From contig JAJFJQ010000030.1 in assembly GCA_021773835.1 (NCBI GenBank), positions 1 through 64,000 on the forward strand: a DNA stretch of 64,000 nucleotides. The letters run 5' to 3'. This document shows positions 1 through 64,000 of this stretch, in pieces. Made by a program: the position numbers and the translations under genes. The stretch is from Gammaproteobacteria bacterium. Lineage in GTDB: Bacteria > Pseudomonadota > Gammaproteobacteria > Ga0077536. The notes beneath the pieces were generated by a model. That model did no database searches. It saw only the letters and a program-made list of their open reading frames with translations, and was not told the DNA's origin. The first letter of the stretch is position 1. Every line of letters starts with the position of its first letter.

Positions 1-520
1 CCGGTTGTGTGTCCAGCGAAGGCTGGCGTGTTCAGCAGGAGACAGTCCTGCCGGGGTAAGAGTCAGCAACCCCGTAGCTTGGATAGCAGGGCGGAGGGAA
101 ACCGAAGTTCTGAAGCCTATCGACAAAGCCTTCCTTGGGGAGGTTGCGAGTCATTGGGCCGTAATAACAGTGAACGCACGGGTGGCCCCGAAAGTGTGTA
201 GCCCCGAAGGCCGAGCCCCCAACCGTAGGGCGAAGGCAGCATGGGCAGCCGAACGCTGGTTGAAACGGCTGTACCACTTCGGCGGGGTGGTAGCGATGGC
301 ACGATGACAAGGACACGCTAAGCAACTGGAGAAGCCCTCTTGGCCCTGGCTAGAAAATGGCTAGAGAAAGGTAGGTCCTATAACCGGTAGCACCGGGAAA
401 TGGGCTGAAGGCCAAAGGGTGGCGGATGGGTGTGTAGTAGTGATGAGGCGGGGTAATGCCCGCGGAGCAAAGGCACCCTACTGATGACATTCTTTTGACA
501 ATATGGGAGGCAAGGACGAA

Positions 521-1822
521 ATGATAAAAACGTCCATCAATTTGCAAGACCTGAGAAGGAAGATTTACCGAAAGGCGAAGGCTGAACCAGCCTGGCGTTT
601 CTGGGGACTGTACGTTCACGTTTGCAAACTGGAAACACTCGAAGTGGCCTACGAGATGGCGAAACGCAACGGCGGTGCTCCTGGCATCGACGGTGTGAGG
701 TTTGCAGCCATTGAGCAGGACGGCTTAGAAATGTTTCTACATGGCATTCGGGATGAATTGGTCTGTCAGAGCTACCGCCCCATGCGTAATCGTAACGTAG
801 AGATCCCAAAGTCCAACGGCAAAATGCGTAGGCTCGGGATCCCGACTATCCGAGACCGGGTGGTGCAAGGCGCGCTGAAATTGATTGTGGAACCGATCTT
901 TGAGGTTGATTTCCAAGACGGCTCTTATGGATACCGGCCGAAACGGACGGCCCATGAAGCGGTGAACCGAGTAGCTGATGCAGTGGTGAAGAACAAGACC
1001 ACGGTTATTGACGTGGATTTGGCGTCGTACTTCGACACGGTGCGGCACGACCTTCTACTGAAGAAGGTAGCCGACCGAGTCAGGGACGAGCAAATTCTCT
1101 GCCTGCTGAAGCTGATGCTCAAGGCCAGTGGCAAACGCGGCGTTCCCCAAGGGGGTGTGATTTCTCCGTTGCTCAGTAACCTCTACCTCAATGAGGTAGA
1201 CCGGATGCTGGAGCGGGCGAAAGCAGTCACCCGTCAGGGGCGATATACGTATATCGAGTACGCGAGGTTTGCTGATGATCTGGTGATCTTGGTCGATGGT
1301 TACCGTAAGTGGCGCTGGCTCGCGAATGCTGCGTACCGACGGCTGTTGGAGGAGTTAGCCAAGTTGGACGTTCAGCTCAACCGTGACAAAACTCGTCGAG
1401 TCGATCTCGCCCGAGGTGACGACTTCGATTACCTGGGTTTTAACTTTAGACGCAGCACGACGCGACGGGGTGTGATGGGTGTGCGGTATACGCCCACCCA
1501 GAAGGCCCGAACGACGTTGCTACGAAAACTCAAGGATGTGTTTCGACGTTTTCGCTCACAACCGGTGGGTCGGGTCATAGCCCTGATCAACCCGATGTTG
1601 CGCGGATGGGTAAACTACTTCCGCGTTGGGCAATCGAGTCGATGTTTTGGTTACGTACGAGATTGGGTGGAAAAGAAGATCAGGCGACATTTGATGCAGG
1701 CGCGAGGGCGCCGGGGCTTTGGCTGGAAGAGGTGGAGTAGGCGCTGGTTGTATGCACAACTGGGACTGTTTAGTCAGTACCGCGTTGTGCGCTACGCGCC
1801 GAAAGCGCTCCCGGCACAATAG
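521..1822 (+). CDS. Group II intron reverse transcriptase/maturase (endonuclease-less)
   Basis: A 433-aa RT/maturase that would assist splicing of its host intron and reverse transcribe it at a new site. ATG 521 is chosen because GGGAGG (505-510) lies 10 nt upstream; an in-frame ATG at 503 has no such site. Recognisable blocks are the palm motif GVPQGGVISPLLSN, the catalytic FADD (Asp about residues 252-253), the thumb/X maturase region with RGWVNYFRVG, and a basic C-terminus. The protein ends soon after domain X, so there is no HNH-type endonuclease domain, as in the En-less bacterial intron classes. Such enzymes rely on other priming at the target. It is the only complete RT in the window and so the only local candidate to act in trans on the RT-deleted intron at 25566-26469. 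Confidence 0.9.
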   Translation: MIKTSINLQDLRRKIYRKAKAEPAWRFWGLYVHVCKLETLEVAYEMAKRNGGAPGIDGVRFAAIEQDGLEMFLHGIRDELVCQSYRPMRNRNVEIPKSNGKMRRLGIPTIRDRVVQGALKLIVEPIFEVDFQDGSYGYRPKRTAHEAVNRVADAVVKNKTTVIDVDLASYFDTVRHDLLLKKVADRVRDEQILCLLKLMLKASGKRGVPQGGVISPLLSNLYLNEVDRMLERAKAVTRQGRYTYIEYARFADDLVILVDGYRKWRWLANAAYRRLLEELAKLDVQLNRDKTRRVDLARGDDFDYLGFNFRRSTTRRGVMGVRYTPTQKARTTLLRKLKDVFRRFRSQPVGRVIALINPMLRGWVNYFRVGQSSRCFGYVRDWVEKKIRRHLMQARGRRGFGWKRWSRRWLYAQLGLFSQYRVVRYAPKALPAQ

Positions 1823-1854
1823 GTCACATAAACTTTGCGGTGAAATCATCAGGA

Positions 1855-1887
1855 AAGCCCGGTGCCGGAAAACGGCACGCCGGGTTT
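1855..1887 (+). ncRNA. Domain V of group II intron 1
   Basis: A 33-nt hairpin just after the RT stop codon. It has the AGC catalytic triad (1856-1858), an 8-bp lower stem pairing with 1880-1887, a two-base CG bulge (1878-1879), a short upper stem and a GA-rich loop (GAAAA, one base longer than the usual tetraloop). This arrangement is diagnostic of group II domain V. Confidence 0.8.
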
Positions 1888-2056
1888 GCCGTGGCGGGAG
1901 CTGGAAACGGGATCACGAACATCCCTAGCCGGGCACGAAGGGGGCAACCCCGGATACAGACAAGGGATGTTCTATATCGGGTTACCGCGCCAGCTCTCGA
2001 CCCTACCGGTGAGCGGGCGCTGGAAACCAGCGGCAGCAATGTCGCCAGGCGCCAGC

Positions 2057-2595
2057 GCTCGACTCTACTTCGTTGCGAATCTATTCTACTGAAAAGCCAT
2101 TGGGTACTTGTCGTGATGGATCAGTTCACGCGCCGCATTATCGGCTTCGGTGTACATGCCGGCGATGTTGATGGGATCGCTCTGTGCTGCATGTTCAATA
2201 ACGCCATTTCTAGTCACGGTATTCCGCACTATCTAAGTTCTGATAACGATCCGTTATTTCGATACCACCGATGGAAAGCTAATCTTCGGATCCTTGAGAT
2301 CGATGAGATCAAGTCCATCCCTTATACGCCGCAATCGCATCCATTCGTCGAGCGATTGATCGGCACAATCCGTCGTGAACACCTTGACCACGTCTTCTTT
2401 TGGAACGGCCGGGATCTTGAACGAAAACTTGTCGACTTCGCGAATTACTACAACCGCGAACGGGCTCATCATTCTTTAGACGGAGCGTCACCGGCTGTTG
2501 TAAGCGGCGCGCCCCGCAATCAACATGCAAATATTGGCGATTATTCGTGGCAACAATATTGCAATGGACTTTTTCAGCTCCCAGCGGCTGCGTGA
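2057..2595 (+). pseudogene. IS transposase, 3' half (copy 1, integrase-core DDE family)
   Basis: This encodes the catalytic C-terminal half of an IS transposase of the integrase-core family that also occurs at 18011 and 26470. From RCESILLKSHW onward it aligns residue for residue with those copies. It keeps the second catalytic Asp (SSDNDPLF) and the Glu (HPFVERLIG) and ends in QLPAAA, like the other copies. The N-terminal half and the first catalytic Asp are absent; what precedes it is intron-derived or unexplained sequence (1921-2056). An open frame continues upstream to 1840, but that part reads through the intron 3' region and is not protein-like. The probable IS right end (AATTCGCCACACAC) follows at about 2600-2617. 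Confidence 0.75.
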
Positions 2596-2617
2596 AATTG
2601 GAATTCGCCACACACAC

Positions 2618-2969
2618 GTGTGGTCCGTCCTAAAATCGCGCAACGGAACGACGCCTTGATGTTGCATAGCACTCACCCATCGCGTTACCCCACGAACACG
2701 CGGAGCGAGTATATGTCGATCAAGCAATTGCGCGCAGAGGTTTAGATCCAGAATTGCGCGAATGTTTTCCGCGTGGCGCGCCAGCTAATTGCCCTGCCGG
2801 TAGCAGATAACTCATTGCCGCGCAGCCGAGCTTTGGAAATCAAATTCCCTTTTGCGCCGCCACATTTCAGTGCAGTGGAGCGCGGAAACGACACATTACA
2901 GTGCGTCATTGTTGCCAAAAATGCACATTGGAAACGAATCACCCCAGCTACCCTGCGAATTTTTGCTGT
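2618..2969. other. Intergenic region upstream of the porin-urt-ure operon
   Basis: About 350 bases between the IS remnant and the sigma-54 promoter. No convincing gene is seen in any frame. It is the expected place for NtrC or other enhancer-binding sites. Only TGCAC-type half sites (for example near 2920) are visible, with no clear full dyad. Confidence 0.4.
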
Positions 2970-2985
2970 TGGCACGATTATCGCA
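2970..2985 (+). promoter_or_regulatory. Sigma-54 (RpoN) promoter for the porin-urt-ure operon
   Basis: TGGCACGATTATCGCA matches the sigma-54 consensus TGGCACG-N4-TTGCA with one mismatch. The invariant GG (2971-2972) and GC (2983-2984) are separated by exactly 10 bases. It lies about 60 nt upstream of the porin start, giving a predicted transcript start near 2996. Urea uptake genes are commonly under NtrC/RpoN nitrogen control, which agrees with this site. Confidence 0.75.
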
Positions 2986-3045
2986 CTGTAATAAGTGCCC
3001 CGGACAGGCGTCGTATCAATTAATTCTAAGCTGAGGAGAATACTA

Positions 3046-4248
3046 ATGCTTCTGCTGAAGCGGTCCGTATGGATCTGCGTCATAGGCGCTGTGTTGTTTG
3101 CAATGGGTAACGTACATGCGGGTGGCAAGATAGCCATTGATGATACGAAGTGGATCAGCCTTGGGGCTGCAGCGCGAACATCATTCACAACGATTGAGGA
3201 TGCCGCACCCAATAGTTCCGATTGGTCTAACGATTTTAATCTGGACAACGCGCGTATCTATGTTAATGGACAGATTCACGAAAACATCAAGTTTGAACTC
3301 AACACGGAATGTGTTTTTTGTGGCAATAGCGCGTTACAAGACTTCGATGTGCTGGACGCCATCGCCAAATTTGAGTTTTCTCCCAAGCTTAACATCTGGG
3401 CCGGGCGACTACTCGTTCCTGCTGAACGTCAGGAGCTGAATGGGCCGTTCTATTCCACAACGTACGATGCGTTCAAAACGCCTTTCTACCCGTCTGATTT
3501 CAGCGTTAACTTTGGTAGCGGTGGCGCCGGCGTTTATGCCCGCGATCATGGTGCAAATCTGTGGGGCGCTGCAGGACCCGAGGGCGCCTTGCAATACGTT
3601 TTCGGCGTATTTAACGGGCTCGAGTCGTCTGGTGGGTCCGGTCCTAACCAGGATGACAATCTGATGTTCGCCGCACGGGTGGCCTACAACTTCTTAAGTG
3701 TCGAGAAGAACCCCGGCTATTACACGAGCGGCACGTACTACGGTGGCGGTGGTGACATTTTTACTGTCGCGTTTGCGACGCAGTATCAAGAAGACGGCTC
3801 AGGCTCGTTCTTGAATCCCGGCGATTTCTTTGGCTTCAGCGTCGATGTCCTGTTCGAAAAGATCTTCGCCAATAAAGGTGTGTTCACTTTTAACGGAGAG
3901 TACAAAAACTTCGATTCCGACTATGCCTCAGCGGCGTTCGGCGATAGCGATTGCTTTTGCATGTTCGACGGTGACTCTTATTCGGTGGTTGGTCTTTATT
4001 TATTCCCGCAAATGGTCGGTATTGGGAAGTTCCAACCCTACGTGCGCTATACCGACATTGGCCCTGACGGAAGCTCTGATCGAGACGAAGTCGAGGGCGG
4101 GATCAATTACATCATCGATGGCCACAATGCTCGAATTTCTATTTTCTACCAAGAAGGCGACATTGCCACCAAGGGTCTGAACTACTCGCCAGGTGCAGCT
4201 GGGGCGAGCGTAGGCGCCTTCAAGATCGCCGTCCAACTACAACTGTAG
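3046..4248 (+). CDS. Outer-membrane porin, probably for urea
   Basis: A 400-aa outer-membrane beta-barrel protein. ATG 3046 is chosen because GAGGAG lies just upstream and the protein then starts with a Sec signal peptide (basic LLLKR, hydrophobic core, cleavage near NVHA-GG). The body has repeated aromatic/glycine beta-strand patterns (for example FELNTECVFCG, NIWAGRLLVPAERQ, FQPYVRYTDIG) and ends in the alternating pattern FKIAVQLQL with an apolar terminal residue, typical of porins. The general look is that of OprO/OprP-type porins. It is the first gene after a sigma-54 promoter and directly precedes urtA, so diffusion of urea or amides under nitrogen limitation is the likely role. That substrate is inferred from context. 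Confidence 0.85.
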   Translation: MLLLKRSVWICVIGAVLFAMGNVHAGGKIAIDDTKWISLGAAARTSFTTIEDAAPNSSDWSNDFNLDNARIYVNGQIHENIKFELNTECVFCGNSALQDFDVLDAIAKFEFSPKLNIWAGRLLVPAERQELNGPFYSTTYDAFKTPFYPSDFSVNFGSGGAGVYARDHGANLWGAAGPEGALQYVFGVFNGLESSGGSGPNQDDNLMFAARVAYNFLSVEKNPGYYTSGTYYGGGGDIFTVAFATQYQEDGSGSFLNPGDFFGFSVDVLFEKIFANKGVFTFNGEYKNFDSDYASAAFGDSDCFCMFDGDSYSVVGLYLFPQMVGIGKFQPYVRYTDIGPDGSSDRDEVEGGINYIIDGHNARISIFYQEGDIATKGLNYSPGAAGASVGAFKIAVQLQL

Positions 4249-4294
4249 CGGTGTCTAAGAACGCCAGCATAAACGAATGTTAAGGAGAAATTTA

Positions 4295-5590
4295 ATGACC
4301 AACTTTCGTCGAATTACACTAATGCCAACTATGGTCGCCGCCTTGATGGTGATTTTCATAATGCCTGTCCGGGCCGAAGATACTATCAAGGTCGGCGTCC
4401 TCCATTCGCTGTCCGGTACGATGGCTATTAGCGAAACAACGTTGAAAGATACGATGCTAATGCTTGTCGAAGAACAGAATAAAAAGGGCGGTTTGCTCGG
4501 CAAGAAACTCGAAGCTGTCGTTGTCGATCCAGCATCGAATTGGCCGTTGTTCGCCGAAAAGGCGCGCGAGTTGATCGAAAAAAACCAAGTAGACGTTGTT
4601 TTCGGTTGTTGGACTTCGGTGTCGCGAAAATCGGTGTTGCCAGTTTTTGAAGAGCTCAATAGCTTGCTGTTCTACCCCGTTCAGTATGAGGGTGAAGAGT
4701 CCTCTAAGAATGTGTTTTATACAGGCGCGGCGCCAAACCAACAGGCGATACCGGCGGTAGATTATTTGATGAAAGAAATAGGTGCGAAGCGCTGGGTTTT
4801 GGCCGGAACGGATTATGTTTATCCGCGTACGACCAACAAAATCCTCGAAGCCTATCTCAAGGCTAAAGGAGTCGCCGACGCCGACATTATGATCAATTAC
4901 ACGCCATTCGGTCATTCCGATTGGCAATCGATCGTCTCGGACGTTAAGAAGTTCGGCTCTGCCGGCAAGAAGACTGCAGTTGTATCAACCATCAATGGCG
5001 ATGCCAATGTACCGTTCTATAAAGAGCTCGGTAATCAAGGTATCTCAGCCGAGGATATTCCGGTCATCGCATTTTCAGTTGGTGAGGAAGAATTGTCCGG
5101 CATCGACACGGGTCCATTAGTTGGCCATCTAGCAGCGTGGAATTACTTCATGAGCGTCGAAGCTGATATTAATGACGCGTTCATCGACAGCTGGGCGGAG
5201 TTCATTAAAGACGAAGAACGGGTAACCAATGATCCCATGGAAGCTCATTACATCGGCTTCAACATGTGGGTCGAAGCCGTTAAGAAAGCCGGAACAACTG
5301 ATGCAACAGCAGTGCAGAATGCCATCGTTGGGGTATCTGTGCCGAACTTGTCTGGCGGAACCGCGACGATGATGCCGAATCACCACATCACCAAACCCGT
5401 ACTCATTGGCGAAATCCAGGACGATGGCCAGTTCGATACGGTATGGCAAACTTCCGGAACGGTTGTAGGCGATGCGTGGTCGGATTTTCTCCCCGGTTCG
5501 AAAGATATTACGGCTGACTGGATGGCGCCGCTGGTTTGTGGCAACTACAACATCAAGACCGGAAAATGTTCTGGTCAAAACTACGAATAA
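4295..5590 (+). CDS. urtA: Urea ABC transporter, periplasmic substrate-binding protein
   Basis: A 431-aa periplasmic binding protein of the UrtA branch of the branched-chain amino acid/amide family. ATG 4295 follows AAGGAG at good spacing; the in-frame ATG at 4277 lies ahead of that site. The N-terminus is a signal peptide ending near PVRA-ED. The mature protein begins IKVGVLHSLSGTMAISE, the UrtA signature, and continues with DPASNWPLFAEKARELI, VDVVFGCWTS and NSLLFYPVQYEGEE. It should capture urea and deliver it to UrtBC. It is followed by a strong hairpin (5619-5641) before urtB, which could raise urtA mRNA over the membrane genes. Confidence 0.95.
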   Translation: MTNFRRITLMPTMVAALMVIFIMPVRAEDTIKVGVLHSLSGTMAISETTLKDTMLMLVEEQNKKGGLLGKKLEAVVVDPASNWPLFAEKARELIEKNQVDVVFGCWTSVSRKSVLPVFEELNSLLFYPVQYEGEESSKNVFYTGAAPNQQAIPAVDYLMKEIGAKRWVLAGTDYVYPRTTNKILEAYLKAKGVADADIMINYTPFGHSDWQSIVSDVKKFGSAGKKTAVVSTINGDANVPFYKELGNQGISAEDIPVIAFSVGEEELSGIDTGPLVGHLAAWNYFMSVEADINDAFIDSWAEFIKDEERVTNDPMEAHYIGFNMWVEAVKKAGTTDATAVQNAIVGVSVPNLSGGTATMMPNHHITKPVLIGEIQDDGQFDTVWQTSGTVVGDAWSDFLPGSKDITADWMAPLVCGNYNIKTGKCSGQNYE

Positions 5591-5618
5591 GGATAGACCC
5601 TGTTGTAGATGAGTAAAC

Positions 5619-5641
5619 GACGGGCCACTCAGTGGCCCGTC
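5619..5641 (+). terminator. Hairpin between urtA and urtB (attenuator or stabiliser)
   Basis: A perfect 11-bp inverted repeat (GACGGGCCACT / AGTGGCCCGTC) with a single-base spacer follows the urtA stop. No run of T follows, so it is probably a partial terminator or an RNA-stabilising stem, not a complete stop. This would favour a high ratio of binding protein to permease. Confidence 0.6.
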
Positions 5642-5730
5642 CCATCAATGATCATGGCAAGACATATATAGTGGGTCGTTTCGGACACACTCCCAATTCA
5701 CAGCTGCAACCGTCCGGAGGCACGCGCTAG

Positions 5731-7347
5731 GTGCATCGACAACCGTCACGTTGGACATTGCTGCTGGCTATTGTGTGCTCGATTGTCGCATCGATGCAGG
5801 TACTTTGCGCAGATGATTTCCAATCGGCGATCGATGCGCTGAATACTAAGTCCTACGAAAATAAAGCCGCCGCCGCCACTGCATTAGCTCGACTCGATCA
5901 CCCTCAAGTGGTCGACGTTCTGAACGCATTGCTAAACGGCACCCTGTACAAACAAAAAAAATCGAAAACGCTCGTATTCGCCGAAAAACTAGAGGGCGGA
6001 GGCTTCGCAATTACGGATCCTGCGACCGGTAGAGATCTTGGTGAGGTGGGCAGACGCGACGTGCGCAAGCTTAGCGTTAATAATAAATTAAGACGAACTG
6101 TTCGTGGATTAGTTGCAGGTCTGGAATTGAACCAGCCGGATCCCAAAGGACGGATCGCGGCAGCCGAATCCATCGCCGCGTCCGGGGTCGAGGAGCTGCG
6201 GGCACTGCTTGAAACACAACGCGAAAAAGAGCCTGAAGCGAAAGTCATCGAAGCCATCGATACCGCGATCGTCGTTTTCGACCTAGATGCTGAAGACGAG
6301 ACCATCCGCCTCGACGCGATTGCCCGATCGGCGACGAATCTGGATGGGCGGGTCAGAATAAAACTAACCACCATCGCAGAAGACGAAAGCGGTAGCGACG
6401 CGGTGCGCAATGCCGCAAAGACTACGTTGCTTACGATCGAACGCGCCGTATCTCGCTACAAATTTATTGAGACGTTATTTTTCGGTCTAAGCCTCGGCTC
6501 AGTACTCGTGTTGGCCGCCATTGGTCTTTCAATCACCTTCGGGGTAATGGGTGTGATCAACATGGCGCACGGCGAATTGATCATGATCGGTGCATACACG
6601 GCGTACGTCGTGCAACTTCTGCTACCTGACTCGCTCGAGTATTCGATCCTTGTCGCAATCCCCGCCGCATTCATCGTGTCCGGTTTGGTCGGGATGGTAA
6701 TCGAACGGGGTGTCATTCAGTTTCTGTACGGCCGTCCCCTGGAAACACTGCTCGCAACATTCGGCGTGAGTCTCATCTTGCAGCAGGCTGTACGGTCGAT
6801 TTTCTCGCCGCTCAACCGATCGGTGGCCTCACCGGAATGGATGAGCGGGTCTATCGAGATAGCCCACGGTTTATCATTCACTTTCAATCGACTCTATATT
6901 TTGCTATTTGCGATGTTTGTATTCGTCGCATTACTACTCGTATTGCAACGGACGCGCCTTGGGTTGGAAGTTCGTGCGGTCACGCAAAATCGAGCGATGG
7001 CCCGAGCCATGGGGATCCGCAGTGCCCGAGTCGATGTGTTGACGTTTGGACTCGGTGCGGGCATTGCAGGGGTAGCCGGAGTAGCGTTGTCGCAACTAAC
7101 CAACGTCGGTCCAAATCTTGGACAAGGGTACATCGTAGATTCGTTTTTGGTTGTTGTGTTTGGTGGCGTTGGAAATTTGTGGGGAACACTGGTCGCGGGG
7201 TTGTCGCTAGGAGTAATGAACAAGTTTTTAGAGCCGGTGGCAGGCGCTGTCGTCGCCAAGATATTAATCCTCGTTTTCATCATTATGTTTATTCAGAAAC
7301 GACCTCGTGGCCTGTTCCCGCAGCGTGGTCGATCGTCTGAAGATTAA
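5731..7347 (+). CDS. urtB: Urea ABC transporter, permease UrtB (long form)
   Basis: A 538-aa inner-membrane permease. It starts at GTG 5731, 11 nt after GGAGG, with a signal-like segment. Residues about 25-245 form a soluble, helical, probably periplasmic domain (HEAT-like, Ala/Asp/Glu-rich), known from many proteobacterial UrtB proteins. The LivH-type permease follows: FGLSLGSVLVLAAIGLSITFG, VINMAHGELIMIGAY, LLATFGVSLILQQ, and GLGAGIAGVAGVALSQLTNVGP. It would form the urea channel with UrtC. The stop overlaps the urtC start (TAATG at 7345-7349), showing translational coupling. Confidence 0.95.
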   Translation: MHRQPSRWTLLLAIVCSIVASMQVLCADDFQSAIDALNTKSYENKAAAATALARLDHPQVVDVLNALLNGTLYKQKKSKTLVFAEKLEGGGFAITDPATGRDLGEVGRRDVRKLSVNNKLRRTVRGLVAGLELNQPDPKGRIAAAESIAASGVEELRALLETQREKEPEAKVIEAIDTAIVVFDLDAEDETIRLDAIARSATNLDGRVRIKLTTIAEDESGSDAVRNAAKTTLLTIERAVSRYKFIETLFFGLSLGSVLVLAAIGLSITFGVMGVINMAHGELIMIGAYTAYVVQLLLPDSLEYSILVAIPAAFIVSGLVGMVIERGVIQFLYGRPLETLLATFGVSLILQQAVRSIFSPLNRSVASPEWMSGSIEIAHGLSFTFNRLYILLFAMFVFVALLLVLQRTRLGLEVRAVTQNRAMARAMGIRSARVDVLTFGLGAGIAGVAGVALSQLTNVGPNLGQGYIVDSFLVVVFGGVGNLWGTLVAGLSLGVMNKFLEPVAGAVVAKILILVFIIMFIQKRPRGLFPQRGRSSED

Positions 7348-8447
7348 TGTCGTTCACACAACAAATACTGCAAAATGGTGGCGGCCGCTGGATGCTGATC
7401 GTGATCGCGATCGCAATTGTGTGGGTACCATTTGCGAATCTTGTTGTATCGAGCGATTCCGCCCTGTATGTGTCAACTTACACCGTCACGTTGCTCGGCA
7501 AATACGTTTGCTTTGCATTGTTAGCTATCGCGCTCGATCTAGTTTGGGGGTATTGCGGGATTCTGAGTCTGGGCCATGGTGCGTTCTTCGCGCTCGGCGG
7601 TTATTCGATGGGTATGTATTTAATGCGCCAAATCGGGGAGCGCGGTGTTTATGGTCACCCGGAACTGCCCGACTTCATGGTCTTTCTTAACTGGGAATCG
7701 TTGCCGTGGTATTGGTACGGTTTCGATATGTTTTGGTTTGCGATGTTGATGGTTATTATTGCGCCGGGGCTGCTCGCGTTTGTGTTTGGCTGGTTTGCGT
7801 TTCGTTCGCGTGTATCCGGTGTTTACTTATCGATCATGACACAGGCGTTGACCTATGCGTTGATGCTCGCCTTTTTCCGCAACGAGATGGGTTTCGGCGG
7901 TAATAATGGACTTACCGATTTCAAAGAAATCCTTGGTTTCAGTTTGCAATCTGACGCAACACGGGTCGCCCTATTTGTTATTTCTGCAGTAATGCTCGCT
8001 TTTGGCTACATTGTGTGTCGACTCATCGTGACTTCCAAGCTCGGACGCGTCGTTACCGCTGTGCGCGACGCACAGTCGCGTACTCGCTTCATTGGTTACC
8101 GGGTGGAGCATTTTCAGATCTGGATCTTCACCGTTTCGGCAATTATCGCCGGTATTGCTGGGGCGTTGTACGTGCCGCAAGTTGGGATAATTAACCCAGG
8201 CGAATTTCAACCGCTTAACTCTATCGAGCTAGTCGTTTGGGTTGCAGTCGGTGGTCGCGGCACCTTGTACGGAGCAGCGCTTGGCGCCGGTGTTGTCAAT
8301 TACGCTAAAACCATGATGACCGGTGCGTTCCCGGAAGTATGGTTATTCGCACTCGGCACGCTATTTGTACTGGTGACACTAGCGCTGCCGAAAGGCATCG
8401 TCGGCTTTTTGCAAAGAAGAAGATCCAGAGCTAACGGTGATGAATAA
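7347..8447 (+). CDS. urtC: Urea ABC transporter, permease UrtC
   Basis: A 366-aa LivM-type inner-membrane permease. Motifs include LDLVWGYCGILSLGHGAFFALGGY near residue 70, SRVSGVYLSIMTQALTYA, GNNGLTDF and the cytoplasmic coupling region RFIGYRVEHFQIWIF, followed by IAGIAGALYVPQVGIINP. Together with UrtB it makes the transmembrane path for urea. The start shares a base with the urtB stop, and the end overlaps urtD, so it lies in a tightly coupled operon. Confidence 0.95.
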   Translation: MSFTQQILQNGGGRWMLIVIAIAIVWVPFANLVVSSDSALYVSTYTVTLLGKYVCFALLAIALDLVWGYCGILSLGHGAFFALGGYSMGMYLMRQIGERGVYGHPELPDFMVFLNWESLPWYWYGFDMFWFAMLMVIIAPGLLAFVFGWFAFRSRVSGVYLSIMTQALTYALMLAFFRNEMGFGGNNGLTDFKEILGFSLQSDATRVALFVISAVMLAFGYIVCRLIVTSKLGRVVTAVRDAQSRTRFIGYRVEHFQIWIFTVSAIIAGIAGALYVPQVGIINPGEFQPLNSIELVVWVAVGGRGTLYGAALGAGVVNYAKTMMTGAFPEVWLFALGTLFVLVTLALPKGIVGFLQRRRSRANGDE

Positions 8448-9285
8448 GACAACCTCGAAGCGCGCACGCCGCGGTCTAATCGAGCGCGATCGGGTTTTCG
8501 AATTTCTCATTGAAAAACCGACGCGCGACAGTCTTGTAGATACGGGCCATGGCAATATTTTGTATCTCGAAGACATCACCGTTACCTTCGACGGTTTCAA
8601 AGCGCTAAACGAACTCACGCTTTACGTCGAAACCGGAGAGCTCCGCTGTATTATTGGTCCCAACGGCGCTGGCAAAACGACGATGATGGACGTGATTACA
8701 GGTAAAACGCGACCCGATTATGGCACTGCGTTTTACGGCCAACGTCTCGACTTGTTACGTTTATCCGAACCGGAGATTGCGGATCTCGGCATTGGCCGTA
8801 AGTTCCAAAAACCGACCGTATTTGGCAGCCACACAGTATTCGAGAACCTTGAGCTCGCCATGGCTGCGGATAAGCGCGTCTGGCCAACACTTTTCAGCAA
8901 AATGTCCGGAGAACAACGCGACGGTCTCGACGAAGTACTCGAGTTAATTGGATTGGTCGAAAAAGTTCACACTGCAGCGGAAACATTATCTCACGGACAA
9001 AAACAATGGCTCGAAATTGGTATGTTAATCATGCAAAACCCGCTCGTTCTGCTGGTCGATGAACCCGTCGCGGGAATGACAAAGCAAGAGATGGAAACGA
9101 CCGCAGAGCTGTTGACCAACCTGGCCGGCGAGCGGTCAGTTGTCGTCGTCGAGCATGACATGGAATTTGTTCGGTCAATTGCACGTCGCGTCACGGTATT
9201 GCACGAAGGACGAGTGCTCGCCGAGGGAAATATGAATGCGATCCAGAGTGATCCAAAAGTCATTGAAGTTTATTTGGGATCCTAA
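8440..9285 (+). CDS. urtD: Urea ABC transporter, ATPase UrtD
   Basis: A 281-aa LivG-type ABC ATPase. Walker A is GPNGAGKTT, the signature LSHGQKQWLEIGM, and Walker B LVLLVDEPVAGM, with the switch His in VVVVEHDMEF. About 40 charged residues precede the ABC domain, as in other UrtD proteins. ATG 8440 is chosen; a GTG one codon earlier (8437) is equally possible. It overlaps urtC by 8 nt and shares one base with urtE (TAATG). It should power urea import as a heterodimer with UrtE. Confidence 0.95.
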   Translation: MNKTTSKRARRGLIERDRVFEFLIEKPTRDSLVDTGHGNILYLEDITVTFDGFKALNELTLYVETGELRCIIGPNGAGKTTMMDVITGKTRPDYGTAFYGQRLDLLRLSEPEIADLGIGRKFQKPTVFGSHTVFENLELAMAADKRVWPTLFSKMSGEQRDGLDEVLELIGLVEKVHTAAETLSHGQKQWLEIGMLIMQNPLVLLVDEPVAGMTKQEMETTAELLTNLAGERSVVVVEHDMEFVRSIARRVTVLHEGRVLAEGNMNAIQSDPKVIEVYLGS

Positions 9286-9983
9286 TGCTGCAACTCGACT
9301 CGATTAACCAATATTACGGTGGAAGTCATACGTTATGGGATCTCTCGATCGACGTTCCGCGAGCGTCGTGTGTCTGTTTGATGGGTCGCAACGGCGTTGG
9401 CAAGACGACCACGTTAAAATGCATTATGGGGTTGTTACCGATCCAAAGTGGCCAGATCCGCTTCAATGATGTGCTTTTGTCGAAAGAGGCGGCGGAACGA
9501 CGAGCGCCGCTCAAGATAGGGTATGTACCACAAGGTCGTGACGTCTTCCCGCGACTCACCGTGGATGAAAATTTGCGGATCGGGTTTGCTGTGTGTGAAC
9601 GGTCCGCGGCGCGCCGAGCATATGATCGAGTTTTAGATATTTTTCCTGTTTTACGGCAGATGTTGAAACGCAACGGCGGCGATCTCTCTGGAGGACAGCA
9701 GCAGCAACTTGCCATTGGACGGGCATTGATTCTCGATCCGGAACTCTTGATCCTCGACGAACCGACCGAAGGCATCCAGCCAAACATCGTGCATGAGATT
9801 GGTGAAGTTATTGCACGTCTTAACTCCGAAGAAGGGATCACTGTGCTATTGGTCGAACAAAAACTGCCACTAGCGCGCCGTGTCGCCGATCGTTTCTGTA
9901 TTCTCGACAAAGGGCGAGCTGTGGCTACCGGTTCGATCGACGAACTAACGGACGATCTGGTCAAGCAGTACCTAACCGTTTAA
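9285..9983 (+). CDS. urtE: Urea ABC transporter, ATPase UrtE
   Basis: A 232-aa LivF-type ABC ATPase, the partner of UrtD. It contains Walker A GRNGVGKTT, the Q-loop VPQGRDVFPRLTV, the signature LSGGQQQQLAIGRAL and Walker B LLILDEPTEGI, followed by LLVEQKLPLARRVADR, all characteristic of UrtE. The start overlaps the urtD stop by one base. It closes the urt block; the next gene begins 40 nt downstream. Confidence 0.95.
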   Translation: MLQLDSINQYYGGSHTLWDLSIDVPRASCVCLMGRNGVGKTTTLKCIMGLLPIQSGQIRFNDVLLSKEAAERRAPLKIGYVPQGRDVFPRLTVDENLRIGFAVCERSAARRAYDRVLDIFPVLRQMLKRNGGDLSGGQQQQLAIGRALILDPELLILDEPTEGIQPNIVHEIGEVIARLNSEEGITVLLVEQKLPLARRVADRFCILDKGRAVATGSIDELTDDLVKQYLTV

Positions 9984-10023
9984 ATCGAACCATAAAGATA
10001 TAATTATCACCGGGAGTAGTAGC

Positions 10024-10335
10024 ATGAATCGAACATCCTTGACTGTAGCCGTAATGCTGGTATTCGGCGTCGTGCCCATGGCACAAAGCCATTCCGGATC
10101 AGGTGTATATAGTCACGGTTGGCTAACGCATGTGCGGCAACATACTGAACTATTTTTTGCAGACTTCCACTTTGCACCGGATATCGAGTTGACGACGTTG
10201 CTGATTATTGGAGTTGTTGCGGCCGCCTGCATGATTAGACGCTATCAAATACGCGCGCGCCTTGGCAGTAGCGGTCGCGAGTTGGCCGGCAGTGGTCTCA
10301 CCCTAAGAAAATTGTGGATTTCAGCCCTCGGGTGA
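10024..10335 (+). CDS. Small membrane protein of unknown function between urtE and ureD
   Basis: A 103-aa protein not recognised as a known family. It has an N-terminal signal peptide (TVAVMLVFGVVPMAQS-HS), a His/aromatic-rich segment (HSGSGVYSHGWLTHVRQH), one transmembrane helix (LTTLLIIGVVAAACMI, about residues 59-74) and a basic cytoplasmic tail. The start follows a GGGAG site (10012-10016). Its frame ends five bases before the ureD start, so it is co-transcribed with the urt and ure genes. A role in nickel or urea handling is possible from context and the His residues, but it lacks the multi-helix pattern of UreJ/HupE. Confidence 0.65.
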   Translation: MNRTSLTVAVMLVFGVVPMAQSHSGSGVYSHGWLTHVRQHTELFFADFHFAPDIELTTLLIIGVVAAACMIRRYQIRARLGSSGRELAGSGLTLRKLWISALG

Positions 10336-10340
10336 CGTCG

Positions 10341-11171
10341 ATGGCGACGCCCGTGGCGCAATTTACGGAACACCCCGGATGGTCGGCTGCGTTGGGCTTG
10401 CGTTACGCAAGGCGCCACGATCGCACCTCGCTCGTCGAGCGCCGACACCATGGCCCACTGTCAGTGCAACGGCCCTTTTACCCTGAGATCGATGGCACTT
10501 GCCACACGTATCTTCTGCATCCCCCTGCGGGAATAGTTGGCGGCGATGAACTGACGGTGACGTTGACACTGGAGGTGGACACGAAAGCGCTGGTAACAAC
10601 GCCGGGCGCGACACGTTGGTATTACAGCGATGGTCGAACCGCGAAGGTTTCTCAACTTGCACGTTTAAGCAACGGCGCCATGCTCGAATGGCTGCCGCAA
10701 GAGACGCTGTTATTTGATGGCGCGAATGCCAAATTGAGTACCCGCATTGAGCTAACTGGAAATGCGACATTCTTAGGATGGGAGATCTTAAGTTTCGGAC
10801 GTCCCGCCTGCCGCGAAACATTTTCCAACGGCACGCTCGATTTTCGTTTCGAGCTTTGGCGCGATGGCGTGCTGTCATTGCGCGAACGGTTACGCGGTGA
10901 TGGTCTGCCGGCTGGTCTGATGGGACATGCGGGCCTTATGACCTTCCTTGCCACGGGTGCGAACGACGTCGTACTGCAGGCGGCACGGGATATCTGCAGC
11001 AATTCAGTCGACGCGCTGTCCGGGCCAACCCTAATCGGCGATGTACTTATGTGTCGCGGTTTGGCCGAAGATTGCGCACCACTGATAAAATTGTCCCGGG
11101 AACTATGGCGCGCATTGCGGCCGCTGGTGTCGGCGCGGACCGCGGTGACGCCGCGAATTTGGCGCACTTAA
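10341..11171 (+). CDS. ureD: Urease accessory protein UreD
   Basis: A 276-aa urease maturation scaffold. It binds the apo-urease and, with UreF and UreG, delivers nickel to the active site. Family features seen are RHHGPLSVQRPFYPE near the N-terminus, HPPAGIVGGDEL, TTPGATRWYYSDG and LEWLPQETLLFDGANA. ATG 10341, just after the preceding gene, is preferred; the frame is open from ATG 10314, which would overlap that gene by 22 nt. The length fits the family. Confidence 0.93.
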   Translation: MATPVAQFTEHPGWSAALGLRYARRHDRTSLVERRHHGPLSVQRPFYPEIDGTCHTYLLHPPAGIVGGDELTVTLTLEVDTKALVTTPGATRWYYSDGRTAKVSQLARLSNGAMLEWLPQETLLFDGANAKLSTRIELTGNATFLGWEILSFGRPACRETFSNGTLDFRFELWRDGVLSLRERLRGDGLPAGLMGHAGLMTFLATGANDVVLQAARDICSNSVDALSGPTLIGDVLMCRGLAEDCAPLIKLSRELWRALRPLVSARTAVTPRIWRT

Positions 11172-11240
11172 TTGGCTCGTGTGGATGTAACCGAACAACC
11201 GCGTGCCACGAATAAATTGACGTAGCTTAGGAGATGGCCG

Positions 11241-11543
11241 ATGGAATTATCGCCGCGAGAGAAAGATAAATTATTGCTTTTCACCGCAGCGCTGTTGGCC
11301 GAACGCAGGCGCGACCGCGGCTTGAAGTTGAATTACCCGGAGTCTATTGCACTGATCAGCGCGGCTATTCTGGAGGGCGCGCGCGACGGCCGCACGGTTG
11401 CGGAATTAATGGACCATGGACGCACCATTCTCAGCGCCGATGAAGTCATGGACGGCGTTGTCTCAATGTTGCACGACGTACAAGTTGAGGCGACGTTTCC
11501 GGACGGCACTAAACTCGTCACGGTTCATGATCCTATTCAATAA
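11241..11543 (+). CDS. ureA: Urease gamma subunit
   Basis: A 100-aa small structural subunit of the nickel urease. The canonical UreA pattern begins [20 protein letters not shown] and continues with [30 protein letters not shown] and a C-terminal [20 protein letters not shown] site precedes ATG 11241. It is a separate gene from ureB, the arrangement usual in Proteobacteria. Confidence 0.97.
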
Positions 11544-11566
11544 GTGAAACTAATCGGACGATCCTT

Positions 11567-11884
11567 ATGATCCCTGGGGAAATATTAACGTCGAGCGGCG
11601 AGATCCACCTGAATGAAGGGCGCGAGACAGTCCAAGTAAAGGTCGCAAACACCGGCGACCGCCCGATTCAGGTTGGCTCGCATTATCATTTTTTCGAAAC
11701 CAATTCGGCACTGACCTTCGAGCGCGATCGATGTCGAGGATTTCGTCTCAATATCCCGGCGGGTACAGCGATTCGCTTCGAGCCGGGCCAAACACGTGAA
11801 GTCGAACTCGTTGCTTACGCGGGACAGCGGCGGGTGTTCGGTTTTCGCGGTGAGATCATGGGTGAACTGGGAGAAAGCACATGA
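11567..11884 (+). CDS. ureB: Urease beta subunit
   Basis: A 105-aa structural subunit. Typical UreB features are MIPGEI at the start, [17 protein letters not shown], and [26 protein letters not shown] near the end. It overlaps ureC by four bases (ATGA at 11881-11884), giving translational coupling of the beta and alpha subunits. Confidence 0.97.
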
Positions 11885-13584
11885 CAACGCTTTCGCGGCA
11901 GGCTTACGCAGATCTATACGGTCCGACGACCGGCGACCGGGTCCGTCTGGCGGATACCGAGCTGATCATTGAGGTCGAGCGGGATTATACGACTTACGGA
12001 GACGAGGTCAGCTTCGGCGGCGGTAAGGTTATTCGTGACGGCATGGGCCAAAGCCAGGCCGGCGCGACAGTAGCAGTGGATTTGGTGATCACCAACGCGC
12101 TTATCGTCGATTACTGGGGTGTCGTCAAAGCCGATATCGGGGTGAATGATGGACGCATCAGTGCAATTGGTAAGGCGGGCAATCCAGACGTGCAGCCCGA
12201 TGTCGATATTGTCATTGGACCGGGTACAGAAATCATAGCCGGAGAAGGACGGATCGTAACTGCCGGTGGTGTGGATGCGCATATTCATTTTATTTGTCCG
12301 CAACAGATCGATGACGCATTAATGTCGGGGATCACCACCATGCTTGGTGGTGGTACGGGACCGGCGACCGGCACCAACGCAACCACGTGTACCCCCGGAC
12401 CTTGGAATATTCACCGGATGCTGCAGGCCGCAGATGTCTTACCGATGAATTTAGGTTTTATGGGCAAAGGTAATGCGAGTCTGCCTGACGCATTGGATGA
12501 GCAAGTCAATGCCGGCGCCATGGGCCTGAAGTTGCACGAAGATTGGGGTACGACCCCTGCTGCGATCGATAACTGCTTATCAGTCGCCGAACGTCACGAC
12601 GTGCAAGTCGCAATCCACACGGATACGCTAAACGAGTCCGGATTCGTCGAAGACACGGTACGGGCGTTTCAGGGTCGCACCATTCATACCTATCACACGG
12701 AAGGGGCCGGTGGTGGGCACGCGCCGGATATCATCAAAGTCTGTGGTGAAAGCAACGTGCTGCCGTCGAGCACAAATCCGACACGGCCGTATACCGTTAA
12801 TACTGTCGACGAACATTTAGATATGTTGATGGTGTGCCATCACCTCTCTCCAAGCATTCCAGAAGATGTTGCATTCGCCGAATCGCGGATTAGGCGAGAA
12901 ACAATCGCCGCGGAAGACATCCTGCACGATCTCGGTGCGTTCTCGATGATCGCCTCGGATTCTCAAGCGATGGGACGGGTTGGAGAAGTGATCACGCGGA
13001 CGTGGCAAACGGCACATAAAATGAAAGTGCAACGCGGGAGTTTGGCCGGCGACCCTGCTCATCACGACAATACCCGAGTAAAAAGGTACGTTGCCAAATA
13101 CACGATTAACCCCGCGCTCGCACATGGTATTGCCCATGAAGTCGGCAGTATTGAGGTTGGTCGACTCGCCGATATTGTCCTCTGGAAGCCGGCATTTTTT
13201 GGCGTCAAACCGAGTCTCATCATTAAAGGCGGTTTGATTAGCGCCGCCCCGATGGGTGATCCGAATGCCTCGATACCGACGCCTCAACCCGTGCATTACC
13301 GAAAGATGTTCGGGGCACTCGGTCGCGCTCGGAACGAGACGTGTATGAGCTTTTTATCCAATGGAGCGTTCGCGGCGGGAGTCGCTGATGAGCTGCAACT
13401 CAATAATCGGATCGGCTGTGTGCGTAATACCCGCGATGTAAGAAAATCAGATATGCGACTCAACGATTATCAACCGAAAATTGAAGTCGATTCACGAACC
13501 TACGAGGTCAGAGCCGATGGTGAACTGCTCACTTGCGAACCCGCCTCCGTGCTACCTCTCAGTCAACTTTATTTTTTATTTTAG
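11881..13584 (+). CDS. ureC: Urease alpha (catalytic) subunit
   Basis: A 567-aa catalytic subunit that hydrolyses urea to ammonia and carbamate. The nickel site is complete: His134 and His136 (DAHIHFICP), the carbamylated Lys217 in GLKLHEDWG, the downstream nickel-binding His residues ([22 protein letters not shown]) and the mobile-flap Cys319-His320 in MVCHHLSP. The numbering coincides with the standard enzyme. No truncation or substitution is seen. Start and stop fit the family length. Confidence 0.98.
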
Positions 13585-13646
13585 TTCGGTGCCGAGAATT
13601 ATTTCTAATCGAAACGGTTTGCCTGAGGATGTACAAGAGTGCTCAG

Positions 13647-14144
13647 ATGCTTGAGTTTATTGAACTCGGCAGCGCCGATGATCCTGTCGTTGAGAGTCTC
13701 ACATTGCCTTATACGGAGCGTCAGAAAAGCCGCCAACGGGTCGTGCTCGATAGCGGCAAAGAGGCGGGCATATTATTGGAGCATGGCAAAAGGTTATATG
13801 GCGGAGACATACTCCGTACCCGCGACGGGTATTGCCTGCGTGTGGTTGAGGCGTTAGAACCGGTCACCACGGTTATTACCGACGACCCACGGGCGCTCGC
13901 GCGTGCAAGTTATCATTTAGGTAATCGTCATATACCAATTCAGATAGGCGAACGCTGGATCCGTTACGAACGAGATCATGTGTTGGACGACATGATCCGC
14001 CGACTAGATCTCAGCCCAGTCCACGAGATGGCGCCGTTTGAACCAGAGAATGGTGCCTACGATAGGCAATCTCACGCACATGACGGCGCCGGCGGGCACG
14101 GCCATCATCATTCGCACTCAAGCGATGGTGCAAGTCGAGTCTAA
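13647..14144 (+). CDS. ureE: Urease nickel metallochaperone UreE
   Basis: A 165-aa nickel-binding chaperone that hands Ni(II) to the UreG/UreF/UreD complex. Visible are the N-terminal peptide-binding domain (TLPYTERQKSRQR), the metal-binding domain with SYHLGNRHIPIQI, and a His-rich tail with about nine His residues among its last 30 residues. ATG 13647 is preferred on homology. An in-frame ATG at 13629 and the open frame from 13533 give extensions that overlap ureC and do not look like UreE. Confidence 0.93.
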   Translation: MLEFIELGSADDPVVESLTLPYTERQKSRQRVVLDSGKEAGILLEHGKRLYGGDILRTRDGYCLRVVEALEPVTTVITDDPRALARASYHLGNRHIPIQIGERWIRYERDHVLDDMIRRLDLSPVHEMAPFEPENGAYDRQSHAHDGAGGHGHHHSHSSDGASRV

Positions 14145-14152
14145 GCTAGCTA

Positions 14153-14833
14153 ATGGCCGCTCAACACGACCTCAGCTTGGTACGCGTGATGCAGCTCGCT
14201 AGCGGTACTCTCCCGGTCGGTGCGTATGCCTATTCGCAAGGCCTCGAATGGGCCGTTGAGGCTGGATGGGTCGCCGACGAAGCTGGCCTTAAAGCCTGGC
14301 TCAATGAACAACTGATGAGCGCTTTAATTCAAACCGATTTGCCGATTTTTCTGCGCCTATTTACTGCAGCAAGTCACGCGAACGATGAGGCGATGTGCGA
14401 ATGGAGTCGCGTACTCATTGCCTTGCGCGAAACTAGTGAGCTAGTTGCCGATGACTGCGCTCGAGGTCGTGCGTTGGCGAGGTTACTCGACGAAATGGAG
14501 GTTGATGCTGCTCGCCGATGGCTGGATCGAGCGGACACGCCTTTTGCGACACTTACCGTGTTAGCGGCAGTCACTTGGGAGATACCATGTGACGCGGCTG
14601 CTTCGGCGTATGTTTGGGGATGGTTGGAAGGGCAGGTTTTAGCTGGCGTAAGATTAATTCCGCTAGGCCAAGTCGCCGGTCAACGCCTATTGTTCGATCT
14701 GGCCAGTGTTATCCCAGAGGCCATCGCCAGGGCGCAAGACTTAGGCGACGACGAAATAGGGGCGACACTTCCAAACCTGGCGATCGCCAGTAGCTTGCAC
14801 GAAACCCAATACACGCGACTTTACCGCTCGTAA
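14153..14833 (+). CDS. ureF: Urease accessory protein UreF
   Basis: A 226-aa all-helical maturation factor that bridges UreD and UreG and acts as a fidelity check on nickel delivery. Family features are MQLASGTLPVGAYAYSQGLEWAVE at the N-terminus, a middle helical bundle with RETSELVADDCARGRAL, and the C-terminal GWLEGQVLAGVRLIPLGQVAGQRLL. It starts 9 nt after ureE. Confidence 0.95.
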   Translation: MAAQHDLSLVRVMQLASGTLPVGAYAYSQGLEWAVEAGWVADEAGLKAWLNEQLMSALIQTDLPIFLRLFTAASHANDEAMCEWSRVLIALRETSELVADDCARGRALARLLDEMEVDAARRWLDRADTPFATLTVLAAVTWEIPCDAAASAYVWGWLEGQVLAGVRLIPLGQVAGQRLLFDLASVIPEAIARAQDLGDDEIGATLPNLAIASSLHETQYTRLYRS

Positions 14834-14856
14834 TTGAGACAAAGAGGATTTAACCA

Positions 14857-15483
14857 ATGGCTACACCGGCAGTATCCGTACGACCAGTACTCCGAGTTGG
14901 GATTGGAGGACCCGTAGGATCCGGCAAGACCGCGCTCATGGATGCGTTGTGCAAGCGGCTGCGCGATCGCTATGAAATTGCAGCCGTAACGAATGATATT
15001 TACACGCGCGAAGACGCCGAATTTTTAATTCGAAGCGAAGCACTGACGCCCGACCGCATCATTGGAGTAGAAACTGGCGGTTGTCCACATACCGCGATAC
15101 GGGAAGACGCTTCAATGAATCTTGCGGCGATAGACGACCTGATGCAGCGCTTTCCCGCGTTAGATCTCGTGCTCGTGGAAAGTGGCGGCGATAATCTGGC
15201 CGCAACATTTAGCCCCGAACTAGCGGATCTGACGATTTATGTTATTGATGTCGCTGAGGGCGAAAAAATTCCACGCAAGGGTGGGCCAGGGATTACTCGT
15301 TCCGACTTACTCGTGATCAATAAGATCGACCTCGCACCGTACGTTGGAGCATCACTTGCGGTTATGGAATCCGATACTAAAAGGATGCGCGCCGATCGCC
15401 CCTATGTGTTCACTGACTTGCGACGTGGTATTGGCATTGATGTCGTCGAAGATTTTGTTGTTAAGGAAGGATTACTATCTTGA
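14857..15483 (+). CDS. ureG: Urease GTPase UreG
   Basis: A 208-aa SIMIBI GTPase that powers nickel insertion. Motifs: P-loop [26 protein letters not shown], the nickel-binding metal site [36 protein letters not shown], and the base-recognition [17 protein letters not shown] precedes the ATG at a good distance. The stop overlaps the next gene by 4 nt. Confidence 0.97.
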
Positions 15484-16082
15484 GCATCGGTTCGAATCAC
15501 CAAAAATCGAATAAGGAAAATAATTTGGCATGGCGAAGCTGTCTGATGCTGCTTGCTGTCTGCGTAGGTGTAATGGCCTGTTCGTCGGTTTCTTATAAAC
15601 GTGGTGCTAACCCGGGGACAATGGCTGAGGATGAAGGTCTATGTCGCGCGGGTAACGCAACTGAAGACGCCTTCCGACGTTGCATGCGTGACAAGGGATG
15701 GTTTTTCGCTGGTGGCGCAACGATCGAAAAGACGGTAAACGACACGAAAAGTCAGCAACCCACTGCGCTCTCAACACAGGATGTTGAAGTTGGCAGACCG
15801 AGTACCGCGACGACGGAAGTTATAGCCCCCGTGACGACGCACAATAGGTCCGAGGACGAATTAGTACAGCCAGTGCCCCACGAAGCGAGCGATCCTCAAA
15901 CGACGAAATCCGCTGCGAGCTGGTGGAAATTCGGCGGCACGGCTAACGGGCTTGACCTCGACATAGCGGGATGCGCTGCTGAACTGGGCGAAACGCGTCG
16001 CCCCGGGTCTGGAACGACTTCGGTTAGCAATGTGATGAGTGATTGCCTGAAAGCCCGCGGTTGGTATGGCATTGGCAAGTAA
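15480..16082 (+). CDS. Putative lipoprotein of unknown function, downstream of ureG
   Basis: A 200-aa protein starting at TTG 15480, overlapping ureG by 4 nt. Its N-terminus is a lipoprotein signal (basic residues, then [17 protein letters not shown]). Two short Cys-containing segments repeat a similar pattern, [23 protein letters not shown] and GCAAELGE...[14 protein letters not shown] (around residues 53 and 160), joined by a Thr/Pro-rich low-complexity linker. The two may be an internal duplication. No known family is recognised. It is last in the urease operon and is followed by IS debris, so part of the operon may have been lost after it. Confidence 0.6.
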
Positions 16083-16169
16083 GTGTTCAGATAAGCTGTG
16101 CATCCTAAAAATGAGATCATAATCACGCGGCGAGACGCATATATCGATGATGAAGTCCGCCGAGGAAAG

Positions 16170-17185
16170 GTAGAGCGACAACGTCACCTCCGTTCCAACG
16201 TTCAATTGCACGGTTTTGTGGTGGCATCTTTATCCAAACCCGAGTGGGTACGATGCCCATGGTAGTAGATGAGGTATTCCTTCAGCGTGCGACGTAAATG
16301 ACTTTCGTTAAATACAATAATTCGGTCGAGACATTTACGGCGGACCGATCCGAGCGCACGTTAGGCATAAGCATTTTCCCAAGGTGGCGCCGGCGTCATT
16401 ACGATATCCTTGATCTCGAGTGCGGTAATTCACCGTTTAACGGCGCATCCAAATTTTGCGTCGCCGTCCCTAATTAAATATTTTGGTGCCGTATCAAACG
16501 GGAACGCTTCGGTGAGGTGCTGCGCCATCCATTTACCGGTTCGGTGTGCGGTAACATTGAAATTAACAACCCGCCGACGAACATGTTCGATGACGACCAA
16601 GACATAAAGCACTTTGAAATTCACGATCGGAACTGTAAAGAAATCTATCGCCGCGATTGCCTCACAATGATTCGTCAGGAATGTACGCCAACTCTGCGAC
16701 GGTGGTTTTCTATGTCGACGCGTGTAATTCGAAATCGTCGCTTCGCAAACATAGTAATCCAGCTTCAGAAGCTCTCCGTCGGTCCGTGGCACGCCCCGAG
16801 TGACGTTCTCAGATTGCATTCTGCGGATTAGAAACCGCAATTCGGAATCGACTATGGGGCGGCCTTGGCGGCGACTTTTCCAAGCCCAATAACGGCGAAA
16901 CCCTTCCCGATGCCATCGGACAACCGTATCAGGATGCAGCGCGAACAGATTTCCCCGCCAATTTCCAACAAATTGCGCGAAAACCATCCAAACGGCGCGA
17001 ACCATCGCGCTCGGGCGGGCGCGGTTCACCGAGCGCTTCAACACGACGATTTGTTGTCGAAGAGCGAGATTCTCTACCGTAAGCGCTCGCTGAGTTTTCA
17101 TAGACGAAAAAAGCGATGCAATTATTACGTTAATGTACGAAAACGATATGCAGACAATGCTTAAACCGCATGACAAAAATGACAA
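16170..17185 (-). pseudogene. Degenerate IS transposase (integrase-core family, multiple stops)
   Basis: A broken integrase-core transposase read on the minus strand. The open part (17185 to 16430) shows LVVENLALRQQIVVLKRS-like N-terminal sequence, the first catalytic Asp region (AIAAIDFFTVPIVNFKVLYVLVV) and the second (YLIRDGDAKFG). It then hits a stop. The protein similarity continues to about 16180 through further in-frame stops (WENAYA, then RRKCLDRIIVFNESHLRRTLKEYL, then HRTHSGLDKDA). Clearly inactive. Confidence 0.85.
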
Positions 17186-17207
17186 TTAGTTCAACGCGAT
17201 CGAGTTT

Positions 17208-17834
17208 TTAGGAGGGACAGGTTGGGTGCTCCGTTACATTGAAATGGACAACCTTGCGCCGATGACCGATAAGGATCACCAAGACGTACAACATCTTGAA
17301 CCTTACCGTTGGCACGACTAAGAAATCGATGGATACCATATCCTTCGCGTGATTGTTCAGAAATGATTTCCACGTCGGCGACGGTGGTTTCCGGGATCGC
17401 ACTCGATACTTCTCGACGGTAGATTTTGCGACGTCGATACTAAGTTTCCGAAGCTCGCCGACAATCCGCGGTGAGCCCCAGGTGACATTCGCTGTCGACA
17501 TGTTCCGGATCAGGTCTATGATCTCTTTTGGTACAGGCGGCCTCCCAGACTTGCCGCACTTGCTTAATTTAGCCCAATGATCCCGAAACCGTTTTCGTTG
17601 CCACCCAAGAACTGTTGCAGGCTGCACAATAACGAGGGCATCCCGCCAACCAGACCACCTTCGTGCGATCCAAGACCAGAATATTCGGTCGCCCCGCTTT
17701 ATTCGCGGTCGTGTAGTTGAGCGTTGATACACCATGATTCGATGTCTCAACGCGACGATTTCGAATCGCAGCGAGAGCCGTGACCGGAAAGTCGTAGACG
17801 CGAACGCTAACAGCGCACCGATAATGGGTTTCAC
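17208..17834 (-). pseudogene. Truncated IS transposase, N-terminal two thirds
   Basis: A relative of the transposase at 16170-17185, on the same strand. It has the N-terminal helix-turn-helix part (LRFEIVALRHRIMVYQRS), the linker GSPRIVGELRKLSIDV, and the first catalytic Asp in DMVSIDFLVVPTVRFKMLYVLVIL. Similarity stops at VVHFNVTEHPT; the second Asp and the Glu are missing, so it was cut near 17220. The two related fragments in tandem suggest nested insertion or recombination between copies. Confidence 0.85.
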
Positions 17835-17939
17835 GATCCTGGATCCTCACCGACACTAACAATAACCGGAGATCTCAGGCTGACGTTGCTTTAGAATTTC
17901 GTCAAGGATATCAACAAGTACGGATATTCGGGAAGGACA

Positions 17940-18010
17940 GGTGTTCGGGGAAACTCGCACGCACCGTTCTTAGGGGGGCGTGAGGCAGTAATGTCTCACG
18001 CCTACCCGAC
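17940..18010 (+). ncRNA. 3' remnant of a group II intron (partial domain V plus domain VI)
   Basis: From 17940 to 18010 the sequence is almost identical to 26400-26469, the end of the intact mini-intron: the GGGGAAAC loop region and CG bulge of domain V, then the domain VI stem with a bulged A and the CCCGAC 3' end. The bases ahead of 17940 do not match, so the AGC triad of domain V and all upstream domains are gone. It cannot splice. Intron base 18010 is followed directly by the transposase exon. Confidence 0.8.
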
Positions 18011-18548
18011 CGTCGATCTCTTTCGATGTGGATCGGTGATCCTGCAGTCCCATTGGGTAATGGTTGTTATGGATCAATTTACCCGCCGGATCATTGGCTT
18101 CTCTGTCCATGCAGGCCCTGTCGATGGACCTACACTCTGCCGACTGTTTAACAGTATCCTCGCCGCATCAGTAAGCCCACGATATTTGAGTTCGTATAAC
18201 GATCCGCTGTTCAAGTTTCACCGATGGAAAGCCAACCTACGGATCCTCGACGTCACAGAAATAAAGACCGTGCCCTATGTTCCACTCTCACACCCATTTG
18301 TGGAACGACTCATCGGTACCGTTCGGCGAGAGTTTCTCGACCATGTCCCATTCTGGGGTGCACGCGATCTGCAGCGGAAATTACATTCATTCGAAAAATA
18401 CTACAACCACGATCGTGCGCATCGCGGACTTAGAGGTGCGATACCTGAGGCGAAACCGGCGAACGCAGCTCAAAGCATTGCTCGCCTCGATAACTATCGA
18501 TCGAAATCCTCCTGCCGAGGTTTGTATCAATTGCCAATCGCGGCCTGA
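18011..18548 (+). pseudogene. IS transposase 3' exon (copy 2), catalytic Asp lost
   Basis: The C-terminal half of the same transposase family as at 2057 and 26470. It begins exactly at the intron/exon junction with the first catalytic Asp (VDLFRCGS) and runs to SCRGLYQLPIAA. The second catalytic Asp is replaced (SSYNDPLF instead of SSDNDPLF), while Glu in HPFVERLIG is kept. The N-terminal half is missing. The IS right-end sequence AGTAATTCGCACCCAACAC follows the stop at 18551-18569. Confidence 0.85.
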
Positions 18549-18571
18549 TTAGTAATTCGCACCCAACACGT

Positions 18572-18790
18572 GAGTTTCTCGACCACGTACCTTTCTGGGG
18601 TGCTCGCGATCTGGAAAGGAAATTACATTCGTTTAAAGAGTACTACATACAAGATCGCGTTCACCGTGGACTCGAAGGTGCAATCCCAGACGCAAGGCTA
18701 CCGGGCGGAAATAGAAGCGTCGCTCGCCTCGATGACTACCGATGGAAATCCTGCTCCCGTGGCTTATATCAATTGCCAACCGCGGCTTAA
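18572..18790 (+). pseudogene. IS transposase C-terminal fragment (copy 4)
   Basis: A 72-residue tail of the same transposase, EFLDHVPFWGARDLERKL to CSRGLYQLPTAA, starting abruptly right after the right end of copy 2. It carries its own right-end sequence (AGTAATTCGCATCCAACAC, 18793-18811). Two right ends of one IS family thus stand in tandem, which suggests unequal recombination or a nested insertion followed by deletion. Confidence 0.8.
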
Positions 18791-18828
18791 TTAGTAATTC
18801 GCATCCAACACGTTGCCGGCAAGCAATG

Positions 18829-19870
18829 GGGCCTTTGACAGTGTGGGTGTCGGTGGTCAGGGTCGGAAACAGCAGGATGTTGTCCTTTCCTTGATGATTT
18901 CTCTCGCCATGATAATGCGCTAGATAATTGCGCAGGGCGCGCCCCAGCGAGGCTTCGCCAAACAAGATCAACTTGGCCAGGCACTCGTCCTTAACCGACT
19001 TCACCCAGCGCTCGGCGTAGGCGTTCAAATTCGGACTCCGAGCTGGGAGCTTGAGTGGCTCTACATCACTCGATTTGACGATCGCGCGAAAGGACTCCGT
19101 GAATTTCGTATCGCGGTCATGGATGAGATATCGGCGGCTCTCGAGGAAGCCCCATTCATCCATGGTGACATTCCTGGCGATCTGCATCATCCAGGCTTCA
19201 TTGGGATGGAGCGTGATCCCGGCGATCTCAACGCGACGGCTTTCGAGATGGATGAAGAACAGCACGTAGTAGGTGACCAAGCCGCGCAGTGTGAACACTT
19301 CCACGGTGAAGAAGTCGGTGCCAGCGAGAACGGCCATGTGGGCGCGGATGAACGCTTTCCATGTCGTGGTACGCTTGCGCGCTCTGGGGCCGGGGGAATG
19401 CCGTTGCGACGGAGAATGCTCCCTATCGTCTCGTCCGACAGGGAATAGCCCAGATTAGCGAGCGCGCCTACGATTCGATCGTAGCCCCACCCGATATTCT
19501 CTTTGGCCAGCAGAACGACTAAGTCTTCGATTTCACTATCAACCCGGGGCCAGCCAGGGCAGCGGCGTGCCTTTGAACCATCGAACTTACGGGGGACGAG
19601 CTTCCGATACCAGCCGATAATCGTGTCTGGCTTGGCTGTGTTCGCGACGTCCTCGAGCGCTTTACGACCGAGCCTATGGGCAATTTCGGCGAGTGTCTTT
19701 TTCTCAGCATCCGACAGCAGGAGACGACCCTTGATCTGCGCCCTCAGGATCCGGTTCTCGGTGGCGAGGTATTCGTTGCGCAACAGAAGCTCCTCGTCGA
19801 CGCTCCCCGTGATGTAGGCCAGGATCTGAACCCACTCCATGTACTCCTCCGTGCGTATCCGCGTTACCAA
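18829..19870 (-). pseudogene. Frameshifted IS transposase (integrase-core family)
   Basis: A transposase on the minus strand that is almost complete but broken by a frameshift near 19370. The first part (19870 to about 19370) has LLSDAEKKTLAEIAHRLGRKALEDVA, PDTIIGWYRKLV and NIGWGYDRIVGALANLGY. After the shift the catalytic part continues in another frame: LAGTDFFTVEVFTLRGLVTY (first Asp), YLIHDRDTKF (second Asp), NAYAERWVKSVKDECL (Glu). All three catalytic residues survive. Between GIPPAPER and KRTTTWKAF a single-base change of phase is enough to explain the break; the homopolymer-free context does not suggest programmed slippage. Confidence 0.85.
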
Positions 19871-19988
19871 ATTGGGGTTCGCATTCTAAGCGTAATCGAA
19901 CGCCGGACAAAGATTGAGCAGAACACCGCGCCAGGGGTAAACTGTGATGGCTCAATACGTTGGAGTTTTTTGACCACACGAGGTTGCC

Positions 19989-20186
19989 ATGGCGAAACTA
20001 TACGCCAACGAGATGGTCCAGCGCGTCACCAACGAGGCCCTGCAGATTCACGGACATTACGGCTATACGCGCAGTATGTGCCGCGATTGCCGGGGCTATG
20101 CCGTGGGCGGCGGCACCACCGAAATCCTGCGGAATACCATCGCCGCAATGGAATTCGGACGGACCTTCGATCAACGCCGCGGGTAA
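19989..20186 (+). pseudogene. C-terminal remnant of an acyl-CoA dehydrogenase
   Basis: 65 residues matching the extreme C-terminus of acyl-CoA dehydrogenases: AKLYANEMVQRVTNEALQIHGHYGY, RDCRGYAVGGGTTEILRNTIA and FDQRRG. Even this tail is damaged: the usual segment between GYTR and the RMYRD-like motif is shortened. The rest of the gene is absent. The fragment abuts the broken transposase ending at 19870, so IS activity probably removed a fatty-acid or acyl-CoA oxidation gene here. Confidence 0.8.
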
Positions 20187-20327
20187 CCCAATTAGTGGCT
20201 AGCCGAGACGAAGATTCTGAATCGAAGTGGTCGAAATAATTCACCTACGCGCCGTTAGCGTCCCGAATCACCCACGCAAAGTGGACACCCCAACGCATCG
20301 TAATAAGATGTAAGCAGAAGTTTCATA

Positions 20328-20483
20328 ATGCCGAAGAGAAAGAAAACACATTCGTGGCCCGAACCGTTCGGCCGCGAGGCGCTGTGCTTGGCGGACCAAC
20401 CGGGTCGAGCGGCGACAGACGTTGCCAGGGAACTGGGGATCCTCGCCGGCCGGATTTATAAAAGGCGATTCGACAAGCTTCCG
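20328..20483 (+). pseudogene. IS3-family orfA N-terminal remnant, in frame with the RND adaptor
   Basis: About 52 residues (KRKKTHSWPEPFGREALCLADQ, ATDVARELGILAGRIYKRR) resemble the helix-turn-helix start of IS3-family OrfA (EFKREAV, VARELGI, LYRWRR). A possible IS3 end, GTGGACACCCCAACG, lies about 45 nt upstream (20281-20295). The frame is open straight into the membrane-fusion protein gene without a stop. Confidence 0.6.
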
Positions 20484-21680
20484 ATGACCTCGATACCAAA
20501 GGTACCGCTCGAAGTCGATCCTAGCTCAAGACAAGAACACAGTCCGCGTCGGGCATGGCCATTGTGGTCCACGTGTGTCGTGTTGGTCGCTTTGGTGGGC
20601 TGCGGAAAGGGTGCTAGTGACACTTCCCCGCCCGATCCGCCGGCGGTGACAGTTGCCCGCGCGGCAGAGCGGGAGATTATCGAGTCATTCGAGTTCGTGG
20701 GACGGGTCGCTGCAATTGAGGAGGTTGAGTTGAGCGCGCGTGTCACCGGTTACCTCCAGGAACGCATATTCGTCGAAGGTCTGGACGTCGAAGAAGGCGA
20801 CGTGCTTTTCGTCATCGAGCCCGATGAGTTCCGCGCCGCTGCGGCCGAGGCCAAGGCGAGACTCGAACAAGCGAAGGCCGGCCTTACCAATGCCGAAAGC
20901 GCCCTCAAACGCCAGGCGATGTTGTTCAAACGCGGTACGGTCAGCGAAGCGGGTTACGACAACGCGCTGGCGCTCAGGGACGAAGCGAATGCGAGTGTGG
21001 CTGCGCGTGAAGCCGAACTGCAGATGGCGGAGCTGAAACTCGACTATACGCAGATCACGGCGCCGTTCTCGGGCCGGATGGGTCGTACGGCGTTCAGCAA
21101 GGGAGACGTCGTGGGACCTGACCGTGGGCCTCTCGCAACGCTCGTGCAGGTCGACCCCATCCACGTTTACTTCGCGGTAAGCGAACACCGCTTACTGCAA
21201 GCCCAGAAGAACCGGCGGTTCGTGCGCGAGGAAAAAGGTATCAGAACGCATGTAAACGTGAAACTCCGCCTGGCCGACGGAGAGATGTATGAGCACTCGG
21301 GACGGATCGATTTTGTTGACAACCGTATCGACCCCGCCACCGGCAGCATCACGACCCGCGGAGTGTTCCCCAACGGCGAGTCTCTGTTGACACCCAATCA
21401 ATATCTCACGGTCGTGATTGAGCCGGTAGAGCCAATTACGGCCGTAACAGTGCCTCAAGCGGCCATTCAGGAAGATCAACGCGGGCGCTACGTACTGGTC
21501 GTCGATCTTGACAACCGCGTGCAGGTCCGCCGAATCGATACGGGCTCACAGCATGGGCCGGACTGGGTCGTGACATCGGGGCTCGAGCCGGGCGAAATGA
21601 TCATTGTCGAGGGCATCCAGAAGGTTCGCTCCGGAATTACCGTGAATCCCGGCACCCCTATGACTCGCACGCCAGACTGA
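20484..21680 (+). CDS. RND efflux periplasmic adaptor (membrane fusion protein, lipoprotein)
   Basis: A 398-aa AcrA/MexE-type adaptor linking an RND pump to an outer-membrane channel. ATG 20484 is chosen because the lipoprotein signal ([16 protein letters not shown]) follows some 30 residues later. The frame is also open from ATG 20328 through an IS3 orfA-like leader, so a longer chimeric product or transcription from the IS is possible. Domains in order: lipoyl half-motif with [21 protein letters not shown], an alpha-hairpin coiled coil ([25 protein letters not shown]), second lipoyl half, beta-barrel and membrane-proximal domain ending [19 protein letters not shown]. The RND gene starts 5 nt downstream. 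Confidence 0.9.
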
Positions 21681-21685
21681 GAGCC

Positions 21686-24600
21686 ATGCTTTCCAGATTC
21701 TTTATCGATCGTTCCAAATTTGCCCTGGTCATCTCGATCGTCATCGTGTTGGCCGGCGTCGTGTCGGTCGTTGTGATGCCGATCGCGAAACTCCCGGATA
21801 TTTCACCGCCGCAGGTGCAGGTCCGCGCTATCTATCCGGGAGCCAGTGCGGACGTCGTCGAACTGAGCGTAGCCGCGCCCATTGAGGCGCAAGTAAACGG
21901 TGTCGACGACATGCTGTACATGTCCTCGAACAGTTCCAGCGACGGAACGATGACGCTGGAGGTTACCTTCGAGGTGGGAACCGACCCGGATATTGCTGCT
22001 GTAAACGTCCAGAACCGCGTTGCGCTAGCTACCTCACAACTTCCTGAGGAGGTCATTCGGCAGGGCATCTCGGTAAGAAAGCAGTCCACTAACCTGCTGC
22101 TGGCAGTCACTTTGTCATCGCCGAACCAGACCCTTGATCCCATTTTCCTCAGCAACTACATGAGCATCCATGTTCGAGACACGCTTGTGCGGATCCCCGG
22201 GGTCGGCGATGCACAGGTGTTCGGCGCCCGCGATTATGGCATGCGTATTTGGCTCGACCCCGATCGCGCGGCAGCGAGGAACATCACTGCGAGTGATGTC
22301 GCCGAAGCGATTCGCGACCAGAACATTCAGGCGGCGACAGGTCAAATTGGACAAGCGCCTTCGTTCGAGGAGCAACAGTTCCAGTACACAGTGAGGGCCC
22401 GAGGCCGCCTAAAGGAAGTCTCCGAATTCGAGGAGATAATCGTCAGAGCCAAAGCGGATGGATCCGTTGTGCGGGTCAAGGACATCGGCCGTGTAGAGCT
22501 CGGCGCCAAGAGTTATGGCGCCTTTGCGGAGCGCGACGGACGACCCGCAGCCGTTTTAGGTGTGTATCTATCGCCGGGAGCCAATGCGATCCAGGTCACG
22601 GACGCCGTCCAACACGAGCTTGTTCGCATTTCGCAACGCTTCCCCGAGGATTTGATTTACGGGATGCCCTACGACATAACCCGCTTCGTAGATGCAAACG
22701 TTCGGGAAGTCATCATTACTCTCATGCTTGCGCTCGTGCTGGTGATAGGAGTGACCTATGTATTCCTTCAGGACTGGCGCGCCACCCTGATCCCGGCAAT
22801 TGCTATACCTGTATCGTTAATTGGCACGTTTGCGGTCCTCAACGCCGCCGGCTTCTCGATAAACACGGTCACTCTGTTCGCTCTCATCTTGGCGATCGGG
22901 ATTGTCGTCGACGACGCTATCGTAGTAATCGAGAACGTGCAGCGCCTGATGGACGAAGGGCTTGAACCCCGCCAGGCGACCATCAAGGCGATGGAGCAAG
23001 TAACCGGGCCCGTAATCGCAACTACGCTCGTTTTGTTTGCCGTCTTCGTTCCGGTAGGTCTTTTGCCGGGTATCACCGGCCAGCTTTACCAACAGTTCGC
23101 GGTAACGATATTGGTGGCGGTGTCCATTTCGACCTTCAACGCGCTCACGCTTAGCCCGGCTTTGGCCTCGTCGTTCTTGCGCGGCGGGGTGCGCGTCCGC
23201 GGAGGCCCATTGGCACTATTTAGCAAGTGGCTCGATCGTACCCGAAGCGGCTACGTGTCATTCGTTGCCCTGCTCGCACGTCGGCTCGCTTTGGCGCTGA
23301 CGGTCTTTGGTGCGTTGACACTGGCGGCCTACGGTTTCTATTCCTTGCTCCCAACGGCGTTTCTGCCGCAGGAAGACGAAGGCAATATTTTCATCGACGT
23401 GCAGCTTCCGGAAGGAGCTTCGCTAGTTCGTACGACCGCTATCGTCGATCAGATAATCTCGCTTGTGGCAGACACCGACGGTGTTTCTGAGGTCATCACC
23501 GTTGTTGGCTTCAGCTTTCTTGGTAACATCAATGCGTCAAATCGAGCGGCCGCAATCGTCATCCTCGATCCCTGGAAAGAGCGACGCGAAGCGCAATTGC
23601 AGATGGCATCACTCCTGCCTAAATTACGCGCACGCTTGGCTACTGTACAAGGTGCCAGCGCGATCGCCTTCGTACCTCCTTCCATTCCGGGGCTCGGCCG
23701 AACGGGCGGCTTCGAGCTCAGGGTCCAAGACCTTGGTGCTCGCTCTCCGCAAGCGCTAGCAGCAACGACGCGAGCGATGGTCTACGAAGGCAACCAGCAC
23801 TCAGGACTCGCCCAGGTGTTTAGTACCTTTCGTGCGAACGTGCCCCAAGTGTTCATAAAACTCGACCGACATAAGGCGAAAGCGCTGAACGTCCCGGTTG
23901 CGCGGGTTTTCGAAGCTTTGCAAATCAACCTTGGCTCGCTGTACATCAACGATTTCAATTTGTTTGGCCGGACATATCAGGTGCTGTTGCAGGCCGACAC
24001 GAAATTTCGTGACGAGATCGAAGACATCGGTCGTTTGTACGTTCGAAGTGATGCAGGTGAAATGGTGCCACTCAGCGCCTTAGTGACCATTGAGCGCGGG
24101 TTGGGACCTGAAACACTTACGCGCTACAACACGTTTCGTTCCGCAACGATTAATGGTGAAGCAAGCCCTGGGTCCAGTTCGCGGGAAGCTATTAATATCG
24201 TTGAAAGCGTGGCGAAAAAAGTCCTGCCGGCGGGCTTCAGTTACGAATGGTCCGGGTTGTCGCTGCAGGAGATTCGCGCTGGAACTCAGGTCGCGCTCAT
24301 CTTCACGTTTGCGCTGATTTTCGTCTATCTGTTTCTCGTCGCCCAGTACGAAAACTGGTGGATCCCCTTTGCGGTAATTCTGTCGGTATCAGTCGCCATC
24401 CTGGGAGCCTTTTTTGCCCTTTGGCTTGGTGGCCTATCTTTAGATATCTATGCCCAAATAGGGCTTGCCTTGCTGATTGGATTAGCAAGCAAAAACGCCA
24501 TTCTCATTGTTGAATTTGCCAAGCAGCGACGGGAATATGAAGGCAAATCAATTGCAGACGCGGCACAGACGGCGGCTAAACTACGCTTTCGGCCCGTGAT

Positions 24601-24799
24601 GATGACGGCACTTTCGTTCATCCTCGGCGTTATCCCCTTGCTTTTGGCGACAGGTGCCGGCGCCGGCAGCCGAAACGCCATAGGTACCACCGTCTTTGGG
24701 GGTATGTTAGCAGCGACACTGGTTGGAGTGATCTTCGTCCCGCTGCTATATGTCGCGGTGCAGTCGCTGAGCGAAAGGCTCGTTCGGTTTCGCTCGTAA
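21686..24799 (+). CDS. RND multidrug efflux transporter, HAE1 family
   Basis: A 1037-aa AcrB/MexF-like inner-membrane proton antiporter. Seen are the N-terminal helix ([22 protein letters not shown]), porter-domain motifs ([27 protein letters not shown]), the helix 4 proton-relay Asp pair in [35 protein letters not shown] at the start of the second repeat, and [39 protein letters not shown] near the end. It pairs with the adaptor 5 nt upstream. No TolC-like outer-membrane gene or dedicated regulator is nearby. The gene is complete. Confidence 0.95.
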
Positions 24800-25014
24800 G
24801 CCGAGGGCATTATCTCGCTCGTTCAATCTTCATTTACAGAGTCAATCGCGACGAAGCCTGCACGGCACCAGTTCGCTAAAATCTTACGGACTCGCTGCTT
24901 GTTTTCCCTGCCGTTCGGTTCTATGCCTGTGGGGTGCGAATTCCAATTTTGGATGAAATGCCAATGATTTCCAAGATTTGTTATCGACGATAGATTCGTT
25001 ACGATGACCTGGCG

Positions 25015-25565
25015 ATGCGTGATCTCGTTATTCTTTTCATACACCTTCTCATCACGATCGCCCGCGTGGTCGGACCGGGAGGCACGCGTTCCGTTGTTGC
25101 TGAATCGTTACTGACAAAACATTAGATCCTGATAATCAATCGCTCACGAACACGAACGCCGCGTCTACGCTTGAGTGACCGAATTATCGTTGGGATATGC
25201 GCCATATTGATGCGCCCTACCCGCTTGCTACGGTCGGCAATTATCCTGGAACCCTCGACAATTCTCAGTTTTCATCGAGCACTAGTTAGTCGTAAGTACC
25301 ACCTGTCATTTACCCCGAAAAATCGCCGTAAACCTGGGCCTGTAGGACCATCACCGGAGTTGATCGCGATCATCGTTGAAATGAAACGCAGAAATCCCCG
25401 CTTCGGTTACCAGCGGATCGCGGATCAAATCTCATTGATTTTCGATATCCATGTTGATAAAGATGTGGTCCGCCGCGTGCTAGCGCGGCACTACCAGCCT
25501 CAAGGTGGATCAAACGTTCCATCCTGGCTTACATTTCTAGGTAATAGCAAAGACAGCTTATGGAG
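25015..25565 (+). pseudogene. IS transposase 5' exon (copy 3), one nonsense codon
   Basis: The N-terminal half of the transposase whose C-terminal half starts at 26470. From ATG 25015 it reads MRDLVILFIHLLITIARVV, then GTRSVVAESLLTKH, a TAG stop at 25123-25125 where relatives have Gln, and onward ILIINRSRTRTPRLRLSDR to VPSWLTFLGNSKDSLW. A TTG at 25171 could restart translation downstream of the stop. The exon ends TTATGGAG at 25565, two bases into a codon, exactly at the intron 5' end. With the intron removed the next codon is AGC (Ser), then GTC GAT (Val-Asp), which supplies the first catalytic Asp. Confidence 0.85.
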
Positions 25566-26150
25566 GTGCGACAAGAAGTCGCTTTTACGAGTTGTTCCCC
25601 CGACTGGAGGGAACCACCTGTTCCACCAGGTGAGCCTACCGGCATGAATCAAGAGCTACCGGGACAATGTACCAAAGCAGTAAGGAAGTGCGGGGGAGAA
25701 ATCGTGAGAGGCCTCCCCTCCTGGAAACCTCATCCGGGTGAGGGCTAGGCGGTTGGTATGGTGAAGATATCTGGATCTGCGATAAAGATCGTCAGCTGTA
25801 ACAAGCTAAAGAGGTTGTTAAGCTTGAGCCAAAAGGCGTCAGAAGTCGGATGTCCGTCTCTCCATTGCGGCATTGTGGACCACAAGCTTCTCGGTCGAGA
25901 GCAGGCACCTAACCCAATGACTCGTGAAAGCGGAACTTGGAAACCCCGTATCGTTCTCGGCTTCGGTCGGGACAGCGCGCCGCGAGGCTCGCCTATGGCG
26001 GTGCGGGTTTGGGATGTCGGAAGAAGCGAATGCCGTGCTGTAATGGTGCGGATACGGGTTTGAATGTCACCCGGCACGAAAGTGAGCCCACGTCCGACGG
26101 GTCTTTCATCGCAAGAGCGTGTGTAGAACCGTCAGCATGAGGAAACGCAA

Positions 26151-26387
26151 ATGACAACGACGGCTATGCCGTTGCTTGGTGCCTCCTCAGCGGCGTTGAC
26201 CTGGGATGCCATCGAATGGCAGAACATGGAAAAGCAGGTACGGCGGCTGCAGATGCGGATTGCGAAGGCGACTCGGGAGGGGCGTCGGAGCAAGGCGAAA
26301 GCCATGCAATGGCTCCTCACCCACTCGTTCTCGGCCAAGTTGTTGGCCGTGCGGACGGAGAAACCGGGTCAGGCAACTGGCTCTTGA
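26151..26387 (+). pseudogene. Remnant of the intron-encoded reverse transcriptase (N-terminus only)
   Basis: A 78-codon open frame in the intron. TWDAIEWQNMEKQVRRLQMRI, REGRRSKAKAMQWLLTHSFSAKLLAVR matches the N-terminal (RT0) segment of group II RTs, normally followed by VTENxGKxTPGVDG. Here the frame ends after EKPGQATGS, and domain V begins 7 nt later. The palm, thumb/X and any endonuclease domains are deleted. It differs from the RT at 521-1822, confirming that two intron lineages are present. Confidence 0.8.
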
Positions 26388-26394
26388 GAGGCTT

Positions 26395-26469
26395 GAGCGG
26401 TGTTCGGGGAAACTCGCACGCACCGTTCTTAGGGGGGCGTGAGACAGCAATGTCTCACGCCTACCCGAC
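26395..26469 (+). ncRNA. Domains V and VI of the mini-intron
   Basis: Domain V spans 26395-26428: GAGCGGTG pairs with CACCGTTC, with the AGC triad at 26396-26398, a CG bulge at 26419-26420 and a GAAA tetraloop at 26409-26412. Three bases later domain VI forms a long stem, GGGGGGCGTGAGACA against TGTCTCACGCCT-A-CCC, closed by GCAA, with the presumed branch-point A (26463) unpaired. The intron ends in AC, fitting the AY rule. Confidence 0.88.
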
Positions 26470-26998
26470 CGTCGATCTCTTTCGTTGCGAATCGGTGATC
26501 CTGCAGTCCCATTGGGTCATGGACCAGTTTGCCCGACAGATCATTGGCTTCTCTGTCCATGCGGGTCCCGTCGATGGACCTACCGTCTGTCGACTGTTCA
26601 ACAGCATCCTCGGTTCATCAGCAAGTCCACGATATTTGAGTTCGGATAACGATCCGTTGTTCAAATTTCATCGATGGAAAGCCAATCTTAGAATTCTCGA
26701 TGTCGAAGAAGTTAAGACCCTGCCTTATGTTCCGCTCTCACATCCCTTTGTGGAACGGCTCATCGGAACCGTAAGGCGAGAGTTTCTCGACCACGTACCT
26801 TTCTGGGGTACGCTCGATCTGGAAAGGAAATTACATTCATTCAAAAAATACTACAACCAAGATCGTGCGCATCGCGGACTTGGAGGTGCAATTCCGGACC
26901 CGAGGCTAACGAGCGGAAATCGAAAAACCGCTCGCCTCGATGACTACCGATGGAAATCCTGCTGCCGAGGTTTGTATCAATTGCCAACCGCGGCTTAA
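26470..26998 (+). pseudogene. IS transposase 3' exon (copy 3), catalytic half
   Basis: It continues the reading frame of 25015-25565 after intron removal and gives the catalytic core: VDLFRCESVILQSHW (first Asp), SSDNDPLFKFHRW (second Asp), HPFVERLIGTVRREFLD (Glu), ending CCRGLYQLPTAA. Compared with copy 2, three residues (VVM) are missing before DQF by an in-frame 9-bp deletion. Spliced from TTG 25171 the product would be 307 aa; from ATG 25015 it is blocked by the TAG at 25123. Activity is doubtful, but the DDE triad is complete after splicing. Confidence 0.85.
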
Positions 26999-27034
26999 TT
27001 CGTAATTCGCACCCAACACCTTACGCTTTGTTTT

Positions 27035-29455
27035 TCACACGCCAGGCGCCGGAACAGTAAACTTTGAAATATCCACACTCTCTCCAATGATCAAATCTTC
27101 ACGCGACAAGAACGTCGGTTTAATAAACCAGACTAGCGTCGGCAACGCCACCAGCGAGAGCACCATATTGATCAACATAATGGCAACCAGCAGTAGCCCC
27201 ATGTCGGCCATGAATTTAAGGTCAGATAAAAAGTACCATGGCAAGATCCCCATGAGCATGACTGTGGCAGTGAACATAATCGCCTTACCCGTAGTGGTAA
27301 GCGCGGCGTTGATTGCTTTCTCTAAATTATGGTTTTGTGCGTTGAATTCTTCACATATACGGGATAGCAAATAGATCCCATAATCAATCCCAATACCTAC
27401 ACCCATCACGGCAACAATGACTGCGTTAATATCCATGCCGATCCCAAGCACGTGCATCGACGCGCCAAGCATGAAGTTCGACAGATTAACCGGCACCATT
27501 AGGATCAACGCCGCCATGATCGATTTGTACGCGTAGGCAGATATCAGCATCACGGCGCAATTCAACAAGCCTAAAATAAACCAGTGATAGCGCTCAACCA
27601 CACTATTCATCGCCTGTTGCAATGCGATGACCCCGGTACCCAAGCGAACGGTAAATCTCTCGTGCTCTACACCCACGATATCGACGGCACGGCGCGCGCT
27701 GGCCAGCGCCGCATCAACCGTCCCCTGCTTATTGTCTTTGTACCAAATCGAGACGGTTGAACTCTGCAGGGCAAAATCGGCAAGGTGCGAAATGTTGATT
27801 GGACTACTACCGAACAACGCCGCGACTCCGGCAGCACCGACGGCCTCTTGCGTGAGGTCCATGGGACCCCATTTAGGATTACCGCCCGAATAAAGGCGGG
27901 TGCTTTCACGCATATAGTCTGCAAACGTTAGGGTGGCGCGCGGTGGCAGCTCCGGATTCGATTCCATTAAGCGTTGGATTTTGGTCGCCACCTCGACAAC
28001 TTCCGGCGTGCGTGCCGGTGGATTCGCGATATCGCGTTCTTTCGCCTCCAATACGATTTCGAGCGTATTCATTCCTGGAAAATGCGCGTTGATGGCCCTT
28101 ACGGCCGTATTGAATTCGGAGTCGTGCCACAATAAGTTGCTGCCCTCTACGGGGTTACCAATCTTTATTTGCGAATTTAAATAGATCGCCCCTACACCAA
28201 AGAGCGCTACGACAATTGCGGTTATTCGCGCAGGTTTGCCGACTGCAATTCGTGAGATCGCGTTGAGCAAGTGTTCTTGTAGAAGATGGATCCCCGACTC
28301 CTTTTCTTTTCCTCCAACAATACTTTCAATATTTTTCGGCACGGGTAAGTACGACAAGACGATCGAACAAAGAAAGACGCCCGTCGGAATGATCCACAAA
28401 GCCCAGAAGCCGCAGAAAATCGCGTGATTTTCCATCGTCTTGATCGGCGCTACGGCAATGAAAATAATACCAAAGACGTCGGTCAATATGCCTAGGATGG
28501 AGGGTGCCATCATGATACCCATCGTCACCTCAGCCGCATGCCGACGGTTCTTAAGGTGAATTAAGATCTCGTAATATCGCTCGGTGTACTGGACACAATG
28601 CGAGAACGATCGCGCAACCAGTAGCAGGGGTACAATCATCAATAACGGTTCTATCGGCCGCCCTAACCAGCCGATAAATCCAAAGCCCCAGATACCGGCA
28701 ACCAGCGCGCACACGATCGGCGTAACCACACCAGCAACATTGCGCATATAAAAGACGAGCGCGATGATCAACGCGACGATCGTGACGGAAAATATCTTAT
28801 AGGTCTGTTTCTGAAGCTTATACACCCAACCGGTCAGCGCCGGTTGTCCAGCAAGGTAAACCTCATGATCGATATCCCGCGCCTTCTCAACCAGATTTTG
28901 CACATACGCAAAGGAGACGCCGTAATCAAGTGTGTCTTGAAAAGAAGCGTTGATGATCGTTGCACGTTGATCGCCGGAAATATAGAAGGTCTGTGCGTTT
29001 GGTGATCGCGAGACTCGCTGACGGAAATTATCAATTTCCTCGAGAGTCCTAGGTGGCTGGTCGTCCATCAACGCCTGCGAGTCGATCCCAAACGGCGTGG
29101 CGCTCGCGTACCGTAGTTTCTCTGTTGAAATTGAGATCACCTGATCGTGATCAACACCCGGCGCGAGATCGATATCGCGGGTCAACTGATAGATCTTTTT
29201 CAACGTTGCCGCATTGAAAATATCATCGTTTTTGCGTTTGACCATAATCGACATGGTCAGGGGGTTGCCAAAACTACGGTGGTCGAAAAAGACCTGTACG
29301 AACGGATCGTCTGACGGCAGAAGATCGTTGAAGACTGTACGGATTTCCACCTTCGGGAATCCAGCGACAAACGCCAGTGTGACAAGAAGGAAGGCACCAC
29401 TGACAGCAACACGGTATCTCATCACCCAGCGGGCAAGGCGGAATCTCATACTCAC
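27035..29455 (-). CDS. MMPL/RND-superfamily exporter (HAE3-type)
   Basis: An 806-aa inner-membrane protein of the MMPL/HAE3 branch of the RND superfamily. It has two repeats of one helix, a large periplasmic loop and five more helices. The N-terminus WVMRYRVAVSGAFLLVTLAFV is followed by the first porter loop (DLLPSDDPFVQVFFDHRSFGNPLTM). The helix bundle starts near residue 215, and the C-terminal bundle contains GMDINAVIVAVMGVGIGIDYGIYLLSR with the family Asp-Tyr-Gly motif. Such proteins often export lipids or hydrophobic molecules; the substrate is unknown here. It stands alone between an IS and a catabolic gene and has no adaptor. Confidence 0.85.
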   Translation of the reverse strand: MSMRFRLARWVMRYRVAVSGAFLLVTLAFVAGFPKVEIRTVFNDLLPSDDPFVQVFFDHRSFGNPLTMSIMVKRKNDDIFNAATLKKIYQLTRDIDLAPGVDHDQVISISTEKLRYASATPFGIDSQALMDDQPPRTLEEIDNFRQRVSRSPNAQTFYISGDQRATIINASFQDTLDYGVSFAYVQNLVEKARDIDHEVYLAGQPALTGWVYKLQKQTYKIFSVTIVALIIALVFYMRNVAGVVTPIVCALVAGIWGFGFIGWLGRPIEPLLMIVPLLLVARSFSHCVQYTERYYEILIHLKNRRHAAEVTMGIMMAPSILGILTDVFGIIFIAVAPIKTMENHAIFCGFWALWIIPTGVFLCSIVLSYLPVPKNIESIVGGKEKESGIHLLQEHLLNAISRIAVGKPARITAIVVALFGVGAIYLNSQIKIGNPVEGSNLLWHDSEFNTAVRAINAHFPGMNTLEIVLEAKERDIANPPARTPEVVEVATKIQRLMESNPELPPRATLTFADYMRESTRLYSGGNPKWGPMDLTQEAVGAAGVAALFGSSPINISHLADFALQSSTVSIWYKDNKQGTVDAALASARRAVDIVGVEHERFTVRLGTGVIALQQAMNSVVERYHWFILGLLNCAVMLISAYAYKSIMAALILMVPVNLSNFMLGASMHVLGIGMDINAVIVAVMGVGIGIDYGIYLLSRICEEFNAQNHNLEKAINAALTTTGKAIMFTATVMLMGILPWYFLSDLKFMADMGLLLVAIMLINMVLSLVALPTLVWFIKPTFLSREDLIIGESVDISKFTVPAPGV

Positions 29456-29779
29456 GAAGTCCTGTGAAATTTTAGGTCGGCAGTAGGCGTGACTATTTTT
29501 GTTTTGGCCGCTTAGATGACATCGAGGCGTCCTTCAACGTTGCAGATGTCAGCGAGCACCGAAAAGTTCAGGTACCACTAATCCCCGATAGCCCTACAAT
29601 AAGCGACGAGGCATCAACACGCGCCGATTATCACGCGCCCAACTGCGCCAGACCAGAGCCACCGATCGGATGTAGGCGACACCTTTCGGAGCCGAGGCCA
29701 GAAGCGAAACCGCGTTCTAAACGCCTGGGTTCACCGCCCCTCGTTACGAGGGACGGTAAGACCAAACTGAAAAATACCT
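29456..29779. other. Intergenic region with a G+C-rich inverted repeat
   Basis: About 320 bases between the MMPL gene and the amidohydrolase. No coding frame is convincing. At 29738-29752 a perfect 7-bp inverted repeat (CCCTCGT-T-ACGAGGG), extendable to CCG...CGG at 29734-29756, follows the amidohydrolase stop on the minus strand. It may end that transcript, though no T run follows. Confidence 0.45.
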
Positions 29780-31555
29780 TTAAGCGGCAGCGATTGAGTG
29801 CGTCGTGGACTCCTTCCACTGATTCAGACGGATCAGATCTCCGGGCGTCGCGCCGGTACACTCGCCATCAATGAACGTGATAACACCGTTTACCATAATG
29901 TAGCGATAGCCCTCAGCGCGTTGGATCCGACGCCACTCCCCGGCCGGAAAGTCGTGGGCGACTTCGTAATCCACCTCTGGCACGCGCTTCAGGTTTTCCA
30001 GGTCATAGACGATGATATCGGCCGGTGCGCCTTTGCGCAGATAGCCTCGATCCTGAAAGCCTGCCGCCTGCGCCGGTAAATAGCTTAGGTGATAGTGTGC
30101 ATCTTCCAAGGTCATTTCTCCGGTGTCGCGCACGAGCCAGGTGATGAGATCCGTTGTATACGATCCACCAGTGAAGAACTTCGTGTGCGCACCATCATCA
30201 GAAATGCCGGGGATGACGTGCTGGTCGCGACACAATGCGCCGACCTTGACCGGGTCGGTACTGGCGATGTCCTGGGTGCGATACAAGACCTGGAGATCGC
30301 CGGCCACCCCGATATCGAGCATCGCATCGACCGGGTGCTTACCTTCCGATTCGGCAATTTCTCCAATGAGTCGACCGTGATATTTTTCCAGTTCCGGGTG
30401 TCCCGGCGTATCCTGAATTTTGAGGCCGGTGATTGGGCCCCCGACCCCCAGCGTGATCAGCGATTCATCTTCGGCAATCATCCGTTTACGAATTTCAGGA
30501 TCAGCGAGTTTCACCATACGCTCGGCCGTCGTACCCTGCGTCGCTTCGTTCCACGCGGGGCTGCTGTCATAGAGATTCCAGTGCTCTAAGGTGAACTGAA
30601 ACGGCGAACGTACGGTCAATCCTTGTCCGAAGATCCGCAGTCCCCGCGCGTTACAGTCGTGCAGCCATTTAAGTTGCGCGAAATGGGCTTCGGGTATGTC
30701 ATCCAGCGCCGTGACGACGTTATACAACACCGGCCGTTGGCAAGCCTCAGCGAAACGCTCAACGAATAGCTTGTCTTCCTCCGCGCCTAAGCTCAACGGA
30801 TCGCCATTTTGCGCATTGATCATCTCGACGAAGCCTTCGCCGCGCTCAGCGAGTACCCTGCCTAACTCAAGCAGATCCTCATCCGGCATCATATCCGTCG
30901 GCATCGGTGTACCATCGAAATCCGCCTGCAGCGAATGCTCACCCAAACGCTGGACGCCGAATCCCATCATGCCGCAATCCATCGCCTCGTTTAACAGACG
31001 CTTCATTTCGGCCATTTCCGCCGGAGTAGCGCTTTCACTACTCTTAGCCCGCTCAAGCCCCATTACGTGCACGAGTAGGGGATTCAAGGGAACGTAACTC
31101 AACAGATTCACGCCCTTGGGGATCCCGTCTAAATGGTCCATCCATTCCGGCAAGGTTTCCCAATCCCAATCGAGGCCGACGCCTTCGACCATACTCTCGT
31201 AAGGGATTTGTTCGGTACGCGTCATCATCTGAAACAGGCGTTCGCGCATTTCGGGCCTCGCGGGCGCAAAGCCGAATCCGCAATTTCCGATCGCGACAGA
31301 AGTCACGCCGTGCCATCCGGAAATGGTGCAGTAGGGATCCCAATGAACTTGGGCGTCATAGTGGGTATGCAAATCGACGAAACCCGGGGCGACAATCAGA
31401 CCGTCCGCGTCGATTATCTTATCGGCGTCGTTTGATTTGATCTTGCCGATCTTTGCAATTGTTCCATTCTTGATCCCGATGTCACCCCTGAATCTGGGCA
31501 ACCCCGTGCCTTCAACAACCATTCCGTTCTTTATCAGTATGTCGTACATCGCCAT
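29780..31555 (-). CDS. D-aminoacylase-like amidohydrolase (paralogue 1)
   Basis: A 591-aa zinc amidohydrolase related to N-acyl-D-amino-acid deacylases. The metal motif is VDLHTHYDAQVHWDP; other conserved parts are GNCGFGFAPARPE, PGISDDGAHTKFF (metal-binding Asp) and GAPADIIVYDLENLKRVPEV, with the C-terminal beta strand closing the metal-dependent hydrolase fold. ATG 31555 follows GGAGCAG. It would hydrolyse an amide or cyclic amide; the substrate is unknown. It has a near-homologue at 58410-60140. A sigma-54-type promoter lies upstream and a sigma-54 activator is divergently encoded, so this gene is probably that regulator's target. Confidence 0.85.
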   Translation of the reverse strand: MAMYDILIKNGMVVEGTGLPRFRGDIGIKNGTIAKIGKIKSNDADKIIDADGLIVAPGFVDLHTHYDAQVHWDPYCTISGWHGVTSVAIGNCGFGFAPARPEMRERLFQMMTRTEQIPYESMVEGVGLDWDWETLPEWMDHLDGIPKGVNLLSYVPLNPLLVHVMGLERAKSSESATPAEMAEMKRLLNEAMDCGMMGFGVQRLGEHSLQADFDGTPMPTDMMPDEDLLELGRVLAERGEGFVEMINAQNGDPLSLGAEEDKLFVERFAEACQRPVLYNVVTALDDIPEAHFAQLKWLHDCNARGLRIFGQGLTVRSPFQFTLEHWNLYDSSPAWNEATQGTTAERMVKLADPEIRKRMIAEDESLITLGVGGPITGLKIQDTPGHPELEKYHGRLIGEIAESEGKHPVDAMLDIGVAGDLQVLYRTQDIASTDPVKVGALCRDQHVIPGISDDGAHTKFFTGGSYTTDLITWLVRDTGEMTLEDAHYHLSYLPAQAAGFQDRGYLRKGAPADIIVYDLENLKRVPEVDYEVAHDFPAGEWRRIQRAEGYRYIMVNGVITFIDGECTGATPGDLIRLNQWKESTTHSIAAA

Positions 31556-31637
31556 GGGTTCTGCTCCTTCCTCACTCGCTTCGTCACCGATTGGAATGCG
31601 TTATGTTGCGTCGCACTCAGCACGCTTATTGATACGT

Positions 31638-31653
31638 TGCAATGTTCAGGCCA
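31638..31653 (-). promoter_or_regulatory. Sigma-54 promoter for the amidohydrolase gene
   Basis: On the minus strand TGGCCTGAACATTGCA matches TGGCACG-N4-TTGCA: the GG and GC elements are exactly 10 bases apart and TTGCA is perfect. The predicted start of transcription is near 31627, about 70 nt before the amidohydrolase ATG. Confidence 0.7.
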
Positions 31654-31661
31654 TTCCTCAT

Positions 31662-31706
31662 CGCTAACGGTAGTGCTAATATTTATCAACGAGTGTCCCG
31701 TTAGCG
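31662..31706. promoter_or_regulatory. Inverted repeats, probable enhancer site for the sigma-54 activator
   Basis: CGCTAACGG (31662-31670) and CCGTTAGCG (31698-31706) are exact inverted copies, 36 bp apart, between the sigma-54 promoter and the activator gene. The second copy sits in a wider partial dyad, GTGTCCCGTTAGCGGTCAC. This is the expected position for binding of the divergently encoded activator. Binding is inferred. Confidence 0.55.
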
Positions 31707-31725
31707 GTCACTTGGAGTAGGCCAC

Positions 31726-33711
31726 ATGTCTCAAATAGCAACACTATCGATCCTCGCCCGACGCAAAGCCTGGAACACATTTTGCGACACGGGCGATATC
31801 GACCGGCTGCAGCATCTACCTCCACATATCGCGGCGTCTTGGCAAAGATCACGCGAGTGCGGAGTCGACCCGGGCCTCCGAGAAATTCCGGTGGAACCGG
31901 CGCCGACAATCTACGCCGGCCGCACCAAACAATTAGACGACGCGGCCGGACAAGTCTTAAGCTTACTCGAGCAAGAAATCGAAGCAGCCTCCATCCTGGT
32001 AATCCTGATCGATAATAAAGGAACCGTAATTCAGCGCGGTGGGAATCTCGCTATGCTGCGTTTGGCCGACACTATCAACGTTGTACCCGGCGCCATAGCG
32101 GCGGAACATATCGGTGGTACAAACGGCTGCGGGTCTGCGTTGCTGTTACGCGACATCATGCCGGTCGATCTTTACGAACATTACTGCGAAGGATTTTTCG
32201 AGTGGTCTGATGTTGGCGCACCGCTCATTCACCCAATGACGCACGAACTGCTTGGGGTCATCGATTTAGTCCGATGGAAGCAACCTTTAGCCCCTGAATT
32301 AACGCTATTGGCTAAAACCACGGCGCACAACATTCAGTCCACCTTGTACGAATGGGATCAGCGAACCCATCGCACATTGGCCGAAAAATTTACCCGGTAC
32401 GACACTAAACACTCCGGACCAGCACTCGCCGTCGATAGTAACGGGCTAATTGTCACGGCAAACGACGCCTGTGCAAGGTGGCTGAAAATGGAACCTCAGC
32501 AACTGCGCGGTCGAGCAATCAGCGATATTCGTCAGTTTGGTCTCGAACTGCCTGAGACGATTACACAATCGGGCTACGGCGAAAAAGGTACAGAGATCGC
32601 GCTTGAAGGACACGATAAAAAGGCGCTACTAGAACCGATACGGCTAGAAGGAGAAACCGCCGGCGTCTTCATTACGGTACCGCGATCATCCGTATCTCGA
32701 CACAAGAGGGGAGGCCCAGCAAAGATACACCGCTGGGACTCGCGCTACACATTTAATGACATTGTTGGCGAAGATCCGAGTTTCCGAGCGGTTCTTGAGC
32801 TGGCGCAGAAGGCTGCCACGACCGATCTGCAAATACTAGTGTGCGGCGAGACCGGGACCGGCAAAGAACTCGTTGCCCACGCCATTCACGACGCAAGCCC
32901 GCGCGCGGCGGGACCGTTCGTAACCGTCAACTGCGGCGCTATACCGGAAGAACTTATCGCATCGGAATTGTTCGGCTACGAAAAGGGATCATTTACCGGG
33001 GCTTCCACTACGGGTAAGCCCGGAAAGTTCGCTCTCGCTAATGGGGGTACGATATTTCTCGACGAGATCACAGAAACCTCTTTCGCGTTTCAGGTCGCGT
33101 TATTGAGGGTACTACAAGATGGGGAAGTCATTCCTCTTGGTGCTGAACATCCTGTCGCTGTTAATGTTCGTGTGATCGCGGCGACGAATTGTAATGTCGA
33201 CGATTTGCTTGAACAACGAAAGTTTCGTTCAGATCTTTACTACCGTCTCGCCAGCATATCGCTAGAGCTCCCGGCACTACGCGACCGAGTAACGGATATC
33301 GAATTGCTCGTTGATCACGTGTTACGAAAAAATGACTGCCACATAAAACTCGACGCAGAGGCGGCATCAGCGTTGCGGCAATATCCCTGGCCCGGAAATG
33401 TTCGAGAATTGGCCATGGTCCTGGATAACGCGGCGCTTATAGCGACAAATGAAATTATCGGCTTATCGGACCTTCCAGTACGGGTTGCCCAAGCGCATGC
33501 CAGTCCAAATCGGGTAGGGAGTAAAAACTCGGACGGATCGTGCAGCCTACGCGAGCAGGAGTACAACGCGTTATGCATAGCGATCGAGTCACACCATGGA
33601 AATGTTCAGAAAATAGCGAGTGCCCTCGGCTTAGCTCGAAGCTCGCTGTACCGCAGAGTTAAAAAATTCGGTCTAGAGCCGCGCTTGCAGGGCGCACGCC
33701 AGCGGCGATGA
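31726..33711 (+). CDS. Sigma-54-dependent transcriptional activator, AcoR type
   Basis: A 661-aa enhancer-binding protein. It comprises an N-terminal part with a GAF-like sensor (GAIAAEHIGGTNGCGSALLLRDI, EGFFEWSDVGAPLIHP), a PAS-like segment (ALAVDSNGLIVTANDACARWL, near residue 240), an AAA+ domain with Walker A GETGTGKE (near 373), GSFTGA as the sigma-54 contact loop (near 420, a common GAFTGA variant), Walker B GGTIFLDEI, and a C-terminal Fis-type helix-turn-helix (HHGNVQKIASALGLARSSLYRRVKKFGL). The architecture is that of AcoR and acetoin/ketone activators. It is divergent from the amidohydrolase gene and most likely activates it in response to a small molecule sensed by the GAF domain. 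Confidence 0.9.
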   Translation: MSQIATLSILARRKAWNTFCDTGDIDRLQHLPPHIAASWQRSRECGVDPGLREIPVEPAPTIYAGRTKQLDDAAGQVLSLLEQEIEAASILVILIDNKGTVIQRGGNLAMLRLADTINVVPGAIAAEHIGGTNGCGSALLLRDIMPVDLYEHYCEGFFEWSDVGAPLIHPMTHELLGVIDLVRWKQPLAPELTLLAKTTAHNIQSTLYEWDQRTHRTLAEKFTRYDTKHSGPALAVDSNGLIVTANDACARWLKMEPQQLRGRAISDIRQFGLELPETITQSGYGEKGTEIALEGHDKKALLEPIRLEGETAGVFITVPRSSVSRHKRGGPAKIHRWDSRYTFNDIVGEDPSFRAVLELAQKAATTDLQILVCGETGTGKELVAHAIHDASPRAAGPFVTVNCGAIPEELIASELFGYEKGSFTGASTTGKPGKFALANGGTIFLDEITETSFAFQVALLRVLQDGEVIPLGAEHPVAVNVRVIAATNCNVDDLLEQRKFRSDLYYRLASISLELPALRDRVTDIELLVDHVLRKNDCHIKLDAEAASALRQYPWPGNVRELAMVLDNAALIATNEIIGLSDLPVRVAQAHASPNRVGSKNSDGSCSLREQEYNALCIAIESHHGNVQKIASALGLARSSLYRRVKKFGLEPRLQGARQRR

Positions 33712-33789
33712 CATCGATCACACGTTCTCCCATCTGAGTTTTCCGTTTGGACGCCTTCGAGTCCAAGTCTCGGCGGCACGCGATAAATT

Positions 33790-34812
33790 TCAGGCCGGGT
33801 TGCGGCCGACAAAAAATTCAGCATCGTCGCGATCCTCGATATCGAAACCGGAAGCAATAAGCCCCTGGCGCAGTCCTTTCATTTGGCGATCCGCCAGACG
33901 CATACTCGGCGCGCGCAAGGGTCCGCCATTAAACCCCTGTAGCCAGCCTTGATACTTCCACAACAAGCGATGCAGCAAATTAGAACCGGCTAGCATCGCC
34001 ATGGCCTGCACGTTAGCCTGCCGGGCGGGGTATATCTTCCAATACTCATCCATCGCCTCGTTGTTACGCCCTTCACGGATCATTTTAAAAATTCGCGGTA
34101 TGGTGGGGCCTAGATAATCGTAGTTGCTTGTCCCCATAAATTGGAGATCAAGTAACGTCGCCAATGGCAGGCCGTTACCCTCTATAGGTTCAATGACAAT
34201 CACGTCCTCAGCAAAGCGATTGTAAACATCGACGAAACCGCCAACCGCGGGGTAGCCACCTTCAGCCTTGATGGCCACGATGTTGGGACAGGCCTTGAGC
34301 AACCGTTCGATCAACTGCGGACTGAAGCCAGCCGACGGATGGATGCGCTCAAACCCCCACAATGGCACCGGAAATAAAATGACGCCAAGCTCGGTCGCGT
34401 CGCAGAAGGCCTTAGTGTAGGCGAAAATGTCGTCGGCCGTTTTCGGATAGAAAGTCGGCGGATAACCGAGCAGCGCGAGCTTTGCACCACGGGTCTCGGT
34501 CAATTGCGCGGCGGCGATGTTGTCTTCGAGCGTGTTGAAACTCGCATGATGAATGAGGTGCAGCTTGCCCTGCGCTTCCTCAGCTCCCCATGCCACAAAC
34601 TGCGCATACTCATTAAGGGTAATGACGACTTCCGATACCATCAGCGCACCCCAGAAGCCGTAATCTATCTCAAGACGAATGTCGTGCCGAGTCGCCTGCT
34701 CGTTGATACCGGATAAATCCGAAGTACAGGTCGGCGTAACCACATTGGCCACCCCATGCATGTTCTCACGGGCCCACGCACGGGCGTCAACTTTGCTAAA
34801 CGGTACTTTCAT
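33790..34812 (-). CDS. DapA-family aldolase/lyase (possible hydratase-aldolase)
   Basis: A 340-aa protein of the dihydrodipicolinate synthase/N-acetylneuraminate lyase family. ATG 34812, 10 nt after the preceding stop, is used; the frame stays open to 35061, but that part is out-of-frame SDR sequence. Family marks are GVANVVTPT near the start, LLGYPPTFYP with the catalytic Tyr, and the Schiff-base Lys in NIVAIKAEGGYP. Next to a ring-hydroxylating dioxygenase and an SDR, a role like NahE/PhnE (pyruvate-releasing hydratase-aldolase of aromatic breakdown) is attractive. The sequence alone shows only the class I aldolase fold. It is last in the operon alpha-beta-SDR-DapA. Confidence 0.82.
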   Translation of the reverse strand: MKVPFSKVDARAWARENMHGVANVVTPTCTSDLSGINEQATRHDIRLEIDYGFWGALMVSEVVITLNEYAQFVAWGAEEAQGKLHLIHHASFNTLEDNIAAAQLTETRGAKLALLGYPPTFYPKTADDIFAYTKAFCDATELGVILFPVPLWGFERIHPSAGFSPQLIERLLKACPNIVAIKAEGGYPAVGGFVDVYNRFAEDVIVIEPIEGNGLPLATLLDLQFMGTSNYDYLGPTIPRIFKMIREGRNNEAMDEYWKIYPARQANVQAMAMLAGSNLLHRLLWKYQGWLQGFNGGPLRAPSMRLADRQMKGLRQGLIASGFDIEDRDDAEFFVGRNPA

Positions 34813-34822
34813 TATTGGATCC

Positions 34823-35632
34823 CTATAGAGTGAGTTTGAGACCGCCGTCGACGTAGATCGTCTGCCCGGTGATGTAGTGCGCCGCCGGAGTCGCGAGCAG
34901 TACGGTCGCCTGCCCGATGTCGTCCGCGCTGGCCCAGTCACCGAGTGGAATGCGAGTTGCGAACTCAGCATCGACGGCATCGGTATTGGCGTCGCCGCGC
35001 TCACGCGCGAGGTTGCCTCGGACAGTGAGCGAGCCGGGCGTCTTGGCCGCACCCGGTGCAATTACGTTGGCGGTCACGCCGTCCACAGCAAGTTCCAGTG
35101 CGCACGACCGAGTGAACGCCTCGATGCCACCCTTACTTGCGTCGTAATGACCCATCCCGACATAACTCTTCCAGGTATCGATCGAGGAGACGTTAATCAA
35201 TCGCCCGTTGCGGCCGGACTTCTTTAGGTGGGGCATCGCGGCCCGCGTCAGCAAAAACACGCCACGTAGATTGATCCCAAGAACCCTGTCCCATAAATCG
35301 GTCGACATTTCGCCGATGGGTGACATTGGATAGATTGCCGCGTTATTTACGACAATATCGAGCTGCCCGTAGGCATCTATAGTGGCGGCCACCAAATCGT
35401 TGATGGAATCTTCGTCGGCCATATCGCAGCCGATTGCCTTGGCGGCACCACCGGCAGCAATGATGGCAGTTTCACAGGCGACGCTTTCTGCCCGAGCGAC
35501 ATCTGCGATGACCACGGCAGCGCCAGTAAGTGCGAGGTTCTCAGCGATGCCGCGCCCGATCCCCTGTGCGCCGCCGGTGACGATAGCAACACGGCCATCC
35601 AGAGCAAACATAGTTGCAGCTTTCTCGTGCAT
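34823..35632 (-). CDS. SDR-family dehydrogenase (possible dihydrodiol dehydrogenase)
   Basis: A 269-aa short-chain dehydrogenase/reductase. The NAD(P) site is TGGAQGIGRG, the structural motif NNAAIYP, and the catalytic Ser and Tyr-Lys lie in NVSSIDTW and YDASKGG; the C-terminus has ITGQTIYVDGGL. The start at 35632 is preceded by AGGGGC. Its position directly after the dioxygenase beta subunit suggests that it rearomatises the cis-dihydrodiol formed by that enzyme. That assignment rests on context. Confidence 0.88.
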   Translation of the reverse strand: MHEKAATMFALDGRVAIVTGGAQGIGRGIAENLALTGAAVVIADVARAESVACETAIIAAGGAAKAIGCDMADEDSINDLVAATIDAYGQLDIVVNNAAIYPMSPIGEMSTDLWDRVLGINLRGVFLLTRAAMPHLKKSGRNGRLINVSSIDTWKSYVGMGHYDASKGGIEAFTRSCALELAVDGVTANVIAPGAAKTPGSLTVRGNLARERGDANTDAVDAEFATRIPLGDWASADDIGQATVLLATPAAHYITGQTIYVDGGLKLTL

Positions 35633-35642
35633 TAACGAGCCC

Positions 35643-36137
35643 CTAGATAAACACGGTAATGTTTTCGATGACGTCGTGGTCGAAGATGATCATGCGTTCG
35701 CGCAACCGCCAGCCGGCCTCCGTGTGTACCCATTGGTCGCGACGGCCACCAACAAAAAGGTGCTCCTCAAGCCCTGGACGACTGCGAAAGACGATAAAGT
35801 TGGAAGCGACCTGCACGCTCTCCGGCGAACTCGCGTCAAGTATTTTGACGTTGGAGACGAAATGGCGCCGACGCGAGGGCGGTTCTTCTGCGTGGGCAAA
35901 ACCCGTACGCAAGCGTGCGACACGTAGCCCCATCGTCATTCGATCCTCGTCGAAATGCGTCAGCAGGTGCAGCTGGTGAAAATCTTCCTCGTCACGACCG
36001 AGGTTTTCCCGCACCGGCGCCCAATAACGAATATCGTCGGTCATGAGCGCGAGCCAATCCTCAAAGCGGTTGCCATCGAGCAACCAGGACTCTTCGATCA
36101 TCACCTCTTCAATTTGCAGTCGCAGATCGGTCGTCAT
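35643..36137 (-). CDS. Aromatic-ring-hydroxylating dioxygenase, beta subunit
   Basis: A 164-aa small subunit of a Rieske non-heme iron oxygenase, of the SnoaL-like cone fold. Typical patterns are IEEVMIEESWLLDGNRFEDWLALMTDDIRYWAPVREN, then FDEDRMTMGLRVARLRTG, RHFVSNVKI, and a closing RLRERMIIFDHDVIENITVFI. ATG 36137 is chosen because it overlaps the alpha-subunit stop (ATGA at 36134-36137); an upstream in-frame ATG at 36158 lies inside alpha. It has a structural role in the alpha3beta3 enzyme. Confidence 0.92.
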   Translation of the reverse strand: MTTDLRLQIEEVMIEESWLLDGNRFEDWLALMTDDIRYWAPVRENLGRDEEDFHQLHLLTHFDEDRMTMGLRVARLRTGFAHAEEPPSRRRHFVSNVKILDASSPESVQVASNFIVFRSRPGLEEHLFVGGRRDQWVHTEAGWRLRERMIIFDHDVIENITVFI

Positions 36138-37390
36138 CGTGCCATCATCTCGCGCCATTTTTCATAGAGGCCGAACACGCCAATCTCCGTCGACGGTGGG
36201 TGAATGAGGCCGGGTTTGTCGTCCATGCGTTTGCCGTGGCCGCGACCCATTTGGTAGTTGAACGGATATTTTCTGCGTACGGGCCCACCCTGGAACTCGG
36301 CGATGTCACCCCAGGCGACGCCGTCGTCTTGTTCGTAAATACCTGAGGAAGAGAATGTCAGGCCCAACATTTTGCGCGTGATTTCCTTCACTTCCGGCGG
36401 CGCGTCGTGTTCGACCAGACCATAGGAGTGGACGCGAATTTCCTTCGGCCCGCACGGGTGCCACACGCGCACTGAGGTAAAGCCGATAAAAGAAATTATT
36501 GACAGATTGGGGAACACCGTACCGACCTGTACGGACAAAACCAACTTGGCTTGTTCGGGGGTAAGCGTCTCAACTGCCTCGCGGCGTATTTGCTCAAAAA
36601 ATGCAGCTTGGATCGGCGGTGCTTCACCACTGTCGATATCGAAGTTGATGAAGCCATGGCCATTGCCGCACTTAACCTCGAAATCGCTAATCCATGGATT
36701 CTTACCGCGAAAGTCACCTTGCGTGCCGAGGCCGATCTCCACCATCGAGCGATGCAGTGCACCGGCGTGATAATTGTCGCCACCGAACTGCTCCGCAGCC
36801 AGCTTCCAATTACCGCCGAGCCGCCAGCGATGGCACCCTGGGAAAGCGATCATGCCGTTCTTCGAGCGATTCACTATCAGATCTAAGTACCAGGCCATAT
36901 CACCGAGGTATTCTTCGAGCGATTCACCCTCAGCATCGAAATTAGCGAAAATCAGGCCCCGAAAACTTTCCACTCGCGGTATTTCGATCAGACCCCACTC
37001 GTCACGATTCAGTTCGTTGTAGTAGGATTCTTCCAATTGCGGCACACCACGCAGCTTGCCGCCGGTATCATAGGCCCAGCCGTGGTAAGGACAATTAAAC
37101 AATTTGGCGTTGCCATGGTCACGCCGACACACGCGCATACCGCGATGACGGCACGAGTTTAAGAGTACGCGAATGCTACCGCTGGCGTCGCGAGTGAGCA
37201 GGACTGGCTCCGCACCCATAAAGGTCGTCAGATAATCATTCGGTTCCGGGATCTGACTCTCGTGACCAACAAATAACCACGTACGCGTAAAAATCTTCTC
37301 AAGCTCAACTTCGTAGACGTCCTGGTCATTGAATACGCGTGGACTGACGGTACAGCGATCGAGATCCACCAGGGAAGCAAAATCAGTCAT
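36134..37390 (-). CDS. Aromatic-ring-hydroxylating dioxygenase, alpha subunit (Rieske)
   Basis: A 418-aa catalytic subunit. The Rieske 2Fe-2S ligands are in NSCRHRGMRVC and NCPYHGWAYD (Cys-x-His...Cys-x2-His). The mononuclear iron His pair is in DNYHAGALHRSM, with the bridging Asp region just before it (EQFGGDNY). ATG 37390 is preferred, following a GAGAGA ribosome site; earlier ATGs give a non-homologous leader. It would insert O2 into an aromatic ring to give a cis-dihydrodiol. The ferredoxin and reductase it needs are not encoded in this window. Confidence 0.94.
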   Translation of the reverse strand: MTDFASLVDLDRCTVSPRVFNDQDVYEVELEKIFTRTWLFVGHESQIPEPNDYLTTFMGAEPVLLTRDASGSIRVLLNSCRHRGMRVCRRDHGNAKLFNCPYHGWAYDTGGKLRGVPQLEESYYNELNRDEWGLIEIPRVESFRGLIFANFDAEGESLEEYLGDMAWYLDLIVNRSKNGMIAFPGCHRWRLGGNWKLAAEQFGGDNYHAGALHRSMVEIGLGTQGDFRGKNPWISDFEVKCGNGHGFINFDIDSGEAPPIQAAFFEQIRREAVETLTPEQAKLVLSVQVGTVFPNLSIISFIGFTSVRVWHPCGPKEIRVHSYGLVEHDAPPEVKEITRKMLGLTFSSSGIYEQDDGVAWGDIAEFQGGPVRRKYPFNYQMGRGHGKRMDDKPGLIHPPSTEIGVFGLYEKWREMMAR

Positions 37391-38096
37391 GTCTGTCTCT
37401 CTCAAAGTCATTGTAAACAACAAGCAGGTTTTTCTCGCACAGCCCGATACGAACATTGCCCTTACAGTTGATTCTCAATCGCATTGCGTAATTACCAATC
37501 GAAACGTAATTACTTCGCCGCAGCAGGTGCCTAGAAACTACGAGCAATAATCAGGCCGACTACCAACACCACGCATGGCGTTGGTTTTAACGGCCGAGCG
37601 TCCGAAATATGGCCGCATAAGCGCGCTGCATCTCCCACTTAACACTATTGAATTTAACGTGGCGCACACGTACCTCGTCACGAGTGGCGTTACCGCGCCC
37701 ATGCGATCGAGGGCCGCATCGTATGCGCGACATCGAGCGATCGGAGATGGCGTCGCTATGGCGATCCCAATAGTTTTCCGCGAGCCGCCGAAGCCGCCAC
37801 CCACTACGATCACGTCGGGAGTAGTCGTCGATTCGGGCTCAAACATAATTATCGCTCCGGTTATTCTTTGCGACCGAGTTGCATATTCGCTGTCAACCCG
37901 CCCTTGTAATTATTGCTTCGTGTCCGTCCTCGCGCAGTTGCGGGGACATCCTGAAACCCAACTTCCGTTAAATCATGTGTGACGAATCCATCTATAGGTC
38001 GAGGCACGTATGTGGTAATCAATGCGACCATCCACTCGCTCCGATATTGATTACTTGTACCCACGAATTTCAGATGAAAATTCCCGCAATATGATC
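37391..38096. other. Mostly non-coding region with a decayed flavoprotein start
   Basis: About 700 bases between the dioxygenase operon and the tetR operator. Near the dioxygenase start are two copies of TAATTACG on the + strand's complement (37480-37520), which may be regulatory. Otherwise only the flavoprotein remnant at 37538-37846 is recognisable. Confidence 0.4.
37538..37846 (-). pseudogene. Remnant of an FAD-binding oxidoreductase N-terminus
   Basis: A 102-codon minus-strand frame starting MFEPESTTTPDVIVVGGGFGG, which is a textbook dinucleotide-binding start (VIVVGGGFGG) of an FAD-dependent oxidoreductase. After that glycine motif the sequence no longer looks like any flavoprotein and the frame ends. 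It is probably the stump of a gene removed by deletion. Confidence 0.5.
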
Positions 38097-38124
38097 TAAG
38101 CTGACCGGTCGGTCGGTCAGCTTA
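38097..38124. promoter_or_regulatory. TetR-type operator upstream of the RND pump operon
   Basis: A 28-bp dyad with perfect 10-bp arms TAAGCTGACC / GGTCAGCTTA around a GGTCGGTC centre. It lies 14 bp upstream of the tetR start and probably overlaps the promoter. The GACCGGTCGGTC core resembles known TetR-family operators. Autoregulation of tetR and the pump is expected. Confidence 0.75.
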
Positions 38125-38138
38125 GAGAACACTACACT

Positions 38139-38801
38139 ATGTCGGATACCCTAGCAACTGCACGAGAACGCGCGCCTTCCCGTGGGGAAACTGCGATTAT
38201 CAAAGGTGCTGCGCGCTTATTTTCGGAGCGCGGGTTCGACGGCGTTTCGATGCGTGACATTGCCGACGCGGCCGGCGTGAGCAAAGCGAACATCTACCAT
38301 CATTTCGCGTCGAAACAGGCGCTGTATGTTGCGGTACTGAGTGCGCGCGCCGCCGAAACCCGGGCGCTACTGGAAGAATTGTCCGAGCGGGAGGTACCAT
38401 TCGCCGAACGGGCAAGGCGCTTCGTCAGCGCACACCTTGCGAGCATCTTAGAGCACTCGCAGACATTCAGACTGCTGCTCAGAGAGTCGCTGTCCGAAGA
38501 TGATCGCCAGGCCCGGGCGCTCGCCGATGACGTTGTCGGCGAAAACTTTCAGCGGCTCGTTACGATTCTGCGGGACGGCCAACGCGCCGGCGTGATCAGA
38601 TCAGATTTCGATCCGGCACTGTGTGCGACTTTGTTGGTCGGCGCCAATGTCTTTTTCTTCCAAGCCCAGCGGATATTGAGCCATATCCCTGAGGTTACTT
38701 TCGCCAATGACCCAGCGCGATACGCGGCGGGCAGTACCGATATATTTCTGCGTGGTTTGTTGAGCCCGGTTGCAACCGATTCGACGGGAAGGTCAAAATG
38801 A
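38139..38801 (+). CDS. TetR-family repressor of the adjacent RND pump
   Basis: A 220-aa regulator. The N-terminal helix-turn-helix reads AARLFSERGFDGVSMRDIADAAGVSKANIYHHFASKQALY. The ligand-binding C-terminal domain is helical and typical of AcrR-like proteins. It overlaps the adaptor gene by four bases (ATGA at 38798-38801), so regulator and pump form one operon that it can repress through the dyad at 38097-38124. Confidence 0.92.
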   Translation: MSDTLATARERAPSRGETAIIKGAARLFSERGFDGVSMRDIADAAGVSKANIYHHFASKQALYVAVLSARAAETRALLEELSEREVPFAERARRFVSAHLASILEHSQTFRLLLRESLSEDDRQARALADDVVGENFQRLVTILRDGQRAGVIRSDFDPALCATLLVGANVFFFQAQRILSHIPEVTFANDPARYAAGSTDIFLRGLLSPVATDSTGRSK

Positions 38802-39898
38802 ACCAGATAGGAAAGTACATCGGAATGTGCCTGTTGGTACTCTGCGCGACGGCTACTGGGTTGTACGGTTGCGGTAAGCAGGCAGGTCCGTCGCAGAACG
38901 AAGAGACCGTTCGCCCGGTTGCTATCACGGTGGCCAAGATCGGTACGCGCGAAGTGGTAGCCCAACTTCATTCTAACGGCCGAATGATCAGCAGAAACAC
39001 ACCTACGCTGGCCGCGGAGATCGATGCTCGTATCGTTGAAGTTCTCGTCGACGTGGGTCACGAGGTGACTTTAGATCAACCAGTCGTTAAGTTCGATTCA
39101 ACTGAATTCGCGCTTGCCCGGCGCGAGGCGCTCGCCGAAACTGCTCGCCTCCAGGCGACCATCGCGAATGACCGGCGGCGGGTCTCCCGGTATCGCGATC
39201 TGCGCAAGACTAACTCAGTACCGCAGGAATTGCTCGATAACGCAGAAGCCGCTTTGAACGTTTCCAATGCGTCGCTCGAGGGCGCCCAGGCGCGGCTCGC
39301 CATTACTGATGATCGGCTCAGCAAATGTGTCGTGCGTTCGCCCTTGACCGGAACCGTTGAAAGTCGCCATGTCTCGGTCGGCGATTATGCCAAGCTGGGC
39401 GAAGACTTATTGCGCATTAATGACACGCTGCATCTGCGTGCGAGGCTGCCTTTCCCGGAGACTGTCGCGCGACATTTGCGGGTTGGGCAAACCGCCATTA
39501 TCGAAAGCCCGCTCGCGCCGGGACAAACTACGGCGGCGGCGGTTACTTATCTAGACCCTGATGTCGGTCCGGGCAACCGCGCGGTCATCGCGACCGTTGA
39601 CCTAACTAACCCAGGATACTGGCGCCCAAACGCCACGGTTGTCGGGCGTGTCATTATCGAACGGCGCCCGCAGGCCGTCGTAGTTCCAGCAATGGCGGTA
39701 GTAACCAGGCCCGCTGGTCAGGTGGTTTATGTCCTCGCCGACGCGAACGTCATCCAGCGGCAGGTCGTACTCGGCGAACGTGGGGATGATTGGGTCGAAA
39801 TTACCAGTGGGCTTAAGGCCGGTGAGGTCATTGCCATTGAAGGCGCCCATTATCTTAGCGACGGCGTCGCGGTGATCATAACGGGCGACGGCGCATGA
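38798..39898 (+). CDS. RND efflux periplasmic adaptor (lipoprotein)
   Basis: A 366-aa membrane-fusion protein. It has a lipoprotein signal (IGMCLLVLCATATGLYGC-GK). The lipoyl domain has NTPTLAAEIDARIVEVLVDVGHEVTLDQPV, the hairpin is short (ETARLQATIANDRRRVSRYRDLRKTNSVPQELLDNAEAAL), then the second lipoyl half TDDRLSKCVVRSPLTGTVESRHVSVGDY and the beta-barrel and membrane-proximal domains. Both ends overlap neighbouring genes by four bases. It is the partner of the RND protein at 39895. Confidence 0.92.
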   Translation: MNQIGKYIGMCLLVLCATATGLYGCGKQAGPSQNEETVRPVAITVAKIGTREVVAQLHSNGRMISRNTPTLAAEIDARIVEVLVDVGHEVTLDQPVVKFDSTEFALARREALAETARLQATIANDRRRVSRYRDLRKTNSVPQELLDNAEAALNVSNASLEGAQARLAITDDRLSKCVVRSPLTGTVESRHVSVGDYAKLGEDLLRINDTLHLRARLPFPETVARHLRVGQTAIIESPLAPGQTTAAAVTYLDPDVGPGNRAVIATVDLTNPGYWRPNATVVGRVIIERRPQAVVVPAMAVVTRPAGQVVYVLADANVIQRQVVLGERGDDWVEITSGLKAGEVIAIEGAHYLSDGVAVIITGDGA

Positions 39899-42800
39899 AT
39901 CCGACTGACACAGGCGACCACCCAGGAAGCGCCCCATCCACGGGGTTCTCGCTGCCCGAAATGTCGATCCGCAGATACGTATTCGCCTATATGCTCTCTG
40001 GCGTATTCCTGCTATTCGGCCTTGTCGCGTTCAAGGACATCGGCGTTGACCGCTACCCGATGATCGACTTTCCCATGATCTCCGTGCGCACGGTATTGCC
40101 CGGCGCGAGCCCGGAGGTGATGGACTCGAGCGTCACGAACATCATCGAGACCTCGGTCAATAGCGTCCCTGGCATCGAACACATCGAGTCGACCTCCGCC
40201 CCCGGTGTGTCGGTGGTGATCGTGCGATTCATCCTCGAGAAGAATGTCGATGTTGCGTTCAATGAAGTCCAGGCCAAAGTTAATCAGGTCTTGACAGATT
40301 TGCCCGATGAAGCGGACCCGCCCGTCGTCGCCAAAGTTGAGTTCGGCGCGCTACCGGTCCTTTGGCTCACCTTATCCGGCGACCGTACCTTGCAGCAGCT
40401 CAACCAGTACGCGCGTAACTTCATCAAAAAGCGACTCGAAACCATCGACGGCGTAGGCGAAGTAAGTTTGGGTGGGGAACGCGAACGGACGATACGGGTC
40501 AATCTCGATCCGGACCGTATGGCCGCACTCGGTATCGCGGCGAACGACGTCATTGGCGCATTTGCCTCCGAGCACGTACGCCTGCAGGGGGGCTTCTTGG
40601 TCGGCGATCAACGCGAGGACCTCATCGAACTTGATCTCGAATACCACAACCCGCGCGAACTCGAATCGCTGATAATTTCATTCCCGGACGGTGCGCCGAT
40701 CCGACTCGGCGATGTTGCCGTGATCGAAGATGGACTTGCGGATTATCGCGAGTTGGCGCGCTTCAATGGGCAACCGACGGTCGGGCTCGGAATTGTCAAG
40801 ATTCGAAACGGCAACACGGTCGCTATTGTTGACGAGGTTAAAAGGCGACTCAAAGTCGAAATCGAGCCGCAATTCCCGCCTGGTCTGCATATCGATATCG
40901 CACATAACGAGGCGAACTTGATTGAGGACATCGTGGCCGCCCTCGAACATCACATAATCGAAGGAACGCTCTTGACGGCACTCGTCGTCTTATTGTTCCT
41001 CAAGAACCTGCGCTCGACCTTAATAATTTCCGCCGCGATTCCGGTATCACTGTTCGGCGCCGTGGCCGTCATGTACTTCTTTGGTTACACCTTCAATACG
41101 ATGACCCTACTCGGACTGTTATTGCTGATCGGCGTTGTCGTGGACGACGCCATTGTGGTCCTCGAAAATATTTTCCGACAGCGGGAACTTGGTAACGAGG
41201 ATCCGGTGGCGGCGGCAATAGAAGGCAGCCGCCAGGTCGTATTTGCGGTCCTTGCGGCGACACTAACCCTGGTCGCGATCTTCGCCCCGGTCGTATTTAT
41301 GCAAGGTGTCATCGGTAGCTTCTTCCGTGCCTTTGCGGTCGTGGTCTCGTTCGGCGTCCTGGTATCGCTATTCGTGTCTTTGACCTTGACACCGGCGCTG
41401 TGCGCCCGCCATCTTCGCTTATCTAAGCAGCATGGCAGGCTATACCGCGCGGTCGACTTGCCGCTACGTCTACTGGAATCGGCTTACCGACGGGTTTTAG
41501 GCGGTGCGCTGCGTTTCCGTTGGACCATCATCGTCATCGCCTTTGCGGTGGTGTGGTGTAGTGGGTATTTCTTTAGCCATATTGGTAAGGGCTTCATGCC
41601 GGAAGACGACGAGGGGCGGTTTCTCATTACGCTGAAAACCCCACTCGGCTCCAGCATCGAATACACCAACACGAAGATCGGTGAGATCGAACGCATCATG
41701 TCAGAATTCGACGCCATCGAAGGCTATTTCGCGACCGTTGGTCAGGATCAAACTGGGCAGGTGAGCCGGGCACAGATCATCGTACGTATGGCGCCGTGGG
41801 ATCAGCGTAGCTTGAGTCAACAAGCACTCATGCAAGACCTCGCACTGCGGTTTCAGTTAGTTCCTGGTGTGGAGGCGTTTCCGACGCGCATGCCGGTGAT
41901 GGGCGGGCAGCGCGGCGACCCACTGCAATTCACAGTGGTCGGGCCGGAGCTCGGTCAGGTTGCACGCCTAGCCTATGAACTAAAGTCCAAACTCAGCGCT
42001 GTGTCGGGGCTCGGAGAGCTAGATCTCGATCTTCAACTCGACCTGCCGCAGCTCGAAATGCAGTTATCACGCGAGCGGGTCCGATCGCTGGGCCTCAGTA
42101 CTCGCGACGTCGCGATGGCCGTCAATGTCATGGCCGGCGGTCTCGATGTCGCGCGTTATAACGATGATCCAGGCGACGGCGAGCGCTACGATATCCGACT
42201 CAAGGCGACGCCCGGGCGCCTACAGTGGGCGCCCGATCTCAGCTTACTCTACCTGCGCACAGCGTCCGGCGAACTCGTGCGGCTCGACAATATGGCGCGC
42301 ATGCAACGGCGTCTCGGCCCCGCGGTCGTGTCTCGCTACGATCTGCAATATGCGGCGAATTTTTTCGGCTCGCCTACCATGGCCGAAGCCTCAGCGATCG
42401 AAGCAGTCGAGTCGGCCGCCGCGGAGGTCTTGCCACCAGGTTACCGGGTGCGAATGAAAGGCCGTGCAGAGGAGTTTGGTAAAACGGCAGGTTACATGCT
42501 GTTCGCATTCGTGACCTCAATCGTCCTCGTCTATATGGTATTGGCAAGTCAATTTAATTCGTTTATTCAACCTCTCATAATCATGGTTGCGCAGCCGCTT
42601 GCCATTATCGGTGGGGTCGGCGCGTTGTGGGCGTCAGGGCATACACTCAATATCTACTCGATGATCGGGCTAACGCTCCTGGTAGGCTTAGTCGCGAAGA
42701 ACTCAATCCTGCTCGTCGATCTGACGAACCAGTTGCGCGCAGACGGGGCACCGATCGATGCCGCCCTGCGTGAGGCCTGCCCGATCCGCCTGCGCCCGGT

Positions 42801-43020
42801 CCTCATGACGTCGTTAACCATCATTCTCGCGCTCGCTCCCGCCGCTCTCGGGCTCGGCGCGGGCGCCGATACAAATGGACCGATGGCGGTAGCCGTGATC
42901 GGGGGTATGGTGAGTTCCACGCTACTCACCTTAGTCGTGGTACCTGCCGTTTATTCGCTGGTCGAACATGGGATAGAGCGGTTGCATCGGCCGGGCAATA
43001 CGGTCGAATCAACGGGATAA
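39895..43020 (+). CDS. RND efflux transporter, HAE1 family
   Basis: A 1041-aa RND pump. It has a roughly 25-residue extension before the first helix (MSIRRYVFAYMLSGVFLLFG), VLPGASPEVMDSSVTNIIE, helix 4 with [17 protein letters not shown] (proton-relay Asp pair), FMPEDDEGRFLITLKTPLGSS, and the late RPVLMTSLTIILALAPAALGLGAGADTNGPMAVAVIGGM. It is translationally coupled to the adaptor (ATGA). No outer-membrane factor is encoded, so it probably shares a TolC. It differs clearly from the pump at 21686-24799. Confidence 0.95.
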   Translation: MNPTDTGDHPGSAPSTGFSLPEMSIRRYVFAYMLSGVFLLFGLVAFKDIGVDRYPMIDFPMISVRTVLPGASPEVMDSSVTNIIETSVNSVPGIEHIESTSAPGVSVVIVRFILEKNVDVAFNEVQAKVNQVLTDLPDEADPPVVAKVEFGALPVLWLTLSGDRTLQQLNQYARNFIKKRLETIDGVGEVSLGGERERTIRVNLDPDRMAALGIAANDVIGAFASEHVRLQGGFLVGDQREDLIELDLEYHNPRELESLIISFPDGAPIRLGDVAVIEDGLADYRELARFNGQPTVGLGIVKIRNGNTVAIVDEVKRRLKVEIEPQFPPGLHIDIAHNEANLIEDIVAALEHHIIEGTLLTALVVLLFLKNLRSTLIISAAIPVSLFGAVAVMYFFGYTFNTMTLLGLLLLIGVVVDDAIVVLENIFRQRELGNEDPVAAAIEGSRQVVFAVLAATLTLVAIFAPVVFMQGVIGSFFRAFAVVVSFGVLVSLFVSLTLTPALCARHLRLSKQHGRLYRAVDLPLRLLESAYRRVLGGALRFRWTIIVIAFAVVWCSGYFFSHIGKGFMPEDDEGRFLITLKTPLGSSIEYTNTKIGEIERIMSEFDAIEGYFATVGQDQTGQVSRAQIIVRMAPWDQRSLSQQALMQDLALRFQLVPGVEAFPTRMPVMGGQRGDPLQFTVVGPELGQVARLAYELKSKLSAVSGLGELDLDLQLDLPQLEMQLSRERVRSLGLSTRDVAMAVNVMAGGLDVARYNDDPGDGERYDIRLKATPGRLQWAPDLSLLYLRTASGELVRLDNMARMQRRLGPAVVSRYDLQYAANFFGSPTMAEASAIEAVESAAAEVLPPGYRVRMKGRAEEFGKTAGYMLFAFVTSIVLVYMVLASQFNSFIQPLIIMVAQPLAIIGGVGALWASGHTLNIYSMIGLTLLVGLVAKNSILLVDLTNQLRADGAPIDAALREACPIRLRPVLMTSLTIILALAPAALGLGAGADTNGPMAVAVIGGMVSSTLLTLVVVPAVYSLVEHGIERLHRPGNTVESTG

Positions 43021-43079
43021 AATTAAGCGACACTAATTTTCACGAAGTTCAACCTCCCGGCAGTTAATAGCGCACGCTA

Positions 43080-43784
43080 TCAATCGGCGGCAAGGCGGTC
43101 TGCGACCCGTTCTCCGACTGCGGTTAAGTAGGCTTGAACGGCGTTGCGGGCGGCGTCGCTATCCCCCGCAATGATATCGTCGCGGATCCGCCGTTGGGCG
43201 CGTTTAACCGCATCTGAGAAATAGAGCGAGCCGAACGCCAGTTTGATATAAAAATCGCTACGGTCCCATAGACTCGTCGCGATCGTGGTTGAAACCGGAG
43301 ATCGAGCCATCCGGTGGACGCAAGAATGGAATAGCAGGTTAAGGCGTCGGTAAGCCGGGTCGTGGTCGACCGGAGCGCCGGCGTCCCTTGCGCCCGTATC
43401 GACACGTACGCAAACATCACTGAACTCTACCAAATCGTGCGCCGTTCGCCTCGCGGCCGCGAACGCCGTGACAGTGCCCTCGACGTTGCCAAATAAAGTA
43501 AAAAAGTCGCGTACCTCGTCTACTCGAGGGGTGACTACCTGGCAGCCGACCTGCGGCACAATTTCGAAGAAACCTTCCCCGGCAAGGCGCTTAAGCGCCT
43601 CCATGACGGGCACCCGGCTACATTTAAGTATCTGCGTGAGGCCAACGACCGAGAGCTTCTGACCCGCACGTAGATCTCCCTCCAAGAGCAGAAGCCTGAC
43701 ATAGCTATACGCGGTTTCGGCGCGTGTTGTAGACGTCCCTACCAGGTCTGCCGCCGTCTCCAGATTGATTGGTAATGAATTCAT
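43080..43784 (-). CDS. GntR-family regulator, FadR/FCD type
   Basis: A 234-aa regulator. The N-terminal winged helix-turn-helix is AYSYVRLLLLEGDLRAGQKLSVVGLTQILKCSRVPVMEALKRLAGEGFFEIVPQVGCQV. The C-terminal helical FCD domain carries metal/ligand residues in HDPAYRRLNLLFHSCVHRMA. It is divergent from the luciferase-like/HpaB/MhpC/MhpB operon and ends about 60 nt from the convergent RND gene. It is the likely local repressor of the 43968-48517 operon through the palindrome at 43868. Confidence 0.9.
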   Translation of the reverse strand: MNSLPINLETAADLVGTSTTRAETAYSYVRLLLLEGDLRAGQKLSVVGLTQILKCSRVPVMEALKRLAGEGFFEIVPQVGCQVVTPRVDEVRDFFTLFGNVEGTVTAFAAARRTAHDLVEFSDVCVRVDTGARDAGAPVDHDPAYRRLNLLFHSCVHRMARSPVSTTIATSLWDRSDFYIKLAFGSLYFSDAVKRAQRRIRDDIIAGDSDAARNAVQAYLTAVGERVADRLAAD

Positions 43785-43867
43785 TGCACGAACATTTGTA
43801 TATGGTTTGCGGCCAACAGTATGCAGTCCATTGTAGTTGGGACCAGTTGCAAATTTTTAAAATATTA

Positions 43868-43881
43868 ATATACTAGTATAT
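43868..43881. promoter_or_regulatory. Palindrome in the gntR / catabolic operon promoter region
   Basis: ATATACTAGTATAT is a perfect 14-bp palindrome in an AT-rich stretch between the divergent gntR (start 43784) and the luciferase-like gene (start 43968). GntR/FCD regulators bind short palindromes of this kind. Binding is an inference. Confidence 0.6.
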
Positions 43882-43967
43882 ATTAGCACGTCGACCAAAC
43901 ACTAATGACGTACGCAATTACGAATATGACGTTTGGCACTTTCAATTGTTCATCAGAGATAAAAACT

Positions 43968-45236
43968 ATGAAACTACGCCTAGGTGCTTTCCTCTTACCC
44001 AGCGCCGGCGCTACGCCGGACGAATTCGAGCGCGGCGGTGCCGGTCAAAACCCTAATTATTATCAACGCGGCTTATCCGACAGCGCACGCATACTGCGCC
44101 AGGTAGAAGACCTCGGTTTCGATTTCGTCGCCTTTTCCGAACACCATTTCCACGTCGAAGGACTCGAGGTCTCGAACAACCCCATCCTGTTGGGCTGCTG
44201 GGCGGCGATGCAAACCTCGCGTATACGCATCGGACAGATGGGTAGTGTATTACCCGCACGCAACCCAATACTCATGGCCGAAGATCTCGCGATGCTCGAC
44301 CATATGTCCGGTGGGCGCATGTGCGCCGGCTTCGCGCGTGGTTATCAAGCGCGCCACGTCATGACTATCGGTCAGAAGATGAATGCCGTTTGGACCGCTG
44401 CCAACGATCCGGATTTCGCCGAGCACGACCGAATCAATCGCGAACTGTTCAACGAACATTACGAGATCATACGGAAAGCGTGGGCGGAGCCCTTATTCAA
44501 GCATGATGGGAAGCACTGGCAGATCCCGCCCGCCGGCATCGCGTGGGATCACCCTGCGACGCGCCACATGGCCCCGGGCATGGTCGGTGAAAACGGACAG
44601 CTCGACAAAATCGGGATCGCACCACTGACCTTACAGGAACCGGACAGCATCGAGGTTTTCATCCCGTTCACCATGAGCGCTGAAACGATTGAATGGTCCG
44701 CGCGGGAAGGGATCACGCCAGTGATCTTCACGCCGATCGAAGAACATGCGCGCGCCTCACTCGACCTCTATCACAACGCCGCGACGGCGGCCGGACACGA
44801 TCTAGAATGGGGTCGGGGACTCGGCCATTTCCGCAACATCGTCGTTGCCGATACTGACGCTGAAGCGCATGCCATTAGCGACTGCGGCCTCGGGTACCTC
44901 TGGACACGCTGGCACGATTGGTTCGGCTTCAATGAAGCGCTGCGTTACCCGGGCGAGAAAGGACCGATTCCGAATACGGCCGAGAACGTGCGCGAGAGAG
45001 GCTATTCGATATCGGGCTCTGTCGATACGGTCGCGCGTAAACTCGAAGCGATGATCAAGACGTTAAACACGGACCTTATCGTTCCGTGGATGGCAGCCGG
45101 GCCGGCCCCGATCGACGGCCTACTCAAATCAAACGAACTCCTGGTGGAGAAAGTCCTGCCGAAAATTGGTGTCGAACTTAAACGCGTTGAACCGAAGCTG
45201 CGAGTCGAATACGACGGCCACGGATGGCAGGAATAG
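43968..45236 (+). CDS. Luciferase-like (LLM class) flavin-dependent monooxygenase
   Basis: A 422-aa TIM-barrel flavin monooxygenase. ATG 43968 is used because the barrel starts at once (MKLRLGAFLLPSAGATP); the open frame extends to 43905 without homologous sequence. Family motifs are DLGFDFVAFSEHHFHVEGL, LPARNPILMAEDLAMLDHMSGGRMCAGFARGY, and the late VRERGYSISGSVDTVARKLEAMIK. It would oxidise an organic substrate with O2 and reduced FMN supplied by a separate reductase. It is first gene of an operon with an HpaB-like hydroxylase, a hydrolase and an extradiol dioxygenase. Confidence 0.88.
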   Translation: MKLRLGAFLLPSAGATPDEFERGGAGQNPNYYQRGLSDSARILRQVEDLGFDFVAFSEHHFHVEGLEVSNNPILLGCWAAMQTSRIRIGQMGSVLPARNPILMAEDLAMLDHMSGGRMCAGFARGYQARHVMTIGQKMNAVWTAANDPDFAEHDRINRELFNEHYEIIRKAWAEPLFKHDGKHWQIPPAGIAWDHPATRHMAPGMVGENGQLDKIGIAPLTLQEPDSIEVFIPFTMSAETIEWSAREGITPVIFTPIEEHARASLDLYHNAATAAGHDLEWGRGLGHFRNIVVADTDAEAHAISDCGLGYLWTRWHDWFGFNEALRYPGEKGPIPNTAENVRERGYSISGSVDTVARKLEAMIKTLNTDLIVPWMAAGPAPIDGLLKSNELLVEKVLPKIGVELKRVEPKLRVEYDGHGWQE

Positions 45237-45249
45237 GGGGCGCGCTAAC

Positions 45250-46701
45250 ATGGGCATACGCACGGGACAACAATTTATCGCCGGTCTGCGCGACGATCGC
45301 GAAGTTTGGTACAACGGCCAGCGAGTCGCAGATGTTACGGCATTCCCGGAATTCCGTGCCTCGATCGAATCGCTCGCAAAACTCTACGATATGCAACATG
45401 AGGCAGAGCACCTTGACGTGCTTGTTGTCGAGTCGGGAGAAATCGGAGAGCCAATAGGACGCGCCTATGAAATCCCGCGAACATTGGAACAGTTGTGCCT
45501 AAAGCGAGAGGCATATGCTACCTGGGCGAAATCGAATTGCGGGATGCTCGGGCGCAGCCCCGACTTTCTCAACGTGATGATGGCCTCGCTCGCTGCTAAA
45601 CGCTCGTTCTTCGCCGAAGGTTCCGCTGAACGTGCTGACGCGTTGTCCAACTATTATCGATACTTGGCGAAGAACGATTTGTTCATGACCCACGCGCTGC
45701 TCGACCCCCAGCTCGACAAAGGTAAGTTACGGCACGAGCAATCCGATCCCGGCATCTGCCTACGCGCCGTCGATAAAAACGCCGATGGTATCGTGCTCGA
45801 TGGCATCAAGCGCATCGCAACTGCCGCTCCCTACGCCGACGAACTTCTGGTGTGGCCGTTCCCGCCGACCTTCCAGCCCGGCGAGGAAGACTACGCAAAC
45901 GTTTTCGCGATCCCGATGAACACTCCAGGACTAAAGACAATCTGTCGACCCTCGTTTGCTCACCACGGCGCTGCACGTGACTTCCCGCTTTCCTCGCGGT
46001 TCGATGAAATCGATGCGACGGTGGTATTCGATAACGTCCTAGTACCGTGGGACCGAGTCTTTATTTACAAAGACATCCCGCTATTGAACCGGATGTATCG
46101 CGACACACGCATGCGTGAATTAACCGCACATCAGACGAACGCACGGCTAGAAGTCAAACTTGGTTTTATTTACGCACTCGTCCATCGCATGGCCGAGGCA
46201 CAGGGAATTGCAACTAAACCCAACGTAATGGAAATGCTCGGCGAAGCTGCTATGCGAGTTGAAGTCCTACGTTCTACAACTCGATCGGCTGAAGCACAGG
46301 CCAGCGTGGACCCCGAAAACGGCGTCATCTATCCGGATTTGTTCGCGCTCCAGGCGGGCCGCGCGTTCGGGCCGATCTTTTACCCTGAACTGATAAAAAT
46401 GGTGCGGCAGATGGGTGGCGGCGCGTTGGTGCAGGTTCCGGTGTCGATGGACGAATTCGACTCTCCAATTGGGGAGGACATCGAAAAAGCACTGCGCGGC
46501 GCAAGCATCGATGGGCGGCGTAAGACTCAATTACTTAAATTGGCGTGGGACATTTGCGGCTCTGAATTCGGCGCGCGCCACGAATTGTATGAAATGAATT
46601 ATGCCGGTGATCGCAGCGCTTTGTTGGCTGGGGTCGAGCGGGAGTACGGACGTAAACAGGATTGGCTTGATCACCTTGACGGATTTCTGGAGGGGTTATG
46701 A
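45250..46701 (+). CDS. HpaB-family FADH2-dependent monooxygenase
   Basis: A 483-aa protein of the 4-hydroxyphenylacetate 3-monooxygenase oxygenase family (acyl-CoA dehydrogenase-like fold). ATG 45250 fits the family start (MGIRTGQQFIAGLRDDREVWYNGQRV). Further signatures are LLDPQLDKGK, RPSFAHHGAARDFPLSSRFDEIDATVVFDNVLVPWDRVF, and the C-terminal DICGSEFGARHELYEMNYAG. It would ortho-hydroxylate a phenol to a catechol, which the MhpB-like enzyme downstream could cleave. It needs a flavin reductase, not found here. It overlaps the next gene by 4 nt. Confidence 0.9.
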   Translation: MGIRTGQQFIAGLRDDREVWYNGQRVADVTAFPEFRASIESLAKLYDMQHEAEHLDVLVVESGEIGEPIGRAYEIPRTLEQLCLKREAYATWAKSNCGMLGRSPDFLNVMMASLAAKRSFFAEGSAERADALSNYYRYLAKNDLFMTHALLDPQLDKGKLRHEQSDPGICLRAVDKNADGIVLDGIKRIATAAPYADELLVWPFPPTFQPGEEDYANVFAIPMNTPGLKTICRPSFAHHGAARDFPLSSRFDEIDATVVFDNVLVPWDRVFIYKDIPLLNRMYRDTRMRELTAHQTNARLEVKLGFIYALVHRMAEAQGIATKPNVMEMLGEAAMRVEVLRSTTRSAEAQASVDPENGVIYPDLFALQAGRAFGPIFYPELIKMVRQMGGGALVQVPVSMDEFDSPIGEDIEKALRGASIDGRRKTQLLKLAWDICGSEFGARHELYEMNYAGDRSALLAGVEREYGRKQDWLDHLDGFLEGL

Positions 46702-47576
46702 CTGATAATAATGAAGCACACGAGAGTTTTTGGGTCGATCTTCGCGGCGCGACCTTTGGTCAGGGATATCTCGATGCTGGCGGCATACGCACCCGCTACC
46801 TGCACACGGGCACGTCGGATAAGCCACCACTGATACTCCTGCACGGCACCGGCGGGCACGCGGACTGCTACACGCGGAACCTCGCCCAGCACGGCGAACA
46901 TTTTGATACCTGGGCCATCGATATGATCGGGCATGGATGGACCGATAAGCCGGACGTCGATTATGAGATCGACGTTTATGTCGAGCACCTGAAAAGTGTG
47001 ATGGAGACGCTCGGTTTCGAGCGCGCGCTAATTTCCGGAGAATCACTCGGTGGCTGGGTCGCAGCGCGCTTTGCGTTGAAGTATCCCGACGCCGTCGATC
47101 GGCTCGCGCTCAATACCACGGGCGGCGCGACGATGATCCCGGCCGTGATGGAGAAGATAAAGCAATCGACCCGCGCCGCCGTGCAGAACCCAACGTGGGA
47201 TACGGTCAAGGCGCGCCTTGAATGGTTGATGGCGGATCCGTCCGTGGTCAATGCGGATCTCATCGCCTGCCGCAAGGCGATCTATGAGCAGCCGGGTTTC
47301 ATCGAAGCCTTGGAGCACATCTTAGTTTTGCAGGATCCGGAAATTCGCCTAGGTAATAATCTTACAGACGACGAATGGGCGGCTATCCGTCACGAAACCC
47401 TCGTGCTTTGGACGTCACACGATCCGACCGCAGATGATTCCGTCGGGCAACGTATCGCGGAGATGATCCCAAATGCGCGTTACGCCTTGATGCAGGGTTG
47501 TGGGCATTGGCCGCAATTCGAAGACCCCGTGACGTTTAACCGCATCCACGTTGAATTCCTGCTGGGTCGGGACTGA
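46698..47576 (+). CDS. Alpha/beta hydrolase, MhpC-like (meta-cleavage product hydrolase)
   Basis: A 292-aa alpha/beta hydrolase. The oxyanion region is LLHGTGGHADCY, the nucleophile elbow SGESLGGW (Ser), the acid is probably the Asp in SHDPTADD, and the catalytic His is in GCGHWPQFEDP. The family includes C-C hydrolases that split ring-cleavage products after extradiol dioxygenases. Position between HpaB and MhpB homologues supports that role. ATGA overlap at 46698-46701 couples it to the hydroxylase gene. Confidence 0.88.
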   Translation: MTDNNEAHESFWVDLRGATFGQGYLDAGGIRTRYLHTGTSDKPPLILLHGTGGHADCYTRNLAQHGEHFDTWAIDMIGHGWTDKPDVDYEIDVYVEHLKSVMETLGFERALISGESLGGWVAARFALKYPDAVDRLALNTTGGATMIPAVMEKIKQSTRAAVQNPTWDTVKARLEWLMADPSVVNADLIACRKAIYEQPGFIEALEHILVLQDPEIRLGNNLTDDEWAAIRHETLVLWTSHDPTADDSVGQRIAEMIPNARYALMQGCGHWPQFEDPVTFNRIHVEFLLGRD

Positions 47577-47584
47577 GCGCGGTC

Positions 47585-48517
47585 ATGGCCGTCGCAACCG
47601 TTTTTGCATCGCACTCGCCGCTAAAGGATCATCGATCGCCGGGTGCAGCGATCGTAAATGAAGTCGATACCTGTCTCGCCGAGGTCGCCGCCTGGGTCGC
47701 GGACTTCTCACCTGATCTCATCATCGCGATCGGCCCCGATCACTTCAATGGTTTCTTTTACCGTCTGATGCCGAGCTTCTGTATTGGCGCCGCGGCCGAA
47801 TCAGTTGGCGATTGGAGTACGCCCAATGGCAGCCTGCCGGTCGCGGGGAAGGTCGCGGAGGATTGCGTCCGCGCCTTACACGTCGCCGGGATCGACGCAG
47901 CTATTTCCTATCGTATGGATGTCGATCACGGTATAACGCAATTGCTCGATCAGTTATTCGACTGGTCGGCACTACCGCCGGTCGTGCCTGTGTTCGTGAA
48001 TTGTGCGGCACCGCCGCTCCCGCCGATTTCACGAGTCGTAGCGTTCGGAAAAGCGCTGGGCGAATTCGCTGCCATTTACCCGGGTCGAGTGCTACTCGCC
48101 GCATCCGGCGGCCTCTCACACGATCCGCCGATGCCACAACTCGCGAACGCACCTGAGTCAATACGTCAGCGGATAATCGCTGGAGGTACCTTGAGCCTAC
48201 AGGCGCGCGCAGCCAGGCAGGAGCGGGTCATCAACGAAGCAACGAACCAGATCGACGGTACGAGCGATCGAACACCGCTGAATGCTGACTGGGATCAAGC
48301 GTTCCTGACCCGTTTACAGGCCTTCGATTTTGATGCCCTAACGGCCATGAACGACGACTCAATCACGCACGACGGTGGTTGCGGTGGGCACGAAATCCGC
48401 TCGTGGATAGCGGTTGCGGCGGCGGCCGCTAGCACCGGGATCGAACACCTCGACCTGCGATATTACCGGGCGATCCCCGAATGGATTGCGGGTTACGGGG
48501 TGATGACGGGAGGCTGA
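47585..48517 (+). CDS. Class III extradiol ring-cleavage dioxygenase, MhpB-like
   Basis: A 310-aa LigB-superfamily enzyme related to 2,3-dihydroxyphenylpropionate 1,2-dioxygenase. Typical pieces are the N-terminal FASHSPL, LIIAIGPDHFNGFFYRLMPSFCIG (iron/substrate His), SYRMDVDHGITQLLD and ASGGLSHDPPMPQL. It would open a catechol ring next to the hydroxyl pair, using Fe(II). Together with the HpaB- and MhpC-like genes it forms a compact hydroxylate-cleave-hydrolyse module. Confidence 0.92.
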   Translation: MAVATVFASHSPLKDHRSPGAAIVNEVDTCLAEVAAWVADFSPDLIIAIGPDHFNGFFYRLMPSFCIGAAAESVGDWSTPNGSLPVAGKVAEDCVRALHVAGIDAAISYRMDVDHGITQLLDQLFDWSALPPVVPVFVNCAAPPLPPISRVVAFGKALGEFAAIYPGRVLLAASGGLSHDPPMPQLANAPESIRQRIIAGGTLSLQARAARQERVINEATNQIDGTSDRTPLNADWDQAFLTRLQAFDFDALTAMNDDSITHDGGCGGHEIRSWIAVAAAAASTGIEHLDLRYYRAIPEWIAGYGVMTGG

Positions 48518-48596
48518 CTAGGGATTTTCCGAAGCGAAGTGTCGGACGCACAGTTAGATTTCGTTTAGGCTGACGCGAACTACCGGAAGCATAAGC

Positions 48597-49832
48597 ATGT
48601 CGATAACGGAAACGGAACCGTTCTTCAAGATCAACGTGATGGCCCCAGAGGCGCTTAGCGATCCTCAAGCGTACCTTGCCGAACTCCGTGAATACGAACC
48701 AGTTTTTTGGGACGCACGCTACCGCTCGTGGGTAGTCACGAGTTATCGTCATGCGACCGCCGCGCTCCGCGATGAACGCTTCTCTTCAGATCGCATTGAA
48801 CCATATATCCGCAAGAAGCTGTCCGGCCCCGATACCGATCCGCTCGTGCTGCACGCCTTCGAAGTATTAAGCGGCTGGCTTGTATTCAAGGAAGAACCGG
48901 CGCACATGCGCTTACGGGGTTTGTGCAGTCAGGCATTCACTCCTCCATCAATCGCGCAATTGCGCTCGCGCGTGGAAAGTTTGTGCGCAGAATTACTGGC
49001 TGACATACCAGACGTGGGCGAGTTCGACCTGGTTCAGAAAGTCGCTACACCCGTGCCCTCCATCATTATGGCAGAAATGATGGGCGTGCCGGTTGAGGAT
49101 CGGGTAAATTTCGAACATTGGACCGCCCAAGTCGCGCCGCTAGTTTCAACCGCGCTCGACGATCCTACTCGGCATGAAGGTATCACCCAAGGAATGGGTT
49201 CACTGGTCACGTATTTCCGTGGTCTGATTGAACACTACAGAAAAGCGCCCGAAGATAACTTGATATCGGCACTGATCAGCGCGCGCGACGACGATGACAT
49301 ACTGTCAGAAGCAGAACTCATTGCGACGTGCACGTTGTTCCTTTTCGGTGGCCACGAGACCACTGCCAATTTCATCGCTAATTCGGTGCTTGCGCTGCTC
49401 CGACATCCCGATCAGCTAGCATTGCTACGCGACGATAAGGTCGATATGAAGAACGCCCTCGAAGAACTCCTACGCTTTGACGGACCAGCCAAGACGGTCG
49501 TACGGCTGGCGCGCGAAGATTTCGACTTCGGCGGCCGTCAAATCAAGCAAGGACAGCGCGTGTTCGTGATGCTGTCGGTAGCAAACCGCGATCCCAAGGC
49601 GTTCGAGGATCCGAATGACTTACGCTTGGATCGTGGGTCAGTGCGTCACATCGGATTCGGCTTTGGCGGTCATTTTTGTCTCGGTGCGCCGCTCGCCCGA
49701 TTGGAGGCTGGCATTGCCATCCCCCAGATCGTTAAACGCTTTCCGGAACTCCGACTCGCGCCAAAAGCGCTCAAGTGGCGGGTTCTGCTGGGCGTCAGAG
49801 GCTTGCGCGAGCTGTACTTGATCGCTGGATAA
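48597..49832 (+). CDS. Cytochrome P450 (soluble, class I type)
   Basis: A 411-aa bacterial P450. The I-helix oxygen motif is FGGHETTAN, the K-helix ExxR is in EELLRF, and the heme-binding loop is FGFGGHFCLGAPLAR with the axial Cys near residue 361. The N-terminus lacks a membrane anchor. It is probably a hydroxylase or demethylase for a small organic substrate. No ferredoxin or ferredoxin reductase lies beside it. It begins about 80 nt after the dioxygenase gene, perhaps in the same transcript. Confidence 0.93.
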   Translation: MSITETEPFFKINVMAPEALSDPQAYLAELREYEPVFWDARYRSWVVTSYRHATAALRDERFSSDRIEPYIRKKLSGPDTDPLVLHAFEVLSGWLVFKEEPAHMRLRGLCSQAFTPPSIAQLRSRVESLCAELLADIPDVGEFDLVQKVATPVPSIIMAEMMGVPVEDRVNFEHWTAQVAPLVSTALDDPTRHEGITQGMGSLVTYFRGLIEHYRKAPEDNLISALISARDDDDILSEAELIATCTLFLFGGHETTANFIANSVLALLRHPDQLALLRDDKVDMKNALEELLRFDGPAKTVVRLAREDFDFGGRQIKQGQRVFVMLSVANRDPKAFEDPNDLRLDRGSVRHIGFGFGGHFCLGAPLARLEAGIAIPQIVKRFPELRLAPKALKWRVLLGVRGLRELYLIAG

Positions 49833-49954
49833 AGCTGTCTCGTCATACAATCAGAAGCGGTGGTAATCGTAGCTTTGGCAGTGCGGACAGAACGGCGCCG
49901 CCCAAACGACGATCGGTCGCTGAGAGAATTTTCAAAACAACCAACAGGGTAATC

Positions 49955-50917
49955 ATGATGAGCGTCTACCGTTTAATTCTGGTCTTTCTTTTTGTCAACT
50001 GCGCACAAGCGGCCGATATCGATCTCGGGCCGCGGAATTGGATCTGGGGCGACGGCGACGAACTCGGTGCCGGTAACCGCATGAATGAATCAACCGTCAT
50101 GGCGGCGCTCGGAACCGTGAAGAATGGCGAGATCATCGAGCTATCGCACATGGTGAGTGAGGACGCACCTCAGTTCCCCGGTTTCCAACCGCCCTACGTG
50201 ATCAGTATGTACAAGACTTCCGATCGCAGCGAGCGTTGGATCAAGGAACACTTAGGCGCGGTAAATGGACTCGGCTTCAATATAGAACGCATAGAGATGA
50301 CGGTACACGTCAGCACGCATATCGATTCGCTTGGACATGTGTCGATAGAGGGGCTCCTTTATGGCGGTGTACCCGATGAAATGGGTATCGCTGATAAGGG
50401 CCTCGTGCACGGCGGTATCGAGAAAGCGCCGCCGTTCATCGCGAAGGCGGTCATGCTCGACATCGCCGGCTTTCGCGGCGTCGACTACATGAAACCTGGT
50501 GAGGTCGTAACGGTCGCGGATCTCGAAGGCGCATTGTCGCGTGAGGGCGTGGAAATACCCGAAGCGGGCATCGTCATGATCAACACAGGTTGGGGTCAGT
50601 TCTTTGACAAGACACCAGCCGAATACACCAAACACATGCCGGGGATCGGTATAGAGTCGTCGAAATGGCTTGCGGCGAAGCAGGTCGTTGCCATTGGCTC
50701 TGACACCATGGCGGTCGAGGTCGTTCCGTGGGAACAAAAGGAGATCGTATTGCCGGTACACCAGCACCTGATCACAAACGAGGGCATCTACATGATTGAG
50801 AACCTCAAGCTCGACGAACTCGCGGCGAAAAGGATTTACGCGATCTCGGTGATCATTCTCCCGACCAAGTACCGAGGCGCGTCGGGCTCGCCGGTGCGAA
50901 TTATTGGTTTGCGCTGA
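49955..50917 (+). CDS. Secreted cyclase-family metallohydrolase
   Basis: A 320-aa protein of the cyclase/kynurenine formamidase-like family. ATG 49955 gives a proper signal peptide (SVYRLILVFLFVNCAQA-AD), so the enzyme is probably periplasmic; the longer upstream frame overlaps the P450 gene and is not homologous. The metal motif is HVSTHIDSLGH (the family HxGTHxDxPxH), with the earlier IIELSHMVSEDAPQFPGF and a closing SPVRIIGLR. Family members hydrolyse amides, lactones or formyl groups. The substrate is unknown. Confidence 0.85.
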   Translation: MMSVYRLILVFLFVNCAQAADIDLGPRNWIWGDGDELGAGNRMNESTVMAALGTVKNGEIIELSHMVSEDAPQFPGFQPPYVISMYKTSDRSERWIKEHLGAVNGLGFNIERIEMTVHVSTHIDSLGHVSIEGLLYGGVPDEMGIADKGLVHGGIEKAPPFIAKAVMLDIAGFRGVDYMKPGEVVTVADLEGALSREGVEIPEAGIVMINTGWGQFFDKTPAEYTKHMPGIGIESSKWLAAKQVVAIGSDTMAVEVVPWEQKEIVLPVHQHLITNEGIYMIENLKLDELAAKRIYAISVIILPTKYRGASGSPVRIIGLR

Positions 50918-51019
50918 GCAATTTCGGATCGAGCGCTCTTAGCTGCACCTGTCCGACCCATGACCGCGACTGTGCCAATAACTACGATTGGCAATTGGCT
51001 TCGACAAAGAGGATACGTC

Positions 51020-52132
51020 GTGAAAAATAAACTCTGCGATATGTTTGGGATCGACATCCCGGTCTTTGCCTTCTCTCATTGCCGTGACGTCGTGGCAGCC
51101 GTCTCGAAAGCCGGCGGCCTCGGCGTACTTGGCATGGCGCGCATGGGACCTGAACGCCTGCGCGAGGAACTGCAATGGATTGACGACCACATCGACGGCA
51201 AGCCTTACGGCATCGATGTCCTAATGCCCAGCACCTATAGCGACGCTGGCGATCTCAAGTACGACATCGATCGTTTGCTACCACCCGAACACGTCGCATT
51301 TGTACGAAAATTGATCGACGACGCTGGGATCCCCCCGCTACCAGCCGGGGAGAAGGACGAAATCGTGCGCGCCCTGCTCGGCGAGCTATCCTTCACCCCA
51401 CGCGAGAGTATGCAGATGATCGATATCGCGATGGCGCACCCGATCAAACTCATCGTCAACGCGCTCGGCTCGCCGCCGCCGGAGTTAGTCGATAAGGCAC
51501 ATGCGCGCGGGATCCGCGTCGCCGCAATGGCCGGTAAACCGAAGCATGCAATCAAACACAAGGCGCATGGCTGCGATTTCATCATCGCAGTCGGCACCGA
51601 GGCCGGCGGCCACACCGGCCCGGTCAGTTCAATGGTGCTGTGGCCACGGATCGTCGATGCGGTCGCGCCGCTGCCGGTATTGGCCGCAGGCGGAGTTAGC
51701 CGCGGCCGGCAGTTGGCGGCGGCATTCGCGCTTGGCTGCGAAGGGGTTTGGTGCGGTTCAATCTGGTTGAAAACCGCGGAAAGCGAAGTCATTCCGGAGA
51801 TCAAGGAGAAGATGTTCGCGGCGGATTCGGAGGACGCCGTAATGACTCGCGCAGTCACCGGCAAACCCTGTCGCACACTGCGCTCTGCCTTCACCGATGC
51901 GTATGAGCAACCGGACGCGCCGACGCCACTGCCAGCGCCGCTGCAAAATATCCTGTGGTGGGCGGAGGGACGCACTCGCGCCGAGCGCGTCCGCCACCCC
52001 AACTTTCTAACTTACCCGGTCGGCCAGATTGTCGGCGATATGACTGGACCGACCACCGTCCGAGAAGTGATCTACGAGATGATGACCGAGTTCGTGGAAA
52101 CACAGGCACGCCTCAGTGACATACTCGAATGA
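51020..52132 (+). CDS. Nitronate monooxygenase-like flavoprotein
   Basis: A 370-aa FMN TIM-barrel protein of the nitronate monooxygenase/2-nitropropane dioxygenase/enoyl reductase family. GTG 51020 is preferred because AGAGGA lies 7 nt upstream and the family start (NKLCDMFGIDIPVFAF) follows; ATG 50960 gives a non-homologous leader. FMN motifs are SKAGGLGVLG near the start, AVGTEAGGHTGPVSSMVLWPRIVDAV and LAAGGVSRGRQLAAAFALG. Its role in this catabolic cluster is not obvious. It is the last + strand gene before a block of minus-strand genes. Confidence 0.88.
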   Translation: MKNKLCDMFGIDIPVFAFSHCRDVVAAVSKAGGLGVLGMARMGPERLREELQWIDDHIDGKPYGIDVLMPSTYSDAGDLKYDIDRLLPPEHVAFVRKLIDDAGIPPLPAGEKDEIVRALLGELSFTPRESMQMIDIAMAHPIKLIVNALGSPPPELVDKAHARGIRVAAMAGKPKHAIKHKAHGCDFIIAVGTEAGGHTGPVSSMVLWPRIVDAVAPLPVLAAGGVSRGRQLAAAFALGCEGVWCGSIWLKTAESEVIPEIKEKMFAADSEDAVMTRAVTGKPCRTLRSAFTDAYEQPDAPTPLPAPLQNILWWAEGRTRAERVRHPNFLTYPVGQIVGDMTGPTTVREVIYEMMTEFVETQARLSDILE

Positions 52133-52284
52133 CACACCGGCGACTAGATTTAGGAAACGTTAAAAAAGTGGCTGCGCAACTCGATGGTTTCATTGCGTGG
52201 CTCACGCGTCCTGGCCTATCTCGCTAATATATCCAGGTTAAGGTCTCCAGAGCACACCTTCAACGTCCGCTTGAGTTACTCAGT

Positions 52285-53490
52285 TTATATCACGCCGGCC
52301 GTGCGGAGCGCTTCAATTTGCATTGGCGTGCGGCCAAGTTCCGCGAGAATATCCGCGGTATGCTCGCCGGCGACGGGCGGCGCAGTGCGGATCTTTCCCG
52401 GGGTCGCCGACAGCTTGACCGGGATCCCCGGTTGTACCCCGGACGGTACTCGCGAGTCACCGACGGGCACTATCATCTCGCGGTGCCTCAGTTGCGGATC
52501 GGCGATCGCTTCGGCTAGGCCGTTAACTTCACCGACACAAACGTCGGTCCGTGCGAAAAATGCGACCCACTCATCACGTGTGCGGGTACGCATAATGGCC
52601 TCGACTTCCCGTTTCGCGGCGCCGGACCCAACGCTAACTGGGCTCTGGAAATCATCGGTCCTCATCCGGTACTGCTTCAAATCTGGTCGAGTCAGCGCGT
52701 CGCAGAAATTATCCCATAGCCACGGCTCCATGCAGCCAACCGACAGCCACCGGTCATCCTTAGTCACATAAACTGCGTAGTACGGGTATTCTCCCGCGAA
52801 AACGTTGTTGCCGCGTTCGGGCTCGGGACCGCCGACGAAGAAATTACGGATCCCGGGTACGGCCGCGAGTAGCGCGAATGCGGTATCGAGATAAGCCACA
52901 TCAACATGCTGACCGCGCCCGGTCGATTGTCGCGCAATGAGCGCGAGCAGTACCCCGACGACACCATGCAACATCGCGCCAGCATAGTCGGCCACGATAT
53001 TGAGGGGGATAGGTGGTGGACCGCTAGCGCCGCCTAATTGGTTGAGCACACCGGCGATCGCGAGATAATTAAGATCATGCCCGGCTTTATCGCGATACGG
53101 GCCATCCTGCCCGAATCCACTAAGTGAACAATAGATGAGCTGCGGATTGATCTCGCTCAGCGTCGTATAATCGGCGCCGAGACGCGCGGTGACTCCAGGG
53201 CGAAAGCCTTCAACCACCACGTCTGTTCGCGCGACGATCTCATGCAGCAGGGATTGGGCTTCGGCCACCTTGAGATTCAGCGTGATGCTCTTCTTGTTGC
53301 GGTTCGCATATTCCGAAAGCACCCAGATATCTTCCTGTTTTGCGACGGAGTGCTTGGCGCTGTCCGGGTTAGGCGGTGTTTCGACCTTAATCACTTCCGC
53401 ACCCATGTCACCGAGCATCATGGTCGATAACGAGCCGGGCGCGACACGATTAAGTTCGAGGACGCGGATCCCTTCCAGGGGCATAGCCAT
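52285..53490 (-). CDS. Family III CoA-transferase (CaiB/BaiF type)
   Basis: A 401-aa CoA-transferase. ATG 53490 (MAMPLEGIRVLELNRVAPGS) is the homologous start; the open frame continues upstream to 53643 without homology. Landmarks are LGDMGAEVIKVETP, SEYANRNKKSITLNL, VVVEGFRPGVTARLG and the catalytic Asp in AGHDLNYLAIAGVL. The family moves CoA between carboxylic acids or activates side chains for beta-oxidation. It may activate an acid produced by the HyuAB-like or ring-cleavage enzymes nearby; that link is inferred. Confidence 0.9.
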   Translation of the reverse strand: MAMPLEGIRVLELNRVAPGSLSTMMLGDMGAEVIKVETPPNPDSAKHSVAKQEDIWVLSEYANRNKKSITLNLKVAEAQSLLHEIVARTDVVVEGFRPGVTARLGADYTTLSEINPQLIYCSLSGFGQDGPYRDKAGHDLNYLAIAGVLNQLGGASGPPPIPLNIVADYAGAMLHGVVGVLLALIARQSTGRGQHVDVAYLDTAFALLAAVPGIRNFFVGGPEPERGNNVFAGEYPYYAVYVTKDDRWLSVGCMEPWLWDNFCDALTRPDLKQYRMRTDDFQSPVSVGSGAAKREVEAIMRTRTRDEWVAFFARTDVCVGEVNGLAEAIADPQLRHREMIVPVGDSRVPSGVQPGIPVKLSATPGKIRTAPPVAGEHTADILAELGRTPMQIEALRTAGVI

Positions 53491-53731
53491 AATGAAAAAC
53501 CTTTGCGCTAGTACGATGTTGTTGAATCGCTCATCACGAAGATCATCGAAATCGCCAACGGGCCCGATCTGGTGCCTTCGCTTATATCGAGAGATTTCAT
53601 AATCGAAAACGGCGCAATTGTCGTACCGGAAGCGTCGCGTCATTCGACTTCACACTAAACTATGAGAGTAACCTTTTATCAAATTTCGGGTTTTGTGAAG
53701 ACCGTTCACGCGGACCGCTTTGAGCCTCTTA

Positions 53732-55948
53732 TTAGGCTGCGTCGAATCTAAACCCCGGGGGCGTCCGCTCGCTACCTTCTAATTCGATATCGACGCTCAA
53801 ACAGCTCGCGCACTCGGAACAAAAGCGCTCTCGGACATACACCGGCTGTTGCTCGCGCGTTCGTAATTGAGTCTCAGCCTTGTCGAACAATTCACCCAGC
53901 GCTCGCCGGCGTGGCACGACGCACACCTTCCAATCTTGATTTAACATGCCGAGTTTCGCCTCGCAATGGGAGCAGCACCAATGATCGCTTTTTACGGTAA
54001 CGCCGGCCGCTCCGTTTTCGCACGCGGATTCTTTTAAAGAGTGGCGCTTGTTAGGTACTAGCGCCGCTCGAAGCCGGTCGCGCTTATCCCACGTTGCCGC
54101 GTCGTCCACATACAGGACACCCTCGCGTTCTCCGACTACGGCCCCATAGAGTTCTTCTGCAGCGGCGCGTGAAATCTTCGCATCTTTGAGATCTCGATCC
54201 ACCTGCTCTGGCGGCCGGTGGAAAGGATCGCCGAGTCCGCCGCCGCCTGAGGACGTTGCCCAATACACATCACCTTCGCGCAAAGGCACGTTGCTTACTT
54301 TGGCCGGCAGCACGTCTAAAGCGCCACTCAGTTTATCTGGCGACGACACTGGCTGACCACTCTTAAGTTTTTCCAATACATTCGAACTACGGATGATGGC
54401 GCTGCGCGACGCACCGCCAGGATAGCCGCCCGCGAACCCACGCGCGGGTAGTTCAACCGCGGAAATAAACAACGAACCACTAAATTTATCGGCTTTCCAC
54501 AACATGTAAGCCTGGTCCATCCCCATACCACCACGATGGTAACCGGCGCCGCCGGAATTGAGGCTAAAACGCCGCCACAGAACGAAAAATGGATCGACCA
54601 ATTCGTGCACTTCTACATCCGGAAACGACACCGCCAAGGTAGTCTGAAACCCATAGAGATCTTGCCCGTCACCCGTGGTTTGTGCACCGCCGCCAATTCC
54701 GACTAGATTGTCTAACGGAAAAATGATCGCGAGTGCGCCGTCGTCTTTTACCCCGAACCACGCAGCACCCGCGCCGGAGCTCGTCGCCTGTCCCGCGGCT
54801 CGACCGCGCAACATCTCAGTCTCGCTAAGACTGCCGGTGATGGAAAGCGCCTCGCCAACCATCCGCCCGAGACGCATGCCGGTTTCTATGTGCGCATTAG
54901 TCACCGGTGCGGGCACCCGCGGATTGACGATGGTCCCGGGTAAGCCAGTGTCGATTTCGATGCAGTTCCAGATCCCTTCGTTAAACGGAATGTCGAACGC
55001 TAACTGGCACACGAGCGGCGTCATGATTCCCCCGCCGGCAACAGCGCTCGGTGTCGCATTAATGAACGCATCAAGCTGCTCGGCGCCGGTAAACGAAAAT
55101 CTAAGCTGGTCACCGTCGACTGTCATGTCGCAGGACACGGCGTGCAGATCTGAAGAGCCGCGACCGTCGTATTCCACCCAATCATAGGTATGGGCAACGC
55201 CATCGGGCAGCAGGGCGATACGTTCGCGAAACGCTCTTTCTGATAAGCCGATGTTGTAGTCGATATAATGATCGAGCGTATCCACGCCGTACTCATCGAC
55301 CAGCGCTCGCATTCTTACGGCTCCTGCGTGACACGCGGCGATCAGGCTGCGTACATCGTTAATAAACGAAATCGGAACGCGGACATTTACTTCGATGAAC
55401 CCGATCCACTCGCGGTCCAACACGCCATTTCGACCCGCCCGGCTACCTGGAAAGCGGATCGCTTCCTCGAAACAGTCGTGCGCTTGCGGTGCAATTCCGC
55501 TGATCGAAACGCCACCCACATCTATAAGGTGGGCATTCGTAAAGGTCCAGCCAATCAGCGTTTCATCTTGGTGGATGGGCATGACAATGCCGACGTCACC
55601 TTGATGTAGGGCGCCTACGGTATACGGATCGTTGCAAATGAAAATGTCTCCCGGCTCGAGATCGTCAGGCATTCGTTTTTTAATGATTTCCTGCACGGCG
55701 ATGCGTGAACTTGCGAGGTGTCCGAGCACGTAACCCGCACTACCGACCTGGCGCCCGACCGCGTCGAATACGACGGCCGAGAAATCCTTGGCTTCCGTGA
55801 GCACCGGCGAACCCGAGGTGCGTAACAATACGACGGCCATTTCGTCGGCTATATTGTCAAACGCGCAACGAACGACTTCCGCCGTAATCGGGTCGAGTTC
55901 AGGTGCTAGGTGCGCGGCGTGAGTGGGTGCCACTGCTTGCTTGTTCAT
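53732..55948 (-). CDS. Hydantoinase B/acetone-carboxylase-like subunit with Cys-rich C-terminal domain
   Basis: A 738-aa protein. Residues about 15-590 are a hydantoinase B/oxoprolinase domain (DPITAEVVRCAFDNIADEM, FICNDPYTVGALHQGDVG, RRFSLNSGGAGYHRGGMG, WATSSGGGGLGDPFHRPPEQV). The last 100 residues or so add two Cys pairs, WCCSHCEAKLG and FCSECASCLSVDIE, resembling the small zinc-binding gamma-type subunit of acetone/acetophenone carboxylases. Start overlaps the hyuA-like stop (ATGA, 55945-55948). A ketone carboxylase or an ATP-dependent amidohydrolase are both possible; the gamma-like domain favours the first. Confidence 0.88.
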   Translation of the reverse strand: MNKQAVAPTHAAHLAPELDPITAEVVRCAFDNIADEMAVVLLRTSGSPVLTEAKDFSAVVFDAVGRQVGSAGYVLGHLASSRIAVQEIIKKRMPDDLEPGDIFICNDPYTVGALHQGDVGIVMPIHQDETLIGWTFTNAHLIDVGGVSISGIAPQAHDCFEEAIRFPGSRAGRNGVLDREWIGFIEVNVRVPISFINDVRSLIAACHAGAVRMRALVDEYGVDTLDHYIDYNIGLSERAFRERIALLPDGVAHTYDWVEYDGRGSSDLHAVSCDMTVDGDQLRFSFTGAEQLDAFINATPSAVAGGGIMTPLVCQLAFDIPFNEGIWNCIEIDTGLPGTIVNPRVPAPVTNAHIETGMRLGRMVGEALSITGSLSETEMLRGRAAGQATSSGAGAAWFGVKDDGALAIIFPLDNLVGIGGGAQTTGDGQDLYGFQTTLAVSFPDVEVHELVDPFFVLWRRFSLNSGGAGYHRGGMGMDQAYMLWKADKFSGSLFISAVELPARGFAGGYPGGASRSAIIRSSNVLEKLKSGQPVSSPDKLSGALDVLPAKVSNVPLREGDVYWATSSGGGGLGDPFHRPPEQVDRDLKDAKISRAAAEELYGAVVGEREGVLYVDDAATWDKRDRLRAALVPNKRHSLKESACENGAAGVTVKSDHWCCSHCEAKLGMLNQDWKVCVVPRRRALGELFDKAETQLRTREQQPVYVRERFCSECASCLSVDIELEGSERTPPGFRFDAA

Positions 55949-58020
55949 AGCTTTAACCTAAAGTTCATGTACCCGTCACGCTCGACGATAGCGTCGCGGG
56001 GTACGTAAATCGTAGTGTCGCGTACTTCAATAATACCCGGCCCCTCGAACCAAGCGCCAGGCCCCATTTTTTCTGAATCGTAGATCGGGGTATCGACGCG
56101 CTCGCGGGCATCGGGCAGAAACACGGGACGAGTCCCCGTAAGTGCGCTGTCCGCGGATTGTCGGTGAACTTCAACGGGCTCGATGTGCGGTTTGTCGCGC
56201 ACAGCAATGCCAGTGACCACGTAGTTGATCAGCATCAGATTCGAGTCGCGCCAAGCGGTCTCGGGGCCGAACTCTTCCTCGTAAGCGGCGTCGAAATTTT
56301 CGCGCATCCCACCTGAGCCTTCTTTCAGGATATCGTCCACACCCAAGTCCATATACATTTCATTGAGCTGACCGGCATAGCGGAAATCGGCGCCGTGCAG
56401 CAATTGAATATCGTCGCGCGAGAACCCAGCGTGTTCGATCTCCTCGGACACCTCTCGTTCCAGTGCGTCGCGCGTATTGATCATGCCGCCCAACTTATCG
56501 CGGTCTTCAACCGTCCATCCGATCGTTACGGATTTGCGCCGGATATAGTCGGCCTCCAGTAGACCGTAGGCGGAAAAGGCGGAACTGTGATTCGGCACGA
56601 TCATCTCCGTGATGTTCAGCGCACGACATATTGCCGCGGCGAACATCGGCAGTGCGCCACCGTAAGCGACGAACGTGCATTTGCGTGGGTCGTAGCCGCG
56701 CCGGATAGAAACCCCACGCAGCGCGTTTGCCATATTCGCGACGGCGAGGCTGTAGGCCCCGGCCGACGACTGCTCCGCATCCCAACCCATAGCGTCGCCA
56801 ACATATGCGACGAGCGCAGCTCGTGCGGCATCGATATCGAGCGTGTGCTTGCCGCCGAGGTAATTGTCGGGCCGTAGAAATCCTAAGGTCACCATGCAGT
56901 CGGTCATGGTCGGTATAGTCCCGCCTTTGCCGTAACACACGGGACCCGGCATCGAACCGGCGCTTTGCGGACCGATTTTGGGCACACCGCGCGAGTCGAG
57001 CCCAACGAGGCTGCCACCGCCGGCGCCAATGGAAATGATATCCAACAGGCTAATCGCCGTGTCGAAGGATCCGATCCTGCAGCGCTGGGCAACGATGGGT
57101 TTTTCGTGATGGATCAAGGTCGTGTCGAAGCTAGTGCCGCCCATATCACCGCACAGCAGGTTATCGATGCCGTAACGGCGCGCCAGAGCCGCCGCGCCGA
57201 TGGCGCCGCCGGCCGGCCCCGAGCTATAGAGCAGGATCGGAAGCTTGCGCACTTCTTCGGCCCCGAGTACGCCGCCGAGACCATTAAAGAATTCAACCGC
57301 CTTTGTATATCCGCGCTTACGCAAGCCTTCGGATACTCGCGTCACGAACGAATTCACTGGCGGTTGTATGTAGCAATTCAGGATCGCCGTCATCCAACGT
57401 TCGTATTCGCGGAAAACTGAAGCCGCCGAAATCGAACACGTGACAAATGTCTTGGGCGCAATGTCGCGAATAATTTGTTCCGCTTCGCGCTCGTGCGCAT
57501 CGTTACGGGTGCACCAGAGAAAACACACCGCGATCGAATCCACGCCTTGCGCGATAAGCCTTTTTACTGCTTGTTCGACCTGGCTACGCTGCAGCGGCAC
57601 CACGATATTCCCGTCACGGTCGATGCGTTCCGTAATTTCGACGATACATTCCTTCGGTACGATCTGCGGCAGATTGACCTGTAATTGGTCATCGAATTCG
57701 TTCGAGCGGTTGCCACGTCCGAAACGTGGAATATCGGCAAAGCCGGCGGTTACCAGTACGCCCACACGGGCGCCCTTTAGTTCAGTCACCGCATTGGTGA
57801 CGATAGTGTTCCCGTTAACGAAAGTCTGGGCGTGTTCCGACAGCAGATCGTCAACCGACAATTCGAACTCTGTAGCGGCGGCTTCGAGCGCGACGAAAAT
57901 GCCTTCGCTATAGTCGTCATGGGTGGTGAGCGCCTTGGCCCGCACGGCGCGGTCACCCTTGATGGCTATGAGGTCGGTATGAGTCCCTCCGACGTCGATT
58001 CCGATACTGATCCCCGACAT
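55945..58020 (-). CDS. Hydantoinase A/acetone-carboxylase-like ATPase subunit
   Basis: A 691-aa protein of the hydantoinase A/oxoprolinase and acetone-carboxylase beta family. The N-terminal domain starts SIGIDVGGTHTDLIAI; the ATPase core includes YSSGPAGGAIGAAALARRYG, LLCGDMGGTSFDTTLI and SIGAGGGSLVGLD; the C-terminal domain has MILPNHSSAFSAYGLLEAD-like sequence and YDSEKMGPGAWFEGPGIIEV. It would phosphorylate the substrate (lactam or ketone enol) and possibly carboxybiotin-free bicarbonate. It is the first gene of the minus-strand pair, overlapping hyuB. Confidence 0.9.
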   Translation of the reverse strand: MSGISIGIDVGGTHTDLIAIKGDRAVRAKALTTHDDYSEGIFVALEAAATEFELSVDDLLSEHAQTFVNGNTIVTNAVTELKGARVGVLVTAGFADIPRFGRGNRSNEFDDQLQVNLPQIVPKECIVEITERIDRDGNIVVPLQRSQVEQAVKRLIAQGVDSIAVCFLWCTRNDAHEREAEQIIRDIAPKTFVTCSISAASVFREYERWMTAILNCYIQPPVNSFVTRVSEGLRKRGYTKAVEFFNGLGGVLGAEEVRKLPILLYSSGPAGGAIGAAALARRYGIDNLLCGDMGGTSFDTTLIHHEKPIVAQRCRIGSFDTAISLLDIISIGAGGGSLVGLDSRGVPKIGPQSAGSMPGPVCYGKGGTIPTMTDCMVTLGFLRPDNYLGGKHTLDIDAARAALVAYVGDAMGWDAEQSSAGAYSLAVANMANALRGVSIRRGYDPRKCTFVAYGGALPMFAAAICRALNITEMIVPNHSSAFSAYGLLEADYIRRKSVTIGWTVEDRDKLGGMINTRDALEREVSEEIEHAGFSRDDIQLLHGADFRYAGQLNEMYMDLGVDDILKEGSGGMRENFDAAYEEEFGPETAWRDSNLMLINYVVTGIAVRDKPHIEPVEVHRQSADSALTGTRPVFLPDARERVDTPIYDSEKMGPGAWFEGPGIIEVRDTTIYVPRDAIVERDGYMNFRLKL

Positions 58021-58409
58021 CTAAGATGGTCTCCTGTAATTACTCAATGCGACACACTTATTCTAAATGACGCAGCGATAACAATTGGTATTGGCAACGG
58101 AGCAAAGGTCCGGTCCATTCGCAAGCCCGCATTAAAGGCTTCGCCTGCAGTTGAAAAAAAATATCATCCATTGAAAAACATCGATGAATGGTGTCTTAAG
58201 CGACATGCTTCAAACGCACGACTCGCAAACTGCGAGAACGCAAGGTCTGAAATACGGACCTATGGCGACAGCAACTTTTAAGGAAACTTCGCTGAGCGCG
58301 TGTGTAAGTTCTTACCACCCGTAGTTTGGTGTCGCCCCCAAGGGTAAGTCTCGCGCTTACTCGTTAGACAAACAAAAAACGCCGCACCCGCAACGTTTCC
58401 ACGCAGCAT
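58021..58409. other. Intergenic region without a recognised gene
   Basis: About 390 bases upstream of the hyuA-like gene and downstream of the second amidohydrolase. It should hold the promoter of the hyuAB-like operon. No clear operator, sigma-54 site or terminator with a T run was found, and the short open frames look random. Confidence 0.4.
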
Positions 58410-60140
58410 CTAAGCCATAGCCTGTTGCTTCAGCTTCGCCTTGCCAAGACCGTGGCGCAGTAGTTCACCAGAGAACACGTTCGTCTGTTCATCGTTTTCG
58501 ATGGTAACCTCGCCATTGATGAGGACGTAACGATAGCCTTTGGCCTTTTGCACCCGGCGCCACTCACCGCCCGGTAAGTCATACGCGACCTCCACGGGAG
58601 TAATTTCCAGATTTTCATAATCGTAAACCACTATGTCGGCCGGAGCGCCAACTTTGAGTACACCACGATCAGGACAACCGGCAACTTGCGCCGGCAGCGC
58701 GGATAGGCGCCAATGTGCCTCTTCAAGACTCAGCATGCTATTTTCTCGCACTATCTTGATCAGCGCCTCCGTGGGGTACCGACCTGCGGTCAGAAACTTC
58801 GTGTGGGCGCCACCGTCCGATACGCCAAAGAGCACATAGGGGTTATCTACGATCTCTTTCAACAAATCGAGACGCGTGTTGGGTGGCATGGAGAAAAATT
58901 CGGTTTCGAGGTTATCTGCTACTACAATATCGAGCATTGCATCGACAATATGCTTGCCGGTTTTCTCAGCAACCAAACCGACCGTGTGATCAAGCCATTG
59001 CCGTGATTCAGGGGTGACGGGACCTGTCACAACGATTTCCGCGAACGGCCCGAGAACAAATGCCGGCACTTGCTGACGCAACGCTTTGCGGCGTTCCGGA
59101 TCCGCCAATTTTGCGAGCCGCTCTTCCTTTGTTCCAACCGTGGCTTCACGCCAGGCTGGACACTCATCGAACAAGTTCCAGTCTTCGAACGTAAACGAGT
59201 AACCAGCATCGGTGGTTATGCCTTGGCCGTAGACACGAATACCATTTTCACGGCAGCGGTCTAACCAAGCCAAAACCTTGCGGTGAACCTGAGGCATACC
59301 GTCCTGAACCTGTACGACGTTGAAGACCATGGGCCGCCCGCTAATTTCCGCAAGTTCCGCGAGATGCGCCTGATCGGCCTTGGGATCACCAGAAACCATC
59401 GTGCACTGCATATGCCCGGCATTGCGGTCGCGCAAAACTTTGGCGAATTCCACTGCCGTTTCGTTATGCATGACGTCCGTCGGCATCGCGGTGCCGTCAT
59501 AGTCGAGTTGGGCCGCACCAGGACCGGATGGTGGTAGACGTTGCATGGACCAACCGCAACCGCCTGCGTCCATCGATTCTTCTAGAATTCGGCACATTTC
59601 TGCATGCTCTGCGTCGCTCGGTAAGCGACCCGCCTTGGCGCCTTCGAGACCCATCACGGAAACCATAATAGGGCTGATGGGGACATAGGGCACAATGTTC
59701 ATCGCCTTGGGTGCGCGATCGACGCTATCGAGAAATTGCGGAAACGTCTCCCAGTCCCACGGCATACCCGCTTTCATAGACGCCAACGGAATGGCTTCAA
59801 CTCGAGTCATCGTCAACATAGCGCGTTCGCGTGCTTCTGGAGCGACCGGGGCAAACCCGAAACCGCAGTTTCCAATCACGACGGTCGTGATGCCATGCCA
59901 ACCCGAAATGGTGCAGTAGGGATCCCAGAAAAGTTGTGCATCGTAGTGCGTATGTAAATCGACAAATCCGGGCGCAACGACCATGCCTTGCGCATCTAGA
60001 ACGGTGTCCGCGCGTTTGGCATTGATGTAGCCGATCTCCGCGATCACACCATCCTTGATAGCGATATCACCCCGATAGCGTGGTGTGCGTGAACCGTCGA
60101 TAACCATGCCGCCCTTGATGAGTTTGTCGAACTCAGTCAT
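58410..60140 (-). CDS. D-aminoacylase-like amidohydrolase (paralogue 2)
   Basis: A 576-aa amidohydrolase closely resembling the one at 29780-31555: the same VDLHTHYDAQLFWDPYCTISGWHG metal site, VIGNCGFGFAPVAPEARERAM, FGVSDGGAHTKFLTAG and GAPADIVVYDYENL blocks, in the same order. ATG 60140 is preferred, 8 nt after GGAGG; a GTG at 60146 sits too close to it. It is preceded by a TetR-type operator and a tetR gene in the same orientation, so its control differs from that of paralogue 1. Substrate unknown; deacylation of an N-acyl amino acid or cleavage of a cyclic amide are family activities. Confidence 0.88.
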   Translation of the reverse strand: MTEFDKLIKGGMVIDGSRTPRYRGDIAIKDGVIAEIGYINAKRADTVLDAQGMVVAPGFVDLHTHYDAQLFWDPYCTISGWHGITTVVIGNCGFGFAPVAPEARERAMLTMTRVEAIPLASMKAGMPWDWETFPQFLDSVDRAPKAMNIVPYVPISPIMVSVMGLEGAKAGRLPSDAEHAEMCRILEESMDAGGCGWSMQRLPPSGPGAAQLDYDGTAMPTDVMHNETAVEFAKVLRDRNAGHMQCTMVSGDPKADQAHLAELAEISGRPMVFNVVQVQDGMPQVHRKVLAWLDRCRENGIRVYGQGITTDAGYSFTFEDWNLFDECPAWREATVGTKEERLAKLADPERRKALRQQVPAFVLGPFAEIVVTGPVTPESRQWLDHTVGLVAEKTGKHIVDAMLDIVVADNLETEFFSMPPNTRLDLLKEIVDNPYVLFGVSDGGAHTKFLTAGRYPTEALIKIVRENSMLSLEEAHWRLSALPAQVAGCPDRGVLKVGAPADIVVYDYENLEITPVEVAYDLPGGEWRRVQKAKGYRYVLINGEVTIENDEQTNVFSGELLRHGLGKAKLKQQAMA

Positions 60141-60176
60141 CGCCACCGCCTCCCAATACTTATTGGTAGTAATTAT

Positions 60177-60188
60177 TACTGGTCAGTA
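60177..60188. promoter_or_regulatory. TetR-type operator upstream of amidohydrolase 2
   Basis: TACTGGTCAGTA has perfect TACTG / CAGTA arms around GT and sits in a longer AT-rich imperfect dyad (60171-60196). It lies about 37 nt upstream of the amidohydrolase start, between it and the tetR gene at 60348-60965. It resembles TetR-family operators. Confidence 0.65.
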
Positions 60189-60347
60189 TTATTACACAGG
60201 GCGATGCTCAGTCAATGCCGAATACGGCAAGCCGAGCCCATCACCTCAAGTACGGGTTCAACTCACTGAATGCTAATTTTGCAATCAAATCCGGCAATTT
60301 TTGACGATATCGCGACCGCGGGCCGCTGAGTCGCCCAGAGTAGACAA

Positions 60348-60965
60348 TTAGCTTGTTATCGTGGCGCGCATTGATTGCGGGGCCTCATAGCCGACAATTC
60401 TCAACGCCTGTTCAGAGAAGTACGCGGAAATCTCATCGACTTCAAATTCGCCATCCGGTCGATACCAGCGCGGGATCCACTGCGCAAGCCCGATCAGAGC
60501 AAAGGACGCGAGTCGTGGATTATCTACGTTAAAATCGCCGCTCTTAATGCCGCTTTCGATCAATTCGGTTAGGCGAAGACTAAAGACTCTTTGTAGATTT
60601 CGGTTTTCTTCTTGGGTTCCCGGTAAGAAATGATGTTGTTCTTGCCAGAAGATCATAGCAATCATGCGGAACTCAATATTTTCTCTGACCCATGCGCCAA
60701 CAAAACTCCGCAGGCGTGCAGGCGCGCTCGTTTCTCGTTGGTAAGTGAGATCGAGCAGGTCCGTGGTTCGCATGATCTCTTGCTCCACCACGGCCGCGAG
60801 AATTTCATGTTTGCTAGTGAAGAACTGATAGATAAATGGCTTGTTGACCTCTAGTTTATCGGCGATAGCATCCAATGTGGTCCCGACAAAACCACGTTCG
60901 TAAAACAACTCACTCGCAACTTCGACAAGGCGCGCACGTTTGTATTTGTTAAGTTCGTCTTTCAT
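60348..60965 (-). CDS. TetR-family transcriptional regulator
   Basis: A 205-aa regulator with the N-terminal helix-turn-helix LVEVASELFYERGFVGTTLDAIADKLEVNKPFIYQFFTSKHEIL. The C-terminal domain contains FRMIAMIFWQEQHHFLPG and resembles the KstR2/FadR-type TetR_C group that often binds acyl-CoA esters. It is upstream of amidohydrolase 2 in the same direction and probably controls it through the dyad at 60177. Confidence 0.9.
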   Translation of the reverse strand: MKDELNKYKRARLVEVASELFYERGFVGTTLDAIADKLEVNKPFIYQFFTSKHEILAAVVEQEIMRTTDLLDLTYQRETSAPARLRSFVGAWVRENIEFRMIAMIFWQEQHHFLPGTQEENRNLQRVFSLRLTELIESGIKSGDFNVDNPRLASFALIGLAQWIPRWYRPDGEFEVDEISAYFSEQALRIVGYEAPQSMRATITS

Positions 60966-60975
60966 ATATCGCGAC

Positions 60976-61209
60976 TTAGAGTACTTTATGACCTCCGGTA
61001 TACCGTGGCGCTGCTACTCCGATCGTCGAATTGCGACGAATCGTGATCCGGAAGTTGCGCTCTACCTGAGCATTCTGCCACGGACTTCGGGGCCCAGAGC
61101 GTCGAGAAAACCCTGGCCTTTGTTCCTCTCTTCGCTGTCGTAATACCCCAGAGTTCAGTTCTCCTGAAACACGCGCATGGTTCTTGGACCGGACGCCAAC
61201 TTCAAGCAC
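60976..61209 (-). pseudogene. Fragment of an integrase-core transposase
   Basis: A short minus-strand frame containing PRSPWQNAQVERNFRITIRR, which matches the catalytic-Glu region of integrase-core transposases (SPWQNAYVERLIGSIRRE). Sequence on both sides is not recognisable. It is an old IS scar between the tetR gene and the monooxygenase gene. Confidence 0.6.
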
Positions 61210-61261
61210 ACGGTTTCGGCCTCAAGGGTCGCATCAATAGACTTCGCATCACGCCCGCTCA

Positions 61262-62905
61262 TCAGCGAAAGGTAACGCCCTTATAGCCCTCCTCCGCGAT
61301 CTGGGTGATCGTGGCGAGGAATTTCGGGGCGCCACCGTTATACACGAGATGGCGAACTCGACCAGACTCGTGACCGTCTACGTTGGAGTTATAGCCTGTG
61401 AACCAGCCTTTAGCTTTGCGCATTAGCATGGTGCTATACATCTTGACCACGTGTCGAGTCCACCGCTCCTCAGCTTCCGGCGTGGCTTCCATGCGCGTGT
61501 AGCCGTGCTTCCACATGTACTCGAGTAGCCCAGTCACCCAATCGACGCCGATCTCGATACCGCGCGGGTAATTGGTCGCCGACGACCCGCTTTGCGGGCC
61601 GGCCACAGTAACCAAGTTCGGGAAGCCGCTGATTTGCATGCCAAGGAAAGTGATCGGACCGTCGGACCACTTGTCGCGCAGTCGCTGGCCCCCAACACCG
61701 CGGATGTCGATCCGGTCGTAGGAACCCGTGATCGCGTCGAAGCCGGTAGCGTACACGATGATATCGACGTCGTACTCACGCTCGGTCGTACGTATCCCGG
61801 TGCGCGTGATGCGCTCGATCGGCGTTTCCTGGATATCCACTAAGTGGACGTTGTCACGGTTGTAGGCTTCGTAATAGCGCGTTTCTAATGGTACCCGCTG
61901 GATGCCGAACCCGTGATCTTTGGGGATCAGTTTCTCGGCGAGAATAGGATCCGTCACCCGCGCGCGGATCTTATCCGCAACGTACTCGGAGAACTCCGCG
62001 TTCGCCTGTTCGTCGGTAAAGATCTCGCGGAAGTTGCATAGCCAGATTCCGAATCCCGGCTCCTCATACAACCGGTCCCACAAGGCTAGCCTTTCTTCGG
62101 CTGATACCTCATGGAATCCACGCCGATCGGGCTCGTGTTCGAAGCCGCCCGGCGTGACTAAGCACTTGGCGAAGATCCCGGCGTAACGTGACTTGATGTC
62201 GGCCATCTCCGCCACGGAGATCGGCCCATTGTTCAGCGGCGCGCACCAGTTGGGCCGCCGCTGAAACACGGTGAGCTCGTCCACCTTGTCGGCGATTTCC
62301 CCGATCACTTGCACGCCCGTGGCACCCGTGCCGATCACCGCCACTTTCTTGCCCGCCAGCTCCATCGCCTCGTGCGGCCAGTAATAGGTATGAAACGACG
62401 GGCCTGCGAAACTTTCCATGCCTTCGATCCGAGGCAGGGTGGGCGCCGAGAGCAACCCGAGGCCCGTCACCAGGAAACGGCAGGTCAACTCGCGGCCGTC
62501 CTCAACTTGCAGCCGCCACAGATTATGCGCCTCGTCGAAATGCGCCGACTCGACCTTGCAGTTGAACTGCATGTGTTTGCGCAAATCGAATTTGTCAGCC
62601 ACATAGTTCAAATAACGCAGGTTCTCCGGCTGACCCGAGAAGCGCTCTTTCCAATCCCATTCTTGCAACAGTTCCTGCGAGAACGAAAACCCGTAGGTGT
62701 AGCTCTCCGAATCAAACCGGCAGCCGGGATAACGATTCCGGTACCACGTCCCACCGAGGCCACCAGCGTCCTCAAGCACCGTCGTTTTAACCCCAAGCTC
62801 CACCATTCGATAGAGCTGGTAGATGCCAGCTACGCCGGCACCGAGGATAATCACCTCGTAGCGCGGTGCGGTCCCCTCCGCCGCTCCTGTCGTTTGCTTA
62901 TTCAA
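61262..62905 (-). CDS. Baeyer-Villiger-type flavin monooxygenase
   Basis: A 547-aa NADPH- and FAD-dependent monooxygenase. The FAD Rossmann motif is ILGAGVAGIYQLYRM, followed by GGLGGTWYRNRYPGCRFDSESYTY; the NADPH motif is VIGTGATGVQVIGEIA. Between them stands the Baeyer-Villiger fingerprint FAGPSFHTYYWPHE (FxGxxxHxxxW-P). DIIVYATGFD and the C-terminal domain are also conserved; the length fits cyclohexanone/phenylacetone monooxygenases. It would insert oxygen next to a carbonyl, giving an ester or lactone, consistent with ketone catabolism and with the SDR gene divergent from it. Confidence 0.93.
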   Translation of the reverse strand: MNKQTTGAAEGTAPRYEVIILGAGVAGIYQLYRMVELGVKTTVLEDAGGLGGTWYRNRYPGCRFDSESYTYGFSFSQELLQEWDWKERFSGQPENLRYLNYVADKFDLRKHMQFNCKVESAHFDEAHNLWRLQVEDGRELTCRFLVTGLGLLSAPTLPRIEGMESFAGPSFHTYYWPHEAMELAGKKVAVIGTGATGVQVIGEIADKVDELTVFQRRPNWCAPLNNGPISVAEMADIKSRYAGIFAKCLVTPGGFEHEPDRRGFHEVSAEERLALWDRLYEEPGFGIWLCNFREIFTDEQANAEFSEYVADKIRARVTDPILAEKLIPKDHGFGIQRVPLETRYYEAYNRDNVHLVDIQETPIERITRTGIRTTEREYDVDIIVYATGFDAITGSYDRIDIRGVGGQRLRDKWSDGPITFLGMQISGFPNLVTVAGPQSGSSATNYPRGIEIGVDWVTGLLEYMWKHGYTRMEATPEAEERWTRHVVKMYSTMLMRKAKGWFTGYNSNVDGHESGRVRHLVYNGGAPKFLATITQIAEEGYKGVTFR

Positions 62906-63171
62906 TGATTAATCTCCTGCTGCGACACCGGGTCTCGCTATATTGGCCACACCTTATAATGCGGCATCGGGTTAACTATTGCCGTGAAAATTAAGTTCCA
63001 TCAAGCCGGTAGATTGGCAGCGTGCCCATTGCGCTAGACGCTAGCATAGCCCTAGATACCCGGCAAACTACCACGATGCATATCGTGTTCTCTGTTAATG
63101 TGTACCTTACAATCATGCTGAAGGCTTCTTCAATGCGCGGGCGCAGGCTGGGAAGTCGCTGGAGAACGAAT

Positions 63172-63978
63172 ATGTCTGAGAATGCACGCTTCGCTGGACA
63201 AACGGCGATAGTTACGGGAGGAGCGGGTGGTATCGGCAGCGCTGTCGCGCTGCGGCTCGCCGCGGAGGGGGCCGCCATCGTCATAGTCGATCGTAATCCC
63301 GAAGGCTTCGACGAACTACAAGCCCAACTGCACGAACACACCCGTGACTACTTAACGCTCGAGCTCGATCCAGGACAGTGGGACGACGCGGTCGCGATGA
63401 CTGCGATGTGTATCGACAAATTCGGTTGCGTGGACATCCTCGTGAACTCAACAGGCATTGCCAAGCCTCAGCCGTTCCTCGAGTTGACACCTGAAAACTG
63501 GCGGGCGCATATGAATTCACATTTGGACGCCACCTTCTACAGTATGCGAGCGGTAGCCCCTGAAATGGCAAAGAAGCACTATGGTCGGATCGTGAATATG
63601 GCCTCAATTGCAGGACTGATGGGTCCTATCGATCTAGCCCCATACGGCGCGGCAAAAGCCGGGATTATTGGTTTGACCAGGGCCGCTGCCTTCGAACTGG
63701 CCGACGTAGGCATAACTATCAACGCGATCGCTCCCGGCCCGGTCGAGACACCGATGCTGACCTCTGCATGGAGTGCCGAAGCGCTGGCCGAGCGTGCTCA
63801 ACACCTGCCGATCGCACGCTGGGCGACACCGGCTGAGATCGCAGACGTCATTGCCTTCCTCGTACTCAGGGAAACATCGTTCATTACTGGCGTGACGCTC
63901 CCCGTCGATGGTGGCTCGGTCGCTGCCGGCAGCTACATGGTGGAGAAGTACCGCCGCCGAAAACAGTCGCAACCCTAG
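63172..63978 (+). CDS. SDR-family oxidoreductase
   Basis: A 268-aa short-chain dehydrogenase. ATG 63172 follows GGAGA, while the frame opens at 63022 without homologous sequence. The cofactor site is TGGAGGIGSA with Asp at the end of beta-2 (VIVDRNPEG), which suggests NAD preference. NSTGIAKPQ, NMASIAGL (Ser) and YGAAKAG (Tyr-Lys) complete the catalytic set. It is divergent from the Baeyer-Villiger monooxygenase and may oxidise an alcohol to the ketone that the monooxygenase uses. Complete; it ends 22 bases before the window edge. Confidence 0.9.
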   Translation: MSENARFAGQTAIVTGGAGGIGSAVALRLAAEGAAIVIVDRNPEGFDELQAQLHEHTRDYLTLELDPGQWDDAVAMTAMCIDKFGCVDILVNSTGIAKPQPFLELTPENWRAHMNSHLDATFYSMRAVAPEMAKKHYGRIVNMASIAGLMGPIDLAPYGAAKAGIIGLTRAAAFELADVGITINAIAPGPVETPMLTSAWSAEALAERAQHLPIARWATPAEIADVIAFLVLRETSFITGVTLPVDGGSVAAGSYMVEKYRRRKQSQP

Positions 63979-64000
63979 GGGCCGCCGTCACCGACGCGCG

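Follow-up and report, generated by a model that had tools for sequence, protein, structure and literature searches.

An ORF-deleted group II intron next to the first catalytic Asp codon of an insertion sequence transposase, probably a decaying retroelement in a dead element copy

A transposase gene of this gammaproteobacterial genome is interrupted just ahead of a catalytic codon by a group II intron, which raises the question of whether the intron works as a splicing switch for the insertion sequence (IS) or is the remainder of a decaying retroelement. The intron lies in the window, by which we mean the whole stretch of 64,000 nucleotides that was analyzed (positions 1-64000 of contig C23), within a draft assembly of 6.14 Mb in 74 contigs. 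According to our analysis, the best explanation overall, and one that we hold with considerable confidence, is that of a retroelement in decay within an IS copy that is itself dead, and not a working splicing switch. The features concerned are listed in Table 1.

Table 1. Features of the intron-bearing transposase locus, of related loci in the window (positions in the window) and of surveyed loci (locus names)
Feature	Position or locus	Strand	Remarks
Group II intron, ORF-deleted	25566-26469	+	904 nt, GTGCGAC..CCCGAC, inside transposase gene
Exon 1, N-terminal part of transposase to KDSLW plus AG of Ser codon	25015-25565	+	ends TTATGGAG
Exon 2, remainder of transposase (VDLFRC..., SSDND, HPFVER)	26470-26998	+	starts CGTCGAT
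IBS2, ACAGCT	25553-25558	+	perfect 6-bp pair with EBS2
IBS1, ATGGAG	25560-25565	+	perfect 6-bp pair with EBS1
EBS2, AGCTGT	25794-25799	+	pairs with IBS2
EBS1, CTCCAT	25860-25865	+	pairs with IBS1
Domain I core	25614-25745	+	Rfam group-II-D1D4-7 (RF02012), 81.3 bits, cut-off 34
Domains V and VI	26393-26469	+	Rfam Intron_gpII (RF00029), 57.5 bits, cut-off 40
Remnant of intron-encoded protein, 78 aa	26151-26387	+	matches positions 1-51 of 83 of RVT_N (PF13655)
3' end (DV-DVI) of same intron, 5' part missing	17940-18010	+	69/71 identical
Exon 2 of second, diverged transposase copy	18011-18548	+	first Asp of SSDND is Tyr
DVI piece of B-type intron, then exon 2 of related transposase	2008-2592	+	by eye against L165, L021
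IS66 Glu motif	L144, L146, L206, L207		directed set
IS6 Glu motif	L205		directed set
IS256 first Asp	L204, L215, L216		directed set
IS3 first Asp	L200, L201, L202, L203, L212		directed set
Within 15 nt of codon taken as catalytic	L166, L171, L180, L190, L192 (IS3-like), L243 (IS66)		host-blind set

The junctions are those given in a preliminary description of the locus (end of exon 1 at 25565, intron from GTGCGAC to CCCGAC at 26469, exon 2 from CGTCGAT). Its placement of the intron just before the first catalytic Asp codon was likewise borne out and can be made more precise, in that a Ser codon is split (AG/C, the slash marking the cut) 4 nt upstream of the Asp codon of the motif S-V-D. Joined, the exons read KDSLWSVDLFRCES, in frame and, as had been claimed, with the motif of the intact relatives; this KDSLWSxD block is shared without variation, apart from x, by 34 intact relatives, which come from 37 that were selected out of the 80 loci described below. 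The two perfect exon pairings were confirmed, and an alignment places the EBS1 and EBS2 loops at the same, homologous positions as in seven related introns, with the introns of L144 and L146 being alignable over about 786 nt. When each of the eight introns is paired with its own exons, the summed pairing is matched by 4 of 40,320 assignments, the true one counted; the loops of L144 and L206 are identical, and the own pairing is imperfect in some relatives. The check with Rfam covariance models that had been proposed accepted the domain I core (81.3 bits against a cut-off of 34). Domains V and VI, the domain I core and IBS/EBS pairing at the splice site thus place the element among the group II introns, and A26463 is its candidate branch point. 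These results support a genuine group II intron that sits in frame at its proper homing target, the position being that of the first catalytic Asp in a DDE transposase.

The joined 24-nt target AAAGACAGCTTATGGAGCGTCGAT is found uninterrupted, letter for letter, in a locus of Seongchinamella sediminis (L086), and uninterrupted in L092 as well, where two silent differences follow the junction. Empty sites were drawn from a scan of genome contigs with the transposase alignment, using the best 80 of 236 confirmed loci, 70 of which fitted the degenerate pattern of the screen. This set is well suited for empty sites but unable to count occupied ones, because it was found partly via KDSLWS[IV]D, a pattern that an intron breaks. 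The suggested comparison of the genome and its relatives for the IS with and without the intron was answered in part: the two loci named above carry the empty target, while among 36 genomes of the family the occupied junction was found in the own genome only. Intron DNA matched 6 of 96 related genomes, the own one included and mostly with short pieces, and a phage search returned two records with a short match. The multicopy nature of the IS is seen in the two intron copies of this genome (one of them just a 3' end), an empty relative on contig C33 and the empty sites in L086 and L092. Within the gene, the 25 nt at the insertion rank 25 of 1052 in DNA conservation and the IBS stretch 15 of 1064. 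The site of a second, B-type intron (see below) ranks 66 of 1052 and its IBS stretch only 244 of 1064, the latter rank counting against an argument from conservation.

Relatives of the transposase have about 360 aa and are found in many places; at E 1e-25, 13 of 321 genomes in the class gave a match, among them the own genome and three with an identity of only 28-31%. The own genome contains an intact, uninterrupted 362-aa gene on C33, a 60% relative. Pfam rve_3 and rve match the intact relatives, rve remaining below the cut-off for two of four. A protein model of the L086 transposase (mean pLDDT 63, pTM 0.45, with a better core) displays the element order of RNase H-like folds, with D186 in the first core strand. 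In a Foldseek comparison with the PDB it matches TnsB and retroviral integrases best (E about 1e-6, with TM about 0.3 by query length); one of these, the ASV integrase core 1asu, has a TM of 0.69 when normalized by target length and of 0.33 when normalized by query length. The core order of the model and the matches to TnsB and integrases thus point to the first catalytic Asp as the place of the intron. Element order and conservation suggest that D246 and E282 may complete the DDE triad.

The 3' end of the same intron lies upstream in the window, directly before exon 2 of another copy of the transposase. It had been proposed that the intron spreads with the IS; the identity of 69/71 between the intron ends, set against differences at 76 of 524 aligned positions between the two exons 2 (dN 0.093, dS 0.511), favors separate homing instead. 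The dN/dS of 0.18 between these exons indicates that both copies were mostly under purifying selection, a point against a dead IS copy, although all of this selection may predate the insertion. In a Fisher test of intron end against exon 2 divergence, p was 0.004 with all 71 nt included and 0.15 when DVI was taken by itself; the case for separate homing is therefore suggestive only. Alternatively, both A-type copies could descend from a single transposed, intron-bearing IS, which would fit their location in the same IS family and at the same site. The unequal divergence of intron ends (2/71) and exons 2 (76/524) speaks against such joint descent, albeit weakly, since DV is constrained, DVI by itself gives no more than the p value above and gene conversion is possible. 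We regard joint descent as rather unlikely; it concerns the history of the copies only and is compatible with a decaying retroelement. Broken transposase pieces are clustered on both strands at 16200-19250 of the window, among them, at 18566-18787, yet another 3' fragment of this IS, the third.

The transposase reading of the window copy is damaged on both sides of the intron. Exon 1 aligns to residues 5-191 of an intact relative (P0001) at 53% identity with one TAG, which is in frame at 25123-25125 (+) when read against the relatives; an alternative frame from 25171 avoids it and lacks about 52 N-terminal residues. Exon 2 has a 9-nt in-frame deletion after HW, by which the second core strand is three residues shorter than in all 9 other rows of the alignment; the loss would presumably affect the enzyme. 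The D, D and E residues are all kept in the joined reading, whose frame is broken after splicing by the TAG at 25123. Because of this stop and the core-strand deletion, no complete enzyme is expected even after splicing, and the transposase copy is probably dead in the spliced form as well. The idea that a complete DDE enzyme arises only after splicing is thus not upheld, both lesions being retained in the joined reading.

The intron itself has lost most of its coding capacity. Compared with L144, about 1.46 kb are absent between intron positions 786 and 823, and in place of a full reverse transcriptase/maturase, which ORF-less members of the group can dispense with, there is the 78-aa remnant. 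Its N-terminus has no second copy in the assembly, and the intron-encoded protein (IEP) of the relative L144 gave no match there at the strict limit of E 1e-120; the search covered the 74 contigs, which could lack a full-length parent intron. Given an intron without its own maturase, and an assembly in which no such maturase was found, it is doubtful that splicing occurs in the cell, and the proposed dependence of transposition on intron activity is not supported. With the IEP deleted, autonomous homing by the window copy is not expected. Other group II IEPs of this genome (window 521-1822; L149 1015-2376 and 7701-9227) might act in trans on the window intron. The preliminary description had overlooked the near-complete deletion of the intron ORF, the further lesions of the transposase and the intron 3' end at 17940-18010 before another exon 2.

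An intron that still splices, with its own or a trans-acting maturase, and thereby gates a functional transposase whose transposition depends on intron activity would be in keeping with the intact frame and target, the conserved ribozyme parts and the DDE residues of the joined reading. The upstream TAG, the missing residues and the lack of a cognate maturase in the assembly make it improbable, as does the example of RmInt1, where correct splicing in vivo concerns less than 1% of the exons (PMC4238363). That intron-like sequence was joined to IS pieces by chance or misassembly, as a 74-contig draft with repeats at contig ends might allow, is very improbable in light of two Rfam parts over their cut-offs, perfect EBS/IBS pairing in the right loops and an exact empty site elsewhere.

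We posit that a group II intron reached the IS transposase gene by retrohoming and inserted where the first catalytic Asp is encoded; EBS1 and EBS2, which are seen to pair with the conserved codons for KDSLWS, would have guided it there. Most of the reverse transcriptase/maturase ORF would then have been lost with the tested ribozyme parts kept, and the IS copy would have decayed through the premature stop and the strand deletion. Any splicing, for example by a maturase in trans, would restore the frame and not a complete enzyme.

Splicing-dependent IS elements are already published. For RmInt1 in ISRm2011-2 of Sinorhizobium meliloti, the authors describe splicing as essential for IS mobility and propose the intron as a limit on IS spread (PMC4238363, PMC5894124). 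RmInt1 resembles the window intron in lying within a transposase gene and differs from it in being described as an active mobile intron, in an IS630-family element, whereas the window intron is ORF-deleted and its damaged IS has an rve-type core. The window intron adds one case of a mobile intron parasitizing a mobile element and is useful as a late, decaying stage of such parasitism. In E. coli, E.c.I4 (IntA) occupies specific positions of the multicopy IS3-like transposases of IS629, IS911, ISEc16 and ISEc31, and E.c.I3 sits in IS679 (PMC3522654). E.c.I4 is like the window intron in having copies inside multicopy IS transposases, but belongs to another intron lineage and another IS family. 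Four E. coli introns of our survey lie in IS3 transposases after GDVTY (L200, L201, L203) or TDITY (L202), with an IEP that is full-length in L200, L201 and L202 and shortened in L203. We take these four to be E.c.I4 or near it. Han 2004, a reference of PMC3522654, reportedly dealt with how IntAs transpose to regions that are conserved in IS3 elements. The closest relatives that we found are the introns of the IS66 and IS6 elements L144, L146, L205, L206 and L207, with an identity of about 67-68% over DI. They too are inside transposase genes at a motif that we assume to be catalytic, but target the Glu motif, whereas the window intron targets the first Asp. A reverse transcriptase is annotated in L144, L146 and L207; L205 has DV without a listed one, and L206 has neither in the stretch read.

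The same motif is the target of a further intron in this genome. On C14, a relative of the transposase (83% to the C33 gene, residues 3-193) is cut at ATC GAT CTA T/GTGCGCC, 4 nt past the same Asp codon and at a distance of 11 nt from the site of the window intron, by another, B-type intron whose relatives are mostly found on rhizobial and sphingomonad plasmids (57 records). In the window, a short piece at about 2008-2068, read by eye as B-type DVI, is followed by exon 2 from TTCGTTGCG at 2069, again with the insertion 4 nt after this Asp codon. The C14 locus (exon 1 and B-type 5' end) and C23:2008-2592 (B-type 3' end and exon 2) may be halves of one locus and were therefore counted as one. 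Contigs C14 and C23 both end in what appears to be the same IS256-like element (L021 3062-4291; end of L149), and the assembly breaks at these points hide the B-type locus. Within window 1-2068, an intron with a 433-aa reverse transcriptase/maturase ends near 2007 with the DVI-like piece of a different intron directly after it, and was taken as nested in the B-type intron within the IS transposase. It was rejected as a third insertion at the same site, as it ends before the piece read as B-type DVI. Another intron, with a 508-aa reverse transcriptase, interrupts an IS3-like transposase (WDITK) 10 nt after the first Asp codon (L149 7041-9317, C23 about 105.0-107.3 kb). Of 5426 E. coli genomes, 2370 contain similar DNA, and 1829 have a place with coverage of 80% or more; the full-length E. 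coli places among the matches listed are about 67-68% identical.

The part worth following is the convergence on catalytic codons beyond this genome. One set, of 23 regions, was assembled in a directed and non-random way from plasmids and E. coli, the E. coli matches being picked with their IS3 annotation in view. Thirteen introns of this directed set lie in a recognized transposase gene, and all 13 at a motif that we take to be catalytic, the catalytic residues of IS3, IS5, IS6, IS66 and IS256 being assumed positions throughout the survey. The remaining regions comprise three between traU and trbC (L165, L210 and L211, the latter two from annotation only), one in another gene (L214), four without gene assignment (L145, L208, L209, L213) and two with exons left out (L217, L218). 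A host-blind set consisted of DV/DVI loci from the best-scoring genomes, in samples of 30 and 28 (58 different). The 3' exon was recognized as transposase in eight of these, six of which are at most 15 nt from the presumed catalytic codon, including the IS3-like case of the own genome (L166). The other two are counterexamples, an IS5-like element with the intron about 29 nt before Asp (L199) and an IS66 element with the intron about 46 nt after Glu (L236). At a rough chance of 9% per event, by our own estimate, six of eight has a binomial probability of 1.3e-5, which is overstated because related introns are not independent. Motifs were recognized by eye, in the host-blind set from exon 2 only (L166 apart), and unrecognized transposases are possible among the rest. 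Introns outside transposase codons are counterexamples as well, namely the C-type intron of L149, which adjoins an IS481-like gene at its 3' end, and a D1D4-6 intron on C10 near an IS481-like gene.

We give an even chance to the reading that several group II lineages have converged on homing sites at the catalytic Asp and Glu codons of DDE transposases, codons that would serve as a universal address within the pool of mobile DNA. In this reading, the lineage of the window intron would use nearly the same IBS for the Glu of IS66 (after ..NNWIE, ..NNPVE or ..NNWVE) and of IS6 (after ..NNVIE), and the first-Asp motif here. A second set, made up of relatives of the C14 intron and the IS3-resident E. 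coli introns, would use the first Asp of IS3, IS256 and the window IS. Inteins, by analogy, sit at active-site motifs. No statement of a catalytic-codon rule was found in a literature search of titles and abstract openings, with subscription journals mostly outside its range. If true, the wider pattern would amount to a simple persistence rule for bacterial group II introns, namely residence in codons that a DDE transposase cannot change. Such a rule would predict homing sites, be applicable to all annotated introns and explain intron jumps between unrelated IS families.

Introns were also found in tRNA-like sequences and in DExH-type helicases, and transposases are therefore one target class among several. 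The tRNA-like cases are from Gammaproteobacteria (L153, L155, L164 and L219; ..TTCCCAAGC/ and /..GGGTTCGATTCCCATC..), where L153 and L155 share their loci with L183 and L177, respectively. Two introns lie in apparent DExH-type helicase genes (L151, which is the same locus as L195, and L173), that of L151 just after VVDEGHEYK, again an active-site motif. Finally, the window contains at 12034-12316 (-) a match to Rfam 5_ureB_sRNA, a family known from Helicobacter, with 119.8 bits at a cut-off of 40.
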